From the NCBI RefSeq assembly GCF_903064525.1, contig NZ_LR797830.1, positions 1,984,001 to 2,048,000 on the forward strand: 64,000 nt of DNA, read 5' to 3'. Source of the DNA: Methylacidimicrobium sp. AP8. GTDB lineage: Bacteria; Verrucomicrobiota; Verrucomicrobiia; Methylacidiphilales; Methylacidiphilaceae. Shown in pieces: positions 1 through 64,000 of the stretch (position 1 is its first letter; every line of letters begins with the position of its first letter). The translations under genes were made by a program, and so were the position numbers. The notes under the pieces are model-generated. The model was not told where the DNA came from and searched no databases. It saw only the letters and a program-made list of their open reading frames with translations.

Positions 1-1
1 C

Positions 2-73
2 GGCGCTCTTCAGCTTCTCTTCCATCGCCTCGGCCTGGCCTTCGCGCCGCTCATCACCCACCCTATCGCCTAG
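2..73 (+). CDS. Possible C-terminal tail of a gene entering from the left
   Basis: Reading from base 2, the plus strand is open and hydrophobic and ends in TAG at 71-73, giving a 23-residue tail ending LITHPIA. It would converge on hpnH, whose stop is at 70-72 on the other strand. Convergent genes that touch are common in this window, so a gene end here is plausible. The fragment is too short to assign a family and could be chance. Confidence 0.3.
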   Translation, partial: GALQLLFHRLGLAFAPLITHPIA

Positions 74-1155
74 GCGGATACAGGTTCCTCCTGGTTTTCC
101 GGATGTCGCACGGACGTTCCCGGCATTCCCGACGACGAGGAACCTCCACCCTTGCCCAGGCTCGCGCGAATCGTGCGCAGCAAACCGGAGAAGGACCCAA
201 AGGTGTCGTTGACGGCACTCGCCTCGTAGCCGGAATGGACCATGCAGTCGGCGCACCGCGGATTCCCGCTGCGCCAGCCGTACGCTTCCCAACGGGTCTT
301 CTGCATGAGCTCCTCGAAGCTCTTCGCGTAGCCATCCTGCAGGAGATAGCACGGCCGCTGCCAGCCGAAGATATTATAGGTGGGATTGCCCCAGGGAGTA
401 CAATCGTACTCGATGTTCCCTTGCAGAAACTCAAGGAAGAGAGGCGAGAGATTGAACTTCCAGCTCTTCTTCCGATCGCGGAAAACCTCCCGGAAAAGCG
501 CGCGTGTCTTCTCCCTCTTTAGAAAATGTCCCTGGTCCGGAGCCTTCTCGTAGCTGTAGCCCGGAGAAAACATGATCCCCTCGATCCCCAGCTTCATCGC
601 CTCATCGAAAAACCGGCGGATCCTCTCGGGATCGGCTCCGTCGAAAAAGGTTGCGTTCACCGTCACCCGAAAGCCGCGGCGGACGGCTTCCTGTATCCCG
701 GCGACCGCCGTCTTATAAACGCCGTCCCGGCAGACGGACTCGTCGTGGTCTTCCTCGAGTCCGTCAAGATGAACGCTGAAGGTAAGATACTTCGACGGGC
801 GGAAGAGATCGATCTTCTTCTTGAGGAGCAGCGCATTGGTGCAAAGGTAAACGTACTTCTTGCGAGCAATCAGCCCTTCTACGATCCGATCGATCTCCTG
901 GTGAATCAGCGGCTCCCCTCCCGGGATGCTCACGATGGGAGCGCCGCATTCCTCCGCTGCAGCCCAGCATTGTTCGGGGGTGAGCCGGCGGTTCAAAATG
1001 TGATCCGGGTACTGGACCTTGCCGCAGCCCGCGCAGGCGAGGTTGCAGCGGAAAAGCGGCTCGAGCATCAGAACGAGCGGATACCTCTTCCGGCCGGTGA
1101 GCCTTTGCTTGAGGATATAAGAGGAAACCGTCCAAATTTGCGAGAAGGGCACCAT
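70..1155 (-). CDS. hpnH: Hopanoid biosynthesis radical SAM protein HpnH (adenosylhopene synthase)
   Basis: This 361-residue protein belongs to the radical SAM family that joins a 5'-deoxyadenosyl group to diploptene, the first step in making the extended side chain of bacteriohopanepolyols at the cytoplasmic membrane. The radical SAM cluster CX3CX2C is at C37, C41 and C44 (RCNLACAGCGK). A GGEP motif follows, and a second CADC pair lies at 301-304. The N-terminus (VPFSQIWTVSSYILKQ) and overall length match HpnH. ATG at 1155 has GGAGG four bases upstream. It is the last gene of the minus-strand run that also holds dxr and ispG, which supply the isoprenoid precursors of hopanoids. The Ser/Gly-rich C-terminal tail looks disordered. 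Confidence 0.88.
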   Translation of the reverse strand: MVPFSQIWTVSSYILKQRLTGRKRYPLVLMLEPLFRCNLACAGCGKVQYPDHILNRRLTPEQCWAAAEECGAPIVSIPGGEPLIHQEIDRIVEGLIARKKYVYLCTNALLLKKKIDLFRPSKYLTFSVHLDGLEEDHDESVCRDGVYKTAVAGIQEAVRRGFRVTVNATFFDGADPERIRRFFDEAMKLGIEGIMFSPGYSYEKAPDQGHFLKREKTRALFREVFRDRKKSWKFNLSPLFLEFLQGNIEYDCTPWGNPTYNIFGWQRPCYLLQDGYAKSFEELMQKTRWEAYGWRSGNPRCADCMVHSGYEASAVNDTFGSFSGLLRTIRASLGKGGGSSSSGMPGTSVRHPENQEEPVSA

Positions 1156-1208
1156 AGGTCCTCCAGGCTACGCCAGGATAGCCGACTGTCAATCCCGCAA
1201 GACCTCGA

Positions 1209-1505
1209 TCAGGCCGATTTCTTCTCTTCCCGGGGCACGGCACCCTCGGGGGCCGGTGCGGAAGCCGGGGAAGCCGAGGAGGCTTGCGTTGTTTGGGGTG
1301 CGGGCTTGCTCACGGGTTCTTGCAACGAATGGTGGATCTCCCGTTCGAACTCCTCGCGAGCCTTGTGGAACTCGCCCAACGCCCTGCCGACCCCTCGGGC
1401 CAGCTCAGGGAGCTTCTTCGCGCCGAAAAGCAGGAAGACGACGACGAAAATCCAAAACCATTCCGAACCCGACGGCAACCCGAATGCCAACCAGAGCATG
1501 CCCAA
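1209..1505 (-). CDS. tatA: Sec-independent protein translocase subunit TatA/TatB
   Basis: This 98-residue protein has the Tat pore-subunit plan. A short N-terminal transmembrane helix (about 16-27) is followed by an FG hinge (27-28), an amphipathic helix (KKLPELARGVGRALGEF, from about 30) and a charged, Pro/Ala-rich tail. Tat exports folded proteins with twin-arginine signals across the inner membrane. The start is TTG at 1505, because AAGGAGG lies eight bases upstream of it; the in-frame ATG at 1499 is 14 bases away. It lies about 100 bases after ispG and 53 before hpnH on the same strand. No tatC is in the window. TatA is more likely than TatB from its length, but the two are hard to separate. 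Confidence 0.85.
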   Translation of the reverse strand: MGMLWLAFGLPSGSEWFWIFVVVFLLFGAKKLPELARGVGRALGEFHKAREEFEREIHHSLQEPVSKPAPQTTQASSASPASAPAPEGAVPREEKKSA

Positions 1506-1607
1506 CTGTAAGCCCTCCTTGAGATTTTGCCAATGCCATCGATCCCAAGCCCGGCAACCGGCCGGAGACTTTCGCCCCGTTGCAGGATGTCCTCGGGAAA
1601 AAGCGGG

Positions 1608-3368
1608 TCAGGACCGCGGAGGATCGATCCATTTCCCCTCCTCGGCGATGAGCGCAATCAGAGAATCGACCGCCTGCTCCTGCGGGATATTAAAGCGCAC
1701 CGCCTTTTTTCCGACGTAGAGGTTGACCTTGCCGGGAGCGCCGCCGACGTAGCCAAAGTCCGCGTCCGCCATTTCCCCAGGGCCGTTGACGATGCAGCCC
1801 ATGACCGCGATCTTCACCCCTTTGAGATGCCCCGTCGCCGCCCGGATCCGGGCCGTGGTCTCCTGCAGGTTAAACAGAGTCCTGCCGCACGAGGGGCAGG
1901 CAACAAAATCGGCCTTGAAGCTCCGATTCCCTGTCGCTTGGAGAATGTTGTACGAAAGCTCGAGCGCTTTCTTTGGATCGGCTTCCCGCCGCAGCAGAAC
2001 CGCGTCACCGATCCCGTCGCAGAGAAGGGCTCCTACCTGAAGGGCGCTGTTGAGCCGCTCCCGAAGCGGGTCTCCCTTCTCGCCCGGAAAGAAGGTATCC
2101 TTGAGCAGGATCGGATGGCGCGAAGGGATCCGCGCCGCCAGCATGCGAAAAGCATACAGCGGCGGATAGGGGCAGCCGTCCCGCACGGTCACCAGGCGGG
2201 GCGCGCCCGTCTCCAGCTCGGCCAGCGTCGCGGGATCCTCGGGGTCGACCTCCTCGGCCATCCCCGGCCGGTAGCCGAGCTCGGGCACCATTTCGGTTCC
2301 GGCCGAGGCGCTTTCCAGCGCGGCGAAGTTCTCCTCGAGGACGGCGACGCGAACCGGCTCTCCTCCGCCCACCTTGGCATTCCGCACCCAGCGATGCGAG
2401 TGTCGGCGTTGGAACGAAAAGGGGTCGAAGGGCGGGACCAGCGCTTCCTTGGGGCGCGGGGCGCCGGCGAACTCCTCGACCAGGGCTCGCAAGGCTTCGG
2501 CCACGGGGATCTCGCGCACGCTATCCTCGGTCAAGGACACGCGGATCGTGTCGCCGATCCCATCCGCGAGCAAAGCGCCGATGCCGACGGCACTTTTTAC
2601 CCTGCCGTCTTCCCCATCCCCCGCCTCCGTTACCCCGAGATGGATCGGGTAGTTCCAATCCGGCCCGAGCTCTTGGAGAACGGCGATCAGCCGTCGGTAG
2701 GCCGAGATCATGATGCGCGGATTGGAGGCCTTCATCGAGAAGACGATCCGGTGAAAGCCGGCCTTGCGGCAGATGCGCGCGTACTCGAGGGCGCTTTCCA
2801 CCATCCCCAGAGGCGTGTCTCCGTATCGATTGAGGATGCGATCCGAAAGGCTGCCGTGATTCGTTCCGATACGCATGGCGATCCCCCGCTCCTGGCAGAG
2901 ATGAACGAGCGGGAGGAAGGCGTCCTCGAGCCGCGCGACCGCGGACGCGTATTCCTCATCGGTATAGCTTCGGACCACGAACTTCTTCCGGTCCGCATAG
3001 TTGCCCGGGTTGATCCGGATCTTGTCCACCCAGCGGGCGGCCTCCATGGCAGCCTCGGGCTTGAAGTGGATGTCCGCGACGAGCGGAACCGGACAGCCTC
3101 GGCTCCGCAACTCGTCACGAATCGCCCGCAGATTGGCGGCATCTTTGACCGTCGGGGCGGTGATGCGCACAAGCTCGCAGCCCGCCTCGACCAGATCGAG
3201 GGCTTCCCGCACGCAGGCTCCGGTATCCATCGTGTCGGAAGTCAGCATCGACTGGATGACGATCGGAGCTCCGCCACCGATCTGGATCGGGCCGACGGGA
3301 ACCGCCCGCGACTCGCGCTTGGTGTATCGGGAGACATCGGGAACGTATGGCGAAGAGACGGGCGTCAT
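1608..3368 (-). CDS. ispG: 4-hydroxy-3-methylbut-2-enyl diphosphate synthase IspG (large form)
   Basis: This enzyme makes HMBPP from MEcPP in the penultimate MEP-pathway step, using a [4Fe-4S] cluster. At 586 residues it is the long, insert-containing type found in Chlamydiae, Verrucomicrobia, plants and relatives; the E. coli type is about 370. The N-terminal TIM barrel is clear (IQSMLTSDTMDT, DIHFKP, RINPGNY). The cluster ligands are C491, C494, C525 and E532 in the C-terminal domain. The reading frame is open to 3446, but ATG at 3368 lies two bases after the rseP stop and fits the family N-terminus (MTPVSSPYVPDVSRY). It is presumably co-transcribed with dxr and rseP. Confidence 0.93.
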   Translation of the reverse strand: MTPVSSPYVPDVSRYTKRESRAVPVGPIQIGGGAPIVIQSMLTSDTMDTGACVREALDLVEAGCELVRITAPTVKDAANLRAIRDELRSRGCPVPLVADIHFKPEAAMEAARWVDKIRINPGNYADRKKFVVRSYTDEEYASAVARLEDAFLPLVHLCQERGIAMRIGTNHGSLSDRILNRYGDTPLGMVESALEYARICRKAGFHRIVFSMKASNPRIMISAYRRLIAVLQELGPDWNYPIHLGVTEAGDGEDGRVKSAVGIGALLADGIGDTIRVSLTEDSVREIPVAEALRALVEEFAGAPRPKEALVPPFDPFSFQRRHSHRWVRNAKVGGGEPVRVAVLEENFAALESASAGTEMVPELGYRPGMAEEVDPEDPATLAELETGAPRLVTVRDGCPYPPLYAFRMLAARIPSRHPILLKDTFFPGEKGDPLRERLNSALQVGALLCDGIGDAVLLRREADPKKALELSYNILQATGNRSFKADFVACPSCGRTLFNLQETTARIRAATGHLKGVKIAVMGCIVNGPGEMADADFGYVGGAPGKVNLYVGKKAVRFNIPQEQAVDSLIALIAEEGKWIDPPRS

Positions 3369-3370
3369 GG

Positions 3371-4804
3371 TTACTTTCCTGTCGATGGGGATGGGGCGTG
3401 GCTCTTTCCGGGGAACTGCATTTCCGGCCCCTTCTGGCCCTTCCAAGGGAGATCCTGAACGTCAAAAAAGGTCACGTAGAGGATGAAGCCGACGATCAGG
3501 GTGGCGAAGATCATCTGGAGCGCCTCCAGGACGCGGACGCTCAGAGGCCTGCCGCGCACCCATTCCGCCAGGGAAAGGAGGATGTGCCCGCCGTCCAACA
3601 CGGGAACGGGCATCAGGTTGAGGAGGGCCACGTTGACGTTGAAGAGCACGCTGAACCAGAGCGCCAGCCGCCAGCCGTACGGACTTTGAAAAAGCAGATA
3701 GTACAACCGCATGATGCCCACGGGGCCCGAAAGGTGCTGGGGCTTGATGTCGGAGCGCGGCGAGAGCATCGCCGTCACCGTGCTGGTCATTGCCCGCACG
3801 CTGGCGAGGATCTGCTCGAGAGGATTGGGATGGACGATGCTCATCGTGCCGGCCAGATCCCATTGAATTCCGATTCGAGGCACGGTGTCACCTACAGGTA
3901 CCTCCGGAACGATCTCTACCACCCGGCTCCGGCCCCCGCGAGCGACTTCGAGCGAGAGCGGCCGGCCGGGGTGCTTCAGTATGTACTCGTTGAGCCCGAT
4001 GGGCGACAGAAGGCGCTGGCCGTTCACGGAGAGGATCTGATCGCCAGGCAGCAATCCCGCCTCCGCGGCGGGACTCCCCGGGAAGACCCGGGCGATGGTC
4101 GGAGTCTCTTCCGGCAGGATGAAGATCTGCCGCAACCCCTTACGCCTAAGGAAACCTCTTTCCTCTCGAACCGGTGCCACGAAGACGGTCAGCGTCCTCC
4201 CGTCCCGTTCCACGGTTATGGGGATCTCGCTCTCTTCGCTCCGCACAATGTTCCAAATGATCGCGCTGTCGTCCATCCCCTGGAAGCGGCGCACCGGATG
4301 CCCATCCACTTGAAGAATCCGGTCACCGGCCCGCAGCCCCGCTTTTTCCGCAGGTGAATTGGGGAAGACGTACCCGATGGTCGTCGTGGCCTCGCTTTGG
4401 CTGACCGGCCGGCCGACGACCCAGACGACAAGCGAGAAGAGAACGGCCAGCAGGACGTTGGCCGCCGGCCCCGCCAAGGCGACGATGATCTTATCCCACG
4501 GCTTGGCCGGGGGAAGGGGCTGCTCCTCCCCCGCCGGCCTCCCTTCGAGAAGCTCCGCTCCCGCCATCTGGGGAAGCGCTACGAACCCCCCCGCCGGAAT
4601 CCAACCGAGCGCGTAGGTCACCCCCCCGATTTCCTTTTCCCAAACCGCGGCACCAAACCAGATTTGAAAGCGGTCCACACGCAGCCCGCGCAGCCGAGCC
4701 GCCACGAAGTGGCCCCACTCGTGAACGACGATCAAGACGTTGAAGAGAAAGAGAACCTCCAGCAGGGTTCCCACGAAACGCATGATCTCGCCGAACGGCA
4801 ACAT
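3371..4804 (-). CDS. rseP: RIP metalloprotease RseP (site-2 protease)
   Basis: This is an inner-membrane zinc metalloprotease that performs regulated intramembrane proteolysis, typically of anti-sigma factors, and clears signal-peptide remnants. The zinc motif HEWGH is at 28-32 in the first membrane helix. Two PDZ domains follow (around VFPNSPAEKAGL and VFPGSPAAEAGL). The C-terminal NLMPVPVLDGG motif supplies the third zinc ligand in a membrane helix. The frame is open to 4834, inside dxr, but ATG at 4804 is two bases after the dxr stop and gives 477 residues with a normal N-terminus. The order dxr-rseP is a widely conserved pair. Confidence 0.92.
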   Translation of the reverse strand: MLPFGEIMRFVGTLLEVLFLFNVLIVVHEWGHFVAARLRGLRVDRFQIWFGAAVWEKEIGGVTYALGWIPAGGFVALPQMAGAELLEGRPAGEEQPLPPAKPWDKIIVALAGPAANVLLAVLFSLVVWVVGRPVSQSEATTTIGYVFPNSPAEKAGLRAGDRILQVDGHPVRRFQGMDDSAIIWNIVRSEESEIPITVERDGRTLTVFVAPVREERGFLRRKGLRQIFILPEETPTIARVFPGSPAAEAGLLPGDQILSVNGQRLLSPIGLNEYILKHPGRPLSLEVARGGRSRVVEIVPEVPVGDTVPRIGIQWDLAGTMSIVHPNPLEQILASVRAMTSTVTAMLSPRSDIKPQHLSGPVGIMRLYYLLFQSPYGWRLALWFSVLFNVNVALLNLMPVPVLDGGHILLSLAEWVRGRPLSVRVLEALQMIFATLIVGFILYVTFFDVQDLPWKGQKGPEMQFPGKSHAPSPSTGK

Positions 4805-4806
4805 GC

Positions 4807-5970
4807 TTAAGGATAGCCCTTGTTGCGAATCCACTCAACGGCGGCTCGACGCGCCTCCGCATCGACCCGCTGCAAGACTTCCAGGTTCTCCACCTTCATC
4901 GGCTTGTGCGCATCAAGCACCGCCTCCACGCAGTGCGCGATCGCCGAAAAGGGGATCCGCCTTTCCAGAAACGCGGCGACCGCGACCTCGTTGGCGGCGT
5001 TGAGCACACAGGGAGCGGTTCCGCCCGCCTCTCCCGCATAGCGGGCCAACCGCAGCGCCGGAAAGCGCTCGTGATCCGGCTGCTCGAAGGAAAGCTGGCC
5101 GACAGTCGCCAGGTCCAAGAACGGCACCGGGCTCGGAAGGCGCTCAGGATAGGTCAACGCATATTGAATCGGCAGGCACATGTCGGAACGGCTTAGTTGG
5201 GCCAGGTGGGAGCCGTCCACGAACTCGACTAGGGAGTGAACGATGCTCTGTGGATGGACGACGACGTCGATCGCCGAAAAAGGGACCCCAAAGAGCCAAT
5301 GCGCCTCAATCATCTCCAGCGCCTTGTTGAACAACGTCGCCGAATCGATCGTGATCTTTTTCCCCATTTTCCAGGTCGGGTGATCCAACGCATCCTCCAC
5401 GGTGGCCGCCGCCATCCGGCGGGCATCCCAGGTGCGGAACGGCCCCCCCGAGGCGGTAAGCAGGATTCGGCGGATTTGGACACCGGAACTCCCCGCCAAA
5501 CATTGAAACACGGCGTTATGCTCGCTATCGACGGGCAGGATGGGGACATTCCGTGCCCGCGCCTCCGCCATGACGATCTCCCCGGCCATGACCAGCACTT
5601 CCTTGCTTGCCAGGGCCAGGCCCTTTCCGGTTCGAATCGCGGCCAAGGCCGGACCGAGCCCGGCGGTGCCCACGATTGCCACCAGAACCATCTCCGCTTC
5701 CGTTTCCGCCACCATCTCGAAGAGCCCGGCGGGCCCTTCGTAGATTTTCGTCTTCCCGGGGAACCCCTGGCGCCAAGAGGAGCCCGCAGGGGGATTGCAG
5801 AGTCCGACCGCCCGAGGCCGAAACTCCTCGGCCTGCGCCCGCAGCTCATCGAGCTGTCTTCCGGCGGCGAGGCCGACTACCTCCAGTCGTTCGGGAAGCT
5901 TCCGGACGACGGTCAGCGCGCTCCGACCGATCGATCCGGTCGAGCCGAGGATCAGGATGCGCTTTTTCAT
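4807..5970 (-). CDS. dxr: 1-deoxy-D-xylulose 5-phosphate reductoisomerase
   Basis: Dxr converts DXP to MEP with NADPH, the first committed step of the MEP isoprenoid pathway. The N-terminal Rossmann motif GSTGSIG is at 9-15. The substrate and metal region shows [21 protein letters not shown] and TASGGPFR. The start is ATG at 5970, which overlaps the rplT stop as ATGA (5967-5970); the longer upstream reading adds only residues that overlap rplT. The 387-residue length is normal. It is the first MEP gene in a run that continues with rseP and ispG. Confidence 0.94.
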
Positions 5971-6344
5971 GCCGCCGGCGCGGCCGGCGGGCAAACCTTC
6001 GCTTTGGCAAGCGCCGCGATCCGAGAGAACTGCGCCGGGGATCGTACGGCAAGATCGGCCAGCACCTTGCGGTCGATTCCGATCCCGGCCTTCGTCAAGC
6101 CCTCCCAGAAGCGGCTGTAAGTCAACCCCTCCGCTCGGACAGCGGCATTGATTCTGGCGATCCAGAGCGCCCGCAGCTCTCTCTTCCTCGTTTTCCGGTC
6201 CCGGTAGGACCAGTACTTAGCCTTGAAGATCGCGTCCTTTGCGTACCGATAGAGCTTGCTCCGCCTTCCGCGAAAACCGCTCGCCTGATCTACGACGCGC
6301 TTGCGCCGCTCGCGTGAAGCCGGCGCGTTCGTTGCTCTGGCCAT
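5967..6344 (-). CDS. rplT: 50S ribosomal protein L20
   Basis: L20 is a primary 23S rRNA binding protein needed early in large-subunit assembly. The basic N-terminal half ([25 protein letters not shown]) and the globular half ([20 protein letters not shown]) are canonical. ATG at 6344. The stop overlaps the dxr start by four bases. In many bacteria L20 autoregulates its own operon through mRNA binding. A 161-base gap separates it from rpmI here, and I could not identify a clear L20 binding fold in it. Confidence 0.96.
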
Positions 6345-6505
6345 AATTCGAACCTTTCTTTGCTGCCGCTTCCCGCTTTTGCTAAGCGATGGCGATTTCG
6401 CCCAGAAAGTTCCGTGATCTTGGCGGCTCTTCGCCCGAAAGTCAAAAAGGAAAAAGCAGATGCCGACGGGGCGGTGCCGCCCTCAAACGCGCCGGGAGGT
6501 CCCTT

Positions 6506-6715
6506 CTAACGAAACGGCAGGCTCTCGAGCACGTGCCCGACATCTTCGTCGCGGACGATCTTCGGCTTTCCCAGCCGGCGCATTCTCTTTCGATTCTTGC
6601 TCGAGGCCAGGTGCCGCCTCCCGGCACGGGGAGCCAGCACCTTCCCGCGAGCCGTCACTTTGAACCGCTTGACCACGGCCTTCTTCGTCTTTCTCCGCGC
6701 TATCGCCTTCGGCAT
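6506..6715 (-). CDS. rpmI: 50S ribosomal protein L35
   Basis: This small basic ribosomal protein of 69 residues begins MPKAIARRKTKKAVVKRF and contains the family signature RHLASSKNRKRMRRLGKP. It lies between infC and rplT, the classic infC-rpmI-rplT order, 31 bases after infC. Confidence 0.95.
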   Translation of the reverse strand: MPKAIARRKTKKAVVKRFKVTARGKVLAPRAGRRHLASSKNRKRMRRLGKPKIVRDEDVGHVLESLPFR

Positions 6716-6746
6716 ATCTCTTCTCCCTACCTCTCCGCTGCAGGAA

Positions 6747-7340
6747 TCAATCGCTCTCCGTCTCCCCTTCCTCCGTGGTATACTTGCGCCTCCTCTTTTG
6801 TGCGGGCAGGGGTAGGAGCATCAAGACAATACTGCGGCCGACCGGCTTGATATCCTGGTCTCCGGTCGCGATGTGGCTGAGATCGTCGCGCACCCTCTTC
6901 ATCAGATCGACCGCCAGCTCCTTATGAATGTTCTCTCGGCCTCGCAGCATCAAGTTGAAGCGCACCTTCATCCCCTTCCACAGGAACCCCTCCGCCTGCT
7001 TCAGCTTGATCTGGTAATCATGGGCGTCGATGTTGATGTGAAGTTGGAGCTCCTTGAGCTTGGAGGTGCCGACGCTCCCCTTCTTCGAGTCCTTCTCTTT
7101 CTTGGCCTGCTCGTACTTGAATTTGCCGTAATCCAGAATCTTGCAGACCGGCGGCTTGGCGTTGGGCGCCACTTCCACCAAGTCGAGCATCTTGCGACGT
7201 GCGATCGCTTGGGCATCGCCCGCGGACATGACCCCGAGCGGCTTGCCGTCGGAGTCGATCACAAACACCTCCGGCGCGCGGACAAACTGGTTGATCCGCA
7301 CCCGAGGCTGCCGCTGAAAAGAACGATACGGAGGACGCAC
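6747..7340 (-). CDS. infC: Translation initiation factor IF-3
   Basis: IF-3 binds the 30S subunit, keeps the subunits apart and checks the start codon. The N-terminal domain (RINQFVRAPEVFVIDSDGKPLGVM) and linker (PPVCKILDYGKFKYEQAKKEKD) are diagnostic. The C-terminal domain ends IKPVGRSIVLMLLP plus a short charged tail. The start at 7340 is GTG, one base after the thrS stop codon. infC genes often use non-ATG starts for autoregulation, though GTG is milder than the AUU of E. coli. Confidence 0.95.
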   Translation of the reverse strand: MRPPYRSFQRQPRVRINQFVRAPEVFVIDSDGKPLGVMSAGDAQAIARRKMLDLVEVAPNAKPPVCKILDYGKFKYEQAKKEKDSKKGSVGTSKLKELQLHINIDAHDYQIKLKQAEGFLWKGMKVRFNLMLRGRENIHKELAVDLMKRVRDDLSHIATGDQDIKPVGRSIVLMLLPLPAQKRRRKYTTEEGETESD

Positions 7341-7341
7341 G

Positions 7342-9177
7342 CTACAGAGACCGCCTCGCCACCTCTTCCACTACCTGGTCCACGAATGCCGTCAGGCTCA
7401 TGACGCCGAGGTTCCCTCGCTTGCGGCTCCGCACCGAGAGATTTCCTGAAGATTGCTCGTTCTTTCCAACAATGGCCATATACGGGATCTTCTGCCTTTC
7501 GGCAATGCGAATTTTTGCGTTGAGGGTCTCGCTTTTTTCATCAACCGTCACACGCAGCCGGCGCTCGCGGAGCGCGGCGGCTACTTCCCTGGCATAACCC
7601 AGCTGCGCGTCGCTGATCGGCAAGACCCGCACCTGCTCCGGAGCAAGCCAGACCGGAAAATCCCCGCCGAAGTGCTCGATCAAAATCGCCAGGAAACGCT
7701 CGAGCGAGCCGAAGGGCGCCCGATGGATCATGACCGGACGGTGTTCGCGATTGTCGGCGCCGATGTAGGTGAGCCCGAAGCGGTTGGGCAGGTTGTAATC
7801 GAGCTGCACCGTGCCCAGCTGCCATTCGCGCCCCAGGCAATCGCGCACCAGGAAATCGATCTTGGGTCCATAGAAAGCCGCCTCCCCCTCCTCTTCCGTG
7901 AAGTCGAGTCCCGCCTTCCGGATGGCCGCGGCGAGCGCGTGCTCGGCCTTGTCCCAAAGAGCCGACTCCCCGATATACTTGTCGGCCTCCGGCCCCCGCA
8001 AGCCTAACCGGATCCGGCATGCCCGCAAATCGAGCGTCGCCAGCACCGTCCGGACCAATTCCAAGCAGCCCTCGACCTCCGCCTCCACCTGATCCTCAGC
8101 GCAGAAAATGTGCGCGTCGTCCTGAGTGAATCCGCGCAACCGGGTCATGCCTCCAAGCTCTCCCGATTTTTCCCAACGATAGACCGTCCCGAACTCGGCC
8201 AGGCGCACGGGAAGCTCGCGATAGGACCGGGGCCGGCTGGCGAAAATCCGGATGTGCATCGGGCAGTTCATCGGCTTGAGCAGATAGCCCCCGACCTCCC
8301 CGATCTCGATCCGGTTGGCATACTCGGCGCAGCTGCATCCCTCTTGCACCAGGTTCTCCCAGGCGGCCGGTTCCGGGATAGGGGGGAACTGCGCGTCCCG
8401 GTAGTACGGGAAATGCCCGGAGGTCCGATAGAGCCCGATCTCTCCGACGTGCGGGGTAAAGACAGTTTCGTAGCCCTGCCGCGCCAGGAGCTCCCCTAGG
8501 AACGCCTGAAGCTCCTGCCGGATGACGGCCCCCCGGGGCAGCCAGAGAGGAAGACCGGCGCCCACGGCCTCATCGAAGCCGAAAAGCTCCAGTTCGCGGC
8601 CGAGCTTTCGATGATCCCGCTTCTTGGCCTCTTCGAGCCGCGCCAAGTGCTCTTCGAGCTCGCGCTCGGTCGGGAAGGCCGTTCCATAAACCCGCTGCAG
8701 CTGCGGATTTCTGGCGTCGCCCCGATAATAGGCGCTCGCGACATGGGTCAAGCGCACCGCGCCGACCAACGACGTGTTCTGGACATGGGGACCCGCGCAA
8801 AGGTCGAGAAAGGGTCCGTTCTGATAGAGGGTGATCTGCTCTTCCTCAGGGATGCCGCGCAAGATATCGAGCTTGAACCGGCTCGGCTCCGTCCGGTCGG
8901 ATAGAGCGCCGAGCCGCCCGCGCAGGGCCAGCTTCTCCGCTTCCTCGCGGGTCACCGGAAGGCGGACAAACGGCTGTCCGGCGCGGATGATTTCGCGCAT
9001 CTTTTCTTCGATCGCCGGGAAATCCTCCGGGGAAATCCGGTGCGGAAGGGCGACGTCGTAGTAGAACCCGTTCTCCACCGGAGGCCCGGCGGCCAGCTGC
9101 GCCTCGGGCCAGATTTCCAGAAGAGCGGTCGCCAGAATGTGCGCCGCGGAATGGCGCAGGGTTTCCAGTTCTGTCAC
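7342..9177 (-). CDS. thrS: Threonine--tRNA ligase (no TGS domain)
   Basis: ThrRS charges tRNA-Thr. The protein starts directly in the editing domain (LRHSAAHILATALLEIWPEAQ), whose HxxxH zinc/editing histidines are present. The class II catalytic core follows (MNCPMHIRIF, RWEKSGELGGMTRLRGFTQDDAHIF) and then the anticodon-binding domain. The usual N-terminal TGS domain of about 60 residues is missing, giving 611 residues instead of about 640-650. The start at 9177 is GTG with no strong ribosome-binding site. It heads the nine-gene minus-strand run. Confidence 0.93.
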   Translation of the reverse strand: MTELETLRHSAAHILATALLEIWPEAQLAAGPPVENGFYYDVALPHRISPEDFPAIEEKMREIIRAGQPFVRLPVTREEAEKLALRGRLGALSDRTEPSRFKLDILRGIPEEEQITLYQNGPFLDLCAGPHVQNTSLVGAVRLTHVASAYYRGDARNPQLQRVYGTAFPTERELEEHLARLEEAKKRDHRKLGRELELFGFDEAVGAGLPLWLPRGAVIRQELQAFLGELLARQGYETVFTPHVGEIGLYRTSGHFPYYRDAQFPPIPEPAAWENLVQEGCSCAEYANRIEIGEVGGYLLKPMNCPMHIRIFASRPRSYRELPVRLAEFGTVYRWEKSGELGGMTRLRGFTQDDAHIFCAEDQVEAEVEGCLELVRTVLATLDLRACRIRLGLRGPEADKYIGESALWDKAEHALAAAIRKAGLDFTEEEGEAAFYGPKIDFLVRDCLGREWQLGTVQLDYNLPNRFGLTYIGADNREHRPVMIHRAPFGSLERFLAILIEHFGGDFPVWLAPEQVRVLPISDAQLGYAREVAAALRERRLRVTVDEKSETLNAKIRIAERQKIPYMAIVGKNEQSSGNLSVRSRKRGNLGVMSLTAFVDQVVEEVARRSL

Positions 9178-9444
9178 AGTCGTTCTTTCTTTCTTACTAC
9201 TTCTCGATCTTCGTCGCAGCAGCGCTCTTCGTACCTCGCCTAGGCCGGCGACGACCAGGCATTTTCCGCCCGGCTCGGGCTCTCACATGCGCAGGGCGCG
9301 GCCGCTATCCAACAAACCAAAGCTCATGGGATTTGCAAGCCGGGGGGAGACGGCTCCTCGGAAATCCGTAGCATCCGTTTCGGCCGAAACCCCCGCCTTG
9401 CCGAAGGATTCGGCGAGACGTAGCCTCGGGCACGCCTTCTTGCG
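9178..9444. promoter_or_regulatory. Divergent intergenic region thrS/lgt
   Basis: This 267-base gap separates the start of the thrS operon (minus) from lgt (plus), so promoters for both must lie here. I found no convincing -35/-10 pair, T-box or terminator hairpin on either strand, and no open frame that looks like a gene. Confidence 0.5.
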
Positions 9445-10251
9445 ATGCTCGCGTTTTACGTCGACAACCTCAGCCCCTATTTGTTGCGGTTCCCGGGGGG
9501 TTGGGGAATCCGCTACTACGGGCTGGCTTACCTCTTGGGCTTTCTCTTCCTCTGGTGGGGACTCCATTATCAACGAAAAAAGGGTTGGCTGCGGTTGACC
9601 GATCGGCAGATCGACGATTTCGTGTTCTGGCTCGCCATGGCCGGAGTCATCGCGGGAGGCAGGCTCGGCTACTGCCTGCTATATGATCTTCCGCACATTC
9701 TCCGCCGGCCGCTGGATCTCTTTGCCCTCTGGCAAGGAGGAATGTCGAGCCACGGGGGCATCGTCGGCGTCCTCATCGTGCTCTTTTGGAGCGCACGGCG
9801 CTACCGGCTCCCCTTTTTCCATCTCGCGGATGCTGTCTGCTGGTGCACGCCCGTCGGCCTCGGGCTGGGCCGGATCGCCAATTTCCTCAACGGAGAACTT
9901 TGGGGCCGCCCTTCGACAGTCCCCTGGGCCGTCATATTTCCGGAGGCTCCGCTCGTCCACGGGCAGGCGGTCCCGCGCCATCCGTCACAACTCTACGAAG
10001 CGGCCCTGGAAGGACTTCTGCTCTTCGCGCTGCTCACCGGGCTGCGGGCAGGCGGCGCCCGGGAAGGCACGGTCGCCCTTTGCTTCCTTGCCGGATACAG
10101 CGTCGTGAGAATCGTCGCGGAGTGCTTTCGCGAGCCCGATGTGCAGATCGGCTTCTATTTCGGTTTCCTGACGCAGGGGCAGATCCTTTCCGGGATCACC
10201 CTCGCCGTCGCCGGGCTGCTCTGGGAGCTACGGAGGCGAGGCCGCCTCTGA
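9445..10251 (+). CDS. lgt: Prolipoprotein diacylglyceryl transferase
   Basis: Lgt moves the diacylglyceryl group of phosphatidylglycerol to the lipobox cysteine of prolipoproteins, the first step of lipoprotein maturation in the inner membrane. The 268-residue polytopic protein shows the family landmarks GIRYYGLAYLLGF, GGRLGYCLLYD, GGMSSHGGIVG and the signature GRIANFLNGELWG, followed by RHPSQLYEAALEG. ATG at 9445. Its 3' end overlaps convergent cimA by 24 bases. Confidence 0.95.
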   Translation: MLAFYVDNLSPYLLRFPGGWGIRYYGLAYLLGFLFLWWGLHYQRKKGWLRLTDRQIDDFVFWLAMAGVIAGGRLGYCLLYDLPHILRRPLDLFALWQGGMSSHGGIVGVLIVLFWSARRYRLPFFHLADAVCWCTPVGLGLGRIANFLNGELWGRPSTVPWAVIFPEAPLVHGQAVPRHPSQLYEAALEGLLLFALLTGLRAGGAREGTVALCFLAGYSVVRIVAECFREPDVQIGFYFGFLTQGQILSGITLAVAGLLWELRRRGRL

Positions 10252-11880
10252 GCGAGCTTGCGGCATGCCCGCACCCGCGCATCGCTCCGAACGGAGCATC
10301 CAGTATTCGATGCTGTCGACAAGAGCCTCCCAGGAAGCCTCCACGATGTTGGTGGATACACCCACCGTCGTCCAGCTGCGCACCCCGTCTGACGACTCGA
10401 CGAGCACGCGCGTCGCCGCCGCAGCACCCCCTTCTGGACTCAATATGCGCACCTTGTAGTCCCGCAGGCGCACGCGGGCCAGATCCGGATAAAAACGTTC
10501 GAGCCCTCCCCGCAGGGCCTGGTCCAAGGCGTGAATCGGGCCGTCGCCCTCGGCAACGGTGTAGACGGGCTCTCCCTGGACCGACAGCTTCACCGTGGCC
10601 TCGGAAACTTCGTACTTCTTGGCGGGGAAGCGCCGGATCGAAACATGGTATTCCACCAAATCAAAGAAGGGTGGATACGGGAGCAGGCGCCTGCGGAGAA
10701 GCAGCTCAAACGAGGCGTCGGCCGCTTCGAATTCGTAGCCCCTTCCCTCCATTTCCTTGATCTGCTGCAACACTCCCCGCGTCCGCTCGTCATCCTCCCG
10801 GAGCGTCAACCCCAGCTCCCGCGCCTTGATGACGATATTGCTCCGACCGGAAAGCTCGCCCACCAGGATCCGCCGCCGGTTCCCGACGGCTTCCGGCTCG
10901 ATGTGCTCATAGCTGCGGCAGAGCTTGCCGATCGCGTTGACATGCGTGCCGCCCTTATGGGCGAAGGCGCACCGGCCGACGAAGGGGGCGCGCGGGTTCG
11001 GAGCGAGGTTGGCGGTCTCGTCCACGAAGTAGGAAAGTTCCCGGAGGCGGGAAAGACTGCCGGCGGGAAGAGCACGCTTGCCCAGCTTGAGCTCGAGATT
11101 GGCGATGGTCGAAATCAGATTGCAGTTGCCTGTCCTTTCCCCATAGCCGTTGATCGTGCCCTGAACCTGGGTCGCGCCCGCTTCCACCGCGGCCAGGGCG
11201 TTGGCGACCGCAAGCTCGCCGTCGTTATGCGTATGGATCCCGATGCGACAACCGATCTTCTGCCGAGCCAGCGCGGTGAGCTCCGCCACCTGCTTCGGTA
11301 GCGACCCGCCGTTGGTGTCGCAGAGAACCACCCAGTCCGCTCCGGCCTCGGCAGCGGCTGCCAAGGTCTCCAAGGCGTAGCCGGGATCCTCGCGATATCC
11401 ATCGAAGGCGTGCTCGGCATCATAGATCACTTCCTTCCCGCGCTGCTTGAAGAAGGCGACGGTTTCCTGAATCATCGCCAAATTCTCAGCCGCGGTGGCG
11501 CGCAAGATCTCGCGGACATGCAGAAGCCAGGTCTTGCCGAAGACCGCGACAGCCTGGGTATCGGCATCCAAAAGCATGAGGATCTGAGGGTCCTCCTCCA
11601 CGGCGGTGCCGGCCCGCCTCGTGCTGCCGAAGGCGACGATCCGGCTCGTCCGAAGCGGCAGATGCGCCACTTCCCGGAAAAAGGCTAAATCTTTCGGATT
11701 GCTGCCCGGCCACCCTCCCTCGATGTAAGAAATCCCGACCTCATCGAGCTTCCGGGTGATGCGCAACTTGTCCGAAAGGGAAAAGTGGACGTTCTCCCCC
11801 TGGGCTCCGTCCCGCAGCGTGGTGTCGTAGATCGAGACCGCCTCCTCGGCACGGGAATCCGCATCCGCCGCTCTTATCAT
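10228..11880 (-). CDS. cimA: (R)-citramalate synthase CimA
   Basis: CimA condenses pyruvate with acetyl-CoA to (R)-citramalate, opening a threonine-independent route to 2-ketobutyrate and isoleucine. The HMGL-like barrel shows YDTTLRDGAQGENVHF near the N-terminus and HTHNDGELAVANAL. The C-terminal LeuA-type dimer/allosteric domain ends in VESSDGVRSWTTVGVS. The architecture and the AQGENV and GGTHVNA variants separate it from the true 2-isopropylmalate synthase at 50968-52578. ATG at 11880 is preferred over GTG at 11889. It overlaps lgt by 24 bases at the 3' end and is divergent from hpf. Confidence 0.9.
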   Translation of the reverse strand: MIRAADADSRAEEAVSIYDTTLRDGAQGENVHFSLSDKLRITRKLDEVGISYIEGGWPGSNPKDLAFFREVAHLPLRTSRIVAFGSTRRAGTAVEEDPQILMLLDADTQAVAVFGKTWLLHVREILRATAAENLAMIQETVAFFKQRGKEVIYDAEHAFDGYREDPGYALETLAAAAEAGADWVVLCDTNGGSLPKQVAELTALARQKIGCRIGIHTHNDGELAVANALAAVEAGATQVQGTINGYGERTGNCNLISTIANLELKLGKRALPAGSLSRLRELSYFVDETANLAPNPRAPFVGRCAFAHKGGTHVNAIGKLCRSYEHIEPEAVGNRRRILVGELSGRSNIVIKARELGLTLREDDERTRGVLQQIKEMEGRGYEFEAADASFELLLRRRLLPYPPFFDLVEYHVSIRRFPAKKYEVSEATVKLSVQGEPVYTVAEGDGPIHALDQALRGGLERFYPDLARVRLRDYKVRILSPEGGAAAATRVLVESSDGVRSWTTVGVSTNIVEASWEALVDSIEYWMLRSERCAGAGMPQARSEAASPP

Positions 11881-11944
11881 CGCCTCCACCGTTCTCGTAG
11901 AAACCCCTGGACAAAAGGAAAATCAGGGCAGAAAGTTTACAACC

Positions 11945-12310
11945 ATGCAGATCCAATGGAATCCGCAAGGAATTAAGCTGACCCCAGCCTTTTGCTCCTA
12001 CGTTGACAAAAAATTACAAAAGCTGGAACGCCACGAGGATAGAATCGTCGCCGCCCATGTCAACGTCCAGCACGATCCGCCCAAGGCTACCCTTAACAAG
12101 CAGGCCTTCATCGTCAAGGTCCACCTTTCTCTTCCCGGACGGGATCTCCATGCCGAGGATCGCGGGCACGACCTCTACCAAGCCATCGATTTGATCGTCG
12201 ACCGCCTGGAAGCTCAGCTTCGGCGCCGGAAGACCGAGCTGACCGAAAAGGCGCGGCACGACTCCCGCGAGGCGAAGCGCGAGGTCCACGCGCCCCCCCC
12301 TCCCGAATAG
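11945..12310 (+). CDS. hpf: Ribosome hibernation promoting factor, short form
   Basis: HPF/YfiA proteins bind the 30S A/P-site region in stationary phase and inactivate ribosomes. This 121-residue protein begins QIQWNPQGIKLTPAFCSYVDKKL and has the beta-strand region VHLSLPGRDLHAED and the helix DLYQAIDLIVDRLEAQLRRRKTE. It lacks the C-terminal dimerisation domain of the long form and ends in a charged, proline-rich tail. No strong ribosome-binding site precedes ATG 11945. Confidence 0.88.
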   Translation: MQIQWNPQGIKLTPAFCSYVDKKLQKLERHEDRIVAAHVNVQHDPPKATLNKQAFIVKVHLSLPGRDLHAEDRGHDLYQAIDLIVDRLEAQLRRRKTELTEKARHDSREAKREVHAPPPPE

Positions 12311-12370
12311 ATCTTTCCGTCGGGACACCGGCGCCGCCCACCGGCAGCGGCGCAGGGAACCGGACGCGGA

Positions 12371-14104
12371 TCAGCCCGCATCGTCGCCGAGCCCGCGCAG
12401 TTCTTCCCAAACCGCCGCAACCAGCGTCGCTAAGTTGTCGCGTCCAAAGGATAAGGGCGCTCCGGCAGCGGAAAACAAGTCGGGAAGAGGCCTCGACCCG
12501 CCCAGCGCGAGGGCGCCCCGGTATGCCTCCAAGGCTCCCTCGGGGTCCCTGCGAAATCGGCTCCAAATCGCCAAGGCGCCCAGCTGGGCGATCCCGTACT
12601 CGATGTAATAAAAAGGATATTCGAAGATGTGGAGCTGACGATGCCAGAGGGAGCCCAGAACATCTTCATATCCGGACCAGTCCTCTTTTCCGCCGAAACG
12701 CCGCACCAGGTCTTTCCAAACAGCGGCTCTTTCTTCGCGCGAATGGCCGGGATGGGTGTAGAGCCAATGCTGAAACCCGTCCACGACCGCCATCCAAGGA
12801 AGAAAACGGAGGATCCCCTCGAGATGGTTGCGGCGGGCGCGGCGTAGTTCTTCCTCTCCGTAAAACTCTCCCAGGTAGGGCGCGGCCAAAAGCTCCATGG
12901 CCATCGACGCCACCTCGCAAAATTCCAGGGGAGCGGATCGATACGCATAAAGCGGCTGGGTGCGCGCAAGGAGGGTGTGAAAGGCATGGCCGCTCTCGTG
13001 CAGCAGGGTTTCCAAGTCGCGATGGGTACCGACCGCGTTCATGAAGATGAATGGCTGTCGGGCTTCGGCAAGCGTGCTTTGGTAGCCGCCGGGAGCCTTG
13101 CCCTTGCGGTTTTCTAGGTCGACCAGGCCGTCTTGGCGCATCTGCCGGAAGAGAGCTCCTAAGGGCTTGTCCAGGGCGCAGATCACCCTTTCGGTCTTCT
13201 CTAGCAGCTCGGCGCTCGTCCGGAACGGGCGCAGGGGAGGTTTCCCATCGATGTCGACCGCTAGATCCCACGGACGCAGCCGATCGATCCCGAGCCGCTT
13301 CTCCCGCCGGGAGTCCATCTCCCGGCAGAGGGGAACGACCACCTCTTCGATCGCGCGGCCGAACTCGAGGCAATCGGCCGGGGTGTAATCGAATCGTTCG
13401 GCGCGGGCGAAGGCGTACTCGCGGTAGTCGGGGAATCCGGCGGCGGCGGCGATCTCCGTCCGCAGGGACAGCAGGCGATCAAAGATCTCCTCCAACATCC
13501 CGGCGTCCTGCAACCTGCGCCTGGCAATCTGCTCCCAGGCTGTCCGCCTTCTCTCTCGATCCGGCTCCTCGAGCACTCTCCCTACCTGGGCAAGGGTCTG
13601 TTCCCGCCCGTCGAAGGAGATGGTCATCGCCCCGACGATCTTTTGATATTGCTGGCAGAGACGCGCCTCTTCCGTCTCGCGTGCGATATTCTCCTCGCGG
13701 AAGAGGCGGACTTGCATTTCCACGCTTCGGCGAAAAACAGCGTAGGTCTCGGGAAGGGCGGCGAAGCAGGGATGCCGGTGAAAAGCGCGGAGGATCGCCA
13801 TTTGCCGTTGCTTCCTCCACGGATCGACGACGGTAAGAATTTCCAAGTACGCTTTTTCCCGTTCCGGATCGTCCGTTTGACAGGTCATCGCGATGTAGCG
13901 CTTGGCCCGCACCTCGTCCATCGCCGCCTGGACCTCATCATAATGACGAAGCCAACTCTCCAGGGCAGATACCGATCGGGCAGCGTGCAACTCTTCTTCC
14001 AGTCGCCGGAAATGACCTTCAAGAGAGCAAAGGGAGCAGAGATCGGTTTCGGCGGGGAGAAAGGAGCGCGGGACAAACGGGAGAATCGGGAAGGACGCGT
14101 TCAT
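12371..14104 (-). CDS. M3 family oligoendopeptidase (PepF-like)
   Basis: This predicted cytoplasmic zinc metallopeptidase cuts short peptides. The zinc motif HESGH is at 369-373 (LLHESGHAFH), with the third-ligand helix FCEVASMAMELL downstream as in M3 peptidases. Its 577-residue length fits the oligoendopeptidase F group. The frame is open to 14218, inside the upstream gene. ATG at 14104 lies 44 bases after that gene's stop and gives a sensible N-terminus (NASFPILPFVPRSFL). It ends the glycosyltransferase operon and may simply be a passenger. Confidence 0.85.
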   Translation of the reverse strand: MNASFPILPFVPRSFLPAETDLCSLCSLEGHFRRLEEELHAARSVSALESWLRHYDEVQAAMDEVRAKRYIAMTCQTDDPEREKAYLEILTVVDPWRKQRQMAILRAFHRHPCFAALPETYAVFRRSVEMQVRLFREENIARETEEARLCQQYQKIVGAMTISFDGREQTLAQVGRVLEEPDRERRRTAWEQIARRRLQDAGMLEEIFDRLLSLRTEIAAAAGFPDYREYAFARAERFDYTPADCLEFGRAIEEVVVPLCREMDSRREKRLGIDRLRPWDLAVDIDGKPPLRPFRTSAELLEKTERVICALDKPLGALFRQMRQDGLVDLENRKGKAPGGYQSTLAEARQPFIFMNAVGTHRDLETLLHESGHAFHTLLARTQPLYAYRSAPLEFCEVASMAMELLAAPYLGEFYGEEELRRARRNHLEGILRFLPWMAVVDGFQHWLYTHPGHSREERAAVWKDLVRRFGGKEDWSGYEDVLGSLWHRQLHIFEYPFYYIEYGIAQLGALAIWSRFRRDPEGALEAYRGALALGGSRPLPDLFSAAGAPLSFGRDNLATLVAAVWEELRGLGDDAG

Positions 14105-14148
14105 CTTGGCAGACAAGCGTTGCCACCGCCGGCAGGCGAGGGCAAGCC

Positions 14149-16566
14149 TCAATGCGGTCCGTCGCCCGACGATCCGATCGACTCCCAAAAGCGGGCGAAG
14201 GCCAGATCCCAATTCCACGATCGGCGGACCTCTTCGGCCACCCGCTCCCGCTCAGCCCGAGGCGGTGGAGAGGTCAGCAGCTCGGCGATCGCACGCGCCC
14301 ATTCTTCGGGTGAGCCGGCGCGGCACACGCGCCCCATCCCGAACCGGGCCAAAAGCTCGGGAGGCCCCCCTACATCGGAGACGACGACCGGCAGCCCGGA
14401 GCTCATGGCTTCGAGCACCGCGTTGCCGAACGTGTCGGTCGTGCTCGGAAAGACGAAAATGTCCGCGGAGGCATAGGCTTCGCTCAATGCCCTGCCCGTC
14501 AATACTCCGGTAAAGAGCGCGTCGGGAAGGAGCCGCATCAACTCCTGGCGGTAGGGCCCTTCTCCCACGAAGGCGAGGGTGAACTTCAGGCCGCGACGGC
14601 GCAACGCTTCGGCGACCGCCGGCAGAAAGCCGAGTTCCTTCTCTTTGGAAATCCTCCCGACATAGAGCAGCACCGGACCCGCCGCTCCCCTCTGCGCCCA
14701 GAAGTCCGTTCGCCGGAACGAGGGATGAAAAGCATCGACGTCGATCCCGCGCGGGAGAATCGCCAGCTTTTCTTCCGATATGCCTCGCTTGCGCCAGGAG
14801 CGGAGATATGCGGACGAATTCACATAGGTTTTCGCCATCTGGCCGTAAAACCAATCCATGTAGCTCCATGCCAGTCCTTCCATCCACGGGTCCTGACTGA
14901 GAAAGCGAGCATACTGAGGAAAGTCGGTGTGGTAGATCCCCACCGCCCGCAGTCCCAGGATCTTCCCGATCGCCAGCGCGCACAAGCCGACCGGTCCCGG
15001 CGTGCTGATGATCAGCTCGGTGAATCGTTCCTTGTAGACGAACTCAAGGAGGTCGAAGAACGGAGGAAACGAGAGCTTCTGCATCTCGTATTCCGGGATC
15101 GCGAACTCGCCGATCGGGGGGAAGTTCCGGAAGAGAATTCCGTCCACTTTCGGGTGTGCCCGCGAAGTGACGACCGTCAAATCCGCTCCGGCCCGAGCGG
15201 CAGCGCGAGCCATGGCCTGAATTGTCCTTGTCACCCCGTTGACCTCGTCGAGGGTATCGGTGAACCAAGCCCGTTTGCACAAGAGGATCTCAGCCGGAAG
15301 GGAGGAGAGATACCGGCGGCTGAGGCCGCGCAGGAAATCACGGTCCACTCCTTGGCGTTGAAAGGCCAGAAGATGGGGAGCGGCCGCCGCCGCCACCGGG
15401 AGAAGTCCGGCCAAGGATTGGAACGCCTCCAGCACGCTTCCTCTCCTCAACTGGGCGGCCGCGCCGATCAGCAGCCGGTAGACTAGCTGGCTCACCAGGT
15501 AGGATGCGACACGGAAGGAAGCGTCGACCGGCGTCGCTGCCCGCTCGATGATCCGGTCGATCTCGCCCCGTACGTCGGGATTGGTGAAGAAATCGGCGAA
15601 CGCGCGCACCAGCGTTCCCTCTCCGGGCTTGAGCAGCTCGAAGACTTGCCCGCTGCGCACCGCGGCCGCCAAGTGGCCGATCCGTTCACCCAGGGAAAAT
15701 GCCGTGGGATTTTGCCCGGAGACAAAGCGTTCGGCGATCTTTTGCAGCAGCGTCGCCGCCAGGGGAGCTGACTGCCGGAGCCGCTCCTGGGCGTACTGGA
15801 ATCCAATGTTGTAAAAGGCGATGGAAAACCGCGCCGGGTCGCCCGGCACCCCGCCACCCGTTCTGCCCCTTCCAGCAAAAAGCTCCCGGAAAAAGCCTTC
15901 GACGGTCCCGTCGTCATCGGCTTCGGTCCAGAACGAACCGGCGGCCAGCCCCCCGTGATCATTGGATCCGCCCACAAAGATTTTCTCATGGCCCGGCTCG
16001 TCGAGCGGGGCCATCCCTTGACGTTTGGCGATCTCGGCGATCCGCTCGGGCGTCAAAGCGAGCAGGCAGAGGCGTGCAATCTCCTGCGGGAGCCCGGGAC
16101 GGCTTCCGTCGGCTGTCTCGAACGCGCGAAAGAGCAAGATGAGCTTCTCGAAATGATCCGGAGTGAATTTCCCGTTGAGATTTTCCAACGGGTGGGCCAC
16201 CGCATGCGGGATGTTTCTCAAGCGGAGAAACGATGCGAGCTTCTCGATGTCGGGAGCGAGCTCCTGAATTCGCGGATGATCGGCCTCGCGCAGGTTCCAG
16301 ACCAGCAAGTGGATTTCGCAGCCATCCGGGAAGAAGGTCGTCACCTCCTCACTCAGAAAGACGTCCGGATGCCGATCCCGCAACTCCAGGCAGCCGTCGA
16401 TGCGATCATGATCGGTGATCGTCTTCCAGGTCATGCCGGCGTCGGAAAGCTTCCGGTAGAGGGCCTCAGGATCGGAGTAGCTCTGCCGGCATCCGATCTT
16501 CCGGAGGATCCACTCGGAAGGCCGGTCGGAATACCGGGAATGCAGGTGGAGATCAGCGCGAGACAT
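14149..16566 (-). CDS. Fusion of a PHP-type metal hydrolase domain and a GT4 glycosyltransferase
   Basis: This 805-residue two-domain protein has an N-terminal PHP domain (about 1-210) carrying what looks like a full metal-ligand set: DLHLHS (5-10), TDHD (51-54), SEE (72-74), H86, AHP (124-126) and NDH (202-204). The C-terminal part (about 490-805) is a GT-B, GT4-like glycosyltransferase with YHTDFPQY near 545-552, a donor-binding YVGRISKEKE near 635 and the EX7E region TDTFGNAVLEAM near 710-721. The YHTDF pattern resembles lipid mannosyl/sulfoquinovosyl transferases. About 280 residues between the domains are helical and unassigned. ATG 16566 overlaps the upstream stop by 14 bases. The PHP substrate is unknown; a phosphoesterase acting on the lipid or sugar intermediate is my guess. 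Confidence 0.8.
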   Translation of the reverse strand: MSRADLHLHSRYSDRPSEWILRKIGCRQSYSDPEALYRKLSDAGMTWKTITDHDRIDGCLELRDRHPDVFLSEEVTTFFPDGCEIHLLVWNLREADHPRIQELAPDIEKLASFLRLRNIPHAVAHPLENLNGKFTPDHFEKLILLFRAFETADGSRPGLPQEIARLCLLALTPERIAEIAKRQGMAPLDEPGHEKIFVGGSNDHGGLAAGSFWTEADDDGTVEGFFRELFAGRGRTGGGVPGDPARFSIAFYNIGFQYAQERLRQSAPLAATLLQKIAERFVSGQNPTAFSLGERIGHLAAAVRSGQVFELLKPGEGTLVRAFADFFTNPDVRGEIDRIIERAATPVDASFRVASYLVSQLVYRLLIGAAAQLRRGSVLEAFQSLAGLLPVAAAAAPHLLAFQRQGVDRDFLRGLSRRYLSSLPAEILLCKRAWFTDTLDEVNGVTRTIQAMARAAARAGADLTVVTSRAHPKVDGILFRNFPPIGEFAIPEYEMQKLSFPPFFDLLEFVYKERFTELIISTPGPVGLCALAIGKILGLRAVGIYHTDFPQYARFLSQDPWMEGLAWSYMDWFYGQMAKTYVNSSAYLRSWRKRGISEEKLAILPRGIDVDAFHPSFRRTDFWAQRGAAGPVLLYVGRISKEKELGFLPAVAEALRRRGLKFTLAFVGEGPYRQELMRLLPDALFTGVLTGRALSEAYASADIFVFPSTTDTFGNAVLEAMSSGLPVVVSDVGGPPELLARFGMGRVCRAGSPEEWARAIAELLTSPPPRAERERVAEEVRRSWNWDLAFARFWESIGSSGDGPH

Positions 16567-17293
16567 AGCGAAGGTAACTGAGAGGGCGGCTCCCTCGATC
16601 GAGGACCCGCTTGACGATCCGCTCGATCTGATCACGGATCGAACCGTAAAGAAAATCCCCCGGATGGACGCTGACACGGACCACCTGCCGGACCGCCTCC
16701 CGCGAAAGCAGCCGGTTCCATGCGAGCGAACAGGCTCGCCGCCAACCCGCCCGGGTGCTCCAACAGTGAGTCCGGGCGGGAATCCATCGTTGCGCCGGAC
16801 GGAGGGTCAATATCCCACCGATCCGCGTCGTGTACCGGAAACCTTCGCGCGCTAGAATCGGCCAGAGGCGCGGATGCATCAGCCAGCCGGGCGCCACGAA
16901 CCCTTCGGCGGGCCAACCCTGCGCTGCGAAGAGCTCGCGCGCGCAGCGGAGGCGCTTCGCCGCCTCGGCCGGCGGCAGATCGAAAAACTCCGCCTCCCTC
17001 CGGGTATAAATCTCGGTCCAAAACCAGCTCCGCCAGTCGCTGGCGCCAGCCTCGCGCCAATGAAAGTAACCGTGCACAACGGCCTCATCACCCGCTTCCC
17101 TCTGGAGGTCGACCCACCGGCAGAACTCGCCGTCTTCACAAAAGAACGATCCGCAATGGTAGGCCGGAACGACGAGCAGGCTCGCTTCCCTCACCCCCCA
17201 TTCCCGCAGCTTCTCCCGCTGCCGGGCTACGAGCGAAAACGAACCCGGGTGGACGTCGTGGAGAGAGACGATCAGCGCAGTCCCTTCGTTCAT
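16553..17293 (-). CDS. DUF2334-type polysaccharide deacetylase family protein
   Basis: This 246-residue NodB-like barrel has the DUF2334 signature SLHDVHPGS near the N-terminus, where the Asp-His metal site lies. Other landmarks are VVPAYHCG, VVHGYFHW (second His region), EGFVAPGWLMH and a C-terminal RVSVHPGDF. Relatives are predicted to remove acetyl groups from sugars. ATG at 17293 forms an ATGA overlap with the GNAT gene; the frame upstream of it overlaps GNAT. Sitting between an acetyltransferase gene and a glycosyltransferase fusion, it probably edits an N-acetyl sugar on a glycolipid (inference), as in GlcNAc-PI or bacillithiol-type deacetylations. Confidence 0.78.
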   Translation of the reverse strand: MNEGTALIVSLHDVHPGSFSLVARQREKLREWGVREASLLVVPAYHCGSFFCEDGEFCRWVDLQREAGDEAVVHGYFHWREAGASDWRSWFWTEIYTRREAEFFDLPPAEAAKRLRCARELFAAQGWPAEGFVAPGWLMHPRLWPILAREGFRYTTRIGGILTLRPAQRWIPARTHCWSTRAGWRRACSLAWNRLLSREAVRQVVRVSVHPGDFLYGSIRDQIERIVKRVLDRGSRPLSYLRYVSR

Positions 17294-18000
17294 TCGCGCG
17301 AAGGCGGACAGGAGCCGTACAGTCGAGGATTGGCCTGAAGGTCTTTGACCACGGTGCAGAGGTACACCGACCCGGAAAACCACCCGGCATATTTGGTCAC
17401 CGGCACCCGGTCGACCACCCGGAATCCATAGCGCTCGAACATCCGTTCCCCGCGGCGGCGATCGAAGACGACAACCTGGCCGTAGACGGCCCGCTCACCC
17501 TGTCGGACCAGATAGTCCAAAAACGAATCCACCAGCTCCCGGGTGCGCGGCACGCTGCGCCACGGCGCCAAAATGTTGAAGTGAAAATGCGGGGTGTCCG
17601 GAAGGCTTCGCGGAGATTCGCGGCGTCCGTGCCAAAGGAGCCAGCGGAGATATCGCCGGCTAGAGGCCCGATAAGACGGATAGCGGGCCAGCACGCGCAG
17701 GAAGAACCGCACATTGTGAACAAGGTGATACCGCGCCTTGGCCCTCGGCTTCCGGCATCCCGTCAAGTAGCCGACGATCTGCCCGCCCGCCTCGCAAACC
17801 CAAGCCGATTCCGGCTCCTTGTCCGTGTAGTAGGAAGTCAGGTAGTCGGCGAAGAGCTCGCGATCCTCGAAGACCGGATCGATTGGAGAGCCCAAAAAAC
17901 CGGTATCCGCGCAAACCCGACGAACTCCCTCCCGATCGCTCGCACGATAGGGACGGATTGTGACGACCTCCGTCTCCCTCCCTGCCGCAGCCGTGCTCAT
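17290..18000 (-). CDS. GNAT family N-acetyltransferase
   Basis: This 236-residue protein begins with a GNAT strand-helix unit (VVTIRPYRASDREGVRRVCADTGFLG) and has the core AWVCEAGGQIVGYLTG, then the acetyl-CoA fold with HFHFNILAPWRSVPRTRELVDSFLDYL and the C-terminal strand RYGFRVVDRVPVTKY. Such enzymes move an acetyl group from acetyl-CoA to an amine. The acceptor is unknown; in this operon a sugar or lipid amine is likely. ATG at 18000 lies 27 bases after the GT4 stop. Confidence 0.8.
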   Translation of the reverse strand: MSTAAAGRETEVVTIRPYRASDREGVRRVCADTGFLGSPIDPVFEDRELFADYLTSYYTDKEPESAWVCEAGGQIVGYLTGCRKPRAKARYHLVHNVRFFLRVLARYPSYRASSRRYLRWLLWHGRRESPRSLPDTPHFHFNILAPWRSVPRTRELVDSFLDYLVRQGERAVYGQVVVFDRRRGERMFERYGFRVVDRVPVTKYAGWFSGSVYLCTVVKDLQANPRLYGSCPPSRE

Positions 18001-18027
18001 CTTTCCGCTCTCTCCCCGGCTCGCCGG

Positions 18028-19239
18028 CTACTCCGTCGGAACCGCTCCCGTCGGAAGCTCCGCCTTCTCGAGGGCCGGAGCACCCCCTCCCATCGCCAAC
18101 CGGTAATAGCGCCAAAGTCCCATGAAAACGTTCGGCCAATCATAAATCTCTCTCGTCCGCACGGAAGCCGAAATGCCGATCTGCCGCAGGTCCTGGTCGG
18201 CGGCACGCTCGATCGCCTCCGCCAGCTCCTCCGCGCAATTTCGGTGCGCCCACAATTCCAGGCCCGCATGGATATGATCATCCATGTTGGTCCCACGGAT
18301 GCCGATGACTGGGCAACCGCAGGCCTGGCTTTCGACAGCGACAAGCCCGAAGGTTTCGACGACTCCCGGATGGACGAAAAGGTCCGCCGCCCGATAGCAT
18401 CTCCGCAGCTCCGTCTTCTCCTCGATGTAGGGGCGCCAGATCACCGCATCGGTCTCCTCCTGCAACCGCCGCACCTGCTGCCTGAGCGGCCCGTCGCCTA
18501 CCACCAGGAGCCGATAGTCGCGTCGACGCGAAGCGCGCAGGGCTTGGAAGGCGCGCAGCAAGACCGAAATGTTCTTTTCGCGCGCGAGCCGCCCTACGTA
18601 CAGGAGCAGAAAGGCGGAATCGGGCACCGCGAGCTCTTCTCGCCAGGCCCGGCCGTCCGGTCCGGGACAAAACGTCCGCGCATCAACCCCGAGGCGAATC
18701 GGAATCGTATTCCTCAACCCCCAAGACTCCAAAAGCCTTTGGAGCGTGGCCGAGGGCACGAAGGTGTACCGGAAACGGGCGTACAAGCGGACAATGTACC
18801 TCCGGGCTGCAGAGAAGAGCATCTGCTCGACCAGTCGGCCCCCGAAGCGGCAAGCCGTGCGCAAATAGGCATCCGGAAAGTGGGAATGATAGAAAGCGAC
18901 GGCCGGAATACCGAGCTCGCGGGAACTCCGAAGGACCGTCCACGCCAGATGATAGGGATCTCCGGATTCGACGATGTCGGGGCGAACCTCGCGCAGAATC
19001 GAGCGGACCAGCGGAACGTTGCAAAGGATACGATAGCGCGAGGTCCGGTCGATCTTCGGAGACGCTATTGTGATCAGGTGCGTCCTGCCTTCACACTGGT
19101 GCGTGGTCCTTTCGCCCGGCACGATCAGATAGTGCTCATCCTCCGTCCGCTCCCGGACATATTCCTGCTTTTCGCCCAGATAACGCCTCACCCCGCCGCT
19201 GCGCGGTGAATAGAACTGGGTTACGTCACAGATCTTCAT
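18028..19239 (-). CDS. GT4-family glycosyltransferase
   Basis: This 403-residue GT-B enzyme has an N-terminal acceptor domain with YSPRSGGVRRYL and AFYHSHFPDAYL. The C-terminal donor domain has LYVGRLAREKN, VVGDGPLR and the EX7E motif VVETFGLVAVES. The YHSHFP signature resembles the YHTDFP of the fusion protein two genes downstream, so the two may add successive sugars to the same lipid acceptor. It is the first gene of the minus-strand operon GT4-GNAT-deacetylase-PHP/GT4-oligopeptidase. It is divergent from the porin across a 197-base gap. Confidence 0.85.
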   Translation of the reverse strand: MKICDVTQFYSPRSGGVRRYLGEKQEYVRERTEDEHYLIVPGERTTHQCEGRTHLITIASPKIDRTSRYRILCNVPLVRSILREVRPDIVESGDPYHLAWTVLRSSRELGIPAVAFYHSHFPDAYLRTACRFGGRLVEQMLFSAARRYIVRLYARFRYTFVPSATLQRLLESWGLRNTIPIRLGVDARTFCPGPDGRAWREELAVPDSAFLLLYVGRLAREKNISVLLRAFQALRASRRRDYRLLVVGDGPLRQQVRRLQEETDAVIWRPYIEEKTELRRCYRAADLFVHPGVVETFGLVAVESQACGCPVIGIRGTNMDDHIHAGLELWAHRNCAEELAEAIERAADQDLRQIGISASVRTREIYDWPNVFMGLWRYYRLAMGGGAPALEKAELPTGAVPTE

Positions 19240-19436
19240 CGAGGCGCGGGCCTTCCCGCGTTCGGACGAGCCGACCCCGGCATTCCCCCAACCCGGCGTT
19301 CCCGCAAACCGCTTTACACAGTCGGTTCCGGGAAGGATCGGCTCTAGCCGGCCCGCTGCCGTTTGGATCGACGCGCATCGCGATTTGCCTTGAGGGCTAA
19401 GGTGGGAGATGGCGTTTCTCTCCTACGGGAAACGAG

Positions 19437-20903
19437 GTGGACAAGCAACCCCATTTTGTTCCGGCGAGATTCCGAGCTTTGCCTACGCCGGCCCCTGTCA
19501 TTCCGAGCGGTTCCCCGGAGTTCTCCCTGCCCGCGCGGCTTTTTGCAACCTTGGCTTGGATCGGATTTTCCTCCGTGCTCCCGGCCAGAGCCCAGTCCGA
19601 TCCTACGCTCGCCACGACGAGCGCCGCCGTCCCGGGCACGGCCGAGCTCCAAAAGGCGCTCGAAGAGGGCGGGATCGCCGTCCAAACCGTGCGTCCGGGC
19701 ATCCGGCTCGCCGGATATCTGGACAGCTCCTTCGTCGACAACTTCATTCCCCCCAATGCTCGAATTCCGACCCGGATGGCCGACGACGGGATCGCCGGCG
19801 GGGGATTCAACTTCAACGCCGTGCGGCTGCTCCTCGAAAGGCCGCTGGATGATCAGAACCGATGGGAAATGGGATTCCGTGTGGATCTTTTCGCCGGCCA
19901 GGATGCGGCCTCCATGGGAGGACCGGACAACCTGGCCGGACTGGGAGTCCCCACGGAGGCGGGGAACGCGCGGAACACTTCGAGCTTCCTGCTGGCCGAA
20001 GCCTATATCCTCCTTCGCATTCCCGTCGGGAACGCCATCGACCTGAAGATCGGGAAGTTCGTTCCTCCCTTGGGATTCGAAGTGATGGAGCGCCCCGCCA
20101 ACCTCAATTTCACCTATGGCAACCTGTACAGCAACCTGATCCCGGAGATGGTCACCGGAACGGAGGCGGTCTATCGACCGGTCGATTGGGTAGAGACCAC
20201 GCTCGGAGTGCTCGATGGATCGTTCAACGCTGCGCGAGCAGGATTCCCCTTCTTCGGGGAAAGCACGAATAGCCTCGGCAGCGCAGAGGCCTATCTTTTT
20301 CTAGCCTCCGCAGCCTTCGACGCTCCCGCGCGCAACGCCCGGCTGGTGGCCAGCGCCCTCTATGGGCCCGACGGCGCCGACCCTCCCGGATTCGGATTGG
20401 CTCCGTCCATTCCGGGGAGCGGGGTTTTCGTCCAAAGCCCCCTGAACCGCGCGGCGCCGTTTTTCTTAGGCGATATCTGGGGGGAGTGGATTCCCAAAGC
20501 CGCGCGCGACCGCATCCTGCTCGCTTGGGAAGCCACGGGCGGCTTCTACGAAGGCGTTGCCGCTCCCGGGGCCGACTCGCTCCAGGCTTCCCATTGGCTC
20601 GGAGCCAGCCTCTGGGCTCGATACCAGATAAGCAGCTTCGTCAGCTTCGCCCTCCGGACCGACTGGATTCATGCGAGCGCCAACGAGATCCTCCCGGAGC
20701 ACATCGGACCGGAAGACATCTGGAGCGTGACGGGGACCGTCGGCTTCGACATTTGGGAGAACCTGATGGTGCGAACCGAGTTCCGGATGGATTGGGGTGC
20801 GGCGATCTACGGCACCCCGATTTTCCCGACCGGAACCCTCCTCTTCCCCCTTTCGAGCGGTCCTGCGTTCCTTTGGGCGGTGGAAACCGTCTACTCGTTT
20901 TGA
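19437..20903 (+). CDS. Outer-membrane beta-barrel porin (OmpL/BBP2-like)
   Basis: This 488-residue protein has a signal peptide (LPARLFATLAWIGFSSVLPARA, cut after ARA) and a barrel made of alternating aromatic and hydrophobic strands. The barrel shows LAGYLDSSFVDN, LIPEMVTGTEAVY and WARYQISSFVSFALRTDWI, and the protein ends in the C-terminal aromatic motif VETVYSF expected for BAM insertion. It matches the plan of putative beta-barrel porin-2 proteins. The start is uncertain: GTG at 19437 puts about 30 residues before the signal core and has no good ribosome-binding site. A TGTCATTCCGAGCGG stretch in the leader resembles dispersed bacterial repeats. The 3' end is overlapped by the antisense protease reading frame. 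Confidence 0.75.
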   Translation: MDKQPHFVPARFRALPTPAPVIPSGSPEFSLPARLFATLAWIGFSSVLPARAQSDPTLATTSAAVPGTAELQKALEEGGIAVQTVRPGIRLAGYLDSSFVDNFIPPNARIPTRMADDGIAGGGFNFNAVRLLLERPLDDQNRWEMGFRVDLFAGQDAASMGGPDNLAGLGVPTEAGNARNTSSFLLAEAYILLRIPVGNAIDLKIGKFVPPLGFEVMERPANLNFTYGNLYSNLIPEMVTGTEAVYRPVDWVETTLGVLDGSFNAARAGFPFFGESTNSLGSAEAYLFLASAAFDAPARNARLVASALYGPDGADPPGFGLAPSIPGSGVFVQSPLNRAAPFFLGDIWGEWIPKAARDRILLAWEATGGFYEGVAAPGADSLQASHWLGASLWARYQISSFVSFALRTDWIHASANEILPEHIGPEDIWSVTGTVGFDIWENLMVRTEFRMDWGAAIYGTPIFPTGTLLFPLSSGPAFLWAVETVYSF

Positions 20904-21686
20904 TCGGCGGGGCCGGCGCGACCCGCCGACCGCTAGCCCGTCGAGCCAGTTGGCGACAATCGGCGCTCCGATCACAAGGCCGACGCCCTCCACGGACCGC
21001 CCGGTCACCTTCGCGAAGCAGAGACCGACCAGCTTTCCTTCAAGATCGACAACGGGCGCTCCGCTATCTCCTTCGTTCACGGGAGCATCCACCTGGAGCA
21101 AGGGGAACGCAAGCCCCCGGTCTATCCCGATGCCGCGCGGCCGCGCGCTCAGCACGCCCCGAGAGACCGTATTCCCGTAACCTATGCCCGAGCCGATGAC
21201 GAGGACCGTCATGCCCAAGAGCCCTTCGGATAGACGGGAGTAGGGAAAAACTCCCGGAAGGGTTCCGGGCTCGACCCGCAAAAGCGCGAGATCGGTTTTC
21301 CTGTCGGCACGGATCAAGTGCGCGAGCCGCACACGCCCGTCAAAGAAAGTCACGAGCAGATCCCTCCGCGCCACGCTCTTGCCCAGCACATGGGCGCAGG
21401 TCACCACCTCTCCTCTTTTCGACACGACGAGCCCTGTTCCGATCGCCTCGATTTTCCGAGTCGACCCGAAAGGCCCCCAGCTTCTCTTTTCGACCGAGAT
21501 GGAAACCACGGCCGGCAGCGTGCGGCGAACCACTTCCACCACAGCGCGGTCGTACGCCGACAAGGCTCCTGCCGGCTCGGGCCGTGCGACCGCGGCGAAG
21601 GCTCCCACCATGAGGGAAGTCCCGGCCGACAGCGATCCGTGCCACCAGCCAGACACCCGCCGTCGACCACGTAAGATAAGCGCCAT
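20466..21686 (-). CDS. Exported trypsin-like (HtrA-type) serine protease, without PDZ
   Basis: This is an S1C-like protease with a signal/anchor segment near the N-terminus (SLMVGAFAAVARPEPAGALS). The catalytic triad is visible: His in VTCAHVLG, Asp in RKTDLALLRVE and Ser in NEGDSGAPVV. The recognisable domain ends near APIVANWLDGL at about 20940. No PDZ follows. Instead the frame continues about 150 residues, roughly 438 bases of it antisense to the porin, with an unstructured, low-similarity look. ATG at 21686 is preferred; the frame upstream runs toward the IS1182 remnant. Either the native stop near 20930 was lost by a small indel, or the tail is real. Confidence 0.7.
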   Translation of the reverse strand: MALILRGRRRVSGWWHGSLSAGTSLMVGAFAAVARPEPAGALSAYDRAVVEVVRRTLPAVVSISVEKRSWGPFGSTRKIEAIGTGLVVSKRGEVVTCAHVLGKSVARRDLLVTFFDGRVRLAHLIRADRKTDLALLRVEPGTLPGVFPYSRLSEGLLGMTVLVIGSGIGYGNTVSRGVLSARPRGIGIDRGLAFPLLQVDAPVNEGDSGAPVVDLEGKLVGLCFAKVTGRSVEGVGLVIGAPIVANWLDGLAVGGSRRPRRSKRVDGFHRPKERRTARKGEEEGSGRENRGAVDRRTPIHPELGSHHQVLPNVEADGPRHAPDVFRSDVLREDLVGARMNPVGPEGEADEAAYLVSSPEAGSEPMGSLERVGPGSGNAFVEAARGFPSEQDAVARGFGNPLPPDIA

Positions 21687-21813
21687 GAAGCTACTCTGAC
21701 GGAAGGCGGCCCGGATGACAATGCGACATCCCGAGGAGGTCGGCGGGAGCGCGTCGGCCAGGGTTCTTGCCTTGCCGGTCTCCGCCGGCCTTCCCATGGT
21801 CTTTCCCACCTAA

Positions 21814-23176
21814 CAGCCTGTCGGACTTTCCGTTTCCCGCTGGAATATCTGGTAAAAGAGGGCATGGCTGAGCGGATTGCGACGGTGGATCGGCGCCGAT
21901 GCTTTTGCCCGGGGACCTGCGGGATTGGGTGGACGAGGACGAATTAGTGCATTCTTTCGAGTGAACGCGAGCCGGACGGGGGACGCGCAGTATCGCCGTC
22001 GATGATGCTCTCGCTTTTGATTTACTGCTATCCCAACGGAATCTTTCCGAGTCGGAGGGTCGAGGCGGCGGCCGCGGCGAGATGTGGCGGTGCGTGATCT
22101 TTGTGCGAACACCCATCCGGATCGCGAGGCGATCTGCCGGTTTCGGCGGGAGAATCTTGGAAAAAGAGGAGGAAGCGGACCGGAGAGAGGAAGCGACGAA
22201 GCGGATCCGGGCAAGCTCTCCGCGGAGATCGGTCGGCGGCAGCGACTCCAGGCAAAAGCGGGAGGAAGCGCAACGCGGCCTGGAGGAAGGGGCCAAGGAG
22301 CGAGCGGAGCGGGAGCGTGCGGATTCCGAGCGGAAGGAAAAAGAACGGGCAGCCCGTAAGGGGACTGCCAAAGGGCGGCATATCCACCCTCCGGAGGAGA
22401 ATCCTGGGGCGGAGGAACAAAGCAACCTGACCGAGCCCTTGAGCCGGCAGATGCGCAAGAGCGGGAAGCGAAGCCTTCGCACGGAGCTATTAATGCGCAA
22501 GCGGCCGTAGATGCGGAAGGGAGTGCCTTGGTGCTTTCTTTCGGCTCGGGTGAGTGTGTGCGCCAACGAAACCGGCGAGTGGGAAGTCGGCGTGCGGGCC
22601 ATTCCTACGGCAGCCGGTCGGGTCCGTGCGCTGCTGGCCGACACGGGGTATCCCCATGGCGAAGAGGTCGAGGCTCTACAGGCGGAGGCAATTGAAATGA
22701 ACTCTCCGATGAGGGCCGAAGCTCGGGAATGCCGCCGGCGATACGAGTTCCGGCCCGCCGATCGTCGACGGGAGAAGCCCGTGGCGTATACCGCCCCGTG
22801 GAGACGCAAGAGGATCGAGAAGCTCGCCAGTCCGGAATGGCCGCCGCCTCTATGCTCGAAGCAAGCAGATGGTCGAACCGGTCTTCGGCATCATCAAATC
22901 GGTGATGGGCTTCCGGGCCTTTCGGCTCCGCGGGCAAGCCAAAGTCCAGGGCGAATGGTCCTTGGTCTGCTTGGCGTACAACTTCCAGCGCCTTGGGAAG
23001 CTTGGGGGAGCCCGCAACTCCGGTTCTCTTCCGATTGGATCCCTATGGTCGCTCTCCGCCGGAAGAACGGCCGTCGCAGTATCCTGGTTTTTATGGTTCC
23101 CGGGACAGTCAGTCCCCATGCCGCATCGGACTGCCGCCGCATCGCGGCAAATTCTCGCACCAAGGTCGACAGGCTG
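21814..23176 (+). mobile_element. Decayed IS1182-family insertion sequence
   Basis: A 10-base perfect inverted repeat bounds the element: CAGCCTGTCG at 21814-21823 and its complement at 23167-23176. The 1363-base span carries one transposase broken in several places. The flanking four bases are CTAA (21810-21813) and CTAG (23177-23180), which could be a target duplication with one changed base. The element lies just upstream of the protease gene and of the aldo/keto reductase. Confidence 0.75.
21864..23003 (+). pseudogene. IS1182-family transposase, multiply frameshifted
   Basis: Pieces of one transposase appear in order in different plus frames: MAERIATVDRR (21864), MLLPGDLRDWVDEDELVHSF (21899, ending in TGA), LLIYCYPNGIFPSRRVEAA (about 22012-22070), DLCANTHPDREAICRFRREN (about 22095-22155), SNLTEPLSRQMRKSG (about 22425), AINAQAAVDAEGSALVLSF (about 22485), VRAIPTAAGRVRALLADTGY (about 22588) and EPVFGIIKSVMGFRAFRLRG (22872). 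Together they follow the IS1182 transposase from start to C-terminus. At least four frame changes and an internal stop make it non-functional. Some catalytic-region blocks are unrecognisable. Confidence 0.82.
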
Positions 23177-23225
23177 CTAGGATGAGCCGGCGGAGAGCAG
23201 GCAGTCTCCAGAGGGAGGAGATCCG

Positions 23226-24206
23226 ATGGAATATACGTCGCTGCCCGGGCTGGAAGAGCAGGTTTCCCGAATCGGACTAGGCACCTGGGTCATGGGCGGA
23301 TGGATGTGGGGCGGTGCGGAAGAAGCGGACGCCGTGGCCGCGATCGAGACGGCGGTCGACGCCGGCATCTGCTTGGTCGATACCGCTCCGGTCTACGGAT
23401 TCGGGCGAGCGGAGGAGATCGTCGGGAAGGCAGTCCGGAATATCGGTCGGGACAAGATCGTGCTGGCCACCAAAGGCGGCCTCGAATGGAATGCGCGGGA
23501 AGAGATACGGCGCAACTCGAGTCCGGAACGGCTGAGGCGGGAGGTCGACGAGAGCCTGCGCAGGCTGAGAGTCGATTGGATCGATCTCTATCAGATTCAC
23601 TGGCCCGATGCGCGGGTACCGATCGAGAAGACGGCCGAGACCCTCCTCGATTTGCAAGCCCGTGGCAAGATTCGCGCGCTCGGCGTAAGCAACTATTCTC
23701 CGGAACAGATGGAGGCTTGGCGCAAGGTCGCCCCGCTTCATACCGATCAACCCCCTTACAACCTCTTCGAGCGCGGGATCGAGAAGGATGTCCTTCCCTA
23801 CTGCCGCGCACACGGCATCGGCGTCATCGCCTACGGCGTCCTCTGCCGGGGGCTTCTCACTGGCAAGTTCACCGCCCGGCACACCTTCCCGCCGGGAGAT
23901 CTTCGCCGGATCGATCCCAAATTTCAGGGCAAAACCTTCGGGTGTTACCTAGCTGCAGCGGCCGATCTGCGTAAGCTGGCCGAGGCCCGCGGCTTCACTC
24001 TGGCGCAGCTCGCCGCCCGATGGGCGCTCCAGCAACCGGGGATCTCGGTCGTCCTGTGGGGAGCACGCAAACCATCACAGATCCAGGAGGCCGCGGCATT
24101 GCCGTCCTCCCTTCTTTCGGACCGCGATTTGGCCGAAATCGACCGGATCCTCGCACAGCACGTTCCGGAGCCGATCGGCCCGGAATTCATGGCACCCCCG
24201 CTCTAG
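23226..24206 (+). CDS. Aldo/keto reductase
   Basis: This 326-residue (alpha/beta)8 oxidoreductase, probably NADPH-dependent, interconverts aldehydes/ketones and alcohols. The catalytic tetrad is visible as Asp and Tyr in VDTAPVYGFGRAE, Lys in LATKGG and His in YQIHWPD. The C-terminal nucleotide-binding strand is ISVVLWGARKPSQIQEA. The MEYTSLPGLEEQVSRIGLGTW start at 23226 has GGAGG about nine bases upstream. It stands alone, between two IS remnants, on the plus strand. The physiological substrate cannot be told from sequence. Confidence 0.88.
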   Translation: MEYTSLPGLEEQVSRIGLGTWVMGGWMWGGAEEADAVAAIETAVDAGICLVDTAPVYGFGRAEEIVGKAVRNIGRDKIVLATKGGLEWNAREEIRRNSSPERLRREVDESLRRLRVDWIDLYQIHWPDARVPIEKTAETLLDLQARGKIRALGVSNYSPEQMEAWRKVAPLHTDQPPYNLFERGIEKDVLPYCRAHGIGVIAYGVLCRGLLTGKFTARHTFPPGDLRRIDPKFQGKTFGCYLAAAADLRKLAEARGFTLAQLAARWALQQPGISVVLWGARKPSQIQEAAALPSSLLSDRDLAEIDRILAQHVPEPIGPEFMAPPL

Positions 24207-24879
24207 CCCGCATTCTCACTACCCTGCACGTCTCACCAATAGCGGGCATAGCGGAACGCAAATGAGGAGAAGCTCTACTCTGCGCGCAGCGACAGGGAGA
24301 AAATCAGATCCAGGAAGAGCGCTATCTCTTTGCCAACCGGCTCTCGACCGCGCAAATGGCCGGCAACCAACTTCGGCTCTCCTTCTCGGCTCTGGCATAC
24401 TCGCTGGTGGAAGCGCTGCGACGGCTGGGTCTGCGAGGAACGGACTGGGCCCAGGCCCAGGTCGACATCCTCCGGCTCCAGCTCCTTAAGATCGGCACGC
24501 TGGTCCGAGTCCGCGTCCGCCGCGTCTTCCTCTCGCTGAGCAGCGCCTATCCTATCCTGGGAAGAGCCTCTTGACCCACGCCTTCCGAGTGCTGCCTTGC
24601 TGCGCATCTGGCAAAACCCCAGTTCTGTTCCTTCGGCAAGAGCCTACGATCGGGCGGAGCCGTTGCTCCACAACGGGCTTTTTCCCCTTTGCAGCCTTCG
24701 GATTCAGGCAAATCGAAGGAGAATTTTGCTCGATACCGCCTCACGAGAAACGCTCCGCGCGGCTAAAACTGCTCGCAAGCGACTCGACCAGCACCCTTCT
24801 CACGCGAAAGCCCGTACTGGTGGGATATGGCGGCTAGCGTTCCGCCCCGGCATGGTTCCTGCTATACTGAAGGGCGGCC
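24207..24879. other. Gene-poor gap holding an IS1380-family fragment
   Basis: This 673-base interval lies between the aldo/keto reductase and the ATP-grasp gene. Bases 24299-24574 hold a transposase C-terminus, described separately. Bases 24575-24879 contain no frame I recognise; small open frames there look random. The promoter for the ATP-grasp operon should lie near 24800-24870, but I see no clear hexamers. Confidence 0.6.
24299..24574 (+). pseudogene. C-terminal fragment of an IS1380-family transposase
   Basis: The plus frame reads ENQIQEERYLFANRLST, QLRLSFSALAYSLVEALRRL, LRLQLLKIGTLVRVRVRRVF and LSLSSAYP to a stop at 24574. This is the characteristic C-terminal block of IS1380-type transposases (LFADR, ANQLRL, LRRLGLKGT, RLKLLKIGA, VRRV). 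Only about 90 of some 430 residues remain and no N-terminal catalytic part is nearby, so it is a relic of an old insertion or deletion. Confidence 0.75.
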
Positions 24880-26397
24880 ATGCCTTCCTCCTTCCCGGCC
24901 CCCGCCGGTGTCGGCGATCGCCAAAAGAACTGCTTGCCCGGCATGGATTACGGGCTTGACGCCGATTTCGACGAGATGGTCGACGCGACGGGCCGGCCCC
25001 GGCCCCCCTACCGAGGTCTCTGGGAGCTTCTGGAAACCTTGGGGCCGGAAATATGGGAAGAACGGCAACGAGCGGCTGGCGAAGAGTTCCGCCGCCGCGG
25101 AGTCACCTTCGCGGTCGGCTCCGGAAGCGAAGAACGCATCTTTCCCTTCGACCTTCTGCCTCGCATTCTCTCAGCTTCGGAATGGCTCCGCTTGGAGAGG
25201 GGACTCATCCAGCGGGTGACCGCGCTCAACTGCTTTCTGCAGGATATCTACGGTCAGGCCCGGATCCTGCACGATCGAATCATCCCCGCCGACCTCGTCC
25301 TGGGATCGTCCCAATTCCGGAAGGAAATGGTCGGGGTCGCGATGCCCCACGGGATCTATGTGATGGTTGCCGGGCCGGATCTGCTTCGACTGCGGGACGG
25401 CTTCGTCGTCTTGGAAGACAACTTGCGGGTTCCAAGCGGGGCTTCCTACATGCTCATCAACCGTCGCGTCCTGCGCCGGGTCCTTCCCTCCCTCTTTGAA
25501 TCCGCCCCTGTCGCCTCGATCGAATCCTATCCCGCCCTTTTGCGGCAGGCTCTCCAATCCCTCCGCCCCGAGGGGGCTCGGGATAAGCTCGCGGTCCTCC
25601 TGACACCCGGAATCCATAATCCGGCCTACTTCGAGCACACTTTCCTCGCTCAGGAGATGGGCATTGCGCTGGCAGAAGGGAAGGATCTGGCCGTGATCGA
25701 GGGAAACGTGCAGCTTCGGACTGCTTCTGGCTGGAAGGGAGTGGGCTCCATCTACCGGCGGCTCAACGACGACTTTCTCGATCCGCTCGCCTTCCGGCCG
25801 GAGTCTCTTCTGGGGGTACCGGGGCTCTTCGCGGCTTTCCGGGCGGGACGGGTGAACATCCTCAATGCGATCGGAGCCGGGGTCGCCGACGACAAGGCGA
25901 TCTACCCGTTCGTCCCATTAATGATCCGGTACTACCTCGCAGAAGACCCGGTCCTTCCGAACGTGGAGACCTTTCTTTGTGAACGGACGGCGGAGCGAAA
26001 CCACGTCCTGGCGAATTTGGAGAAGCTCGTCGTCAAGGAAGTCTCCCAAGCCGGAGGATACGGCATGCTCTTCGGACCGGCGAGCAGCATCCAGGAGCGC
26101 GCCGCCTTTCGAGAAAGAATCCTCGCCGAACCTCGGAACTACATCGCCCAACCCGTGCTCTCCTTCTCGCACCTCCCTTGCTGGATCGACGGACGCTTCC
26201 AGCCCCGCCGAGTCGACCTGCGCCCATTCGTTCTCCTCGCTCCCGATCCCGTGGTAGTTCCGGGAGGGCTCACCCGCGTCGCCCTGGCGAAAGGGTCCTT
26301 TATCGTGAACTCCTGCCAAGGAGGAGGAAGCAAGGACACTTGGATATCGGGGGTCGGCACAAAAGCCGGAGGGGCGGAGAACGCGGCAGAGCCATGA
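24880..26397 (+). CDS. Circularly permuted ATP-grasp family protein (type 2)
   Basis: This 505-residue protein is of the DUF404/DUF407 circularly permuted ATP-grasp type, a family linked to ATP-dependent peptide or amide bond formation. Landmarks are GMDYGLDADFDEMVD, an RITAL-like QRVTALNCFLQDIYGQARIL, VLEDNLRVPSGASYML, LLTPGIHNPAYFEHTFLA, VGSIYRRLNDDFLDP, NILNAIGAGVADDKAIY and VVKEVSQAGGYGM. It ends in GSFIVNSCQGGGSKDTW. ATG at 24880 is the first plausible start; a later start at GMDYG is possible. It overlaps the alpha-E gene as ATGA. The product of the reaction is unknown in this family. Confidence 0.87.
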   Translation: MPSSFPAPAGVGDRQKNCLPGMDYGLDADFDEMVDATGRPRPPYRGLWELLETLGPEIWEERQRAAGEEFRRRGVTFAVGSGSEERIFPFDLLPRILSASEWLRLERGLIQRVTALNCFLQDIYGQARILHDRIIPADLVLGSSQFRKEMVGVAMPHGIYVMVAGPDLLRLRDGFVVLEDNLRVPSGASYMLINRRVLRRVLPSLFESAPVASIESYPALLRQALQSLRPEGARDKLAVLLTPGIHNPAYFEHTFLAQEMGIALAEGKDLAVIEGNVQLRTASGWKGVGSIYRRLNDDFLDPLAFRPESLLGVPGLFAAFRAGRVNILNAIGAGVADDKAIYPFVPLMIRYYLAEDPVLPNVETFLCERTAERNHVLANLEKLVVKEVSQAGGYGMLFGPASSIQERAAFRERILAEPRNYIAQPVLSFSHLPCWIDGRFQPRRVDLRPFVLLAPDPVVVPGGLTRVALAKGSFIVNSCQGGGSKDTWISGVGTKAGGAENAAEP

Positions 26398-27320
26398 TCT
26401 TCCGAAAAGCGGCCTACTTCTATTGGCTCTCCCGCTACCTGACCCGGGCGCTCGACACAATCCGGCTCGTAGAGGCCTATTGGCCGCTTTGCTGGGACCG
26501 AGAAAATGGCAGGGGAGAGGATGCGCTGATCCGGCTGCGCCAAGCGTTGCGCATGTCTCTCCCCAGTCCGAACTCCGGCACGGCGGGCCAGCTATTCTGG
26601 TTTCTCGACGCTGAGGAAAATCCGCTCTCGGTCCGAAGTTCCCTTGGAGCCGCCCGATTCAACGCGCGCCTCCTGCGGGAGGAGCTTCCGGAGGAGGCAT
26701 GGGAGCTGTTAAGCGAGCTCCCCGCCGATCCGCCGGGCTCTCCGGATCCCGATCTTCCCGTGGCCTTCCCCCGGACTCCTTCCCTCCCCTGGGTGCGAGG
26801 GATCGCCGCGTTCTATGAAATCGCCCGGACCGCACTGGCGCAAGGAGCGGCATCGGATTTCCTTGCGCTCGGGCAGGCGATCGAAGGGATGGGGAACCTC
26901 GCGGCGGCGTTGCATGCGCTGGTGCAGGATGCATCGGCGGGCGAGGCTCCACCCCCGGAGGAACAAGCGGCGGTGCTCCGCGGCTTCTGCTCCCTCCACG
27001 CTTACCGTTCGATGCACGGCCCCTTCTACGAAGGAGAATCCGTCTGCCGCAGCCTTCTCGGCAGCCGGCGGCTTCCACGCAGCTTCGCCGCACTGCTGCA
27101 CGCGGCCGCTTCCGCCCTCGAGCGGCTCGAGAAGCAGAGCGTCTATGCGCTTTCGCCCGCATGCGACGCAGCCTTCGCCCTCGGCGCAGTGCTCGCTTCC
27201 CTGGAAAAGACTCCCAAGGAGCGCCTGAGCTCTCTCTTGGTAGAGCTTCCCATCGGTTGCAACCGGCTCCACCAGCGGGTCGAGCAGGCGCTCGGTCAGC
27301 CCGGCGGAAATGCAGGTTAA
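26394..27320 (+). CDS. Alpha-E domain protein
   Basis: This 308-residue, all-helical protein has the family opening FRKAAYFYWLSRYLTRALDTIRLVE and an internal RSLLGSRRLPRSF-type segment. Alpha-E (DUF403) proteins are nearly always encoded next to circularly permuted ATP-grasp genes and are thought to be partners, often with a transglutaminase-like protease. Here the start ATG (26394) sits inside the ATP-grasp stop as ATGA, so the pair is translationally coupled. No transglutaminase gene is adjacent; lepA follows about 35-50 bases later. Confidence 0.85.
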   Translation: MIFRKAAYFYWLSRYLTRALDTIRLVEAYWPLCWDRENGRGEDALIRLRQALRMSLPSPNSGTAGQLFWFLDAEENPLSVRSSLGAARFNARLLREELPEEAWELLSELPADPPGSPDPDLPVAFPRTPSLPWVRGIAAFYEIARTALAQGAASDFLALGQAIEGMGNLAAALHALVQDASAGEAPPPEEQAAVLRGFCSLHAYRSMHGPFYEGESVCRSLLGSRRLPRSFAALLHAAASALERLEKQSVYALSPACDAAFALGAVLASLEKTPKERLSSLLVELPIGCNRLHQRVEQALGQPGGNAG

Positions 27321-27370
27321 CCTTTTGCGGCCTGGTCTTTTCTCCATTATAAGAGGTGAAGAACGCCCGC

Positions 27371-29179
27371 ATGTTTTCTCCATCCCGCATCCGCAATTTT
27401 TGCATCATCGCCCATGTGGACCACGGCAAGACGACCCTCTCCGACCGGTTGCTCCAGGCTACCGGCACGATCCCCGAGCGGCAGATGCAGGACCAGCTCC
27501 TCGATTCGATGGATCTGGAGCGAGAACGGGGGATCACGATCAAGGCGCACCCGGTGACAATGCGTTACGAGGCCGCAGACGGGGAAACCTATCAGCTCAA
27601 CCTGATCGACACGCCCGGCCACGTCGATTTTTCCTACGAGGTCTCCCGAAGTCTTTCGGCCTGCGAAGGAGCTCTGCTCGTGATCGACGCGGCCCAAGGA
27701 GTCCAGGCGCAGACCGTCGCGAACGTGCAGCTGGCCGCGCGGCAGAACCTCCATTTGATCCCGGTCATTAACAAGATCGACCTGCCCACCGCCAATCCGG
27801 CCTCGGTGAAGCGGCAGCTCGAAGAGGTTCTCGCTATTCCCGGAGAAGAAGCGATCCTGGCGAGCGCCAAGGCCGGGATCGGCATAACGGAAATCTTGGA
27901 AGCGGTGATCCGCCGGATCCCCCCGCCGGAGCCCTTCCCCGACGGGATCGTCCGCGCCCTGGTCTTCGATTCGGTCTTCGATCCGTATCGAGGGGTGGTG
28001 CTCTACGTCCGCGTCCGGTCGGGCGAGCTCTCCCGGGGTCAGAAAATCCTGCTAATGGCGACGGAAAGCGTTTACGAAATCAAGGAAGTGGGGATCTTTA
28101 GCCCCAAGATGACCGCGCAAGCCCGCCTGGAGGCGGGAGCGACCGGGTATGTGATCGCCAACATGAAGAGCCCGCTTGAGGTTAAGATCGGGGATACATT
28201 GACTTCCGCTCTCCAGCCGGCGGCCGAACCGCTCCCTGGGTTCCAGGATGTCCGCCCGATGGTTTTTAGCGGCATCTATCCCGTCAATCCGGCGGACTTC
28301 GAAAAGCTCAAGGCCGCCCTACACAAGCTCCAGATCAACGACCCGGCGATCACCTTCACCCAAGAGAGTTCCGCGGCTTTGGGCTCGGGCCTGCGGTGCG
28401 GCTTTCTGGGCCTGCTCCACATGGAGATCGTCCAAGAACGGCTCCGGCGCGAGCACCAAGTCGAGATCCTAGCTACCTATCCCAGCGTCGTCTACCGGGT
28501 GCGGCTGACGTCCGGCAAAACCATAGAGGTGGACAATCCGCTCCGGATGCCCGACCCGTCTCAGATCGACTCGATCGCCGAACCGACGGTGCGCGCCTAT
28601 CTGCTCATTCCAACGGAACGGATCGGAGAGATCCTTCAGCTTGTCCTGGAAAAGCGCGGGATCTGCGAGTCGACCGAATCGGCCGGCGAAGACCGGGTGA
28701 TGCTCCGCTGCCGGATCCCGCTGAGCGAAATCCTCATCGATTTCAACGACAGGCTGAAGTCCCTCACCCGGGGCTACGGCTCGATGGACTACGAGCCGGG
28801 CCCTTATCAGACCGAAGACTTGATCCGGCTTGACATCCTCGTCAATGGAGAGCCCGTGGAAGCCTTCTCCTGCATCGTGGCGCGGAGCCGAGCGGAAGCC
28901 CGCGGCCGGGCGATCCTGGCCAAGCTGCGGGAATTGATCCCGCGGCATCTCTTCAAGATCGCCCTCCAAGCGGCTGTCGGAAGCAAGATCCTCGCCCGCG
29001 AGGACATCGGCGCAGTGGGGAAGAATGTGACCGCTAAGTGCTACGGAGGCGATATCACCCGTAAACGCAAGCTCCTGGAGAAGCAGAAGGAAGGAAAGAA
29101 ACGAATGAAGACCTTTGGTCGCGTCGACATTCCACAGGAAGCCTTTTTGCAGATTCTCAAAACGGAGAGTGGCTCATGA
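27371..29179 (+). CDS. lepA: Elongation factor 4 (LepA)
   Basis: This ribosomal GTPase can back-translocate stalled ribosomes and is implicated in 30S assembly. The P-loop region is AHVDHGKTTLSDRL, G2/G3 are ERGITIKA and DTPGHVDF, and G4 is NKIDLPTA. The C-terminal LepA domain ends KNVTAKCYGGDITRKRKLLEKQKEGKKRMK, the family hallmark. ATG at 27371 has GAGGTG 12 bases upstream; GTG at 27356 is an alternative start adding five residues. It follows the alpha-E gene and overlaps lepB as ATGA, the widespread lepA-lepB pair. Confidence 0.96.
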   Translation: MFSPSRIRNFCIIAHVDHGKTTLSDRLLQATGTIPERQMQDQLLDSMDLERERGITIKAHPVTMRYEAADGETYQLNLIDTPGHVDFSYEVSRSLSACEGALLVIDAAQGVQAQTVANVQLAARQNLHLIPVINKIDLPTANPASVKRQLEEVLAIPGEEAILASAKAGIGITEILEAVIRRIPPPEPFPDGIVRALVFDSVFDPYRGVVLYVRVRSGELSRGQKILLMATESVYEIKEVGIFSPKMTAQARLEAGATGYVIANMKSPLEVKIGDTLTSALQPAAEPLPGFQDVRPMVFSGIYPVNPADFEKLKAALHKLQINDPAITFTQESSAALGSGLRCGFLGLLHMEIVQERLRREHQVEILATYPSVVYRVRLTSGKTIEVDNPLRMPDPSQIDSIAEPTVRAYLLIPTERIGEILQLVLEKRGICESTESAGEDRVMLRCRIPLSEILIDFNDRLKSLTRGYGSMDYEPGPYQTEDLIRLDILVNGEPVEAFSCIVARSRAEARGRAILAKLRELIPRHLFKIALQAAVGSKILAREDIGAVGKNVTAKCYGGDITRKRKLLEKQKEGKKRMKTFGRVDIPQEAFLQILKTESGS

Positions 29180-30324
29180 AAGCAGTCCCCTCCTCGTTTT
29201 CCGACCGGCGCGAACGCCGCCGCCGGAGGAAGGAGCTGGCTCGGTTGCGAAAGGCGATTCACCGCATGTCGATCCGCCAGAAGGACCTGCTCTCCCCGGA
29301 AGCGCGGCAGAACGCGGCGGCTTTCCAGACGGAGGTCGCTTCCTACCTCGCCGACCCCCACGCCCCTCCCGAAGGCGCTTCCGCTCTTCTCGACCGAGGG
29401 GACAAGCTCGCCGGGAAGCTCTTTCCTCGAAAACCCTGGCAGGAGCTGCGGGAGAACGTCGAAATCTTTCTGGTGGCGATCGCCGCCGCGTTGGCCATCC
29501 GCGCTTACTTCCTCCAGCCCTTCAAGATTCCCACCGATTCGATGAAGCCGACCCTCTACGGGATCCAGACGATCGCCCGGACCGAACCTCCGCCAGCGGT
29601 CCCCGTGCGTCTGCTCGAGATGGTTCTCTTCGGCAAGCAGTACCACTATCTGCGCCTCTCGCGGCCCGCCACTCTCGTCGACCTGGTCCCCGGCAAGTTT
29701 TTCCTCGAGTATACCGACCTGCTCTTCGACGACGGGCAGAAGCGGAGGGTCTGGATCCCGGCGCCGACGCTCGTCTACAAGGTTGGACTGCGGCCCGGCC
29801 TATCCTTTCGCGCCGGAGAGCCCGTCTTCAACTTCGCAAGCGTCGCGGGAGACCAGGTTCTCGTCAACAAGGCGGTGTACAACTTCCGCAAGCCGAAACG
29901 CGGCGAGGTCTTCGTCTTCCGGACAGCCGGCATAGAGGGCATCGAATCGACCTTGCGGGATCACGGGCTCGACGGGTCGCTTTTCTACATCAAGCGGTGC
30001 GTCGGAGTGCCGGGCGACCACCTCCAAATCGACCCGCCGATCCTCCGAATCAACGGAAGCCCCAGACCTCCGAACGCAGCCATGGCCCGCGTCGAAGCGG
30101 GGCGCGACGGATACCATGGCTATGTCATCCTCCCCGGCCAGCAATATCTCCGCTCTCCCGCAGAAGAGGTCGTCGTCCCCAAGGATGGCTACTGGGCGAT
30201 GGGCGACAACAGCCCGGATAGCCAAGACAGCCGCTTCTGGGGGCCCGTACCTCGGCACGATCTGGTTGGGACCGGGCTCTTCGTCTACTGGCCGTTTAGC
30301 TTCCGCTGGGGTTGGATTCACTGA
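29176..30324 (+). CDS. lepB: Signal peptidase I
   Basis: This inner-membrane S26 protease removes signal peptides from exported preproteins. A long basic N-terminal region (about 90 residues) precedes one membrane helix (about 96-112). The catalytic Ser122 is in PTDSMKPTLYG and the general base Lys273 in YIKRCVGVPGD. The box E motif GDNSPDSQDSR is near the C-terminus. At 382 residues it is longer than E. coli LepB; an insertion follows the Ser box (about 135-220). The last 29 bases overlap the convergent Usp gene. Confidence 0.93.
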   Translation: MKAVPSSFSDRRERRRRRKELARLRKAIHRMSIRQKDLLSPEARQNAAAFQTEVASYLADPHAPPEGASALLDRGDKLAGKLFPRKPWQELRENVEIFLVAIAAALAIRAYFLQPFKIPTDSMKPTLYGIQTIARTEPPPAVPVRLLEMVLFGKQYHYLRLSRPATLVDLVPGKFFLEYTDLLFDDGQKRRVWIPAPTLVYKVGLRPGLSFRAGEPVFNFASVAGDQVLVNKAVYNFRKPKRGEVFVFRTAGIEGIESTLRDHGLDGSLFYIKRCVGVPGDHLQIDPPILRINGSPRPPNAAMARVEAGRDGYHGYVILPGQQYLRSPAEEVVVPKDGYWAMGDNSPDSQDSRFWGPVPRHDLVGTGLFVYWPFSFRWGWIH

Positions 30325-30787
30325 CGGATGCTTGCCGCTCGGTCCGAACAAGGAGGATCGGAGCCTCGGCCAGCCGCCGAACCGGAAAGGAGGTGCTCAG
30401 GCCGAAGAGCGCCCCCAGGATTGTGTGCGCATGGCTCCCCATCACGATGATATCGGCACCTTTTTCCTTCGCCGTCCGAACGATCTGGCTGACCGGGTCG
30501 CCCAAAGCGAGCTCGACTTCGACGGAGAGCCCTTGGCTTTCCAGATCCTGGGCCTTCGCTTCGAGATAGCGCCGCGCCTGCTTCATCGCTTCGTCCTGGC
30601 GCAGGGCGATCCGCTCGCCCGATTCCAGAGTCCACTCCTCAATGCCGGCGAGAGGAACGGCGGGAACGGGGCAGGCGTGAAGAAGCACCAGCCTGGCGCC
30701 TGAGAGCCGGGCCAACTCGCGGGCGTGATCGAGCACAGCATCATCGACGGGGCTCTGCTCCAGCGCCGCCAACAGGCAGTGATACAC
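30296..30787 (-). CDS. Universal stress protein family protein
   Basis: This 163-residue UspA-fold protein begins YHCLLAALEQSPVDDAVLDHARELAR. The ATP-binding GX2GX9GS-like segment appears as VMGSHAHTILGALFGLSTSFPVRRLAEAPILLVR. It is likely a small cytoplasmic nucleotide-binding stress protein. The start is GTG at 30787. The C-terminal tail (SVSESNPSGS) overlaps the convergent lepB end by 29 bases. It is a separate unit from fhs, with 81 bases between them. Confidence 0.85.
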   Translation of the reverse strand: MYHCLLAALEQSPVDDAVLDHARELARLSGARLVLLHACPVPAVPLAGIEEWTLESGERIALRQDEAMKQARRYLEAKAQDLESQGLSVEVELALGDPVSQIVRTAKEKGADIIVMGSHAHTILGALFGLSTSFPVRRLAEAPILLVRTERQASVSESNPSGS

Positions 30788-30832
30788 CGAAAGCTAGAGT
30801 GGCGTATTTCATGGAAAAAAGACAGCATTGGA

Positions 30833-30850
30833 TTGCAGCCTTGGCTGCAA
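30833..30850 (-). terminator. Inverted repeat downstream of fhs, possible weak terminator
   Basis: TTGCAGCCTTGGCTGCAA is a near-perfect palindrome just after the fhs stop on the minus strand. A run of T (minus strand) occurs about 15 bases later, further than in a standard intrinsic terminator, so its function is uncertain. Confidence 0.3.
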
Positions 30851-30868
30851 GCCTTGCAAGAGGGCTGG

Positions 30869-32545
30869 CTAGAGAACGCCCACGACTCGCCCATCGTCAT
30901 CGATATCGATCCGCAGCGAGGCGGGTTCCTTCGGCAGCCCGGGCATCGTGAGAATCTCTCCGCAGAGGGCCAGCACGTAGCGCGCGCCGGCGGCCAGGCG
31001 CACCTCGCGAACCGGAAGGCAGTGCCCTTCGGGCGCTCCGCGGAGCCGGGGATCGGCGGAGAAGGAGTACTGGGTTTTCGCGAAGCAGACGGGCAGGCGG
31101 CCGAAACCTTCCTCCTCCATCCGGCGGAGCGCGCGCCGGACGGAAGCATCCGCTCTCACCTCGCCGGCGCCGTAAACCTTCTCGGCTACCGTGACGATCT
31201 TTTCCCAAAGCGGGATGTCTTCGCCGTAGAGGAAGCAAAAGGGGGCGGGATCGGCCGCCGCTTCCAGCAGCTTTCTTCCCAACTCCTCCGCACCCGCCCC
31301 TCCCTCCGCCCAATGCCGGCACTGGGCGGAAGGGACGCCCAGGCTTCTTGCTCTCTCTTCGACGAATCGCAGTTCGGCATCGGTATCCGAGGTGAAACGG
31401 TTCCAGGCGACGACCACAGGCAGCCCTAGGAGATCCCGCATGATCTTCACATGCCTCCGCAAGTTGGCAAACCCTGCTTCCAGGGCTCCGAAATCTTCCC
31501 GCTCGAGAGCGTCCAGGGGCAGCCCCCCGTGGAACTTGAGGGCCCGGATCGTGGCGACGATCACCGCGGCCGCCGGACGTAGGCCCGACTGGCGGCAGAA
31601 GATATCGATGAACTTCTCTCCCCCGAGATCGCTGCCGAACCCCGCCTCGGTCACGACCCAGTCGGCCAGGCTCAATGCCGTCTCCATGGAGACCACGGAG
31701 CTGCACCCGTGCGCGATGTTCCCGAACGGCCCCCCGTGAATGAACGCCGGGGTCTGCTCGAGGGTCTGCGCCAGATTGGGCAAGAAGGCGTGCCGGAGCA
31801 GGGCAGCCATCGCTCCGGAGGCGCCGAGATCTCCCGCGGTCACCGAGCCCTCGCCGATGCGGGCGGCCACGCGAATCTCCGATAGGCGCGTGCGCAAATC
31901 GGCGAAATCCCGCGCCAGGCATAGGATCGCCATCACCTCCGATGCGGCGATGATCTCGAACCCATCCCTGCGAACGAGCCCCTTGCGGCCGTCCAAGCCG
32001 ACAATGATCTGCCGCAGCGCCCGATCGTTGATGTCGACCACCCGCTTCCAGTAGAGCCGGCTCGGATCGAGCGCAAGCTCGTTTCCGTGATAGAAATGGT
32101 TGTCCACGAGCGCGGAAAGCAGATTATGCGCAAGGCCGACCGCGGCGAAGTCCCCGGTAAACTCGAGGTTGATCTCCTCCCGAGGCACGACTTGCGCCCG
32201 ACCCGCTCCGGTCGCCGCCCCCTTTCTGCCGAAGATTGGCCCGATCGACGGCTCGCGCAGGCAGACCGCCGCTTTTTTTCCCAACCGTTGCAAGGCGTCG
32301 GCCAAGCCGATCGCCGTCGTCGTCTTCCCCTCTCCGGCCGGGGTCGGTGTGATCGCCGTTACCAGGACCATCCGGCCCTTGGGCCGACCACGGAGGGTCT
32401 TGAGAAACGACCAGTCGAGCTTGGCGCACCCCGTTCCGTAGGGGAGAAGGGCCTCCTTCGGGATTCCTAACCGGGCTCCGATCTCCTCGATGGGAGCGGG
32501 ACGGGCATTCCGTGCGATGGCCAGATCGGTGAAGGGTTGGCTCAT
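30869..32545 (-). CDS. fhs: Formate--tetrahydrofolate ligase
   Basis: The enzyme makes 10-formyl-THF from formate, ATP and THF, a key one-carbon assimilation step. The P-loop TPTPAGEGKTTT is at about 66-77. Other landmarks are REPSIGPIFGRKGAATGAGRAQVVP, EINLEFTGD, NHFYHGNEL and FHGGPFGNIAHGCSSV-like IHGGPFGNIAHGCSS. Length 558 is typical. ATG at 32545. It is divergent from the ResB gene across 70 bases. In a methanotroph this enzyme would link formate from methanol oxidation to C1 biosynthesis (inference). Confidence 0.96.
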   Translation of the reverse strand: MSQPFTDLAIARNARPAPIEEIGARLGIPKEALLPYGTGCAKLDWSFLKTLRGRPKGRMVLVTAITPTPAGEGKTTTAIGLADALQRLGKKAAVCLREPSIGPIFGRKGAATGAGRAQVVPREEINLEFTGDFAAVGLAHNLLSALVDNHFYHGNELALDPSRLYWKRVVDINDRALRQIIVGLDGRKGLVRRDGFEIIAASEVMAILCLARDFADLRTRLSEIRVAARIGEGSVTAGDLGASGAMAALLRHAFLPNLAQTLEQTPAFIHGGPFGNIAHGCSSVVSMETALSLADWVVTEAGFGSDLGGEKFIDIFCRQSGLRPAAAVIVATIRALKFHGGLPLDALEREDFGALEAGFANLRRHVKIMRDLLGLPVVVAWNRFTSDTDAELRFVEERARSLGVPSAQCRHWAEGGAGAEELGRKLLEAAADPAPFCFLYGEDIPLWEKIVTVAEKVYGAGEVRADASVRRALRRMEEEGFGRLPVCFAKTQYSFSADPRLRGAPEGHCLPVREVRLAAGARYVLALCGEILTMPGLPKEPASLRIDIDDDGRVVGVL

Positions 32546-32615
32546 GTAGATCAGATCCCCCTGGTTCGCTTCCTAGGCGCCGTCCGAGGAATGGATTTCC
32601 GCTTGGCTTCCCCGC

Positions 32616-34583
32616 ATGTTCCCGACTAGCATAAAAGCTTCGGAATCCGCCACAAGCTTCCCTTCCGCCCGGGTGAAATTCTTCTCCTCCCTCTCCGACC
32701 AAGCCCGCGAGGAACTCATCGCCGAGCGCAAGCGCAACTCCTCCCTTTGGAAGGTCATCCACGGCCTGGCATCCCTCCGCCTCGCCGTCGCCCTGCTCCT
32801 CAGCTTGGCGGCCGCCTGCGCCGCCGCGACCGTGATCGAGTCGCGATTCGACTCGACGGTCGCCCAATATTATGTCTACCGGTCCCCTTGGTTCCTTGGC
32901 TGGCTCGTGCTCCTCTGCATCAACCTCTTTGCCGTCACCCTCACACGGCTTCCCTGGAAGCGGCAGCATCTCGGATTCGTCATCACCCATTACGGAATCA
33001 TCCTTCTGCTCGCCGGTGCGATGATCGGACGCCTCGCAGGCTTCGAGGGTTTTGTCCACCTGCGGCTCGGCGAGCCCGCCGAAGACCGGGTCACGCTCAA
33101 CCAGACAGCGCTCTTCCTGGAGAATCCTCTGCGCAACGAGGTCTTCCGAGTGAGCTTCCCTACCGAACTCTGGCGGCCTCGTCCCGACCACCCGCGCAAG
33201 ATCGCGATCCCTGGAACGGACCTCCGCCTAGTCATCGACGATTTCTCCTCGGATTTGACGCTCGTCGAGGAGATCGTCCCCTCCTCCGATTCTTCCGCCG
33301 GACCCGGCATCAGTCTCCTGCTGGAGAGCCGGATGGCCCGGCAGAAGACCCTGCTCGCCCTCCTGGAAAAGGAGCCCGCCCACCAAGTCCAGGATTTTTT
33401 TGGCCTCGCCAAGGTTCTTTGGCTCTCCGAACCGCCGGTCTCGCCCCCAGGCCGGACCCTGCATGAGGCCCAGGTCGTCTTCGCCCGGTCCCCCGAGCAG
33501 CCGATCACCCATGCGGCCGACGGAATCCCGTCAGGGTACCGGTTCTTTCTCGTTCCGGACGAGCAGAGTCGGCAGATGCTCCTGGTCGTGATCTCCCCAT
33601 CGGGAGAGAAGAACGCCTGGGAGGTCACTTCCTATGTCGGGAAGGTTCTCGATTTGCCCGGCGGAGCGCAGGCATACCTTACCGGCTATTGGCCCGATTT
33701 CGCCATGCGGGAGGGAAAGCCGACCTCTCTTTCGGATCGTCCCGAGAACCCGGCCGTCCTGGTCGAACTGCGCTGGCGGGAAGCGGGACGGGCGTCGCCC
33801 AGCCTTTTTCTGTGGAAATCCGCTGATGGCGACGCCATCGCCTATCAGGCCTGGAACCGCCGAGGCGAGATCTCGTCCCAGGGCCAGACGACTGCGGGTC
33901 GGAAGTTTTCTTTGGGATGGGCCGACTGGGAGGCATCGGTCCTCCGCTATGAGCCGCACGCGTCGATTCAATCGGTCATCCGAAAGCAGGAACCCGGAAA
34001 GGCGGTCACGATGGCGATCGGCCCGGGCGTGCACGGGCGGGTGGAGGATCCGAAGGCCAAGCTTCAGTCCGTTCCCCTCTGGATCCTCTCGGGAGTGGCC
34101 CAAACCTTCTCGTTGGAAGGGATATCGGTCCGGGCCGCCTATGGCCTGGAGAGCCGCCCGCTCCCCTTTCGCATCTCGCTGGAACGGTTCCGCGTCCCCC
34201 GGGAAGAGGGAAGCGATGCTCCCGTCGACTTTCAAGCGACCGTGCGCTTCGAGGACCCGAAGACCGGCGCAACCCGCACCGAAACCGCCCACATGAACTC
34301 GCCGGCGACCTTCCCAGGTGGGTTTTGGCGCTCGGCCCTCGGACGGAACTACAAGTTTTCCCAAGCGTCTTGGAATCCGCAAGACCTTCGGGAAACCACC
34401 CTCCAGGTGCTCTACGATCCGGGCTGGCCCTGCAAATGGATCGGCTCGCTCTTGATTTGCATGGGCATTCTCCTCATGTTCCTCCAACGGGGATCGCGAC
34501 GGAGCTCGGCTCCCGTCCCGACGGTTCTGCCACCCGAAGAGGCGTTCTCGCCGCGCAGAGCCGATTCCACGCAGGCTCGGTGA
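32616..34583 (+). CDS. ResB-like cytochrome c biogenesis protein
   Basis: This 655-residue membrane protein is of the ResB family (System II cytochrome c maturation). Three N-terminal membrane segments are clear: SLRLAVALLLSLAAACAAAT, WFLGWLVLLCINLFAVTL and GFVITHYGIILLLAGAMIG. A large periplasmic domain follows, then a final helix near 610-630 (IGSLLICMGILLMFL). ResB works with a CcsA/ResC haem handler to deliver haem to apocytochromes c. No ccsA gene is in this window; pheS follows directly. The start is ATG 32616, though no ribosome-binding site is evident. Confidence 0.8.
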   Translation: MFPTSIKASESATSFPSARVKFFSSLSDQAREELIAERKRNSSLWKVIHGLASLRLAVALLLSLAAACAAATVIESRFDSTVAQYYVYRSPWFLGWLVLLCINLFAVTLTRLPWKRQHLGFVITHYGIILLLAGAMIGRLAGFEGFVHLRLGEPAEDRVTLNQTALFLENPLRNEVFRVSFPTELWRPRPDHPRKIAIPGTDLRLVIDDFSSDLTLVEEIVPSSDSSAGPGISLLLESRMARQKTLLALLEKEPAHQVQDFFGLAKVLWLSEPPVSPPGRTLHEAQVVFARSPEQPITHAADGIPSGYRFFLVPDEQSRQMLLVVISPSGEKNAWEVTSYVGKVLDLPGGAQAYLTGYWPDFAMREGKPTSLSDRPENPAVLVELRWREAGRASPSLFLWKSADGDAIAYQAWNRRGEISSQGQTTAGRKFSLGWADWEASVLRYEPHASIQSVIRKQEPGKAVTMAIGPGVHGRVEDPKAKLQSVPLWILSGVAQTFSLEGISVRAAYGLESRPLPFRISLERFRVPREEGSDAPVDFQATVRFEDPKTGATRTETAHMNSPATFPGGFWRSALGRNYKFSQASWNPQDLRETTLQVLYDPGWPCKWIGSLLICMGILLMFLQRGSRRSSAPVPTVLPPEEAFSPRRADSTQAR

Positions 34584-34638
34584 AGTCCGGAGCAGCCGTC
34601 GGGAGCTAGGAAATCCGCCTTGGTCAGGAGGGCGTTTC

Positions 34639-35679
34639 ATGGAAAAGGAAATGCAAGAGCGAGTGGCCGAGCTTCGGGCGTCTTTGCAAGCGGCGGAGAC
34701 GGAAGGGGCGCTCGAGGCGATCCGCATCCGCTACTTCGGGCGCCATGGAGAGGTCCCGCGCCTGCTCGCCTCCCTCGGCACCCTGCCGCCCGAGCGGCGC
34801 CGGGAAGCCGGCCGCGCGATCAACAACTTCAAGGCCTTGGCCGAAAAGGCGATCGAGGAGAGGCGCGCGGAGCTGGCTCCCGCTCGACCGAAAGGGCCTG
34901 CTTTCGACGCGACGCTGCCGGGCCGTCCCGTGCCCGAGGGCTCGATCCATCCGATTTCCCGCATGTGCCGGCGGATCGTCGAGATCTTCCGCCGGCTCGG
35001 CTTCGCCCTGGCCGACGGTCCGGAAGTCGAGAACGAGTTCTACAATTTCGACGCCCTCAACACTCCGCCCGATCATCCGGCACGGAACGAGCAGGATACC
35101 TTTTTCCTCAAGGATTCGACCCTCCTTCCGGCGGCTCCTTTCCGCGGGGGCGGACGGCTCCTGCTCCGCAGCCAGACAAGCCCGGTGCAGATCCGGGCGA
35201 TGGAGAAGCAGCGGCCGCCCATCCGGATCATCGCTCCCGGCCGCTGCTACCGGCGGGATGAAATCGACGCCACGCACTCGATTGCGTTTTTTCAGGTCGA
35301 AGGGCTTGTCGTCGAGGAAAGCGCGAGCCTCCGAGAACTCAAGGGGACACTCGAGCTGGTTTTCCGGGAGCTCTTGGGGCAGGAGACCCGCTTCCGCTTT
35401 CGCCCCCATTACTTCCCCTTCACCGAGCCGAGCTTCGAAATCGACGGCTTCCGGCCCTCCCCCGCCAAGACCGGAAAGGAATGGCTCGAGCTTTGCGGGT
35501 GCGGGATGGTCCATCCCAAGGTGCTCTCGGGTGCCGGCATTGATCCGGATCGCTATTCCGGCTTTGCCTTCGGATTCGGCATCGAGCGGCTCCTGATGAT
35601 CGTCGAGGAGGTGCCCGATCTCCGGCTCTTTACCGAAAACGACGTCCGCTTCCTCCGCAACCAGAGCTGCCCTGTCTAA
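34639..35679 (+). CDS. pheS: Phenylalanine--tRNA ligase alpha subunit
   Basis: This is the class II catalytic subunit of the PheRS heterotetramer. An N-terminal coiled coil (about 1-80) is followed by the core with FYNFDALNTPPDHPARNEQDTFF, LLRSQTSPVQIRAM, GRCYRRDEIDATHSIAFFQVEGL and the motif 3 region FAFGFGIERLLM. AGGAGGGC lies seven bases before ATG 34639. Unusually it is not followed by pheT: ileS starts five bases downstream. The beta subunit must be encoded elsewhere. Confidence 0.95.
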   Translation: MEKEMQERVAELRASLQAAETEGALEAIRIRYFGRHGEVPRLLASLGTLPPERRREAGRAINNFKALAEKAIEERRAELAPARPKGPAFDATLPGRPVPEGSIHPISRMCRRIVEIFRRLGFALADGPEVENEFYNFDALNTPPDHPARNEQDTFFLKDSTLLPAAPFRGGGRLLLRSQTSPVQIRAMEKQRPPIRIIAPGRCYRRDEIDATHSIAFFQVEGLVVEESASLRELKGTLELVFRELLGQETRFRFRPHYFPFTEPSFEIDGFRPSPAKTGKEWLELCGCGMVHPKVLSGAGIDPDRYSGFAFGFGIERLLMIVEEVPDLRLFTENDVRFLRNQSCPV

Positions 35680-35684
35680 GGTCC

Positions 35685-38396
35685 ATGGATTATCGCGACA
35701 CAGTTCTTCTCCCGCGCACTTCCTTCCCGATGCGCGCGGAGCTGCCCAAACGGGAGCCGCTCCTTCTCGAACGGTGGCGGCGGGAGCGACTTTATGAGCA
35801 GATCCTTGAAGCTCGCAGCTCGGGCCCCCGATTCATTCTGCACGACGGTCCGCCGTTCGCGAACGGGGACGCCCACCTCGGCCATGCCCTCAATAAGACG
35901 CTCAAGGACTTAGTGCTCAAGTCCCGGAACATGATGGGCTTTTTCGCCCCCTATGTTCCCGGCTGGGACTGCCACGGTCTGCCCATTGAAGCCAAGGTGA
36001 TGGCGGACCTCCCGCCCGAAGGGCGAGATCCGGTGCGGGTCCGGCAGCGATGCGCCGCCTATGCGCTTCACTACATCGCCGTCCAGCGCGAGCAGTTCGA
36101 ACGGCTCGGCATCTTCGGAGACTGGCAACGGCCCTACCGCACCATGGATCCGCCCTACGAGGCGGAAGTCCTGCTTGTCTTCGCCGACCTTGTGGAGAAG
36201 GGATTGGTCGTCGAAGGGCTCCGGCCGGTGTTCTGGAGCACCGGCTGCCGCACGGCTCTGGCGGAAGCCGAGGTGGAATACCATCCGCGAACCGATCCGG
36301 CGATTGAAGTTGCTTTTCCTCTCCTGCCGGAAAGCTGCCGGGAGCGCGGCCTTCCGGAGGACACCGTGCTCCTGATCTGGACGACAACCCCCTGGACCTT
36401 ACCCGCCAACCTGGCCGTCGCGGTGCATCCCGGCCTCCCGTACGCCCTATACGCCGTCGGCGGCCGCCATATCCTCGTGGCCGAAGGGAGGGCAGAGGTT
36501 CTTCCGGGCTTCCGGGAAGCGCCCGCGGTGCGCCGCTTCGCGCTCGGCGAGCAGCTCTGCGGGCTTCGCTATCGCCATCCACTTTTGCCGCGCACCGGTT
36601 CGGTGTACGCCGCCGATTTCGTGACGGGGGAGAGCGGCACCGGCTTGGTACACATCGCGCCCGGCCATGGAATGGAAGACTATCTGCTTGGCCAAGAGCA
36701 CGGGCTCCCCCCGCTCTCACCGGTCGACGACGACGGGCGGTTCACGGAAGAGTGCGGGATTCCGGAGCTGGTGGGCCTCACCGTCTGGGAGGGCAATCCC
36801 CGGATTATCGCCCGGCTCCGAGCTGAAGGGCTGCTCTGGTCCGAGCACGCCTACGTCCACGACTACCCGCACTGCTGGCGGTCGAAGACCCCGATCCTCT
36901 TTCGCTCGGTCCGGCAGTGGTTCATCCGCGTCGAGGCGTTTCAGGCGGAGGCTTTGCGTCGGATCGACGAGGTTGAGTGGATTCCTAACCGGGCGCGCAA
37001 TCGCATCCGGAGCGCGGTCGAAAGCCGTAGGGACTGGTGCATCTCCCGGCAGCGCTCGTGGGGCATCCCCCTTCCGGTGTTCTACCGGGAGGACGGGAGC
37101 GCGGTCCTCAATCCGGGGGCGATCCGTAAGCTGGCGCGTGTGGTAGCCCGGAGCGGCACTGACCTATGGTATATGACCGACGACGCGAGCCTCGCCCGGC
37201 TGCTCGATCTGCCCGCCGGCCTCCGGAAAGGAACCGACACGCTCGACGTCTGGATCGACTCCGGATGCAGCCACGCCGCGGTTCTCGCCCCGCGCGGGGA
37301 GTTCCCGGCCGATCTTTACTTGGAGGGGAGCGACCAGCATCGCGGCTGGTTTCAATCCTCCCTTTTGCTTTCGGTGGCTCGAACCGGAAAGGCTCCCTAC
37401 CGGACCGTCCTGACTAACGGCTTCGTCCTGGATCTCGACGGGCGCAAGCTTTCGAAGATGTCGGGGGCACGCGGCCTCTCCGACTTTGTCGCCCAATACG
37501 GGGCGGACATCCTGCGGCTCTGGGTGGCAAGCCAGGACTACCGGGATGACGTGCCGTTTTCCCAAGAGATCCTTGCCCGCATCTCCGACGCCTACCGGCT
37601 CTTGCGGAATGCGTTTCGCATCCTCCTCGCCAACCTGCACGACTTCGATGCTTCCCTAAGCCGAGTCGATGAAGCGGACTTCCCGGAACTCGACCGATAC
37701 ATGGCCGATCGGCTACGCAGCCTTGTTCGGACGGTTCTCGATGCCTATCGGCGCTACGACTTCCCGACCGTCTATCACGCACTCACTCGATTCTGCTCGA
37801 CCGAGCTTTCCGCGTTTTACATCGACGTGCTCAAGGATCGGCTCTACTGCGACCCCGCCGACGGCGCAGCCCGCCGCGCATCGCAAACCCTCCTCTACCG
37901 GATGGCGGAAAGCCTCTTCCGGCTCGCCGCACCTCTGATCCCGTTCACAGCCGAGGAAGCCTGGCAATCATTGGGAAAGACCCGGTCGGTCCACTTGGAG
38001 CTTTTCCCGGAGGAGGAAGCCGCCAAGAACGATCCCGCCTTCTCGGATCGCTGGGCACGCCTCCTCGAGCTTCGGTCCCGGGTGAACGAGGCGTTGGAGA
38101 GCAGCCGCCGGGCCAAGGAAATCGGCAAATCCTTGGAGGCGGAGGTCGAAATCCAGACCCCGCACTTCGTTCCATCCGACGCCGGACTTCTCGCCGAGGT
38201 CTTTCTCGTCTCCCGGGTGCGCATCTTCCCATCCGAAGCGACGGAAATCCGGGTGCGACGCGCCTCCGGCAGACAGTGTGCCCGGTGCTGGAAATTTTCC
38301 GAAGAGGTCGGGCAAACCGATCCGGCCCACCCGGCTCTCTGCCCGCGCTGCGCCGCGGTGGTTCGGGCACAGGGGCAGCCGGTTAGGACAAGCTAA
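35685..38396 (+). CDS. ileS: Isoleucine--tRNA ligase
   Basis: This is a class I synthetase of 903 residues. The HIGH-type motif is HLGH at 64-67 (PFANGDAHLGHALNK). The CP1 editing domain holds VWTTTPWTLP-like IWTTTPWTLPAN. The KMSKS-type loop reads KLSKM (DGRKLSKMSGARGL), an atypical form. The C-terminal zinc knuckle CARCWKFSEEVG and CPRC is present. ATG 35685 lies five bases after pheS, so the two synthetases form a unit. The 3' end overlaps the convergent L,D-transpeptidase gene by four bases. Confidence 0.95.
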   Translation: MDYRDTVLLPRTSFPMRAELPKREPLLLERWRRERLYEQILEARSSGPRFILHDGPPFANGDAHLGHALNKTLKDLVLKSRNMMGFFAPYVPGWDCHGLPIEAKVMADLPPEGRDPVRVRQRCAAYALHYIAVQREQFERLGIFGDWQRPYRTMDPPYEAEVLLVFADLVEKGLVVEGLRPVFWSTGCRTALAEAEVEYHPRTDPAIEVAFPLLPESCRERGLPEDTVLLIWTTTPWTLPANLAVAVHPGLPYALYAVGGRHILVAEGRAEVLPGFREAPAVRRFALGEQLCGLRYRHPLLPRTGSVYAADFVTGESGTGLVHIAPGHGMEDYLLGQEHGLPPLSPVDDDGRFTEECGIPELVGLTVWEGNPRIIARLRAEGLLWSEHAYVHDYPHCWRSKTPILFRSVRQWFIRVEAFQAEALRRIDEVEWIPNRARNRIRSAVESRRDWCISRQRSWGIPLPVFYREDGSAVLNPGAIRKLARVVARSGTDLWYMTDDASLARLLDLPAGLRKGTDTLDVWIDSGCSHAAVLAPRGEFPADLYLEGSDQHRGWFQSSLLLSVARTGKAPYRTVLTNGFVLDLDGRKLSKMSGARGLSDFVAQYGADILRLWVASQDYRDDVPFSQEILARISDAYRLLRNAFRILLANLHDFDASLSRVDEADFPELDRYMADRLRSLVRTVLDAYRRYDFPTVYHALTRFCSTELSAFYIDVLKDRLYCDPADGAARRASQTLLYRMAESLFRLAAPLIPFTAEEAWQSLGKTRSVHLELFPEEEAAKNDPAFSDRWARLLELRSRVNEALESSRRAKEIGKSLEAEVEIQTPHFVPSDAGLLAEVFLVSRVRIFPSEATEIRVRRASGRQCARCWKFSEEVGQTDPAHPALCPRCAAVVRAQGQPVRTS

Positions 38397-39127
38397 TCCC
38401 AGGTCCGGGAAAAGACCGCTTCGGAAATCAGGAAGTCGTTCGGGGGATCCGGCAGGCGCGAGTCGTCGAACCGAGGAATCTGCCGACCGATCGTCTGGTC
38501 TTCCGGCTGGCTTGGGCGGATCTGGACCGGGGTCCCCACATCTACCAGCCGGTAGAACTCGCGGGCGGCCGAGCCGTGCAAGCGCAAGCATCCGTGCGTA
38601 TGCGGTTGCGGCCAGACATATCCCTCATGAAACCCATATCCCGGCAGGAACTCCACCCAGTAGGGCATCGGATAGCCGACATAGCGCCAGCCCGGCCCGG
38701 GACTTCTCCCCCCTTCGGTGGCGATGATGCGGCCGCCGTTGACCCAGAACCCGTAGGAGCCCGATCGTTTGCGCTCGAGCTTCCGCTCCACCCGATACGT
38801 TCCGGTCGGGGTCGGATGACCGGGCTTCCCTACGTTGGTGGCTGCGGCCCAGATGACACGTCCGCCGTCAAGAACGTAGACCGACTGGCTTTGGAGCGAG
38901 ACCTTGACAACCCGGTCCGGCGGAACCGGCCCGGACGGAACGTTTCCCCAAAAGGTGCGGCCGCTTCGGCCGGCGGCGATCGAATTGCTGGGCCCCGCGC
39001 AAGCAGGCAAAAGGATCAAGCACGCCGGCAGGAGAAGGAGAAGGTTGGCGAAGAAACCCCGTGGCGGAGGAAGCAGGCGGTTCTTCCCGCAAAAGGAGGA
39101 CAACATGCCGGATGCCGATCCTAGCAT
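38393..39127 (-). CDS. L,D-transpeptidase (YkuD domain), probable lipoprotein
   Basis: This envelope enzyme forms 3-3 peptidoglycan crosslinks or anchors proteins. The N-terminus has a hydrophobic segment ending LLPACAG, a lipobox-like site (ANLLLLLPACLILLPACAG). The YkuD domain starts at VKVSLQSQSVYVLDGG, and the catalytic motif HTHGCLRLH supplies Cys and His. Three in-frame starts exist: GTG 39139, ATG 39127 and ATG 39106. I list 39127, but 39106, nearer the signal segment, is equally possible. tRNA-Cys lies about 40 bases upstream on the same strand. Confidence 0.85.
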   Translation of the reverse strand: MLGSASGMLSSFCGKNRLLPPPRGFFANLLLLLPACLILLPACAGPSNSIAAGRSGRTFWGNVPSGPVPPDRVVKVSLQSQSVYVLDGGRVIWAAATNVGKPGHPTPTGTYRVERKLERKRSGSYGFWVNGGRIIATEGGRSPGPGWRYVGYPMPYWVEFLPGYGFHEGYVWPQPHTHGCLRLHGSAAREFYRLVDVGTPVQIRPSQPEDQTIGRQIPRFDDSRLPDPPNDFLISEAVFSRTWD

Positions 39128-39167
39128 TTGCCGAGCCACCGGACCGTGTCAAGCCCGCGAATCGGGG

Positions 39168-39239
39168 AGGCGGGGGTGGGAATCGAACCCACGCATAGGG
39201 CTTTTGCAGAGCCCGGCCTTACCACTTGGCTACCCCGCC
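39168..39239 (-). tRNA. tRNA-Cys (GCA)
   Basis: The minus strand folds as a full cloverleaf: acceptor stem GGCGGGG/CCCCGCC, anticodon stem GGGCT/AGCCC with loop CTGCAAA (anticodon GCA), and a T arm with GGTTCGATTCC. The discriminator is U73, as expected for tRNA-Cys. The 3' CCA is not encoded. Length is 72 including the discriminator. Confidence 0.95.
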
Positions 39240-39288
39240 GGCGATCCGGGCACCGGCTCCGGCCCGGGCAACGGACAACCTACGGGCT

Positions 39289-39972
39289 CTACCGAGGATC
39301 GGCAAACAGGAATTCAAAGTCGCGCAGGTACTCGGCGAAGATCTCGTTGCCGTACATCACCCGGGCGGTCTGCAGCAGGTCCTTCTCATCCCTGGGCTCC
39401 CGCGGGCGGGCGCGGAAAAGTGCCGCTTTCCCGAAATAGTAGGCCGGATTGGTTTCGTCGAAAGGGCTCAAGCGCGCGAGAAGACGCTCGGCCGCGCCCG
39501 AGTTGCCCAGCATGACTTGGCAGTAGAGCATCTTGAGGATGAGATCCTTGTCGTCCGGCTCCCGCAGCAGAGCCTCGTTGTAGAGGCGAAAAGCTTCGGC
39601 GAATCTCCGCTGAGCGAAGGCCAAGTCCCCGGATGCCCGAAGCGCGGGGCCGAACTGCGGGTTCCGTCGCAGGGCCTCCCGGAGATCGGCCTGCGCCTTT
39701 TCATACTCTTTTTTTTGGATCCGGATTCTCGCCATGAGCACCAGCCCTTGCGGGTCGTCCGGATCGATTCGCCGCGCGCGGTCGACCGCCTCCTCGGCCG
39801 CCCGCCAATCTTTTCGATGAAAGGCGACGAGAGCGTCCTGATAGGCCTGAGCGAAGAGCGCCTTCTTCTCCTCGGATGCGGCGCGGACCGACGGCACTAC
39901 CAGAACGATCAACCCCGCGGCCAGGAGGGCGACCCGCGGACCGCCCAAAAAAAAGAAAGAGGGGCCTCTCAT
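39289..39972 (-). CDS. Exported tetratricopeptide-repeat protein
   Basis: This 227-residue protein has a signal peptide (FFFLGGPRVALLAAGLIVLVVPSVRAAS) and at least three TPR units. Examples are QDALVAFHRKDWRAAEEAVDRARRIDPDDP, ARIRIQKKEYEKAQADLREALRRNPQF and GDLAFAQRRFAEAFRLYNEALLREPDD. It is probably a periplasmic scaffold with no specific known role. ATG 39972 overlaps the pgl stop as ATGA; the frame upstream is the pgl overlap. It is the third gene of the zwf-pgl unit. Confidence 0.75.
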   Translation of the reverse strand: MRGPSFFFLGGPRVALLAAGLIVLVVPSVRAASEEKKALFAQAYQDALVAFHRKDWRAAEEAVDRARRIDPDDPQGLVLMARIRIQKKEYEKAQADLREALRRNPQFGPALRASGDLAFAQRRFAEAFRLYNEALLREPDDKDLILKMLYCQVMLGNSGAAERLLARLSPFDETNPAYYFGKAALFRARPREPRDEKDLLQTARVMYGNEIFAEYLRDFEFLFADPR

Positions 39973-40649
39973 CCGTTGGGAACCCAATAGAGCCGTTGGC
40001 TGGCGGCCCGGATACGCGCCGCGGGGATACTGGAATCGGAGGCCAAGAGGCGCTCGACAACCTTCGCCTTGGCGCCTCCGGTGACGAGAAACCATACCGA
40101 GCGGGCCGCGTCCAGACAGGGATAGGTGAGGGTCAGCCGGAGCGGCCCCCCACCCGGATGTGGATTCGCCACGGCGTATGCCCTGCGCTCCTCCAACGCC
40201 GCGCTTCCGGGAAAGAGCGACGCGGTATGTCCGTCCTCGCCGAGACCCAGGAGGACCAGATCGAAGGCGGGAGGATCGCCAAGGGCCTCCCGCAATGCCT
40301 TGTCGTAAAGTCTCGCCGCTTCCTCCGGATCCTCCGAAGCGTGCCAGCTTCGCAACCGGAGGCGGTCACCGGGCCCCGCACCCAGGGTTCTCCGGATCAT
40401 GCCTTCGTTGCTTTGCGGATCCGTGACCGGAACCCAGCGCTCGTCGCCGATCCACCAGTCGATCGCCTCCCAAGGAAGGTCGAGCGTCGCCCAACGCCGA
40501 TAAAGAGGTGCGGGAGTGCTCCCGCCGGAGAGCGCCACATGGAACGTCCTTCCGCTCTTTCGACTTTCGTCGACTCTGTCCTGGAAGTCGGCCGTCAGGC
40601 GGTGCAGCCATGCATCGGAATCCGGAAACGAAAAAACGGTTACCGCCAA
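39969..40649 (-). CDS. pgl: 6-phosphogluconolactonase
   Basis: Pgl hydrolyses 6-phosphogluconolactone made by the neighbouring Zwf. DevB-type landmarks are HVALSGGSTPAPLYRRW, WWIGDERWVP, SNEGMIRRTL and LLGLGEDGHTASLFPG. The frame is open far into zwf, but the family homology starts around VTVFSFPDSDAW. The only suitable start is TTG at 40649, four bases after the zwf stop, giving 226 residues. It overlaps the TPR gene as ATGA. Confidence 0.9.
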   Translation of the reverse strand: MAVTVFSFPDSDAWLHRLTADFQDRVDESRKSGRTFHVALSGGSTPAPLYRRWATLDLPWEAIDWWIGDERWVPVTDPQSNEGMIRRTLGAGPGDRLRLRSWHASEDPEEAARLYDKALREALGDPPAFDLVLLGLGEDGHTASLFPGSAALEERRAYAVANPHPGGGPLRLTLTYPCLDAARSVWFLVTGGAKAKVVERLLASDSSIPAARIRAASQRLYWVPNG

Positions 40650-40653
40650 CGCG

Positions 40654-42210
40654 CTACTCCCGCAGCTCTTCCTCCTGCTCGCAGGGAGGATCTCCCCAGC
40701 GCCTTCCTTCCCGGCGCAAGAGCTCCTCGGCCTCCACCGGCCCCATCGAGCCGGGTGCATAGAGAGGCAGCCGGTCGAGATCCTCTTCGCGCCAGGCCGC
40801 CTGCACGGCATCGATGATTCGCCACGCCTGCTCGACCTCGTCGGATCGAGTGAAGAGGGTCGATTCTCCGTTCAAGGCGTCCAAGAGCAAGCGCTCGTAG
40901 GCTTCCGGGAAATAGTGGTCCTGGCGCCGGTAGTAGAAGTCCATCCGGGCTTCCTCGATGGCCGGCTGTCCCGGCACCTTGGTGTTGAAGATCATGTGGA
41001 TTCCCTCGATGGGCTGGATCCGGATCTTCAGCCAGTTGCGCGCGATGCGCTTGAGGTTGTGCGCAAAAAGCACGCAGGGGGCCCGGTGGAAGACGATGCA
41101 AATCTCCGTGTACTGGTGGCCTAGGGCCTTCCCGGTGCGGAGATAGAAGGGCACCCCTGACCAGCGCCAGTTATCGACCTCCAGCCGCAAGCAGACATAG
41201 GTCTCCACCAAGGAGCGGCGGGAGACCCGATCCTCCTCGCGGTACGGGCGCACCGTCTTCCCATTCAGGATGCCGGGCCCGTATTGGGCGCGCACACTGT
41301 TTCGCAGGACCTCCTCCGGGGTCGGGGTCGGGACCGACCGCAGCACCTTGACTTTTTCGTCCCGGATCGATTCGGCCTCCAAGGAGGCCGGCGGCTCCAT
41401 GGCGATCAAGGTGAACAGTTGCATCAGGTGGTTCTGCAACATGTCCCGGGACGCTCCGGCCGTCTCGTAATAGGCGCCGCGCGTTCCTATGGTCTGCGTT
41501 TCCGCGACGGTGATCTGCACATGATCAATGTATCGCCGGTCCCAAAGGGGCTCGAAGATCGAGTTGGCGAATCGGAAATAAAGGAGATTTTGAACGTTCT
41601 CCTTTCCAAGATAATGGTCGATGCGGAAGATGCACGGCTCGGGAAAGTACTGGTGTAGAATCTGATTGAGCGCCCTCGCCGACGGAAGATCGGTCCCGAA
41701 GGGCTTTTCCACGATCAGCCGCCGGTAACCGCCGGTACCCTCCCGTGCATCCAGCCCGGCCTTGCCGAGATTCTCGGCGACGATCGGGAAAAAATTGGGT
41801 GCGGTGGCCAGATAATAAAGATGGTTCCGCCCGAAAGCGGCCGCCTCGGGTAGGGTCCGCAGCCGTTCCGCCAGCCTGACATAGTCCTCGGGATTCGCCA
41901 GGTCTCCCTTTTGGTAGTAGATATGCGGCTCCAGGGACGCCCAGACCGCATTGTCGATCGGATGGGTGTGGGAGTGGTCTTCCAGCGCCTGGCGTAGCCC
42001 CTCTCTAAACTGCGGCTCGGATTGGTCGCGCCTTGCGAATCCCACGATCGCCATCCCTTCCGGGAGATGGCCGTTTTTCTGCAAGTGGTAAAAGGCAGGC
42101 AGGATCTTCCGGTGCGTGAGATCGCCGGATGCTCCGAAAATCACGACGGCCGCCGGTGCAACCTTGCCTCCGATCATGTGTCCGAGCCCGGCAGTCTGGC
42201 GAGTCGTCAT
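40654..42210 (-). CDS. zwf: Glucose-6-phosphate 1-dehydrogenase
   Basis: Zwf oxidises glucose 6-phosphate with NAD(P)+ in the first step of the oxidative pentose phosphate or Entner-Doudoroff route. The dinucleotide motif is GASGDLTHRKI near residue 26. The active-site signature RIDHYLGKE and the substrate region KPFGTDL are intact. Length 518 is normal. ATG 42210 has a GGGGGAG run directly upstream. It leads the zwf-pgl-TPR operon. Confidence 0.95.
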   Translation of the reverse strand: MTTRQTAGLGHMIGGKVAPAAVVIFGASGDLTHRKILPAFYHLQKNGHLPEGMAIVGFARRDQSEPQFREGLRQALEDHSHTHPIDNAVWASLEPHIYYQKGDLANPEDYVRLAERLRTLPEAAAFGRNHLYYLATAPNFFPIVAENLGKAGLDAREGTGGYRRLIVEKPFGTDLPSARALNQILHQYFPEPCIFRIDHYLGKENVQNLLYFRFANSIFEPLWDRRYIDHVQITVAETQTIGTRGAYYETAGASRDMLQNHLMQLFTLIAMEPPASLEAESIRDEKVKVLRSVPTPTPEEVLRNSVRAQYGPGILNGKTVRPYREEDRVSRRSLVETYVCLRLEVDNWRWSGVPFYLRTGKALGHQYTEICIVFHRAPCVLFAHNLKRIARNWLKIRIQPIEGIHMIFNTKVPGQPAIEEARMDFYYRRQDHYFPEAYERLLLDALNGESTLFTRSDEVEQAWRIIDAVQAAWREEDLDRLPLYAPGSMGPVEAEELLRREGRRWGDPPCEQEEELRE

Positions 42211-42275
42211 CTCCCCCGAATCCGCATTTCTTTCTTAATAAGAGCAGAATACTGCCGCTCCCGCCTCCGTGTCGA

Positions 42276-42305
42276 GCGGCCGCCGTCGTTCCCGGCGGCG
42301 GCCGC
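42276..42305 (-). terminator. Strong GC hairpin after the DUF420 gene
   Basis: A perfect 10-base stem (GCGGCCGCCG with CGGCGGCCGC) and a 10-base loop lies directly behind the DUF420 stop on the minus strand, at the end of a six-gene unit. No T tract follows, so it may be a Rho-linked or processing hairpin rather than a classic intrinsic terminator. Confidence 0.4.
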
Positions 42306-42734
42306 CTATCCCGCAGGGGCACGAAACCAGTGGTAGAGCATGAAATATACGAGCACCCCGGTCACCGACACATACATCCACGACGGCCAAAGCAGACGGG
42401 TGAGCCGGGCGTGCGCGGCGAAGCGCCCTTTGGCGGCAAGATAGAGCGCCGCAAAAATGGCGGGAAGGTTCACGACCGCCAGAAACGTGTGGGATATCAG
42501 AACGCTGAAGTAGAGAGGACGTGACCAGTCATGCCGGGGGAAGGGCGTCGCTCCATGGATCGCATGATACACGAGGTAGCAGGCTAGGAAGACCATCGAG
42601 GTGACGAAAGCGGCGATCATGCACTTGCGATGCGCGGCGACCTGCCTACGCTTAATCGCGACGAAACCGGCGACGAGGAAGCAGGTCGTGATGCCGTTCA
42701 GACTGGCATTGACCGCGGGGAGATACGAAACCAC
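42306..42734 (-). CDS. DUF420 membrane protein
   Basis: This 142-residue protein has four predicted membrane helices. The DUF420 pattern is clear: LPAVNASLNGITTCFLVAGF, RRQVAAHRKCMIAAFVTSMV, YLVYHAIHGATPFPR, YFSVLISHTFLAVVNLP and YVSVTGVLVYFMLYHW. Family members are often encoded with SCO1 and haem-copper oxidase genes. The frame is open upstream through the SCO1 gene, but the only fitting start is GTG at 42734, two bases after the SCO1 stop. It is the last gene of its operon. Confidence 0.82.
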   Translation of the reverse strand: MVSYLPAVNASLNGITTCFLVAGFVAIKRRQVAAHRKCMIAAFVTSMVFLACYLVYHAIHGATPFPRHDWSRPLYFSVLISHTFLAVVNLPAIFAALYLAAKGRFAAHARLTRLLWPSWMYVSVTGVLVYFMLYHWFRAPAG

Positions 42735-42736
42735 GG

Positions 42737-43429
42737 CTATCTGGCTCCACCGCCAGTAGGGACCGGGCTCCTCTCCGGACCGGCTGTCGGCCGTTCCTCG
42801 AGCAGCGCCCGGATGTCCCGAGCGACACGCGCCGCCGTGGCCGGCCGCAAGCCGTCGTAATAGGCCCGAATCCGTCCCTCCTGATCGACCAGCGCAAACT
42901 GTGTCGAATGGAAAACCGGGCCTTCCTCGGCCGGGCGGTTGGGTGGGTTCTCTCCGACGGCCAAAGCGAAGCTCTCCGTGGCCAGCCGCCAAATCTCCTT
43001 GACCGTGCCCGTGAGGAAATACCACTTGGCTGGATCGGCACCATGGGCTTGCGCATAGCGTGCAAGCACCTCCGGTGTATCGACTCCCGGATCGACCGAA
43101 AACGAAACGAGGCGGACGTCCGGCAGCCCGGCGACGAGGTCCTGAATCTCTTTCATCCGGAGCGTCTCCGCCGGGCAAGGTCCGGGACACGAGGTGTAGA
43201 TGAAATCGGCCACCCACACTTTCCCGCGCAGGTCGCCCAAGGTGACCGTCTTCTTCGATTGGTCCGTCAGCGAAAACGTCTCGACCCGCCGCAGCACGGG
43301 CAGTCGCGCGGCTCCCTCCTTCCGATGGAAGAGCGCCTGATAGGTTAGCGTCAGGAAGAGGGAAAGGAGGACGACTGTCGCCAGTCCGAACGGAATCAGC
43401 CCGATCCGCCGCGTGCCCTTCTCGCTCAT
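42737..43429 (-). CDS. SCO1/SenC family copper chaperone for cytochrome oxidase
   Basis: This 230-residue, membrane-anchored thioredoxin-fold protein helps load copper into the CuA site of cytochrome c oxidase. One N-terminal helix (PFGLATVVLLSLFLTLTYQAL) is followed by the SCO domain with the copper motif CPGPC in YTSCPGPCPAE and the distal His in VFHSTQFALVD. ATG 43429 overlaps the ABC permease stop as ATGA. A redox/thiol role instead of copper insertion is possible for SenC-type members. Confidence 0.88.
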   Translation of the reverse strand: MSEKGTRRIGLIPFGLATVVLLSLFLTLTYQALFHRKEGAARLPVLRRVETFSLTDQSKKTVTLGDLRGKVWVADFIYTSCPGPCPAETLRMKEIQDLVAGLPDVRLVSFSVDPGVDTPEVLARYAQAHGADPAKWYFLTGTVKEIWRLATESFALAVGENPPNRPAEEGPVFHSTQFALVDQEGRIRAYYDGLRPATAARVARDIRALLEERPTAGPERSPVPTGGGAR

Positions 43430-44226
43430 GGATGCTTCACCCGGACCCGGTGGGTGATGACAACCGCCGCCATGGCCACCGCCGCCGTAAAGAAAAGGGT
43501 GATCGCGCCAAAGAGCCAAAGGGACGCGCGCGGCGGTCCCGGCCAAAGGGCGGCCCGCAAGAGCTCCAACCCGTAGTAGAGGGGGTTGGCATGAATGACC
43601 AGGCGCATCCAGCCGACCGAACCTTCCGGCGGAAAAAGCGCTCCGGAGAGAAGCCAGAGAGGCATCAGCAGCAGGTTCATCAGCGCGTGGTAACCCTGAA
43701 CCGAATCGAGCGGCCAGGCGAGCAGATATCCAAGGCCGGTCAACGCTAACCCCAAGAGGCAAAGAGTCACAACCGTCAGAGCGAAAGATCCCGGCGAAAA
43801 GTGAAGCCCCATGGGGAGCGCCAACATGTAGATCAGCAAGCACTGGAGAACGCTCAGAGTCATCCCTCCCAAAAGCTTCGCCGCCACCACGGCCGATCGC
43901 GGGACGGGAGCCACGAGCACCGCCTGCAAGAAACCTTCTCGACGGTCTTCGATCAGGGAGATGGTCGAGAAGATCGCGGTGAAGAGAACGACCAGGAGCA
44001 GCATCCCAGGAAAGAAATAGGAAAAGTAACCGCCGGAACCGGTCCCGCCGGTGCGAAAAGAGCTTCCGACTCCGGAACCGATCAGAAACCAGAAGACCAA
44101 GGGAGTTCCCAGCGCGCCCACGACCCGATTCTTCTGCCGGAGGAACCGCACGACCTCCCGGCTCCAGAGTGTATAGACCCCCAGCAGAAAGTCGCCGTAA
44201 GCGACGCTAGTCTTCCTTGGTTCCAT
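43426..44226 (-). CDS. ABC-2 type transporter permease
   Basis: This 266-residue protein has six predicted membrane segments. Landmarks are RFLRQKNRVVGALGTPLVFWFLIG, YFFPGMLLLVVLFTAIFS, SLIEDRREGFLQAVLVAPVPR and MNLLLMPLWLLSGALFP. The fold matches ABC-2 exporters (DrrB/NodJ/CcmB-like). It overlaps its ATPase gene by 20 bases and SCO1 by four. Given the SCO1 and DUF420 partners, a role tied to respiratory-complex assembly is suggested, but the cargo is unknown. Confidence 0.85.
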   Translation of the reverse strand: MEPRKTSVAYGDFLLGVYTLWSREVVRFLRQKNRVVGALGTPLVFWFLIGSGVGSSFRTGGTGSGGYFSYFFPGMLLLVVLFTAIFSTISLIEDRREGFLQAVLVAPVPRSAVVAAKLLGGMTLSVLQCLLIYMLALPMGLHFSPGSFALTVVTLCLLGLALTGLGYLLAWPLDSVQGYHALMNLLLMPLWLLSGALFPPEGSVGWMRLVIHANPLYYGLELLRAALWPGPPRASLWLFGAITLFFTAAVAMAAVVITHRVRVKHP

Positions 44227-45211
44227 CGAAGTCCTCGTTCCGGCCGTCGAAATGGTGTCCGGTCAAGTGCAGAAAGACGTCCTCCAGCGAGGGCTGGGAG
44301 ACGGTCAAGGCGGTCACCTCACCGGCGAACCGTTGCAGCAAATCCGCCGCGTTCCGCATGGCGTCCCCGGCTGCCTCTTCGGCCCGGGGCTCGATGCGGA
44401 GGGTGCCGTCAACACGGCGAACGACCCGGCCCGGCCAGAACCGTTTGATCTCGTCTTCGATTTCCGCCAGCTTCGGCGAACGGATCGAGAGCACCGACCC
44501 CGGAATGAGCGCGCGCAGCCGGTTCGGTGTATCCCATGCCACCCGCTTCCCCCGATCCAGCACCAGAAGCCGATCGCAGCGCTCCGCCTCGTCAAGCAGA
44601 TGGGTCGTCACCAGAATCGTAAGCCTTTTCCGCTCCTTGAGCGCGAAGAGGTGGCGCCAGAAATCCCGGCGTGCGGCCGGGTCGATTCCCGTGCTCGGCT
44701 CGTCCATGAGGAGCAACTCCGGCTCGTGAAGAAGCGCCTTGGCCACCTCGACCCGCCGCTGCAGTCCTCCCGAAAGCGTCTCGACCAGATCCCGGGCCCG
44801 CTCTTCCAGGCCAAAGAGCCGGAGAAGCTCCATAGATCTCTTGCGCAATGCGCCTCCCCGCAGTCCGTAGAGATGGCCCTGATGGAGCAGGTTTTCGAAG
44901 ACCGTGAGCTTCCTGTCCAGGCTCGGGGACTGGAAGACCACCCCCATCCGCCGACGCGCCGCAGCGGCCTGTCCCGGATAGGAGCAGCCCGCTAAGGTGA
45001 TCATCCCCTCGGGGGCCGGATACAGGGTGGAGAGCAGCCGAAAGAGGGTCGTCTTCCCGCTTCCGTTCGGCCCCAGGATTCCGATGAGGTCTCCCTTCTC
45101 CACCTGAAAAGAGACGCCGTCGAGCACCTTGCGGTCCCCGTAAGCGTAGCAGAGGCCTTCAACGGAAACGGCGACCTCCTCCGCGACCGTCCGGGGGGCA
45201 AACTCGGTCAT
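44207..45211 (-). CDS. ABC transporter ATP-binding protein
   Basis: This 334-residue ATPase has Walker A GPNGSGKTTLF, the signature LSGGLQRRVEVAKALLHEP, Walker B LLLMDEPSTGIDP and the H-loop TTHLLDEAERCD. The C-terminal extension (about 220-334) is of the DrrA/CcmA-like exporter type. It powers the permease encoded immediately downstream. ATG 45211 has no good ribosome-binding site; it lies 34 bases after kdtA. Confidence 0.9.
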   Translation of the reverse strand: MTEFAPRTVAEEVAVSVEGLCYAYGDRKVLDGVSFQVEKGDLIGILGPNGSGKTTLFRLLSTLYPAPEGMITLAGCSYPGQAAAARRRMGVVFQSPSLDRKLTVFENLLHQGHLYGLRGGALRKRSMELLRLFGLEERARDLVETLSGGLQRRVEVAKALLHEPELLLMDEPSTGIDPAARRDFWRHLFALKERKRLTILVTTHLLDEAERCDRLLVLDRGKRVAWDTPNRLRALIPGSVLSIRSPKLAEIEDEIKRFWPGRVVRRVDGTLRIEPRAEEAAGDAMRNAADLLQRFAGEVTALTVSQPSLEDVFLHLTGHHFDGRNEDFDGTKED

Positions 45212-45245
45212 TGGAGGACATCTTGAAAGAGAATCCGTCGTTCTG

Positions 45246-46589
45246 TCAAACGTCCTCGCGAAAGCGAGCCGCCCCTTCCGCCCGAAGCAGCCCTGTCACG
45301 ATTTCCGCCGCGCGCGCGGCCGCTCCGACGTTCCTAGCGAAGACTCCACGCGCTCGTTTCCCCAGTTCCGATCGCAGCGACTCGGAGCCGAGGAGCGCTT
45401 CGAGAAACGACGCAAGCTCCCCCCGATCGGCCGCCTGCAAGAGCGCGTGTTCCTTTCGAAATTCCCGGACGAGCGCGGCGAAGTTCCCCATGTGGGGGCC
45501 GACCAGAATCGGCTTTTCCGCGCAGGCGGCTTCCAAGAAATTCTGCCCGCCATGAGCACACAAGCTCTTTCCGACGAAGACGATAGCGGCTTTCTCGTAA
45601 AGGAAGCGCAGCTCCCCAGTCGTGTTCACAATCAGAACATCCGGCTCCGAGCCGATGGGAGGCGTCGGCCCAAGCTCGGTGCGCAGCACGACTGAAAAGC
45701 CGGCTTTCCGGCAGAGCCGTTGAATCCCGGGGCTCCGTTCGACATGCCTCGGGGCAAGCACCAGACGCAGCTTGGGATGGCGAGGACGCAGCTCCCGGTA
45801 GAGGTCGAGCATGACCTCCTCCTCTCCCGGATGCGTGCTGCCCGCCAGCAGAACCAGGGTGTCCGGAGACCATCCACAGCCTTCCCACCAGGAGCAGAGC
45901 GGCCCGGATTGCCCGCACGCGGCCTCGGCAACGTCATACTTGAGGTTCCCCGTGATGAAGATCCTCTCCGGCGGAAATCCGGCATCCGCCAGGCGGTCGA
46001 CGTCCTCCTGCGCCTGCGCCAGCACCAGCGAAAGAAGCTGCAAAATCGGACGAAAGACTTCGGGAAAGCGCCGATACCATCGCTCGGTCCGGGGCGAGAG
46101 ACGGGCGTTGAGCAGGACGACCGGCACCCGCCGCCGCTTGGCCTCCCAGAGGTAATTCGGCCAGATCTCCGTCTCCACCAGAATCAGGGCACGCGGCCGC
46201 AAAAGGTCGAAGGCCCTCTTGACCACGCCCGGAAAGTCGACGGGGCTCCACAGAACGATCGTCTGCGCATCCGCTGCGCCCAAAGCGATCCTCCGGCCCG
46301 TAATCGTCGTCACGCTCAAGGCAACCCGGAGAGGCGGCCCTTTCCGCCGGAGCTCCCGCAGAAGGGCGAGAGCGACCAGCACTTCTCCGACGCTGACCGC
46401 ATGGATCCAAAGGTCTACTCCCATCCCGACCTTCTCGCGCAGCGAGGCCGAATAGAACGCCATCCGCTCGGCCAACCCTTCCTGCGGGCTACCGCGCTTG
46501 GAGAGCCGGACCATGTAATACGGGCTGACCAAGACGGCGACGAAGGGGAAGGCCAGCCGGTAGCACCAGCGCAGCAGACGAACCTTCAC
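45246..46589 (-). CDS. kdtA: 3-deoxy-D-manno-octulosonic acid transferase
   Basis: This inner-membrane enzyme adds Kdo from CMP-Kdo to lipid A precursor, which implies an LPS outer membrane. An N-terminal anchor helix (FPFVAVLVSPYYMV) is followed by the acceptor domain with IHAVSVGEVLVA, whose Glu is the catalytic base. Further landmarks are VETEIWPNYL, LLNARLSPRTERWY, FITGNLKYD, APRHVERSP and VGKSLCAHGGQNFLEAA. The start is GTG at 46589, nine bases after the recombinase stop. Length 447 is typical. Confidence 0.94.
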   Translation of the reverse strand: MKVRLLRWCYRLAFPFVAVLVSPYYMVRLSKRGSPQEGLAERMAFYSASLREKVGMGVDLWIHAVSVGEVLVALALLRELRRKGPPLRVALSVTTITGRRIALGAADAQTIVLWSPVDFPGVVKRAFDLLRPRALILVETEIWPNYLWEAKRRRVPVVLLNARLSPRTERWYRRFPEVFRPILQLLSLVLAQAQEDVDRLADAGFPPERIFITGNLKYDVAEAACGQSGPLCSWWEGCGWSPDTLVLLAGSTHPGEEEVMLDLYRELRPRHPKLRLVLAPRHVERSPGIQRLCRKAGFSVVLRTELGPTPPIGSEPDVLIVNTTGELRFLYEKAAIVFVGKSLCAHGGQNFLEAACAEKPILVGPHMGNFAALVREFRKEHALLQAADRGELASFLEALLGSESLRSELGKRARGVFARNVGAAARAAEIVTGLLRAEGAARFREDV

Positions 46590-46598
46590 CAGAGCCCC

Positions 46599-47600
46599 CT
46601 ACGCCCGCGGATGCGCAGCTTGGTAGACCTCCCGCAGCCGCTGCGCAGATACGCCGGTGTAGATTTGGGTGGTCGAAAGTCGGGCATGCCCCAACAGTTC
46701 CTGCACGCTCCGCAGATCGGCGCCGTTGTCGAGCAGATGGGTCGCGAAGCTGTGCCGGAGCTTGTGGGGACTGTACGCCCCTTCCAGGCCCGACTCCTCC
46801 AGGTATTTACGGAACGCCGACTCGATGAAGCGCGGAGAGAGAGGCTTCCCTCGACCGGAGACGAAGAGCGCATCGCCCGGGTAGGGGCAGAGCTCGAGGT
46901 AGCGCAGGATCGCCGCGGTGGCGCTGGGCCCGATCGGACAGATCCGCTCCTTTCCTCCTTTCCCTCGGACCCGGATCAGCTCCTGATCGGGATCGAAGTC
47001 CTTGCGGCGCAGGCCGGTCAGTTCCCGCAAGCGCAGCCCTGCGCCGTAGAGCACCTCCAGCCATGCCTTATCCCTCCACATCTGCCATTCCTTCCAGGAG
47101 GGACCGCGGACGGCTCTCCGCTTCTCCCGATCGCTCCACCTTCGTTGCGGCGCCTCCAGGAGCCGCAAGGCCTGCTCCTGCGTCAAGAAGATCGGCAGAC
47201 GTCGACTCAGCCGGGGAAGGCGCAAACCGTGAACGGGATTCTCGGCAATCCACTTCCGCTGCACGGCCCGAGCGAAGAACGAGCGGAGCGCCGCAAACCG
47301 GACGCGGATGGCCGCCGCCCCCAATTCCGGGCGGCGGCAGAGTTCGTAAAGATAGCCGCGCACATCCTCGGGTCCTACCGACCACCAGGAATGCCCCGGC
47401 CGCCGGCGGGCAAATTCGCGCAAGGCGTGGCCATAATTCCGAACGGTATACGGGGAATAGCCTTTCTCGTCCCGGAGAAACGCGAGGAAGCTTAGGATTT
47501 CGCGCTCCTTGCTCTCCGCAAGCTCCGATCCGGCCGATCCCGCCTTTCCTTCGCCGGCTCCTTTCTCTTTTTGGCTCCCTCGGAACGATCCGCGATGCAT
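46599..47600 (-). CDS. Tyrosine recombinase XerC/XerD
   Basis: This 333-residue site-specific recombinase probably resolves chromosome dimers at dif. An N-terminal SAM-like core-binding domain (EREILSFLAFLRDEKGYSPYTVRNYG) is followed by the catalytic domain. Its residues are R190 (LYGAGLRLREL), K214 (RGKGGKER), H279 and R282 (HKLRHSFATHLL), H305 (LLGHARLSTTQIY) and Y314. An insertion of about 15 residues precedes the RDKAWLEVLYG helix. It leads the operon xerC/D-kdtA-ABC-SCO1-DUF420. XerC and XerD cannot be told apart here. Confidence 0.88.
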   Translation of the reverse strand: MHRGSFRGSQKEKGAGEGKAGSAGSELAESKEREILSFLAFLRDEKGYSPYTVRNYGHALREFARRRPGHSWWSVGPEDVRGYLYELCRRPELGAAAIRVRFAALRSFFARAVQRKWIAENPVHGLRLPRLSRRLPIFLTQEQALRLLEAPQRRWSDREKRRAVRGPSWKEWQMWRDKAWLEVLYGAGLRLRELTGLRRKDFDPDQELIRVRGKGGKERICPIGPSATAAILRYLELCPYPGDALFVSGRGKPLSPRFIESAFRKYLEESGLEGAYSPHKLRHSFATHLLDNGADLRSVQELLGHARLSTTQIYTGVSAQRLREVYQAAHPRA

Positions 47601-47851
47601 GCTCCCTCGCCCGTTGATCGGGAAGGGAGGTTACCCTGCCGGAGGGGCTTTCCGCCAGAAGAAAACCGCAAACGCCTCCGGCGCCTCGCAGAGGGAGCGC
47701 AACGCGAGGGCACGCCCCTCCCAGCGCGGCGAACCGCGCCTTTCCCGGCGATCCACCCACGCCGGCGGCCTTTCCGCACGTTTGCGCCCGCCGCGCCCCT
47801 CGCCTTTGCGCGGCGGCAAAAGGAGTGTACTATCCCTCGATTCGGGCACAC

Positions 47852-50623
47852 ATGAGCTCAAGGCCTCCGCCGACAGATCACGATTTCGAACGCTTATCCC
47901 AGGCCATTCACCTCCTGGGAGATGCTCTGGGCCGCGTGATCTCCGGGATCGAAGGGGAAGAGGTGCTGGCTGTCGAGGAGGAGATCCGCTCGCTGGCCAA
48001 AGCCAGCCGGGCCGGAGAATCATCCGCCTCCGAAGCACTTGGCGCCGCGGTCGCCGGGCTGTCGGCGCCGCTCGCCTACGAAATCGCCATGGCCTTCACC
48101 AGCTACTTCGAGCTGGTCAACTTGGCCGAGGAGGACTACCGGATCGATCTGCTGCGCCGCCGCCGCAAGCGGCAGCTGGAGTCCGGCATTTTCCCTCGCG
48201 CCTCGATCGAAGCGGCATTGGCGGAGCTCAAGACTAAAGGGGTCAAGCCGGAAGAGATGCAACGGATCGTCGACAAGCTCCATATCACGCTCGTCGTGAC
48301 GGCACACCCGACAGAAGCCAAGCGGCGCACGATCCTCATCAAGCTCCGGCGGTTGGCGAAGCTGCTCCGCGAGAGGGAAAGAATCTTTTTCGATCCGTCG
48401 GCCGATTGGATTGCTGCCATGGAGAGAGAAATCGCTTCCCTCTGGCTTACCGATCGCAGCCGTACCGAGCGACCCCAAGTCCTCGACGAAGTGCGGACCG
48501 GACTCTGGTTTTTCGATGCGACGCTCTGGGACGTCATCCCCGAGCTGCAAGCCGAGATGGAAAGAGCTCTAGCGCGCCACTACCCGACGGTGCGGCCCCC
48601 GGAGCGCTGGATCTCCTTCGGCTCTTGGATCGGAGGAGATCGGGACGGACATCCGTCGGTGACATTCGAGACGACCGCGGAAACCCTCGTTCTTCACCGC
48701 CGTCTGGCGCTGTCTAAGATCGCTGCAGGCCTCGAGCGGCTCTCGCGCTTTCTCACTGTTTCCGTCCGCCGGGACCCTTCGGCGGCGGCGCTGCTCGAAC
48801 TCTTCTCGCAACGAGAGCGACGGATTCTCCAGCGCAACCGCCTCGCCCTTCTCTATCCGAACGAGCCCTACCGGCTGTTGTTGGCCGCCATGCAGGAAGA
48901 GGTGCTCGCCGAGCGGGACAACGCTCGGGCCGCCGACCTTCTCGACTTGTTCGGACCCCCTCCCGAGCCTCAGCTCACGGCGGCCGATCTCGACCGAGAG
49001 CTCGATGCCATCGCCGCGACGCTCAGGCGGGGCCGAGCTCCGGAACTCGCCGACGGGGACCTGCTCCGCCTCCGGCGACAGGTGAGAACTTTCGGCGTCC
49101 ACATCGCCGCCCTCGATATCCGCCAGCACTCGCGCGTGCATGAAGAGGCGCTCGACGAAATTCTGCCGGCCTACGGCGGGATTGCGAACTACTCGCGGCT
49201 GGATGAAGCCCGCAAGCAAGCCCTTCTCACCGATCTGCTCCGGAATCCGCCGTCCACCGATCTTCGCCGGCTATGGGAGGCTTGCAATCAGGCCGGCCGT
49301 GATGCCCTCGGCTCTCTTTTGACCGCTGCGCGAGCCCAGGCGCTCTATGGGAAAGAGTGCGCGGGGGTCTACGTCATCAGCATGACCCGCGAGCCCTCCG
49401 ATGTGCTGGAGGTCCTCCTGCTCTGCCGTATCGCCCGGGTCGATCTCGCGATCGCACCGCTGGTGGAAACGTTGAGCGATCTCGCGGCGGCTCCGGCGAT
49501 CCTGCAATGTCTTCTCACCCATCCGGGGTATCGATCGCACGTGGAACGACACGGGAACGAGCAGATCGTGATGCTCGGGTATTCCGACAGCAACAAGAAC
49601 TGCGGCTACCTGGCGGCCAGCTGGGCGCTCTTCAAGGCGCAAGAGGCCATCGTCGACGTTTGCCACCGGCACGGGGTCGCTCCCATCCTCTTTCACGGCC
49701 GCGGCGGAACGGTGGCTCGCGGTGGAGGGCCAGCGGCCCAGGCCATTCTGGCCCAGCCCTGCGGGCTGGTCGCAGGAAAGATCCGGATCACCGAGCAGGG
49801 AGAGGTGCTCTCCACCCGCTACCACGATCCGGACCTCGCCTTTCGGATCCTTCAACAGATCACCTACGGGGTTCTCACCGGAATTCATGCTTCGCAAGCC
49901 CCATCGCGCCCGCCCGCCCGCTGGACCGACGCGATGGAAGAGATCGCCGCGCAAAGCGTTGTCCTCTACCACGACTTGGTGCGAAACGATCCCGGCTTTC
50001 TCCGGTTCTGGCAGGAGGCCACGCCGATCGACGAGCTGCGGCAGCTCAACCTCGGGTCCCGGCCCGCTGCTCGCTCGCAGGCCGATTCTCTGGAGGATCT
50101 GCGGGCCATTCCCTGGGTTTTTTCCTGGATGCAGAGCCGGTTCGTCCTGCCCGCCTGGTATGGCATGGGTGCCCTGGCCTCCTTTTGCGAACGATCCCCG
50201 GGCGGGCTTGCGCTACTGCGGGAAATGTACGAGGAATGGCCCTTCTTTCGCACCACGCTCGACAATGCTCAGCAGTCCCTTGCCAAGACCGATATGAGCA
50301 TCGCCGAACGCTATGCCTCGCTTGTGCGCGACTCGGAAATCCGGGAGAGGATTTTCTCGAAAATCCGGGCCGAATACGATCGTTCGGTCGCCTCGGTGCT
50401 GGCCATCTGCCGGATCGAATCCCTGCTCGACCGGGAGCCGATCCTGCAGCGTTCGATCCGGCTTCGGAATCCCTATGTCGATCCGCTCAATTATATCCAA
50501 GTCGAGATGATCCGCCGCTTGCGCGCTCTCGAAAAAGGCCAGGAAGCGGAGGAACGCGCCCTGCGCCGGGTTATCGAGCTGACCGTCAACGGAATCAGCG
50601 CCGGCTTGCGCAATACCGGATGA
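47852..50623 (+). CDS. ppc: Phosphoenolpyruvate carboxylase
   Basis: Ppc carboxylates PEP to oxaloacetate, the main anaplerotic reaction. The catalytic His is in VVTAHPTEAKRRT, the Lys in GYSDSNKNCGY and the Arg-rich loop in FHGRGGTVARGGGP. Length is about 920 residues, and the C-terminus ends VNGISAGLRNTG as is canonical. ATG 47852 is chosen; GTG at 47825 is an alternative but lies only one base after an AAAAGGAG. The gene is divergent from xerC/D across a 250-base gap in which I recognise no other gene. Confidence 0.95.
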   Translation: MSSRPPPTDHDFERLSQAIHLLGDALGRVISGIEGEEVLAVEEEIRSLAKASRAGESSASEALGAAVAGLSAPLAYEIAMAFTSYFELVNLAEEDYRIDLLRRRRKRQLESGIFPRASIEAALAELKTKGVKPEEMQRIVDKLHITLVVTAHPTEAKRRTILIKLRRLAKLLRERERIFFDPSADWIAAMEREIASLWLTDRSRTERPQVLDEVRTGLWFFDATLWDVIPELQAEMERALARHYPTVRPPERWISFGSWIGGDRDGHPSVTFETTAETLVLHRRLALSKIAAGLERLSRFLTVSVRRDPSAAALLELFSQRERRILQRNRLALLYPNEPYRLLLAAMQEEVLAERDNARAADLLDLFGPPPEPQLTAADLDRELDAIAATLRRGRAPELADGDLLRLRRQVRTFGVHIAALDIRQHSRVHEEALDEILPAYGGIANYSRLDEARKQALLTDLLRNPPSTDLRRLWEACNQAGRDALGSLLTAARAQALYGKECAGVYVISMTREPSDVLEVLLLCRIARVDLAIAPLVETLSDLAAAPAILQCLLTHPGYRSHVERHGNEQIVMLGYSDSNKNCGYLAASWALFKAQEAIVDVCHRHGVAPILFHGRGGTVARGGGPAAQAILAQPCGLVAGKIRITEQGEVLSTRYHDPDLAFRILQQITYGVLTGIHASQAPSRPPARWTDAMEEIAAQSVVLYHDLVRNDPGFLRFWQEATPIDELRQLNLGSRPAARSQADSLEDLRAIPWVFSWMQSRFVLPAWYGMGALASFCERSPGGLALLREMYEEWPFFRTTLDNAQQSLAKTDMSIAERYASLVRDSEIRERIFSKIRAEYDRSVASVLAICRIESLLDREPILQRSIRLRNPYVDPLNYIQVEMIRRLRALEKGQEAEERALRRVIELTVNGISAGLRNTG

Positions 50624-50788
50624 GGCCCTTCCGCACGCCCGGAACGGTTCGCTTGAATATCGATGAATGGATTTGCTTTTTCACCCGGAACGCGGCTTAA
50701 TTGTGCCGTGGAAACGCATGGCAACCGCATTCAGGCGCCCAGGCCGGGAGAGCATCAGGATGCGACCCACGAGCATCGGCACCGGGAT

Positions 50789-50929
50789 ATGACGTTCGGG
50801 TTGATCGTGATTATCGTGATGGGTTATCTGTTTCTCTTGGCCTTCGTTACTTTCAACCGTCTGATCACGATCTTGTTGCCGGAGTATGCGCCTCCCCTCT
50901 CCGGTCGCCCCGCCGCCTCCCTCCCCTGA
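50789..50929 (+). CDS. Possible small single-pass membrane protein
   Basis: This 46-residue reading frame starts at ATG 50789 and has one strong membrane segment (FGLIVIIVMGYLFLLAFVTF). The frame is open upstream to ATG 50663, giving 88 residues with a His/Arg-rich N-terminus. No strong ribosome-binding site precedes either start and I do not recognise a family. It lies in a 344-base gap between convergent ppc and leuA, which otherwise shows nothing I can name. Confidence 0.35.
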   Translation: MTFGLIVIIVMGYLFLLAFVTFNRLITILLPEYAPPLSGRPAASLP

Positions 50930-50967
50930 GCGGCTCTTCCTTCGGCACCGCAGGTCCGCCCCCCGGA

Positions 50968-52578
50968 TCAAGAGCAGGCTGCAGCGGCTGCCACGGGCTC
51001 CCGGCCGGATGTCTTTTCCGGAGAAGAGGCGTCGCCCGCCTCGGCTCCGGGCGCCGTCCGGGCAAGAAAGGAACGATTGACGGCGTTGAGATAAGCTCGA
51101 ACGCTCGCATCGACCACATCGGTGGAGGCGGCTTTCCCAGTGATCAGCCTGTTCTCGCCGAAGTCCACGCGAACCGTGACTTCGCCGATCGCGTCTTTGC
51201 CTTCGGTGACGGCTTCCACCCGATATTCGACCAAGTGCCCGTGCCGTCCGGTGATCCGATCGATCGCTTTCATCGCCGCGTCGACCGACCCGTCGCCCAC
51301 CCCGGCGTCCGTCAACACCGCCCCTCCCTTGCGGAGGCGGACAGTAGCAGTGGGCACTCCCTGGAATGCCGTCGAAACGCTCCAATAGACCAGTTCGAAA
51401 GTCTCCTGGATTCTGGTGATCTGTCCTTCGGCCAGAGCGACCAGATCGTCGTCGTACACGAACTTCTTTTTGTCGCCGATCTCCTTGAATTTCCCGAAGA
51501 TCGCGTCGATCTCCTCGCGGCTCAGCCCGAATCCCAGAGTCCGGAGCCTTTTTTCCAAGGCGGCCCGGCCGCTGTGCTTCGTCAAGGGCAGCTCGCTCTC
51601 CCCCCAGCCGACCGAGGTAGGATCCATGATCTCGTAGGTCTCTCTCTTCTTGAGGACTCCGTCCTGATGAATTCCGGCGCTATGGGCGAACGCATTTTCT
51701 CCGACGATTGCCTTGTTGCGCTGGACGTGGAGACCCGACATCCGAGCCACCAGGCGGCTGGTCCGGACGATCTCCTTGGCATGGATGCCCGTATCGAGTC
51801 CGCCGAACACGTCGCGGCGCGTGCGAAGCGCCATCACGATCTCCTCGAGCGCCGCGTTCCCGGCCCGCTCGCCGATCCCGTTGATCGTCCCTTCGACCTG
51901 CCGCGCCCCCGCCTGGAGCGCCGCCAGCGAGTTGGCCACCGCCAAGCCGAGGTCGTTGTGGCAATGCACACTCAGCACGGCCATCCCGATGTTGGGAACG
52001 CTTTCGCGAAGCATCCGGATCCGTTCCGCGAACTCTCCGGGCGTCGCGTATCCGACGGTATCGGGGATGTTGATCGTCGTTGCGCCCGCGGCGATCGCTT
52101 CGGTCACGATGCGCACGAGAAAATCGGGCTCCGTCCGGGTCGCATCCTCCGGAGAAAATTCCACGTCCTCGACGTAGCCGCGGGCGCGGCGAATCGCCTC
52201 GACGGCGATGCGAACGACTTCCTCCCGGCTCTTCGCCAGCTTGTGCTCGCGGTGGATCGACGAGGTCGCCAGGAAAACGTGAATCCGTCCGCGCCTTCCG
52301 GCCGGCCGCAGCGCCTCGCCCGCTGCGTCGATGTCCGCCGCGATGCAGCGTGCCAGCCCGCAGATTTTCGGACCCTCGATCTGCTCGGCGATATCCCGAA
52401 CCGAGGCGAAATCCCCCTGGCTGATGACCGGAAAGCCGGCCTCGATCACATCGACGCCGAGCCTCGCCAGCTGGCGCGCTACCTCGAGCTTTTGCCGGGG
52501 CGTCATGCTCGCCCCGGGACACTGCTCTCCGTCCCGCAACGTAGTATCGAAGATCGTGACCCGAGCAGCCTCGTTCAT
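50968..52578 (-). CDS. leuA: 2-isopropylmalate synthase
   Basis: LeuA condenses 2-ketoisovalerate and acetyl-CoA, the first step of leucine synthesis. Landmarks are FDTTLRDGEQCPGASM, EAGFPVISQGD, VHCHNDLGLAVANSLAAL, GAGARQVEGTINGIGERAGN and HSAGIHQDGVLK. A regulatory LeuA dimer domain makes up the C-terminal 150 residues. ATG 52578 overlaps the ilvC stop as ATGA, giving 536 residues. The long open frame upstream is only the ilvC antisense-free overlap. It is the third gene of ilvN-ilvC-leuA. Confidence 0.95.
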   Translation of the reverse strand: MNEAARVTIFDTTLRDGEQCPGASMTPRQKLEVARQLARLGVDVIEAGFPVISQGDFASVRDIAEQIEGPKICGLARCIAADIDAAGEALRPAGRRGRIHVFLATSSIHREHKLAKSREEVVRIAVEAIRRARGYVEDVEFSPEDATRTEPDFLVRIVTEAIAAGATTINIPDTVGYATPGEFAERIRMLRESVPNIGMAVLSVHCHNDLGLAVANSLAALQAGARQVEGTINGIGERAGNAALEEIVMALRTRRDVFGGLDTGIHAKEIVRTSRLVARMSGLHVQRNKAIVGENAFAHSAGIHQDGVLKKRETYEIMDPTSVGWGESELPLTKHSGRAALEKRLRTLGFGLSREEIDAIFGKFKEIGDKKKFVYDDDLVALAEGQITRIQETFELVYWSVSTAFQGVPTATVRLRKGGAVLTDAGVGDGSVDAAMKAIDRITGRHGHLVEYRVEAVTEGKDAIGEVTVRVDFGENRLITGKAASTDVVDASVRAYLNAVNRSFLARTAPGAEAGDASSPEKTSGREPVAAAAACS

Positions 52579-53630
52579 ATGGCTTTCTCTTTTGCCGGAC
52601 CCTTTTCGTAGGCGGCCTGCGCCCCCGACACATCCCGTTTTTTCAGCCACGGCATGAGGGAGCGCATCCGCTCGCCCACCTGCTCGATCGGGTGCGCGGC
52701 TCCCTGCCGCAGAAGCTCCAGATACCGTTGCTTCCCGCCCCGGGCTTCGGCGATCCATTCCCGCGCGAAGCTCCCATCCTGGATACGGGAAAGAACCTTC
52801 CGCATCGTGGCGCGTACGTGTTCGTCGATGATTTGCGGGCCGACCGTCACATCCCCCCATTTGGCGGTTTCCGAGATCGAAAAGCGCATGCCCGAAATAC
52901 CGGCTTCGTGCATCAGGTCGACGATCAGCTTCATTTCATGGAGGCATTCGAAATAAGCCAGTTCCGGCTGGTATCCCGCCTGGACCAGGGTTTCGAAGCC
53001 TGCCTGCACCAGGGCGGTCATCCCGCCGCAGAGCACCGCCTGCTCTCCGAAGAGATCGGTCTCCGTCTCCTCCCGGAAGGTGGTTTCGATGACTCCGGCG
53101 CGCGCCGCTCCGATGCCCGCGGCCCAGGCCAAAGCCGTCTCCAAGGCCTTGCCCGAGGCGTTCTGGCCGACCGCCACCAGCGCGGGCACTCCCTTGCCCT
53201 GGGTAAATTCCCGCCGCACCAGGTGGCCGGGTCCCTTGGGGGCTACGAGAACGACGTCCACGTCCGCGGGAGGAGCGATCGTCCGATAATGAACGGCGAA
53301 CCCGTGGGCGAAGCCCAGCGTCCGCCCGGGCCGGAGGTTCGGGGCGACATCGGCCGCGAAGATATCGGCGATCGCCAGGTCGGGGGCGGCCAAGAAGATC
53401 ACGTCCGCCCTCCTCGCCACCTCCGCGCCCGGATATACGGCAAATCCCAGATCGCGTGCCACGCTCACCGAACGGCTCTTCTCCGGAAGGCCCACGATCA
53501 CCTCGATCCCGCTGTCCCGCAGATTGAGCGCGTGCGCATGTCCTTGCGACCCGAACCCGATCACGCCGAAGACCCGTCCCTGCAGCGGGGCCAAACTCGT
53601 CTCTCTTTCCGTATAAATCTTCGCCCCCAT
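52575..53630 (-). CDS. ilvC: Ketol-acid reductoisomerase (class I)
   Basis: IlvC isomerises and reduces acetolactate or acetohydroxybutyrate with NADPH. The cofactor motif [17 protein letters not shown] is near residue 25. The metal/substrate site [34 protein letters not shown] and [11 protein letters not shown] are intact. Length 351 matches the short class I form. It sits 21 bases after ilvN and overlaps leuA by four bases. Confidence 0.96.
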
Positions 53631-53651
53631 AGTCTCCGTCTCCGCTCCTTG

Positions 53652-54131
53652 CTATTTTCCTTGCCTGGGCAAGGCGATCTTGCCTGTTCGAGAAATATCG
53701 AGGATCCCGAAGCTCTTCATCAAATAGAGAAACTTCTCCACCTTGCTCTCATCCCCGGTGATCTCTATCGTCAGGTCCTCCGGCTCCACGTTCACGATCT
53801 TCGCTCGGAAAATGTCGCAAATCTGCATGAGCTCGGCTCGGGAACGCTCGGTGCTTTTGACCTTCACCAGGATCAGCTGGCGGTCGATGTATTCCCCTTC
53901 CCGAAAATCCTGAACGGCGATCACGTCCACCAGCTTGTTGAGCTGCCTCGTCACCTGTTCGAGGACCTTGTCGTCCCCCTTCACGACGATCGTCATCCGG
54001 GAAACCTTCTCGTCGTGGGTCGGACCTACATTCAAGGTATCGATATTATACCCGCGTCCGCTGAACAGGCCCGCGATTCGGGTCAGCACCCCGAATCGAT
54101 TCGCGACAAGCACCGAGATCGTGTGCCGCAT
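53652..54131 (-). CDS. ilvN: Acetolactate synthase small (regulatory) subunit
   Basis: This is the ACT-domain regulatory subunit that gives the large subunit valine sensitivity and full activity. The start [23 protein letters not shown], followed by [14 protein letters not shown], is canonical, and the C-terminal subdomain ends [12 protein letters not shown]. An upstream ATG at 54173 follows a U-run directly and cannot have a ribosome-binding site. ATG 54131 has AGGAAGGAG about 12 bases upstream and fits the family start, giving 159 residues. The catalytic subunit gene ilvB is not in the window. Confidence 0.93.
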
Positions 54132-54173
54132 CCGCGCTTCCGGCTCCTTCCTGGACAAGTTCCCCGGCTCCAT

Positions 54174-54208
54174 AAAAAAAATCCGTTTCTCGAAAGCAGG
54201 AGAAACGG
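54174..54208 (-). terminator. Intrinsic terminator in the ilvN leader (probable attenuator)
   Basis: On the minus strand a perfect 9-base stem, CCGTTTCTC and GAGAAACGG, with an 8-base loop is followed by an eight-base T run (54181-54174). It ends 43 bases before the ilvN start at 54131. It is oriented to stop transcription before ilvN, not after it, and a short leader ORF lies just upstream. Confidence 0.8.
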
Positions 54209-54248
54209 GAAAACGATCCGAACGCCGCGACGACCGCGCCCCGCTCCC

Positions 54249-54296
54249 CTAAAGGGCGGCTAGCTTGCCGATCGACGCCAGCGTCATCCTTTCCAT
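54249..54296 (-). CDS. Putative attenuator leader peptide, 15 residues
   Basis: This minus-strand mini-ORF reads MERMTLASIGKLAAL and ends in TAG. It has three leucine codons (CTG, CTA, CTT) and one isoleucine codon (ATC) in 15. CTA should be rare in this GC-rich genome, which would make it a good sensor codon. It ends about 40 bases before the terminator stem. No strong ribosome-binding site is seen, so translation would be leaderless or weak. Confidence 0.5.
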   Translation of the reverse strand: MERMTLASIGKLAAL

Positions 54297-54307
54297 GACT
54301 TAGGTAT

Positions 54308-54336
54308 TGGATAATCCTCCGCAGCTTCAGGGTCAA
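54308..54336 (-). promoter_or_regulatory. Candidate promoter of ilvN-ilvC-leuA
   Basis: On the minus strand TTGACC (54336-54331) and TATCCA (54313-54308) are separated by 17 bases. The -35 matches the sigma70 consensus in five of six bases; the -10 is poorer. Transcription would begin near 54301, just before the leader peptide ATG at 54296. Confidence 0.45.
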
Positions 54337-54425
54337 AGCAAAACATTCGCCGCCTTCGCCCGGCACCACTCCCCATCAACACATGGAGACCGGAGTCTTC
54401 TCCCTCCCGCGGCCGCGCAAAGCCC

Positions 54426-54659
54426 TCACGAGCGCTTGCGGAACGCCCGCCGGGCCTGCTGCAGGGAGAGCAGAAAGAGGCCGGTCATTCCCAGTGCGGC
54501 GGCCCAGCGGTGGTCCCAGAGAAACGCCCCTCCGGCCGTCCCCGCCAGAGCCAGGGCCAGGATCGGAAAATGGCAAGGACAGCTCAACACAGCCAGCCCT
54601 GCCCATAGGAAGCCGGATAGCCGGCGGAGGGTTTGCGCTTCTCCCTGGTTCGCGCTCAT
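54426..54659 (-). CDS. merE: Mercury resistance membrane protein MerE
   Basis: This 77-residue protein has two membrane helices and the MerE pattern SGFLWAGLAVLSCPCHFPILALALAGT with the CPC cysteines at 27 and 29, then GAFLWDHRWAAALGMTGLFLLSL. MerE is thought to carry Hg(II) and methylmercury across the inner membrane. ATG 54659 lies 12 bases after the merA stop with GGGAG nearby; an upstream TTG at 54671 is less likely. It is the last gene of merTPAE. Confidence 0.85.
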   Translation of the reverse strand: MSANQGEAQTLRRLSGFLWAGLAVLSCPCHFPILALALAGTAGGAFLWDHRWAAALGMTGLFLLSLQQARRAFRKRS

Positions 54660-54671
54660 CTTCTCCCGCAA

Positions 54672-56593
<1,922 letters not shown>

Positions 56594-56606
56594 CTCCATC
56601 TCCTTT

Positions 56607-56987
56607 TCAGGGGAGGAGCCGCAGAAGGTACGGAAAGCCCAGGGCGAACATGACCAGGGCGGCCACGAGCCAAAAGAGGATCTTGTAGACCTTTGCGGCC
56701 CGCGGCGCGGCACAGGCTTCTTCGGCCTTGCAGGAGGCTGCCCCGCCGAAGATGGCCCGCCAGGCGAAGAAGAGCGCAACCAGAGCCACACCGATGAAAA
56801 TCGGCCGATACGGTTCCAGGGCGGTCAAGTTGCCGATCCAAGCGCTCGAGAACCCAAGCGCCACCAGCACCAGGGGGCCCAGGCAGCAGCCCGAGGCGAG
56901 CAGCGCGGCGAATCCCGCCGCCGCCAGGGCACCGCCGCCTCTCTTTCCTTCCGAAACGGCTTTCTCTTCTCCGGGCTCTCTCCTCAT
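56607..56987 (-). CDS. merT: Mercuric transport protein MerT
   Basis: This inner-membrane protein of 126 residues has three helices. The vicinal cysteine pair C34/C35 is in the first helix (LLASGCCLGPLVLVALGFS). C86 and C92 lie in the cytoplasmic loop after the second helix. EPYRPIFIGVALVALFFAWR is the family hallmark. ATG 56987 is the only suitable start; it falls about where transcription from the MerR-type promoter should begin, so the mRNA may be almost leaderless. Confidence 0.94.
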   Translation of the reverse strand: MRREPGEEKAVSEGKRGGGALAAAGFAALLASGCCLGPLVLVALGFSSAWIGNLTALEPYRPIFIGVALVALFFAWRAIFGGAASCKAEEACAAPRAAKVYKILFWLVAALVMFALGFPYLLRLLP

Positions 56988-56994
56988 TGGATTC

Positions 56995-57026
56995 ACTATA
57001 GCCACCGTACCTAACTACGGTGTCAA
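56995..57026 (-). promoter_or_regulatory. MerR-type promoter and operator of merTPAE
   Basis: On the minus strand TTGACA (57026-57021) and TATAGT (57000-56995) are separated by 20 bases, longer than the normal 17. The spacer holds the palindrome CACCGTA/TACGGTG (57022-57003 on the minus strand). An over-long spacer with a central dyad is the hallmark of promoters activated by MerR-family metal sensors. No merR gene is next to it. Confidence 0.85.
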
Positions 57027-57133
57027 GGGTCCTCGGTTCGGAAGCGGAAGGGGGAGGCATTCCCGCTCGGTCCCCGCCGGAAATCCGGGACCGGCGGGCG
57101 GGGTGCGGGAGAGCACCGGGAGAATCGCGACGC

Positions 57134-57910
57134 TTAGCCGCGCAGCTCCTGCCAGATCTCCACCCACTCGCTTACGCTCAATTCCTCGGGACGACGCGGC
57201 TCCTTGCGGTTCCACCGCCTTCCCAAGCTCTTCCGCCGCTGCTGGAAGCTTTCGCGGACGAAGGCGCAAAAGCCTTCCCGCTCCTCGCCGGGAATGCCCG
57301 GCTCGCCCAAGGGCTCGAGCCGAACCACCGCTGACTCTACTTTCGGGGCGGGATAGAAGACCGACGGCGGCAGCCGCTTGCGGATCACGATGCGATAGAG
57401 CGACTGACCCATGACGGAAAGGCTCCCGAAGGCCGACTGTCTCGGCGCGGCCACAAGCCGCTCCGCGACCTCCCGCTGGAGCGTGACCACGATGCGGCGG
57501 AAGGGCGCCCGGCGGCGGAAGAGAGAAGCGAGGAAGGGGCCGGAAATCGAATACGGCAGATTGCCGATCAAGATCCACTCGCCCGCGGGATCGGGCCATT
57601 CCGCTTGGAGAACGTCTCCTTGGTGGAGTGCGAAGCGGGCCTCGGCCCCGAAGCGCTCGCGCAGGATCGCGGCAAGACCCCGGTCGATCTCGATCGCTCG
57701 AACCTCCGCCCCTTTTTCCAAGAGCAGTTCCGTCAGGATCCCGAGGCCGGGACCGATCTCCCAAACCCGCCACGGTCCAGGCAGCTCCTGAAGGGCCGCG
57801 TCGACGATCCAGCGGGCGAGATTCCGGTCGTGAAGGAAGTGTTGCCCCAGCCGGCGCTGCGGGCGGAGCGCCGACGCCGCGAGCCGCTCGCGGATCTCCC
57901 GTATGCTCAT
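57134..57910 (-). CDS. rsmA: 16S rRNA dimethyladenosine transferase RsmA (KsgA)
   Basis: RsmA dimethylates two adjacent adenosines near the 3' end of 16S rRNA late in 30S assembly. Landmarks are RRLGQHFLHDRNLARWIV, the SAM motif WEIGPGLGILTELLLEKG, IEIDRGLA and the catalytic NLPYSISGP. The C-terminal domain carries RKSLGRRWNR. ATG 57910, 258 residues, normal length. It is divergent from metE across 120 bases. Confidence 0.94.
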   Translation of the reverse strand: MSIREIRERLAASALRPQRRLGQHFLHDRNLARWIVDAALQELPGPWRVWEIGPGLGILTELLLEKGAEVRAIEIDRGLAAILRERFGAEARFALHQGDVLQAEWPDPAGEWILIGNLPYSISGPFLASLFRRRAPFRRIVVTLQREVAERLVAAPRQSAFGSLSVMGQSLYRIVIRKRLPPSVFYPAPKVESAVVRLEPLGEPGIPGEEREGFCAFVRESFQQRRKSLGRRWNRKEPRRPEELSVSEWVEIWQELRG

Positions 57911-58030
57911 CCCTTCTTTTCGACTTCCATCCAGCGCGGGATTCCCTCCTCTCCGTTCCGCGCGCCGTTCCTCACCGCCCGTAAAAACCTTGCTTGCGGC
58001 GCCCGATCCCTTCTGTTATCCGCGAATAGC
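57911..58030. promoter_or_regulatory. Divergent intergenic region rsmA/metE
   Basis: This 120-base gap must hold promoters for rsmA (minus) and metE (plus). It is too short for a SAM or cobalamin riboswitch, and I see no such fold or clear hexamers. Confidence 0.4.
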
Positions 58031-60355
58031 ATGGAGCTGACCACCCATAATCTAGGCTATCCGCGGATCGGCCCCAATCGCGAGCTCAAGCGAGCGGTTG
58101 AATCCTACTGGAAGGGAGACCTTGCGCTCGATGCGCTCTTGCAAACCGCTTCCGATCTTCGCCGGCAAGCCTGGACCCGCCAGAAGGCCGCCGGCATGCA
58201 TTGGCTTCCGACGGGCGACTTCAGCCTTTACGATCACGTCCTGGACACGGCTGCCCTCCTGGGCGCGGTCCCTCCCCGATTCGGCCCGCCCGGAGACAAT
58301 GTTTCGGTCGATCAACTCTTCGCGATGGCTCGCGGGCTGCTGGAGCGCGAGCATGGGCGCGGCTCCCAAGGCATCGCTCCCATGGAGATGACGAAGTGGT
58401 TCGACACCAACTACCACTATATCGTTCCGGAGCTGAAGGCGGGTCAGACCTTCCGCCTATCCTCCCGGAAGCCGTTCGACGAGTTCCTGGAGGCGCGGCA
58501 GCTCGGCTTCCCGGCGAAGCCCGTGCTCCTCGGACCGATCAGCTTCCTCCGCCTCTCCAAGATGGAAGGGAACGGGGATGCGGCCGCGCTGCTCCCCGCT
58601 CTTCTTCCCGTCTATCGGGAAATCCTGCAACGATTCGGCCAAATCGGCTGCGAATGGATCCAAATCGATGAGCCCGCCTTGGTTCTCGACCTCCCCCCTT
58701 CCTTCCAAGCGGCGCTTACGGTCGCCTACGGCGAGCTCCGTGCAGCCGTCCCCGGACTCCGGATCCTCTTGGCCACCTACTTCGGCCCTCTGCGTGATAA
58801 TCTCGAACCGGTCTTCTCCCTGCCGGTCGACGCCGTGCATTGGGATGCCACGCGGGGAGGCTCGGAGCTAGAGCATGTCCTAAGCGCGATCCCGCGGAAT
58901 ATGATTCTCTCCTTGGGTATTGTCGACGGGCGGAACGTCTGGCGCAACCGGTTCTCCGAGTCGCTCCTCGTCATCGAACGCGCCCTGGCGGTCCTAGGAC
59001 GCGACCGGCTCTGGCTCGCGCCGTCGTGCTCGCTGCTCCACGTTCCGGTGAGCCTGGAAGGGGAGAAGCGCCTCGATCCGGAATTGCGCAGCTGGCTCGC
59101 CTTTGCGGACGAAAAGCTTCACGAAGTCCGCCTGTTGGCCCGACTTGCCGTCGGAGATCCGGCCTCTCGGCCCGCTCTCGAGGAGAATCGGCGGATCCAG
59201 GAATGCCGTCGAGCAAGCAGCCGGGTGCACGATCCGGAGGTCGCACGGCGGGCGGCGGCGGTCCGTCCCCTCGACCTCCAGCGGAAGAGCCCCTATCCGG
59301 TTCGAAGGAAAGCGCAGCGCAGCCTCCATCCGCTGCCCCTCCTTCCGACGACCACGATCGGCTCCTTTCCCCAGACGCCCGAGGTGCGGAAGGCCAGGGC
59401 GCGGTGGCGGGCCGGAGGGCTTACGACCGCCGAATACGAATCCTTCCTGGAAGGAGAAATCCGCAAGGTCGTCGCGCTGCAGGAAGAGATCGGCCTCGAC
59501 GTTTTGGTCCACGGGGAATTCGAGCGCAACGATATGGTGGAGTACTTCGGAGAGCAGCTCGCCGGCTTCGCCTTCACCGAAAACGGATGGGTGCAAAGTT
59601 ACGGCTCCCGCTGCACCAAGCCGCCCATCATCTTCGGCGACGTGTCGCGGCCGAAACCGATGACGGTTCGCTGGTCCCGGTTCGCGCAATCGCTGACGCA
59701 AAAGCCGATGAAGGGAATGCTCACCGGCCCGATCACGATCCTCCAATGGAGCTTCGTCCGGGATGACCAGCCCCGCTCCACCACCGCCCGGCAGATCGCC
59801 CTAGCCATTCGGGATGAGGTCGCCGATTTAGAAAAGGCCGGCATCTCGATCATCCAGATCGACGAACCAGCGCTGCGCGAGGGGCTGCCGCTCCGGCGGG
59901 CGGATTGGCCCGATTATCTCACCTGGGCCGTGGAGGCCTTCCGGCTAAGCGCATCGGTCGTCGACGACGCGACGGCGATCCACACGCACATGTGCTATTC
60001 GGAGTTCAACGACATCATCGACGCGATCGCCGCGCTCGATGCCGACGTGATTTCGATCGAGGCCAGCCGCTCCGGCATGGAGCTCCTCCATGCGTTCGTC
60101 CACTTCCGTTACCCCAATGAGATCGGCCCCGGCGTCTGGGATATCCATTCGCCTCGGATCCCCTCGGTGGAGGAGATCGTCACCGCGCTGCGGCGCGCTT
60201 TGGCCGTGCTTCCGGCGACCGCGCTCTGGGTCAATCCGGATTGCGGTCTCAAGACGCGAAGCCCGGCGGAGGTCGTCCCCTCCCTGCGCCACATGGTCGC
60301 GGCGGCCAGGCTTCTCCGGAAGGAGTTGGCGGGAAAAGATGAAGCGGGGGCCTGA
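58031..60355 (+). CDS. metE: Cobalamin-independent methionine synthase
   Basis: MetE methylates homocysteine using 5-methyl-THF-polyglutamate without B12. The N-terminal barrel begins TTHNLGYPRIGPNRELKRAVESYW. The C-terminal barrel contains TTTIGSFPQTPEVRKAR and the zinc ligands H653, C655, E677 and C738 (HTHMCYSEF, NPDCGLKTR). The 774-residue length is normal. The open frame extends far upstream over rsmA on the opposite strand, but homology begins at ATG 58031. Cobalamin need may be low in this organism, though a metH elsewhere is not excluded. Confidence 0.95.
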   Translation: MELTTHNLGYPRIGPNRELKRAVESYWKGDLALDALLQTASDLRRQAWTRQKAAGMHWLPTGDFSLYDHVLDTAALLGAVPPRFGPPGDNVSVDQLFAMARGLLEREHGRGSQGIAPMEMTKWFDTNYHYIVPELKAGQTFRLSSRKPFDEFLEARQLGFPAKPVLLGPISFLRLSKMEGNGDAAALLPALLPVYREILQRFGQIGCEWIQIDEPALVLDLPPSFQAALTVAYGELRAAVPGLRILLATYFGPLRDNLEPVFSLPVDAVHWDATRGGSELEHVLSAIPRNMILSLGIVDGRNVWRNRFSESLLVIERALAVLGRDRLWLAPSCSLLHVPVSLEGEKRLDPELRSWLAFADEKLHEVRLLARLAVGDPASRPALEENRRIQECRRASSRVHDPEVARRAAAVRPLDLQRKSPYPVRRKAQRSLHPLPLLPTTTIGSFPQTPEVRKARARWRAGGLTTAEYESFLEGEIRKVVALQEEIGLDVLVHGEFERNDMVEYFGEQLAGFAFTENGWVQSYGSRCTKPPIIFGDVSRPKPMTVRWSRFAQSLTQKPMKGMLTGPITILQWSFVRDDQPRSTTARQIALAIRDEVADLEKAGISIIQIDEPALREGLPLRRADWPDYLTWAVEAFRLSASVVDDATAIHTHMCYSEFNDIIDAIAALDADVISIEASRSGMELLHAFVHFRYPNEIGPGVWDIHSPRIPSVEEIVTALRRALAVLPATALWVNPDCGLKTRSPAEVVPSLRHMVAAARLLRKELAGKDEAGA

Positions 60356-60371
60356 AAAGACAGGGCGCATC

Positions 60372-60644
60372 TCAGGCGATCACGAACCCACGGAGATCAC
60401 CGCCAGGTTCTTCCCAATGGACATCCACCGATTCGATTCCCGAGGCCAAATGGCTCGTGCCTACTCGCTGCAACAACCGGGCGATGGCCTCCTCGTCGCC
60501 TTCGACCAGCAGTTCCACGCGCCCATCCGGGCGGTTCCAAACCAGGCCATCCAGAGGGAGGCTTCGGGCGAAGCGGGCGACCGTCGCGCGAAACCCGACG
60601 CCTTGGACCCTGCCGGAGTAAACGACGCGCAACCGTTTTTTCAT
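60372..60644 (-). CDS. acyP: Acylphosphatase
   Basis: This 90-residue enzyme hydrolyses acyl phosphates. The catalytic signature GRVQGVGFR includes R19, and the second catalytic residue is N37 in WNRPDGRVE. The rest (VEGDEEAIARLL) is canonical. ATG 60644. It converges on metE with a 16-base gap and is probably transcribed alone. Confidence 0.92.
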   Translation of the reverse strand: MKKRLRVVYSGRVQGVGFRATVARFARSLPLDGLVWNRPDGRVELLVEGDEEAIARLLQRVGTSHLASGIESVDVHWEEPGGDLRGFVIA

Positions 60645-60751
60645 ACGAGTGCATCCGGCCGATCGCGTCCTTCGCTGTCGGCCGTGCCGATCAATCTATC
60701 GGCTTCCGGGGCGCAAGGACAGCAACGTTTCCCAATGGAGTGGCGCCGCCC

Positions 60752-61858
60752 ATGTCTGATTCTTTAACCGAGGGCGGGAAGTTTCTAATCTTGGGGATTC
60801 CTGGACCGGAAGTCGACCCGGCCACGCGCGAGCTGGCGCGGGCCATCCGCCCATCCGGCTTCATCCTTTTCAGTCGGAACATCGGCTCTCCGGAGCAGTT
60901 CCGTGCCCTGCTCGACGAGCTGCGCGCCCTCTTGCCCTTCCGCCCTTTTCTCGCCGTGGATCAAGAAGGGGGCCGCGTCTCCCGGCTCAGGCAGATCGGA
61001 AACGAGCCGCCCTCCGCGCGCCATCTGCGTGAGCGCGGAGACCCATCCCTGGTCCGGCGTCACGGCTCTCTCACCGGGCAGCTCCTCCGGCTCTTCGGAC
61101 TCAACTGGAATCTGGCCCCGGTGTTGGATATCGAAATTGACAACGATGCCGACAACTCCCTCCGGGACCGATGCTACGGCCGCACTCCGGACGAAGTCGT
61201 TCGATTCGCCTCCGCTTTTCTGGAGGGCATGCGCGCCGAGGGGATTCTCTCCTGCGGAAAGCATTTCCCGGGATACAGCTTCGTGCGCGTCGACCCGCAC
61301 GAGGCCCTCCCATCCCTGGAACGGACGCCGCTGCAGCTCGACGCCGAGGAGTGGATACCGTTCCGCCGGCTTCTGCCCGCTTGCGACTCCCTCATGGTCG
61401 GGCATGTCCGCTGCCCGTCGATCGACCCCTCCGGCACGCCCAGCTCCCTCTCCCCGGCCCTCGTCAAGGGGATTCTCCGGGAACGGTGGTGCTATTCCGG
61501 CCTGGTCGTGACCGATGACCTCGATATGGGCGCCATCGCGAATCGATATGCTCTCCCGGAAGCCGCAGAGCTGGCGCTCCGGGCCGGCAACGATCTCGTG
61601 CTCATCTGCCATCGGCCGCATCTCGGATGGGAGGTCGCCGAACGCCTCGCCCGCCTGCCAGCCACTCTCCGAAGCGCGGCCGAGCGACGGATCGAGGCGG
61701 TGCGCAACCGGCTGGCCGATCCGATCCCCTTTTCTCTCGAACGCTTCGTTGCTATCGACGTCCGGATCGGCCGGCTCCGGGCGGACACGCTTCCGCCCGA
61801 ACAAGCGAGCCTTCCCACGCACGACGGCGCCAAGCGGTCCCCGGTCGAAACCTTTTGA
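60752..61858 (+). CDS. Glycoside hydrolase family 3 protein (NagZ-like)
   Basis: This is a beta-N-acetylhexosaminidase-like (alpha/beta)8 protein of about 368 residues, probably for cell-wall recycling. Landmarks are SGFILFSRNI, AVDQEGGRVSRL, DRCYGRTPDEV and the nucleophile Asp in VVTDDLDMGAI. The loop motif of NagZ is altered: KHFPGYSF replaces KHFPGHGD, though the following VDPHEALP keeps the Asp-x-His acid/base pair. ATG 60752 is preferred over GTG 60740; GGAG lies about 12 bases upstream. Specificity is therefore uncertain. Confidence 0.8.
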   Translation: MSDSLTEGGKFLILGIPGPEVDPATRELARAIRPSGFILFSRNIGSPEQFRALLDELRALLPFRPFLAVDQEGGRVSRLRQIGNEPPSARHLRERGDPSLVRRHGSLTGQLLRLFGLNWNLAPVLDIEIDNDADNSLRDRCYGRTPDEVVRFASAFLEGMRAEGILSCGKHFPGYSFVRVDPHEALPSLERTPLQLDAEEWIPFRRLLPACDSLMVGHVRCPSIDPSGTPSSLSPALVKGILRERWCYSGLVVTDDLDMGAIANRYALPEAAELALRAGNDLVLICHRPHLGWEVAERLARLPATLRSAAERRIEAVRNRLADPIPFSLERFVAIDVRIGRLRADTLPPEQASLPTHDGAKRSPVETF

Positions 61859-61948
61859 GCAAAGGAATCGGCTCTTCTCCCCCGCAAATCACGGTGGCAA
61901 AGCAGTGTTGCCATCAGCCGCGTTCTAGCGCAGTTTCCTTTCCTTCGC

Positions 61949-64000
61949 ATGTCGACTTCTCGCTGGCTCGGAATAGAATGGCTGCCTCCGACAGGCTGCC
62001 TCTTGGCTGTCGCCGGTACCTCGCTCGAGTCGCTTTTATCCCTGGGCGCGGACTTCCCGCGCCCTCTGCTCCTGGCGGTGCCGGACACCGGCCTTTCGGC
62101 GGAGGAGATCGCGCATCTCCGCCGTCAGGGGGTCACCGTATTCGGCAAAGAGGAGTCCGCTGCGATCGCGCGAATGATCCGCGAGCGAGTCGCTACCGGT
62201 GAGGTCGTTGCACTGGCGGACGACATCCGCTCGGATCTCGATCAGACGGTCCGGTCCCCGAACCCGGTCTTCCAAAAGGTCTTCGAGGACTACCGTGGGC
62301 CGGTCTGCCCCGCGTGGGTGGACCGCCTATGGGCCCGGCTCTTGCTGCGCTGGACTCCGGACGCATCGGAACCGGCGGAGTCCTTCCTCGTCTACATCGG
62401 CCCGCCGTGCCCCATGCCGGCCGCTTCGTGCGATTGGCTCCACAAGAGCTGGTATGATCTCGGCGAGCGAGCACTTTCCGAGAGGCCCGAAATCCAAGAA
62501 GGGCTGGGCGTGGCCTGTTTCCTGGCTCTACGCCGCGCTCGCTCCCGCGTCATCCTTACCGACGGATTCCAGGAAGGGCGCAGTCTCTCCGGAGGAAAGC
62601 TGCTCGCCGCCGGTCTACGCCTGGCACGCTGGCTGCACCGATGGGTTCCCGAGCGGCGCGTCGGAATCGTGTTGCCACATGGGATCGGGGCCACCATCGC
62701 CAACCTCGCCTGCCTTCTGGCTGGGAAAACCCCGGTCAACCTCAATTTTACGGCCGGACGCGCGATGAACTCCGTGGCCATACGCCATTCCGGCCTCCGA
62801 ACGATCCTCACGGCCGACGCCCTTCGCGCCAAGCTGGCCGATTTCCCATGGACCGATCGGACGGTGGATCTTCCCAACCTTCTGCGGAGCTTTTCCCGCC
62901 TATCCTTCCTCCGTGACCTGCTCCTTTCCGCCTATGTGCCCGCCCGGCTCGCCATCCGCCTGGCCCGCATCCCCGCCCATGGGGGGGATGCGGAGGCCGC
63001 TCTTCTCTTCACCAGCGGGACGGCCGGCGATCCGAAGGGAGTGGTCCTATCCCACCGAAATCTCCTGGCCAACGTCAGCCAGATCGAGGCGATCCTCGGT
63101 CAAATCCGGATTGAGCGGCTTCTCGCCTGCCTGCCGGTCTTTCATAGCTTCGGGGCCACCGCCACACTCTGGTGGCCTCTCCTCGGCGGCCCGCACGCCG
63201 TCACCTACGTAAGCCCGACTGAGGCCGAAACGCTCGCCCAACTGATCGAGACCTACCATATCGACCTGCTCATTACGGCCCCCACGTTCCTACGGACGCT
63301 TTTGCGAAAGGCCACACCCCAGCAATTACGCAGCCTGAAGCTGGTCATCGTGGGATCCGAAAAGCTTCCGCCCGCGTTGGCAGCCGAATTCCAGGTGAAG
63401 TTCGGCGCCCCGGTCTGCGAGGGATACGGGTTGACGGAGGCTTCGCCCGTGATTTCGACCAACGTCATGGATCTCCGCTACCCGGCGGGCAGCCCCGCCT
63501 ACAGCGAGCGAAACCGGCTGGGAACCGTGGGCCGAATTGCTCCGGGCATCAGCTTGCGGATCCGGCACATCGACACCGGAGCCGACCTTCCGCTTTCCGA
63601 AAGGGGCATTCTCTGTTTCCGAGGGGCGAACATCTTCGGGGGCTATCTCGACGACCCGGTCCGCACCGAAGCTGCGCTCTCAAACGGCTGGCTCGTGAGC
63701 GGGGATGTCGGATGCCTCGATGAAGCGGGTTTCCTGCGCATCGAAGGGCGGATCAGCCGCTTTTCCAAGCTCGCTGGCGAAATGGTGCCCCATGGAACGG
63801 TGGAAGAGGAGGTTCTGCGCGCGTTCATTCCGGAACTCGGCGAAACCTTGGAAGTCGCCGTCGTCGGGATTCCCCATGGAAAGCGAGGAGAGGAGCTCGT
63901 TCTTTTCTCCAACCAGCCCTTGTCACCCGCCGCGATTCGGCGCAAGCTGGCCGCGCGGGGATTTTCCTCCCTCTGGAGCCCGCGCAAGGTGATCGTTCGA
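61949..64000 (+). CDS. Acyl-AMP ligase with N-terminal PlsC-like domain (Aas-like), 3' end missing
   Basis: The frame runs from ATG 61949 to the window end without a stop, giving 684 residues so far. Residues from about 215 on form an AMP-binding (ANL) ligase. The core TSGTAGDPKGVVLSHRN is near 354-370, then LPVFHSFGATATLWWPLL, EGYGLTEASPVISTN and SGDVGCLDEAGFLRIEGR. The family activates fatty acids or acylates lysophospholipids. The first 200 residues resemble the PlsC domain of Aas (PVCPAWVDRLWARLLL, FLVYIGPPCP) but lack the HX4D and EGT motifs. A role as an acyl-ACP/acyl-CoA synthetase is likely. Confidence 0.82.
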   Translation, partial: MSTSRWLGIEWLPPTGCLLAVAGTSLESLLSLGADFPRPLLLAVPDTGLSAEEIAHLRRQGVTVFGKEESAAIARMIRERVATGEVVALADDIRSDLDQTVRSPNPVFQKVFEDYRGPVCPAWVDRLWARLLLRWTPDASEPAESFLVYIGPPCPMPAASCDWLHKSWYDLGERALSERPEIQEGLGVACFLALRRARSRVILTDGFQEGRSLSGGKLLAAGLRLARWLHRWVPERRVGIVLPHGIGATIANLACLLAGKTPVNLNFTAGRAMNSVAIRHSGLRTILTADALRAKLADFPWTDRTVDLPNLLRSFSRLSFLRDLLLSAYVPARLAIRLARIPAHGGDAEAALLFTSGTAGDPKGVVLSHRNLLANVSQIEAILGQIRIERLLACLPVFHSFGATATLWWPLLGGPHAVTYVSPTEAETLAQLIETYHIDLLITAPTFLRTLLRKATPQQLRSLKLVIVGSEKLPPALAAEFQVKFGAPVCEGYGLTEASPVISTNVMDLRYPAGSPAYSERNRLGTVGRIAPGISLRIRHIDTGADLPLSERGILCFRGANIFGGYLDDPVRTEAALSNGWLVSGDVGCLDEAGFLRIEGRISRFSKLAGEMVPHGTVEEEVLRAFIPELGETLEVAVVGIPHGKRGEELVLFSNQPLSPAAIRRKLAARGFSSLWSPRKVIVR

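Follow-up and report, generated by a model that had tools for sequence, protein, structure and literature searches.

The closest characterised relatives of the locus described here are encoded in the gpgSDF operon of Pseudomonas aeruginosa, whose products GpgS and GpgD were characterised in 2025 and are both predicted to be cytoplasmic (PMC12713373). Lipidomics of gpgS and gpgD mutants, together with expression in Escherichia coli, revealed the formation of GlcNAc-phosphatidylglycerol (GlcNAc-PG) and then of GlcN-phosphatidylglycerol (GlcN-PG). The 16:0/18:1 species of the two lipids have m/z values of 950.59 and 908.59, respectively, in P. aeruginosa. GlcN-PG was already seen in the 1960s, with the responsible genes being reported only in 2025 and from one species; in Bacillus megaterium, its content increases in acid (cited in PMC12713373). 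The O-GlcNAcase HAT-like family is also relevant. Its bacterial member OgpAT ceased to bind acetyl-CoA when three residues of the P-loop were exchanged for their human counterparts (PMC3814719), and the eukaryotic pHAT domains of this family do not bind acetyl-CoA (PMC12494797).

The window analysed here is a stretch of 64,000 nucleotides from Methylacidimicrobium sp. AP8, an acidophilic methanotrophic bacterium with a genome of 2.30 Mb in a single contig. A set of four co-directional genes spans positions 14149-19239, with the 5′ to 3′ order GT4, GNAT-like, DUF2334, and PHP-GT4, and a fifth open reading frame follows on the same strand:

18028-19239, minus strand: GT4 glycosyltransferase, GpgS-like (GlcNAc-phosphatidylglycerol synthase family), 403 aa, with E295-x7-E303 and a YHSHFP motif
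17290-18000, minus strand: GNAT-fold protein of the O-GlcNAcase HAT-like family, predicted pseudo-acetyltransferase, 236 aa
16553-17293, minus strand: DUF2334 polysaccharide-deacetylase-type enzyme, GpgD-like, 246 aa
14149-16566, minus strand: PHP-GT4, a single protein of 805 aa composed of a PHP domain (~1-235), a helical linker (~240-430), and a GT4 domain (~470-800)
12371-14104, minus strand: M3-family oligoendopeptidase (TIGR02289, 493 bits, above its cut-off), judged to lie outside the set

As read from the DNA, the GT4 and GNAT-like genes are separated by a gap of 27 nt, the GNAT-like and DUF2334 genes share an ATGA overlap, and the DUF2334 and PHP-GT4 genes overlap by 14 nt; the M3 oligoendopeptidase gene follows after a gap of 44 nt. 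The preliminary description had listed five genes on one strand with ATGA or short overlaps, including two GT4 enzymes and a PHP-GT fusion. The shared orientation is confirmed, but overlaps occur at only two of the four junctions, and the fifth gene encodes the oligoendopeptidase, which was left out of the set because its adjacency is lost beyond near relatives (it adjoins the other genes only within the family and partly in one other family). There are indeed two GT4 domains in total, but one of them resides within the fusion, and therefore the named set consists of four genes. The YHSHFP and YHTDFP signatures noted earlier are both found in the proteins. Across the set, Pfam supports GT4 twice and DUF2334 once, while the GNAT-like protein falls below the Pfam cut-off; the GNAT and PHP domains, weak or unseen in Pfam, were confirmed by profile or fold.

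Among the NCBIfam models, the best match of the GT4 protein is NF053787 (GlcNAc-phosphatidylglycerol synthase), with 275.8 bits over model positions 1-357 of 361, which is below the equivalog cut-off of 480 bits, a score reached in none of 96 phylum genomes. The earlier deacetylase assignment of the DUF2334 protein is upheld by its Pfam match (PF10096, 64.3 bits), and its sole NCBIfam match is NF053788 (GlcNAc-phosphatidylglycerol deacetylase), covered at full length with 166.9 bits, again below an equivalog cut-off (280 bits) that was reached in none of 289 phylum genomes. Because both enzymes fall under these cut-offs, they are named GpgS-like and GpgD-like and are not considered members of the two families, and their acceptor and sugar may differ from those of the GlcN-PG pathway. 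Alignments indicate that the catalytic residues of both enzymes are intact: E295 and E303 of the GT4 protein are kept in every relative whose sequence covers the site (34 of 34), and D13, H74, H78, H210, and D213 of the DUF2334 protein are invariant across the 107-109 aligned relatives that cover the respective position. A search of the DUF2334 profile against the PDB gave no match. No gpgF-type (UPF0104) flippase gene is present in the operon, the only PF03706 matches of the genome being located at distant positions 577489 and 137726. The preliminary description had not recognised the set as a characterised pathway; that view is only half right, since the GT4-DUF2334 core has a characterised relative in GpgS/GpgD.

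Genes for GT4 enzymes and polysaccharide-deacetylase-type proteins are frequent in polysaccharide loci, and PHP-GT4 yields matches to several EPS glycosyltransferase models as well. Both points would fit a set whose target is a polysaccharide, either lipid-linked or at the cell surface (LPS core or exopolysaccharide), with the GT4 enzymes adding sugars and DUF2334 de-N-acetylating one of them. This reading is considered unlikely, given that the compact set has no recognisable gene for a polymerase, flippase, or ligase, that recurrent neighbours are few, that the GT4 protein scores far higher against GpgS than against any EPS model, and that GpgS and GpgD are themselves predicted to be cytoplasmic (PMC12713373).

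The enzyme classes of the set also parallel MshA, MshB, and MshD, raising the alternative of a mycothiol- or bacillithiol-like pathway for a low-molecular-weight thiol, in which GT4 would make a GlcNAc conjugate, PHP would remove a phosphate, DUF2334 would deacetylate, and the GNAT-like protein would act in the manner of MshD. A thioredoxin reductase gene adjoins several GT4-GNAT pairs, and the GT4 protein has weak NCBIfam matches to MshA (its next-best family, 73.1 bits, cut-off 462.5) and BshA (54.3 bits, cut-off 273.7). It is these low scores, set against 275.8 bits for GpgS, that led to rejection of the thiol pathway. Moreover, MshB and BshB use a PIG-L type deacetylase, in contrast to the DUF2334 enzyme encoded here, the GNAT-like protein lacks the acetyl-CoA motifs (see below), and no cysteine ligase is found within the set, making a thiol product highly improbable.

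Conservation of the four genes was analysed at several taxonomic levels. The preliminary description had named unconserved gene order, or genes scattered among unrelated neighbours, as the outcome that would speak against the grouping. Instead, the GT4-GNAT-DUF2334-PHPGT order is intact in 25 of 40 loci fetched across the order, at identities as low as 37-47%, an association that exceeds chance. Among 207 class genomes searched (using thresholds of E <= 1e-50 for GNAT-like and E <= 1e-90 for GT4), the individual families are present in 69 (PHP), 67 (DUF2334), 67 (GNAT-like), and 68 (GT4) genomes, and all four are present together in 62 of the 73 genomes having any of them. Each pairwise co-occurrence is significant (Fisher p < 1e-40), with p-values that ignore shared ancestry. 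Where the set is split, it mostly forms two pairs at separate loci, GT4-GNAT and DUF2334-PHPGT; thus, co-occurrence reflects more than physical linkage. Outside the class, strong GNAT-like matches (E < 1e-60) and strong DUF2334 matches coincide in three genomes, all of which have the two genes side by side and also encode PHP-GT. Two kinds of gene fusion were observed, namely GNAT-DUF2334 as a single frame, seen in 11 distinct ORFs that belong to one lineage (several records labelled Verrucomicrobia subdivision 6) and GT4-GNAT as one 703-codon frame at another locus, providing good evidence for a shared step. Other recurrent neighbours of the set are few and consist chiefly of antisense or syntenic ORFs and housekeeping genes.

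PHP-GT was matched in 60 of 60 relatives searched, some of the matches being only partial. The window protein shares 83-88% identity with its counterparts from Methylacidimicrobium tartarophylax, M. cyclopophantes, and strain LP2A. In a separate scan of ~85,000 species genomes, PHP-GT relatives were encoded on 219 stretches. Nearly all of the best 80 of these are labelled as Verrucomicrobia or a member group; the others are three stretches with unchecked MAG labels (Bacteroidetes, Betaproteobacteria, and Acidobacteria) and a few with no phylum in the label. Among the same best 80 of 219, DUF2334 is encoded directly upstream of PHP-GT in 74, and all four genes are found together in 16. These observations establish the four-gene set as real, conserved, and co-inherited. 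Incidental co-localisation of unrelated envelope genes would agree with the division of the set between two loci in part of the class, but the co-occurrence that persists despite this split, the two kinds of fusion, and the gene order kept over 37-57% identity leave this explanation close to refuted.

The GNAT-like protein was assigned to a family by sequence profile and by fold. A profile of 20 relatives matched SsAT (4bmh, E 1.3e-22) and OgpAT (3zj0, E 1.5e-6) in the PDB, as well as the HAT-like domain of eukaryotic OGA (6r45, E 0.006) and, weakly, full-length O-GlcNAcase (E 0.2-0.3). In the structural model of a fused GNAT relative (pLDDT 87.5), the four best fold matches all belong to the O-GlcNAcase HAT-like family, and the matches include SsHAT, OgpAT, and the eukaryotic OGA HAT-like domain. 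Both lines of computation place the GNAT-like protein in this family. In the alignment with SsAT (4bmh), from which the tyrosine register for the GNAT-like sequences was taken, the P-loop QGRGYG is matched by RSVxxT, and Phe188 takes the place of Tyr234. The acetyl-CoA P-loop [Q/R]xxGx[G/A] is found in none of 51 distinct GNAT-like sequences, and the active-site tyrosine (SsAT Tyr234) is replaced by Phe in all 50 sequences with a residue there, while the acceptor motif HxHxN is kept in 51 of 51. Loss of both the P-loop and the tyrosine makes acetylation by this protein, as earlier proposed, doubtful, and a functional acetylation step was disfavoured after this check. In conjunction with the OgpAT mutant and the eukaryotic pHAT precedents, the motif loss suggests that the GNAT-like protein is a pseudo-acetyltransferase retaining its acceptor pocket. 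The earlier idea of a glycolipid that is built and edited fits the resemblance to GpgS/GpgD; its acetylation part is unsupported. Fusion of GNAT to the deacetylase in subdivision-6 Verrucomicrobia, together with the conserved HxHxN, might alternatively point to an acyltransferase that is still active, has a donor site of an unusual kind, and re-acylates the freed amine, exchanging the N-acetyl for another acyl group. The uniform absence of the P-loop and of the tyrosine, as well as the loss of acetyl-CoA binding in OgpAT carrying a human-type P-loop (PMC3814719), render such an activity improbable.

The first domain of PHP-GT4 gave no PHP match in Pfam at E 0.01, and the best match of its sequence profile to the PDB had E 0.6. 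In Foldseek searches with an AlphaFold2 model of residues 1-430 (pLDDT 87.1), the best matches were all PHP proteins (E 3.7e-7 to 1.6e-4), headed by the PHP domain of RNase AM (7ug9, E 3.7e-7), 2anu, 7rty, and 3e0f. The metal ligands H7, H9, H53, E73/E74, H86, H121, H125, D203, and H204 are all present in the window protein and mostly conserved, with H121, H125, and D203 kept in 105 of 105 homologues and the remaining ligands in most; some relatives vary at H7, D14, E73, or E74. The predicted fold and the metal ligands thus indicate that the PHP domain is real, and the fusion noted in the preliminary description is borne out, its GT4 part being recognised by Pfam. In the GT domain, Asp709 replaces the first Glu of EX7E. 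One lineage, represented by two loci, has the GT domain and other parts of the set with the PHP domain absent, and in a Methylacidiphilum-like genome the two domains appear as separate PHP and GT ORFs. PHP-GT4 is also present in many phylum genomes, including those of other classes, that lack strong matches to the GpgS-, GpgD-, or GNAT-like profiles, suggesting that its reaction may be separate; it may make its own product, onto which the other three components add. The reconstruction is least certain for the acceptor of PHP-GT4 and for the function of its PHP domain. A search of the open-access literature, with subscription journals outside its scope, found nothing relevant on PHP-GT fusions in Verrucomicrobia.

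On the best reading of these data, the set is a new variant of an aminosugar-phospholipid pathway with a pseudo-acetyltransferase partner and PHP-GT4, whose substrates and lipid product we infer from the characterised relatives. With moderate confidence, it is proposed that the four components form a co-inherited route to a membrane lipid bearing an aminosugar, and that this route is related to GlcN-PG synthesis. By analogy with GpgS, GT4 would transfer GlcNAc to a lipid, with UDP-GlcNAc as the probable donor and phosphatidylglycerol as the most likely acceptor. DUF2334 would then remove the N-acetyl group to give a positively charged glucosamine head group, as suggested by GpgD and the conserved catalytic residues. 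The fusion of the GNAT-like pseudoenzyme to each of GT4 and DUF2334 suggests that it may bind the amino- or acetamido-sugar substrate or couple GT4 to the deacetylase. In what is the weakest step of the proposal, PHP-GT4 may carry out a second glycosyl transfer, either on this lipid or on a parallel one, and its PHP domain would probably take off a phosphate or dispose of a phosphorylated product.

If this proposal holds, much of Verrucomicrobiota carries a GlcN-PG-related pathway, among them methanotrophs from strongly acidic environments, which would benefit from a cationic head group (cf. the Bacillus megaterium GlcN-PG response, PMC12713373). The pathway would further gain two components, the GNAT-like pseudoenzyme and PHP-GT4. 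Free-standing and fused bacterial HAT-like pseudo-acetyltransferases in a defined GlcNAc-related pathway would also offer a tractable system for studying the role of this domain (PMC12494797). The HAT-like domain is fused here to a putative GlcNAc-lipid GT4 in one lineage and to a deacetylase in another, and to the GH84 O-GlcNAc hydrolase in animals. On this basis, one may speculate that in bacteria the O-GlcNAcase HAT-like family provides sugar-modifying enzymes with a subunit that has no catalytic role and instead recognises GlcNAc/GlcN or serves in coupling, and that the pHAT domain of human OGA is an old sugar-recognition partner and not a degenerate histone acetyltransferase. This tentative and rather unlikely generalisation would, if true, bear on that unexplained domain.

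Compared with known systems, the set resembles the P. aeruginosa gpgSDF operon in combining a GpgS-like GT4 and a GpgD-like DUF2334 protein in one operon, each with a full-length best match. It differs in scoring under both equivalog cut-offs, in having no in-operon flippase gene, and in having the GNAT-like gene between GT4 and DUF2334 and PHP-GT4 after them; its product is predicted. Mycothiol and bacillithiol pathways share the broad enzyme classes (GT4, deacetylase, and GNAT fold), but here the deacetylase belongs to another family, the MshA and BshA scores are low, and the set contains no ligase. The PHP domain has the fold and most metal ligands of PHP phosphoesterases (RNase AM/YciV 7ug9 and 9etk, TM0559 2anu, BAD_1165 3e0f, and the Cv amidohydrolase 2yb1), yet it is too divergent for Pfam, is joined to GT4 by a helical linker, and has a phosphoesterase role that is predicted. 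Finally, the GNAT-like protein finds its best sequence and fold matches in the O-GlcNAcase HAT-like family, including OgpAT (3zj0), SsAT/SsHAT (4bmh), and OGA pHAT (6r45) (PMC3814719, PMC3919268, PMC12494797). The P-loop and active-site tyrosine of OgpAT and SsAT are both missing from it, and it shares the lack of an acetyl-CoA P-loop with eukaryotic OGA pHAT. In both the GNAT-like and the OGA HAT-like proteins, GlcNAc is the known or, by homology, the expected substrate of the partners; the operon and fusion partners of the GNAT-like protein are a glycosyltransferase and a deacetylase, whereas that of the OGA family is a GH84 hydrolase.

Departures from the fused PHP-GT architecture were found at the loci of relatives (coordinates here and below are local to each locus or contig):

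L059, 6898-8097: PHP-GT homologue without the PHP domain
L060, 6833-7975: PHP-GT homologue without the PHP domain
L057 (genome G011), 7588-9968: PHP and GT parts as two ORFs

The PHP domain has been lost in the L059/L060 lineage, where GT4, GNAT and DUF2334 genes are retained close to the PHP-less homologue. The open frames of L057 (278 aa and 574 aa), from a genome complete in other respects, may represent a split gene or a frameshift.

The GT4 gene is immediately preceded on its 5′ side by a divergently oriented porin gene, whose position is kept in several members of the window's family. Other neighbors were observed elsewhere, including, in several genomes (all outside the window's order), a thioredoxin-reductase-like gene adjoining the GT4-GNAT pair:

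Window, 19437-20903, plus strand: beta-barrel porin-2 (BBP2, OmpL-like)
L173, 4023-5057: thioredoxin-reductase-like
L175, 5235-6278: thioredoxin-reductase-like
L177, 4655-5965: thioredoxin-reductase-like
L179, 6880-7809: thioredoxin-reductase-like
L028, 9991-15175: three tandem M3 peptidase paralogues, 3′ of PHP-GT

A second GpgS-like GT4 paralogue is carried by genus g2 (Methylacidiphilum, by one record's name) and was not found in the window's own genome (G000) at the threshold used for that genus; G000 encodes, away from the four-gene set, two LPG_synthase_TM proteins (UPF0104/GpgF-type), both candidate flippases:

G007, C1:1382489-1383649: second GT4
G009, C30:20718-21881: second GT4
G010, C1:166669-167844: second GT4
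G012, C1:1131494-1132669: second GT4
G000, C1:577489-578385: LPG_synthase_TM
G000, C1:137726-138619: LPG_synthase_TM

On Sphingobium yanoikuyae plasmid pTB1 (L193, 3986-8574), a GpgD-like deacetylase is separated from a GpgS-like GT4 (174 bits) by few genes, among them one for a hydrophobic hypothetical protein, possibly constituting a related aminosugar-lipid cluster in Alphaproteobacteria.
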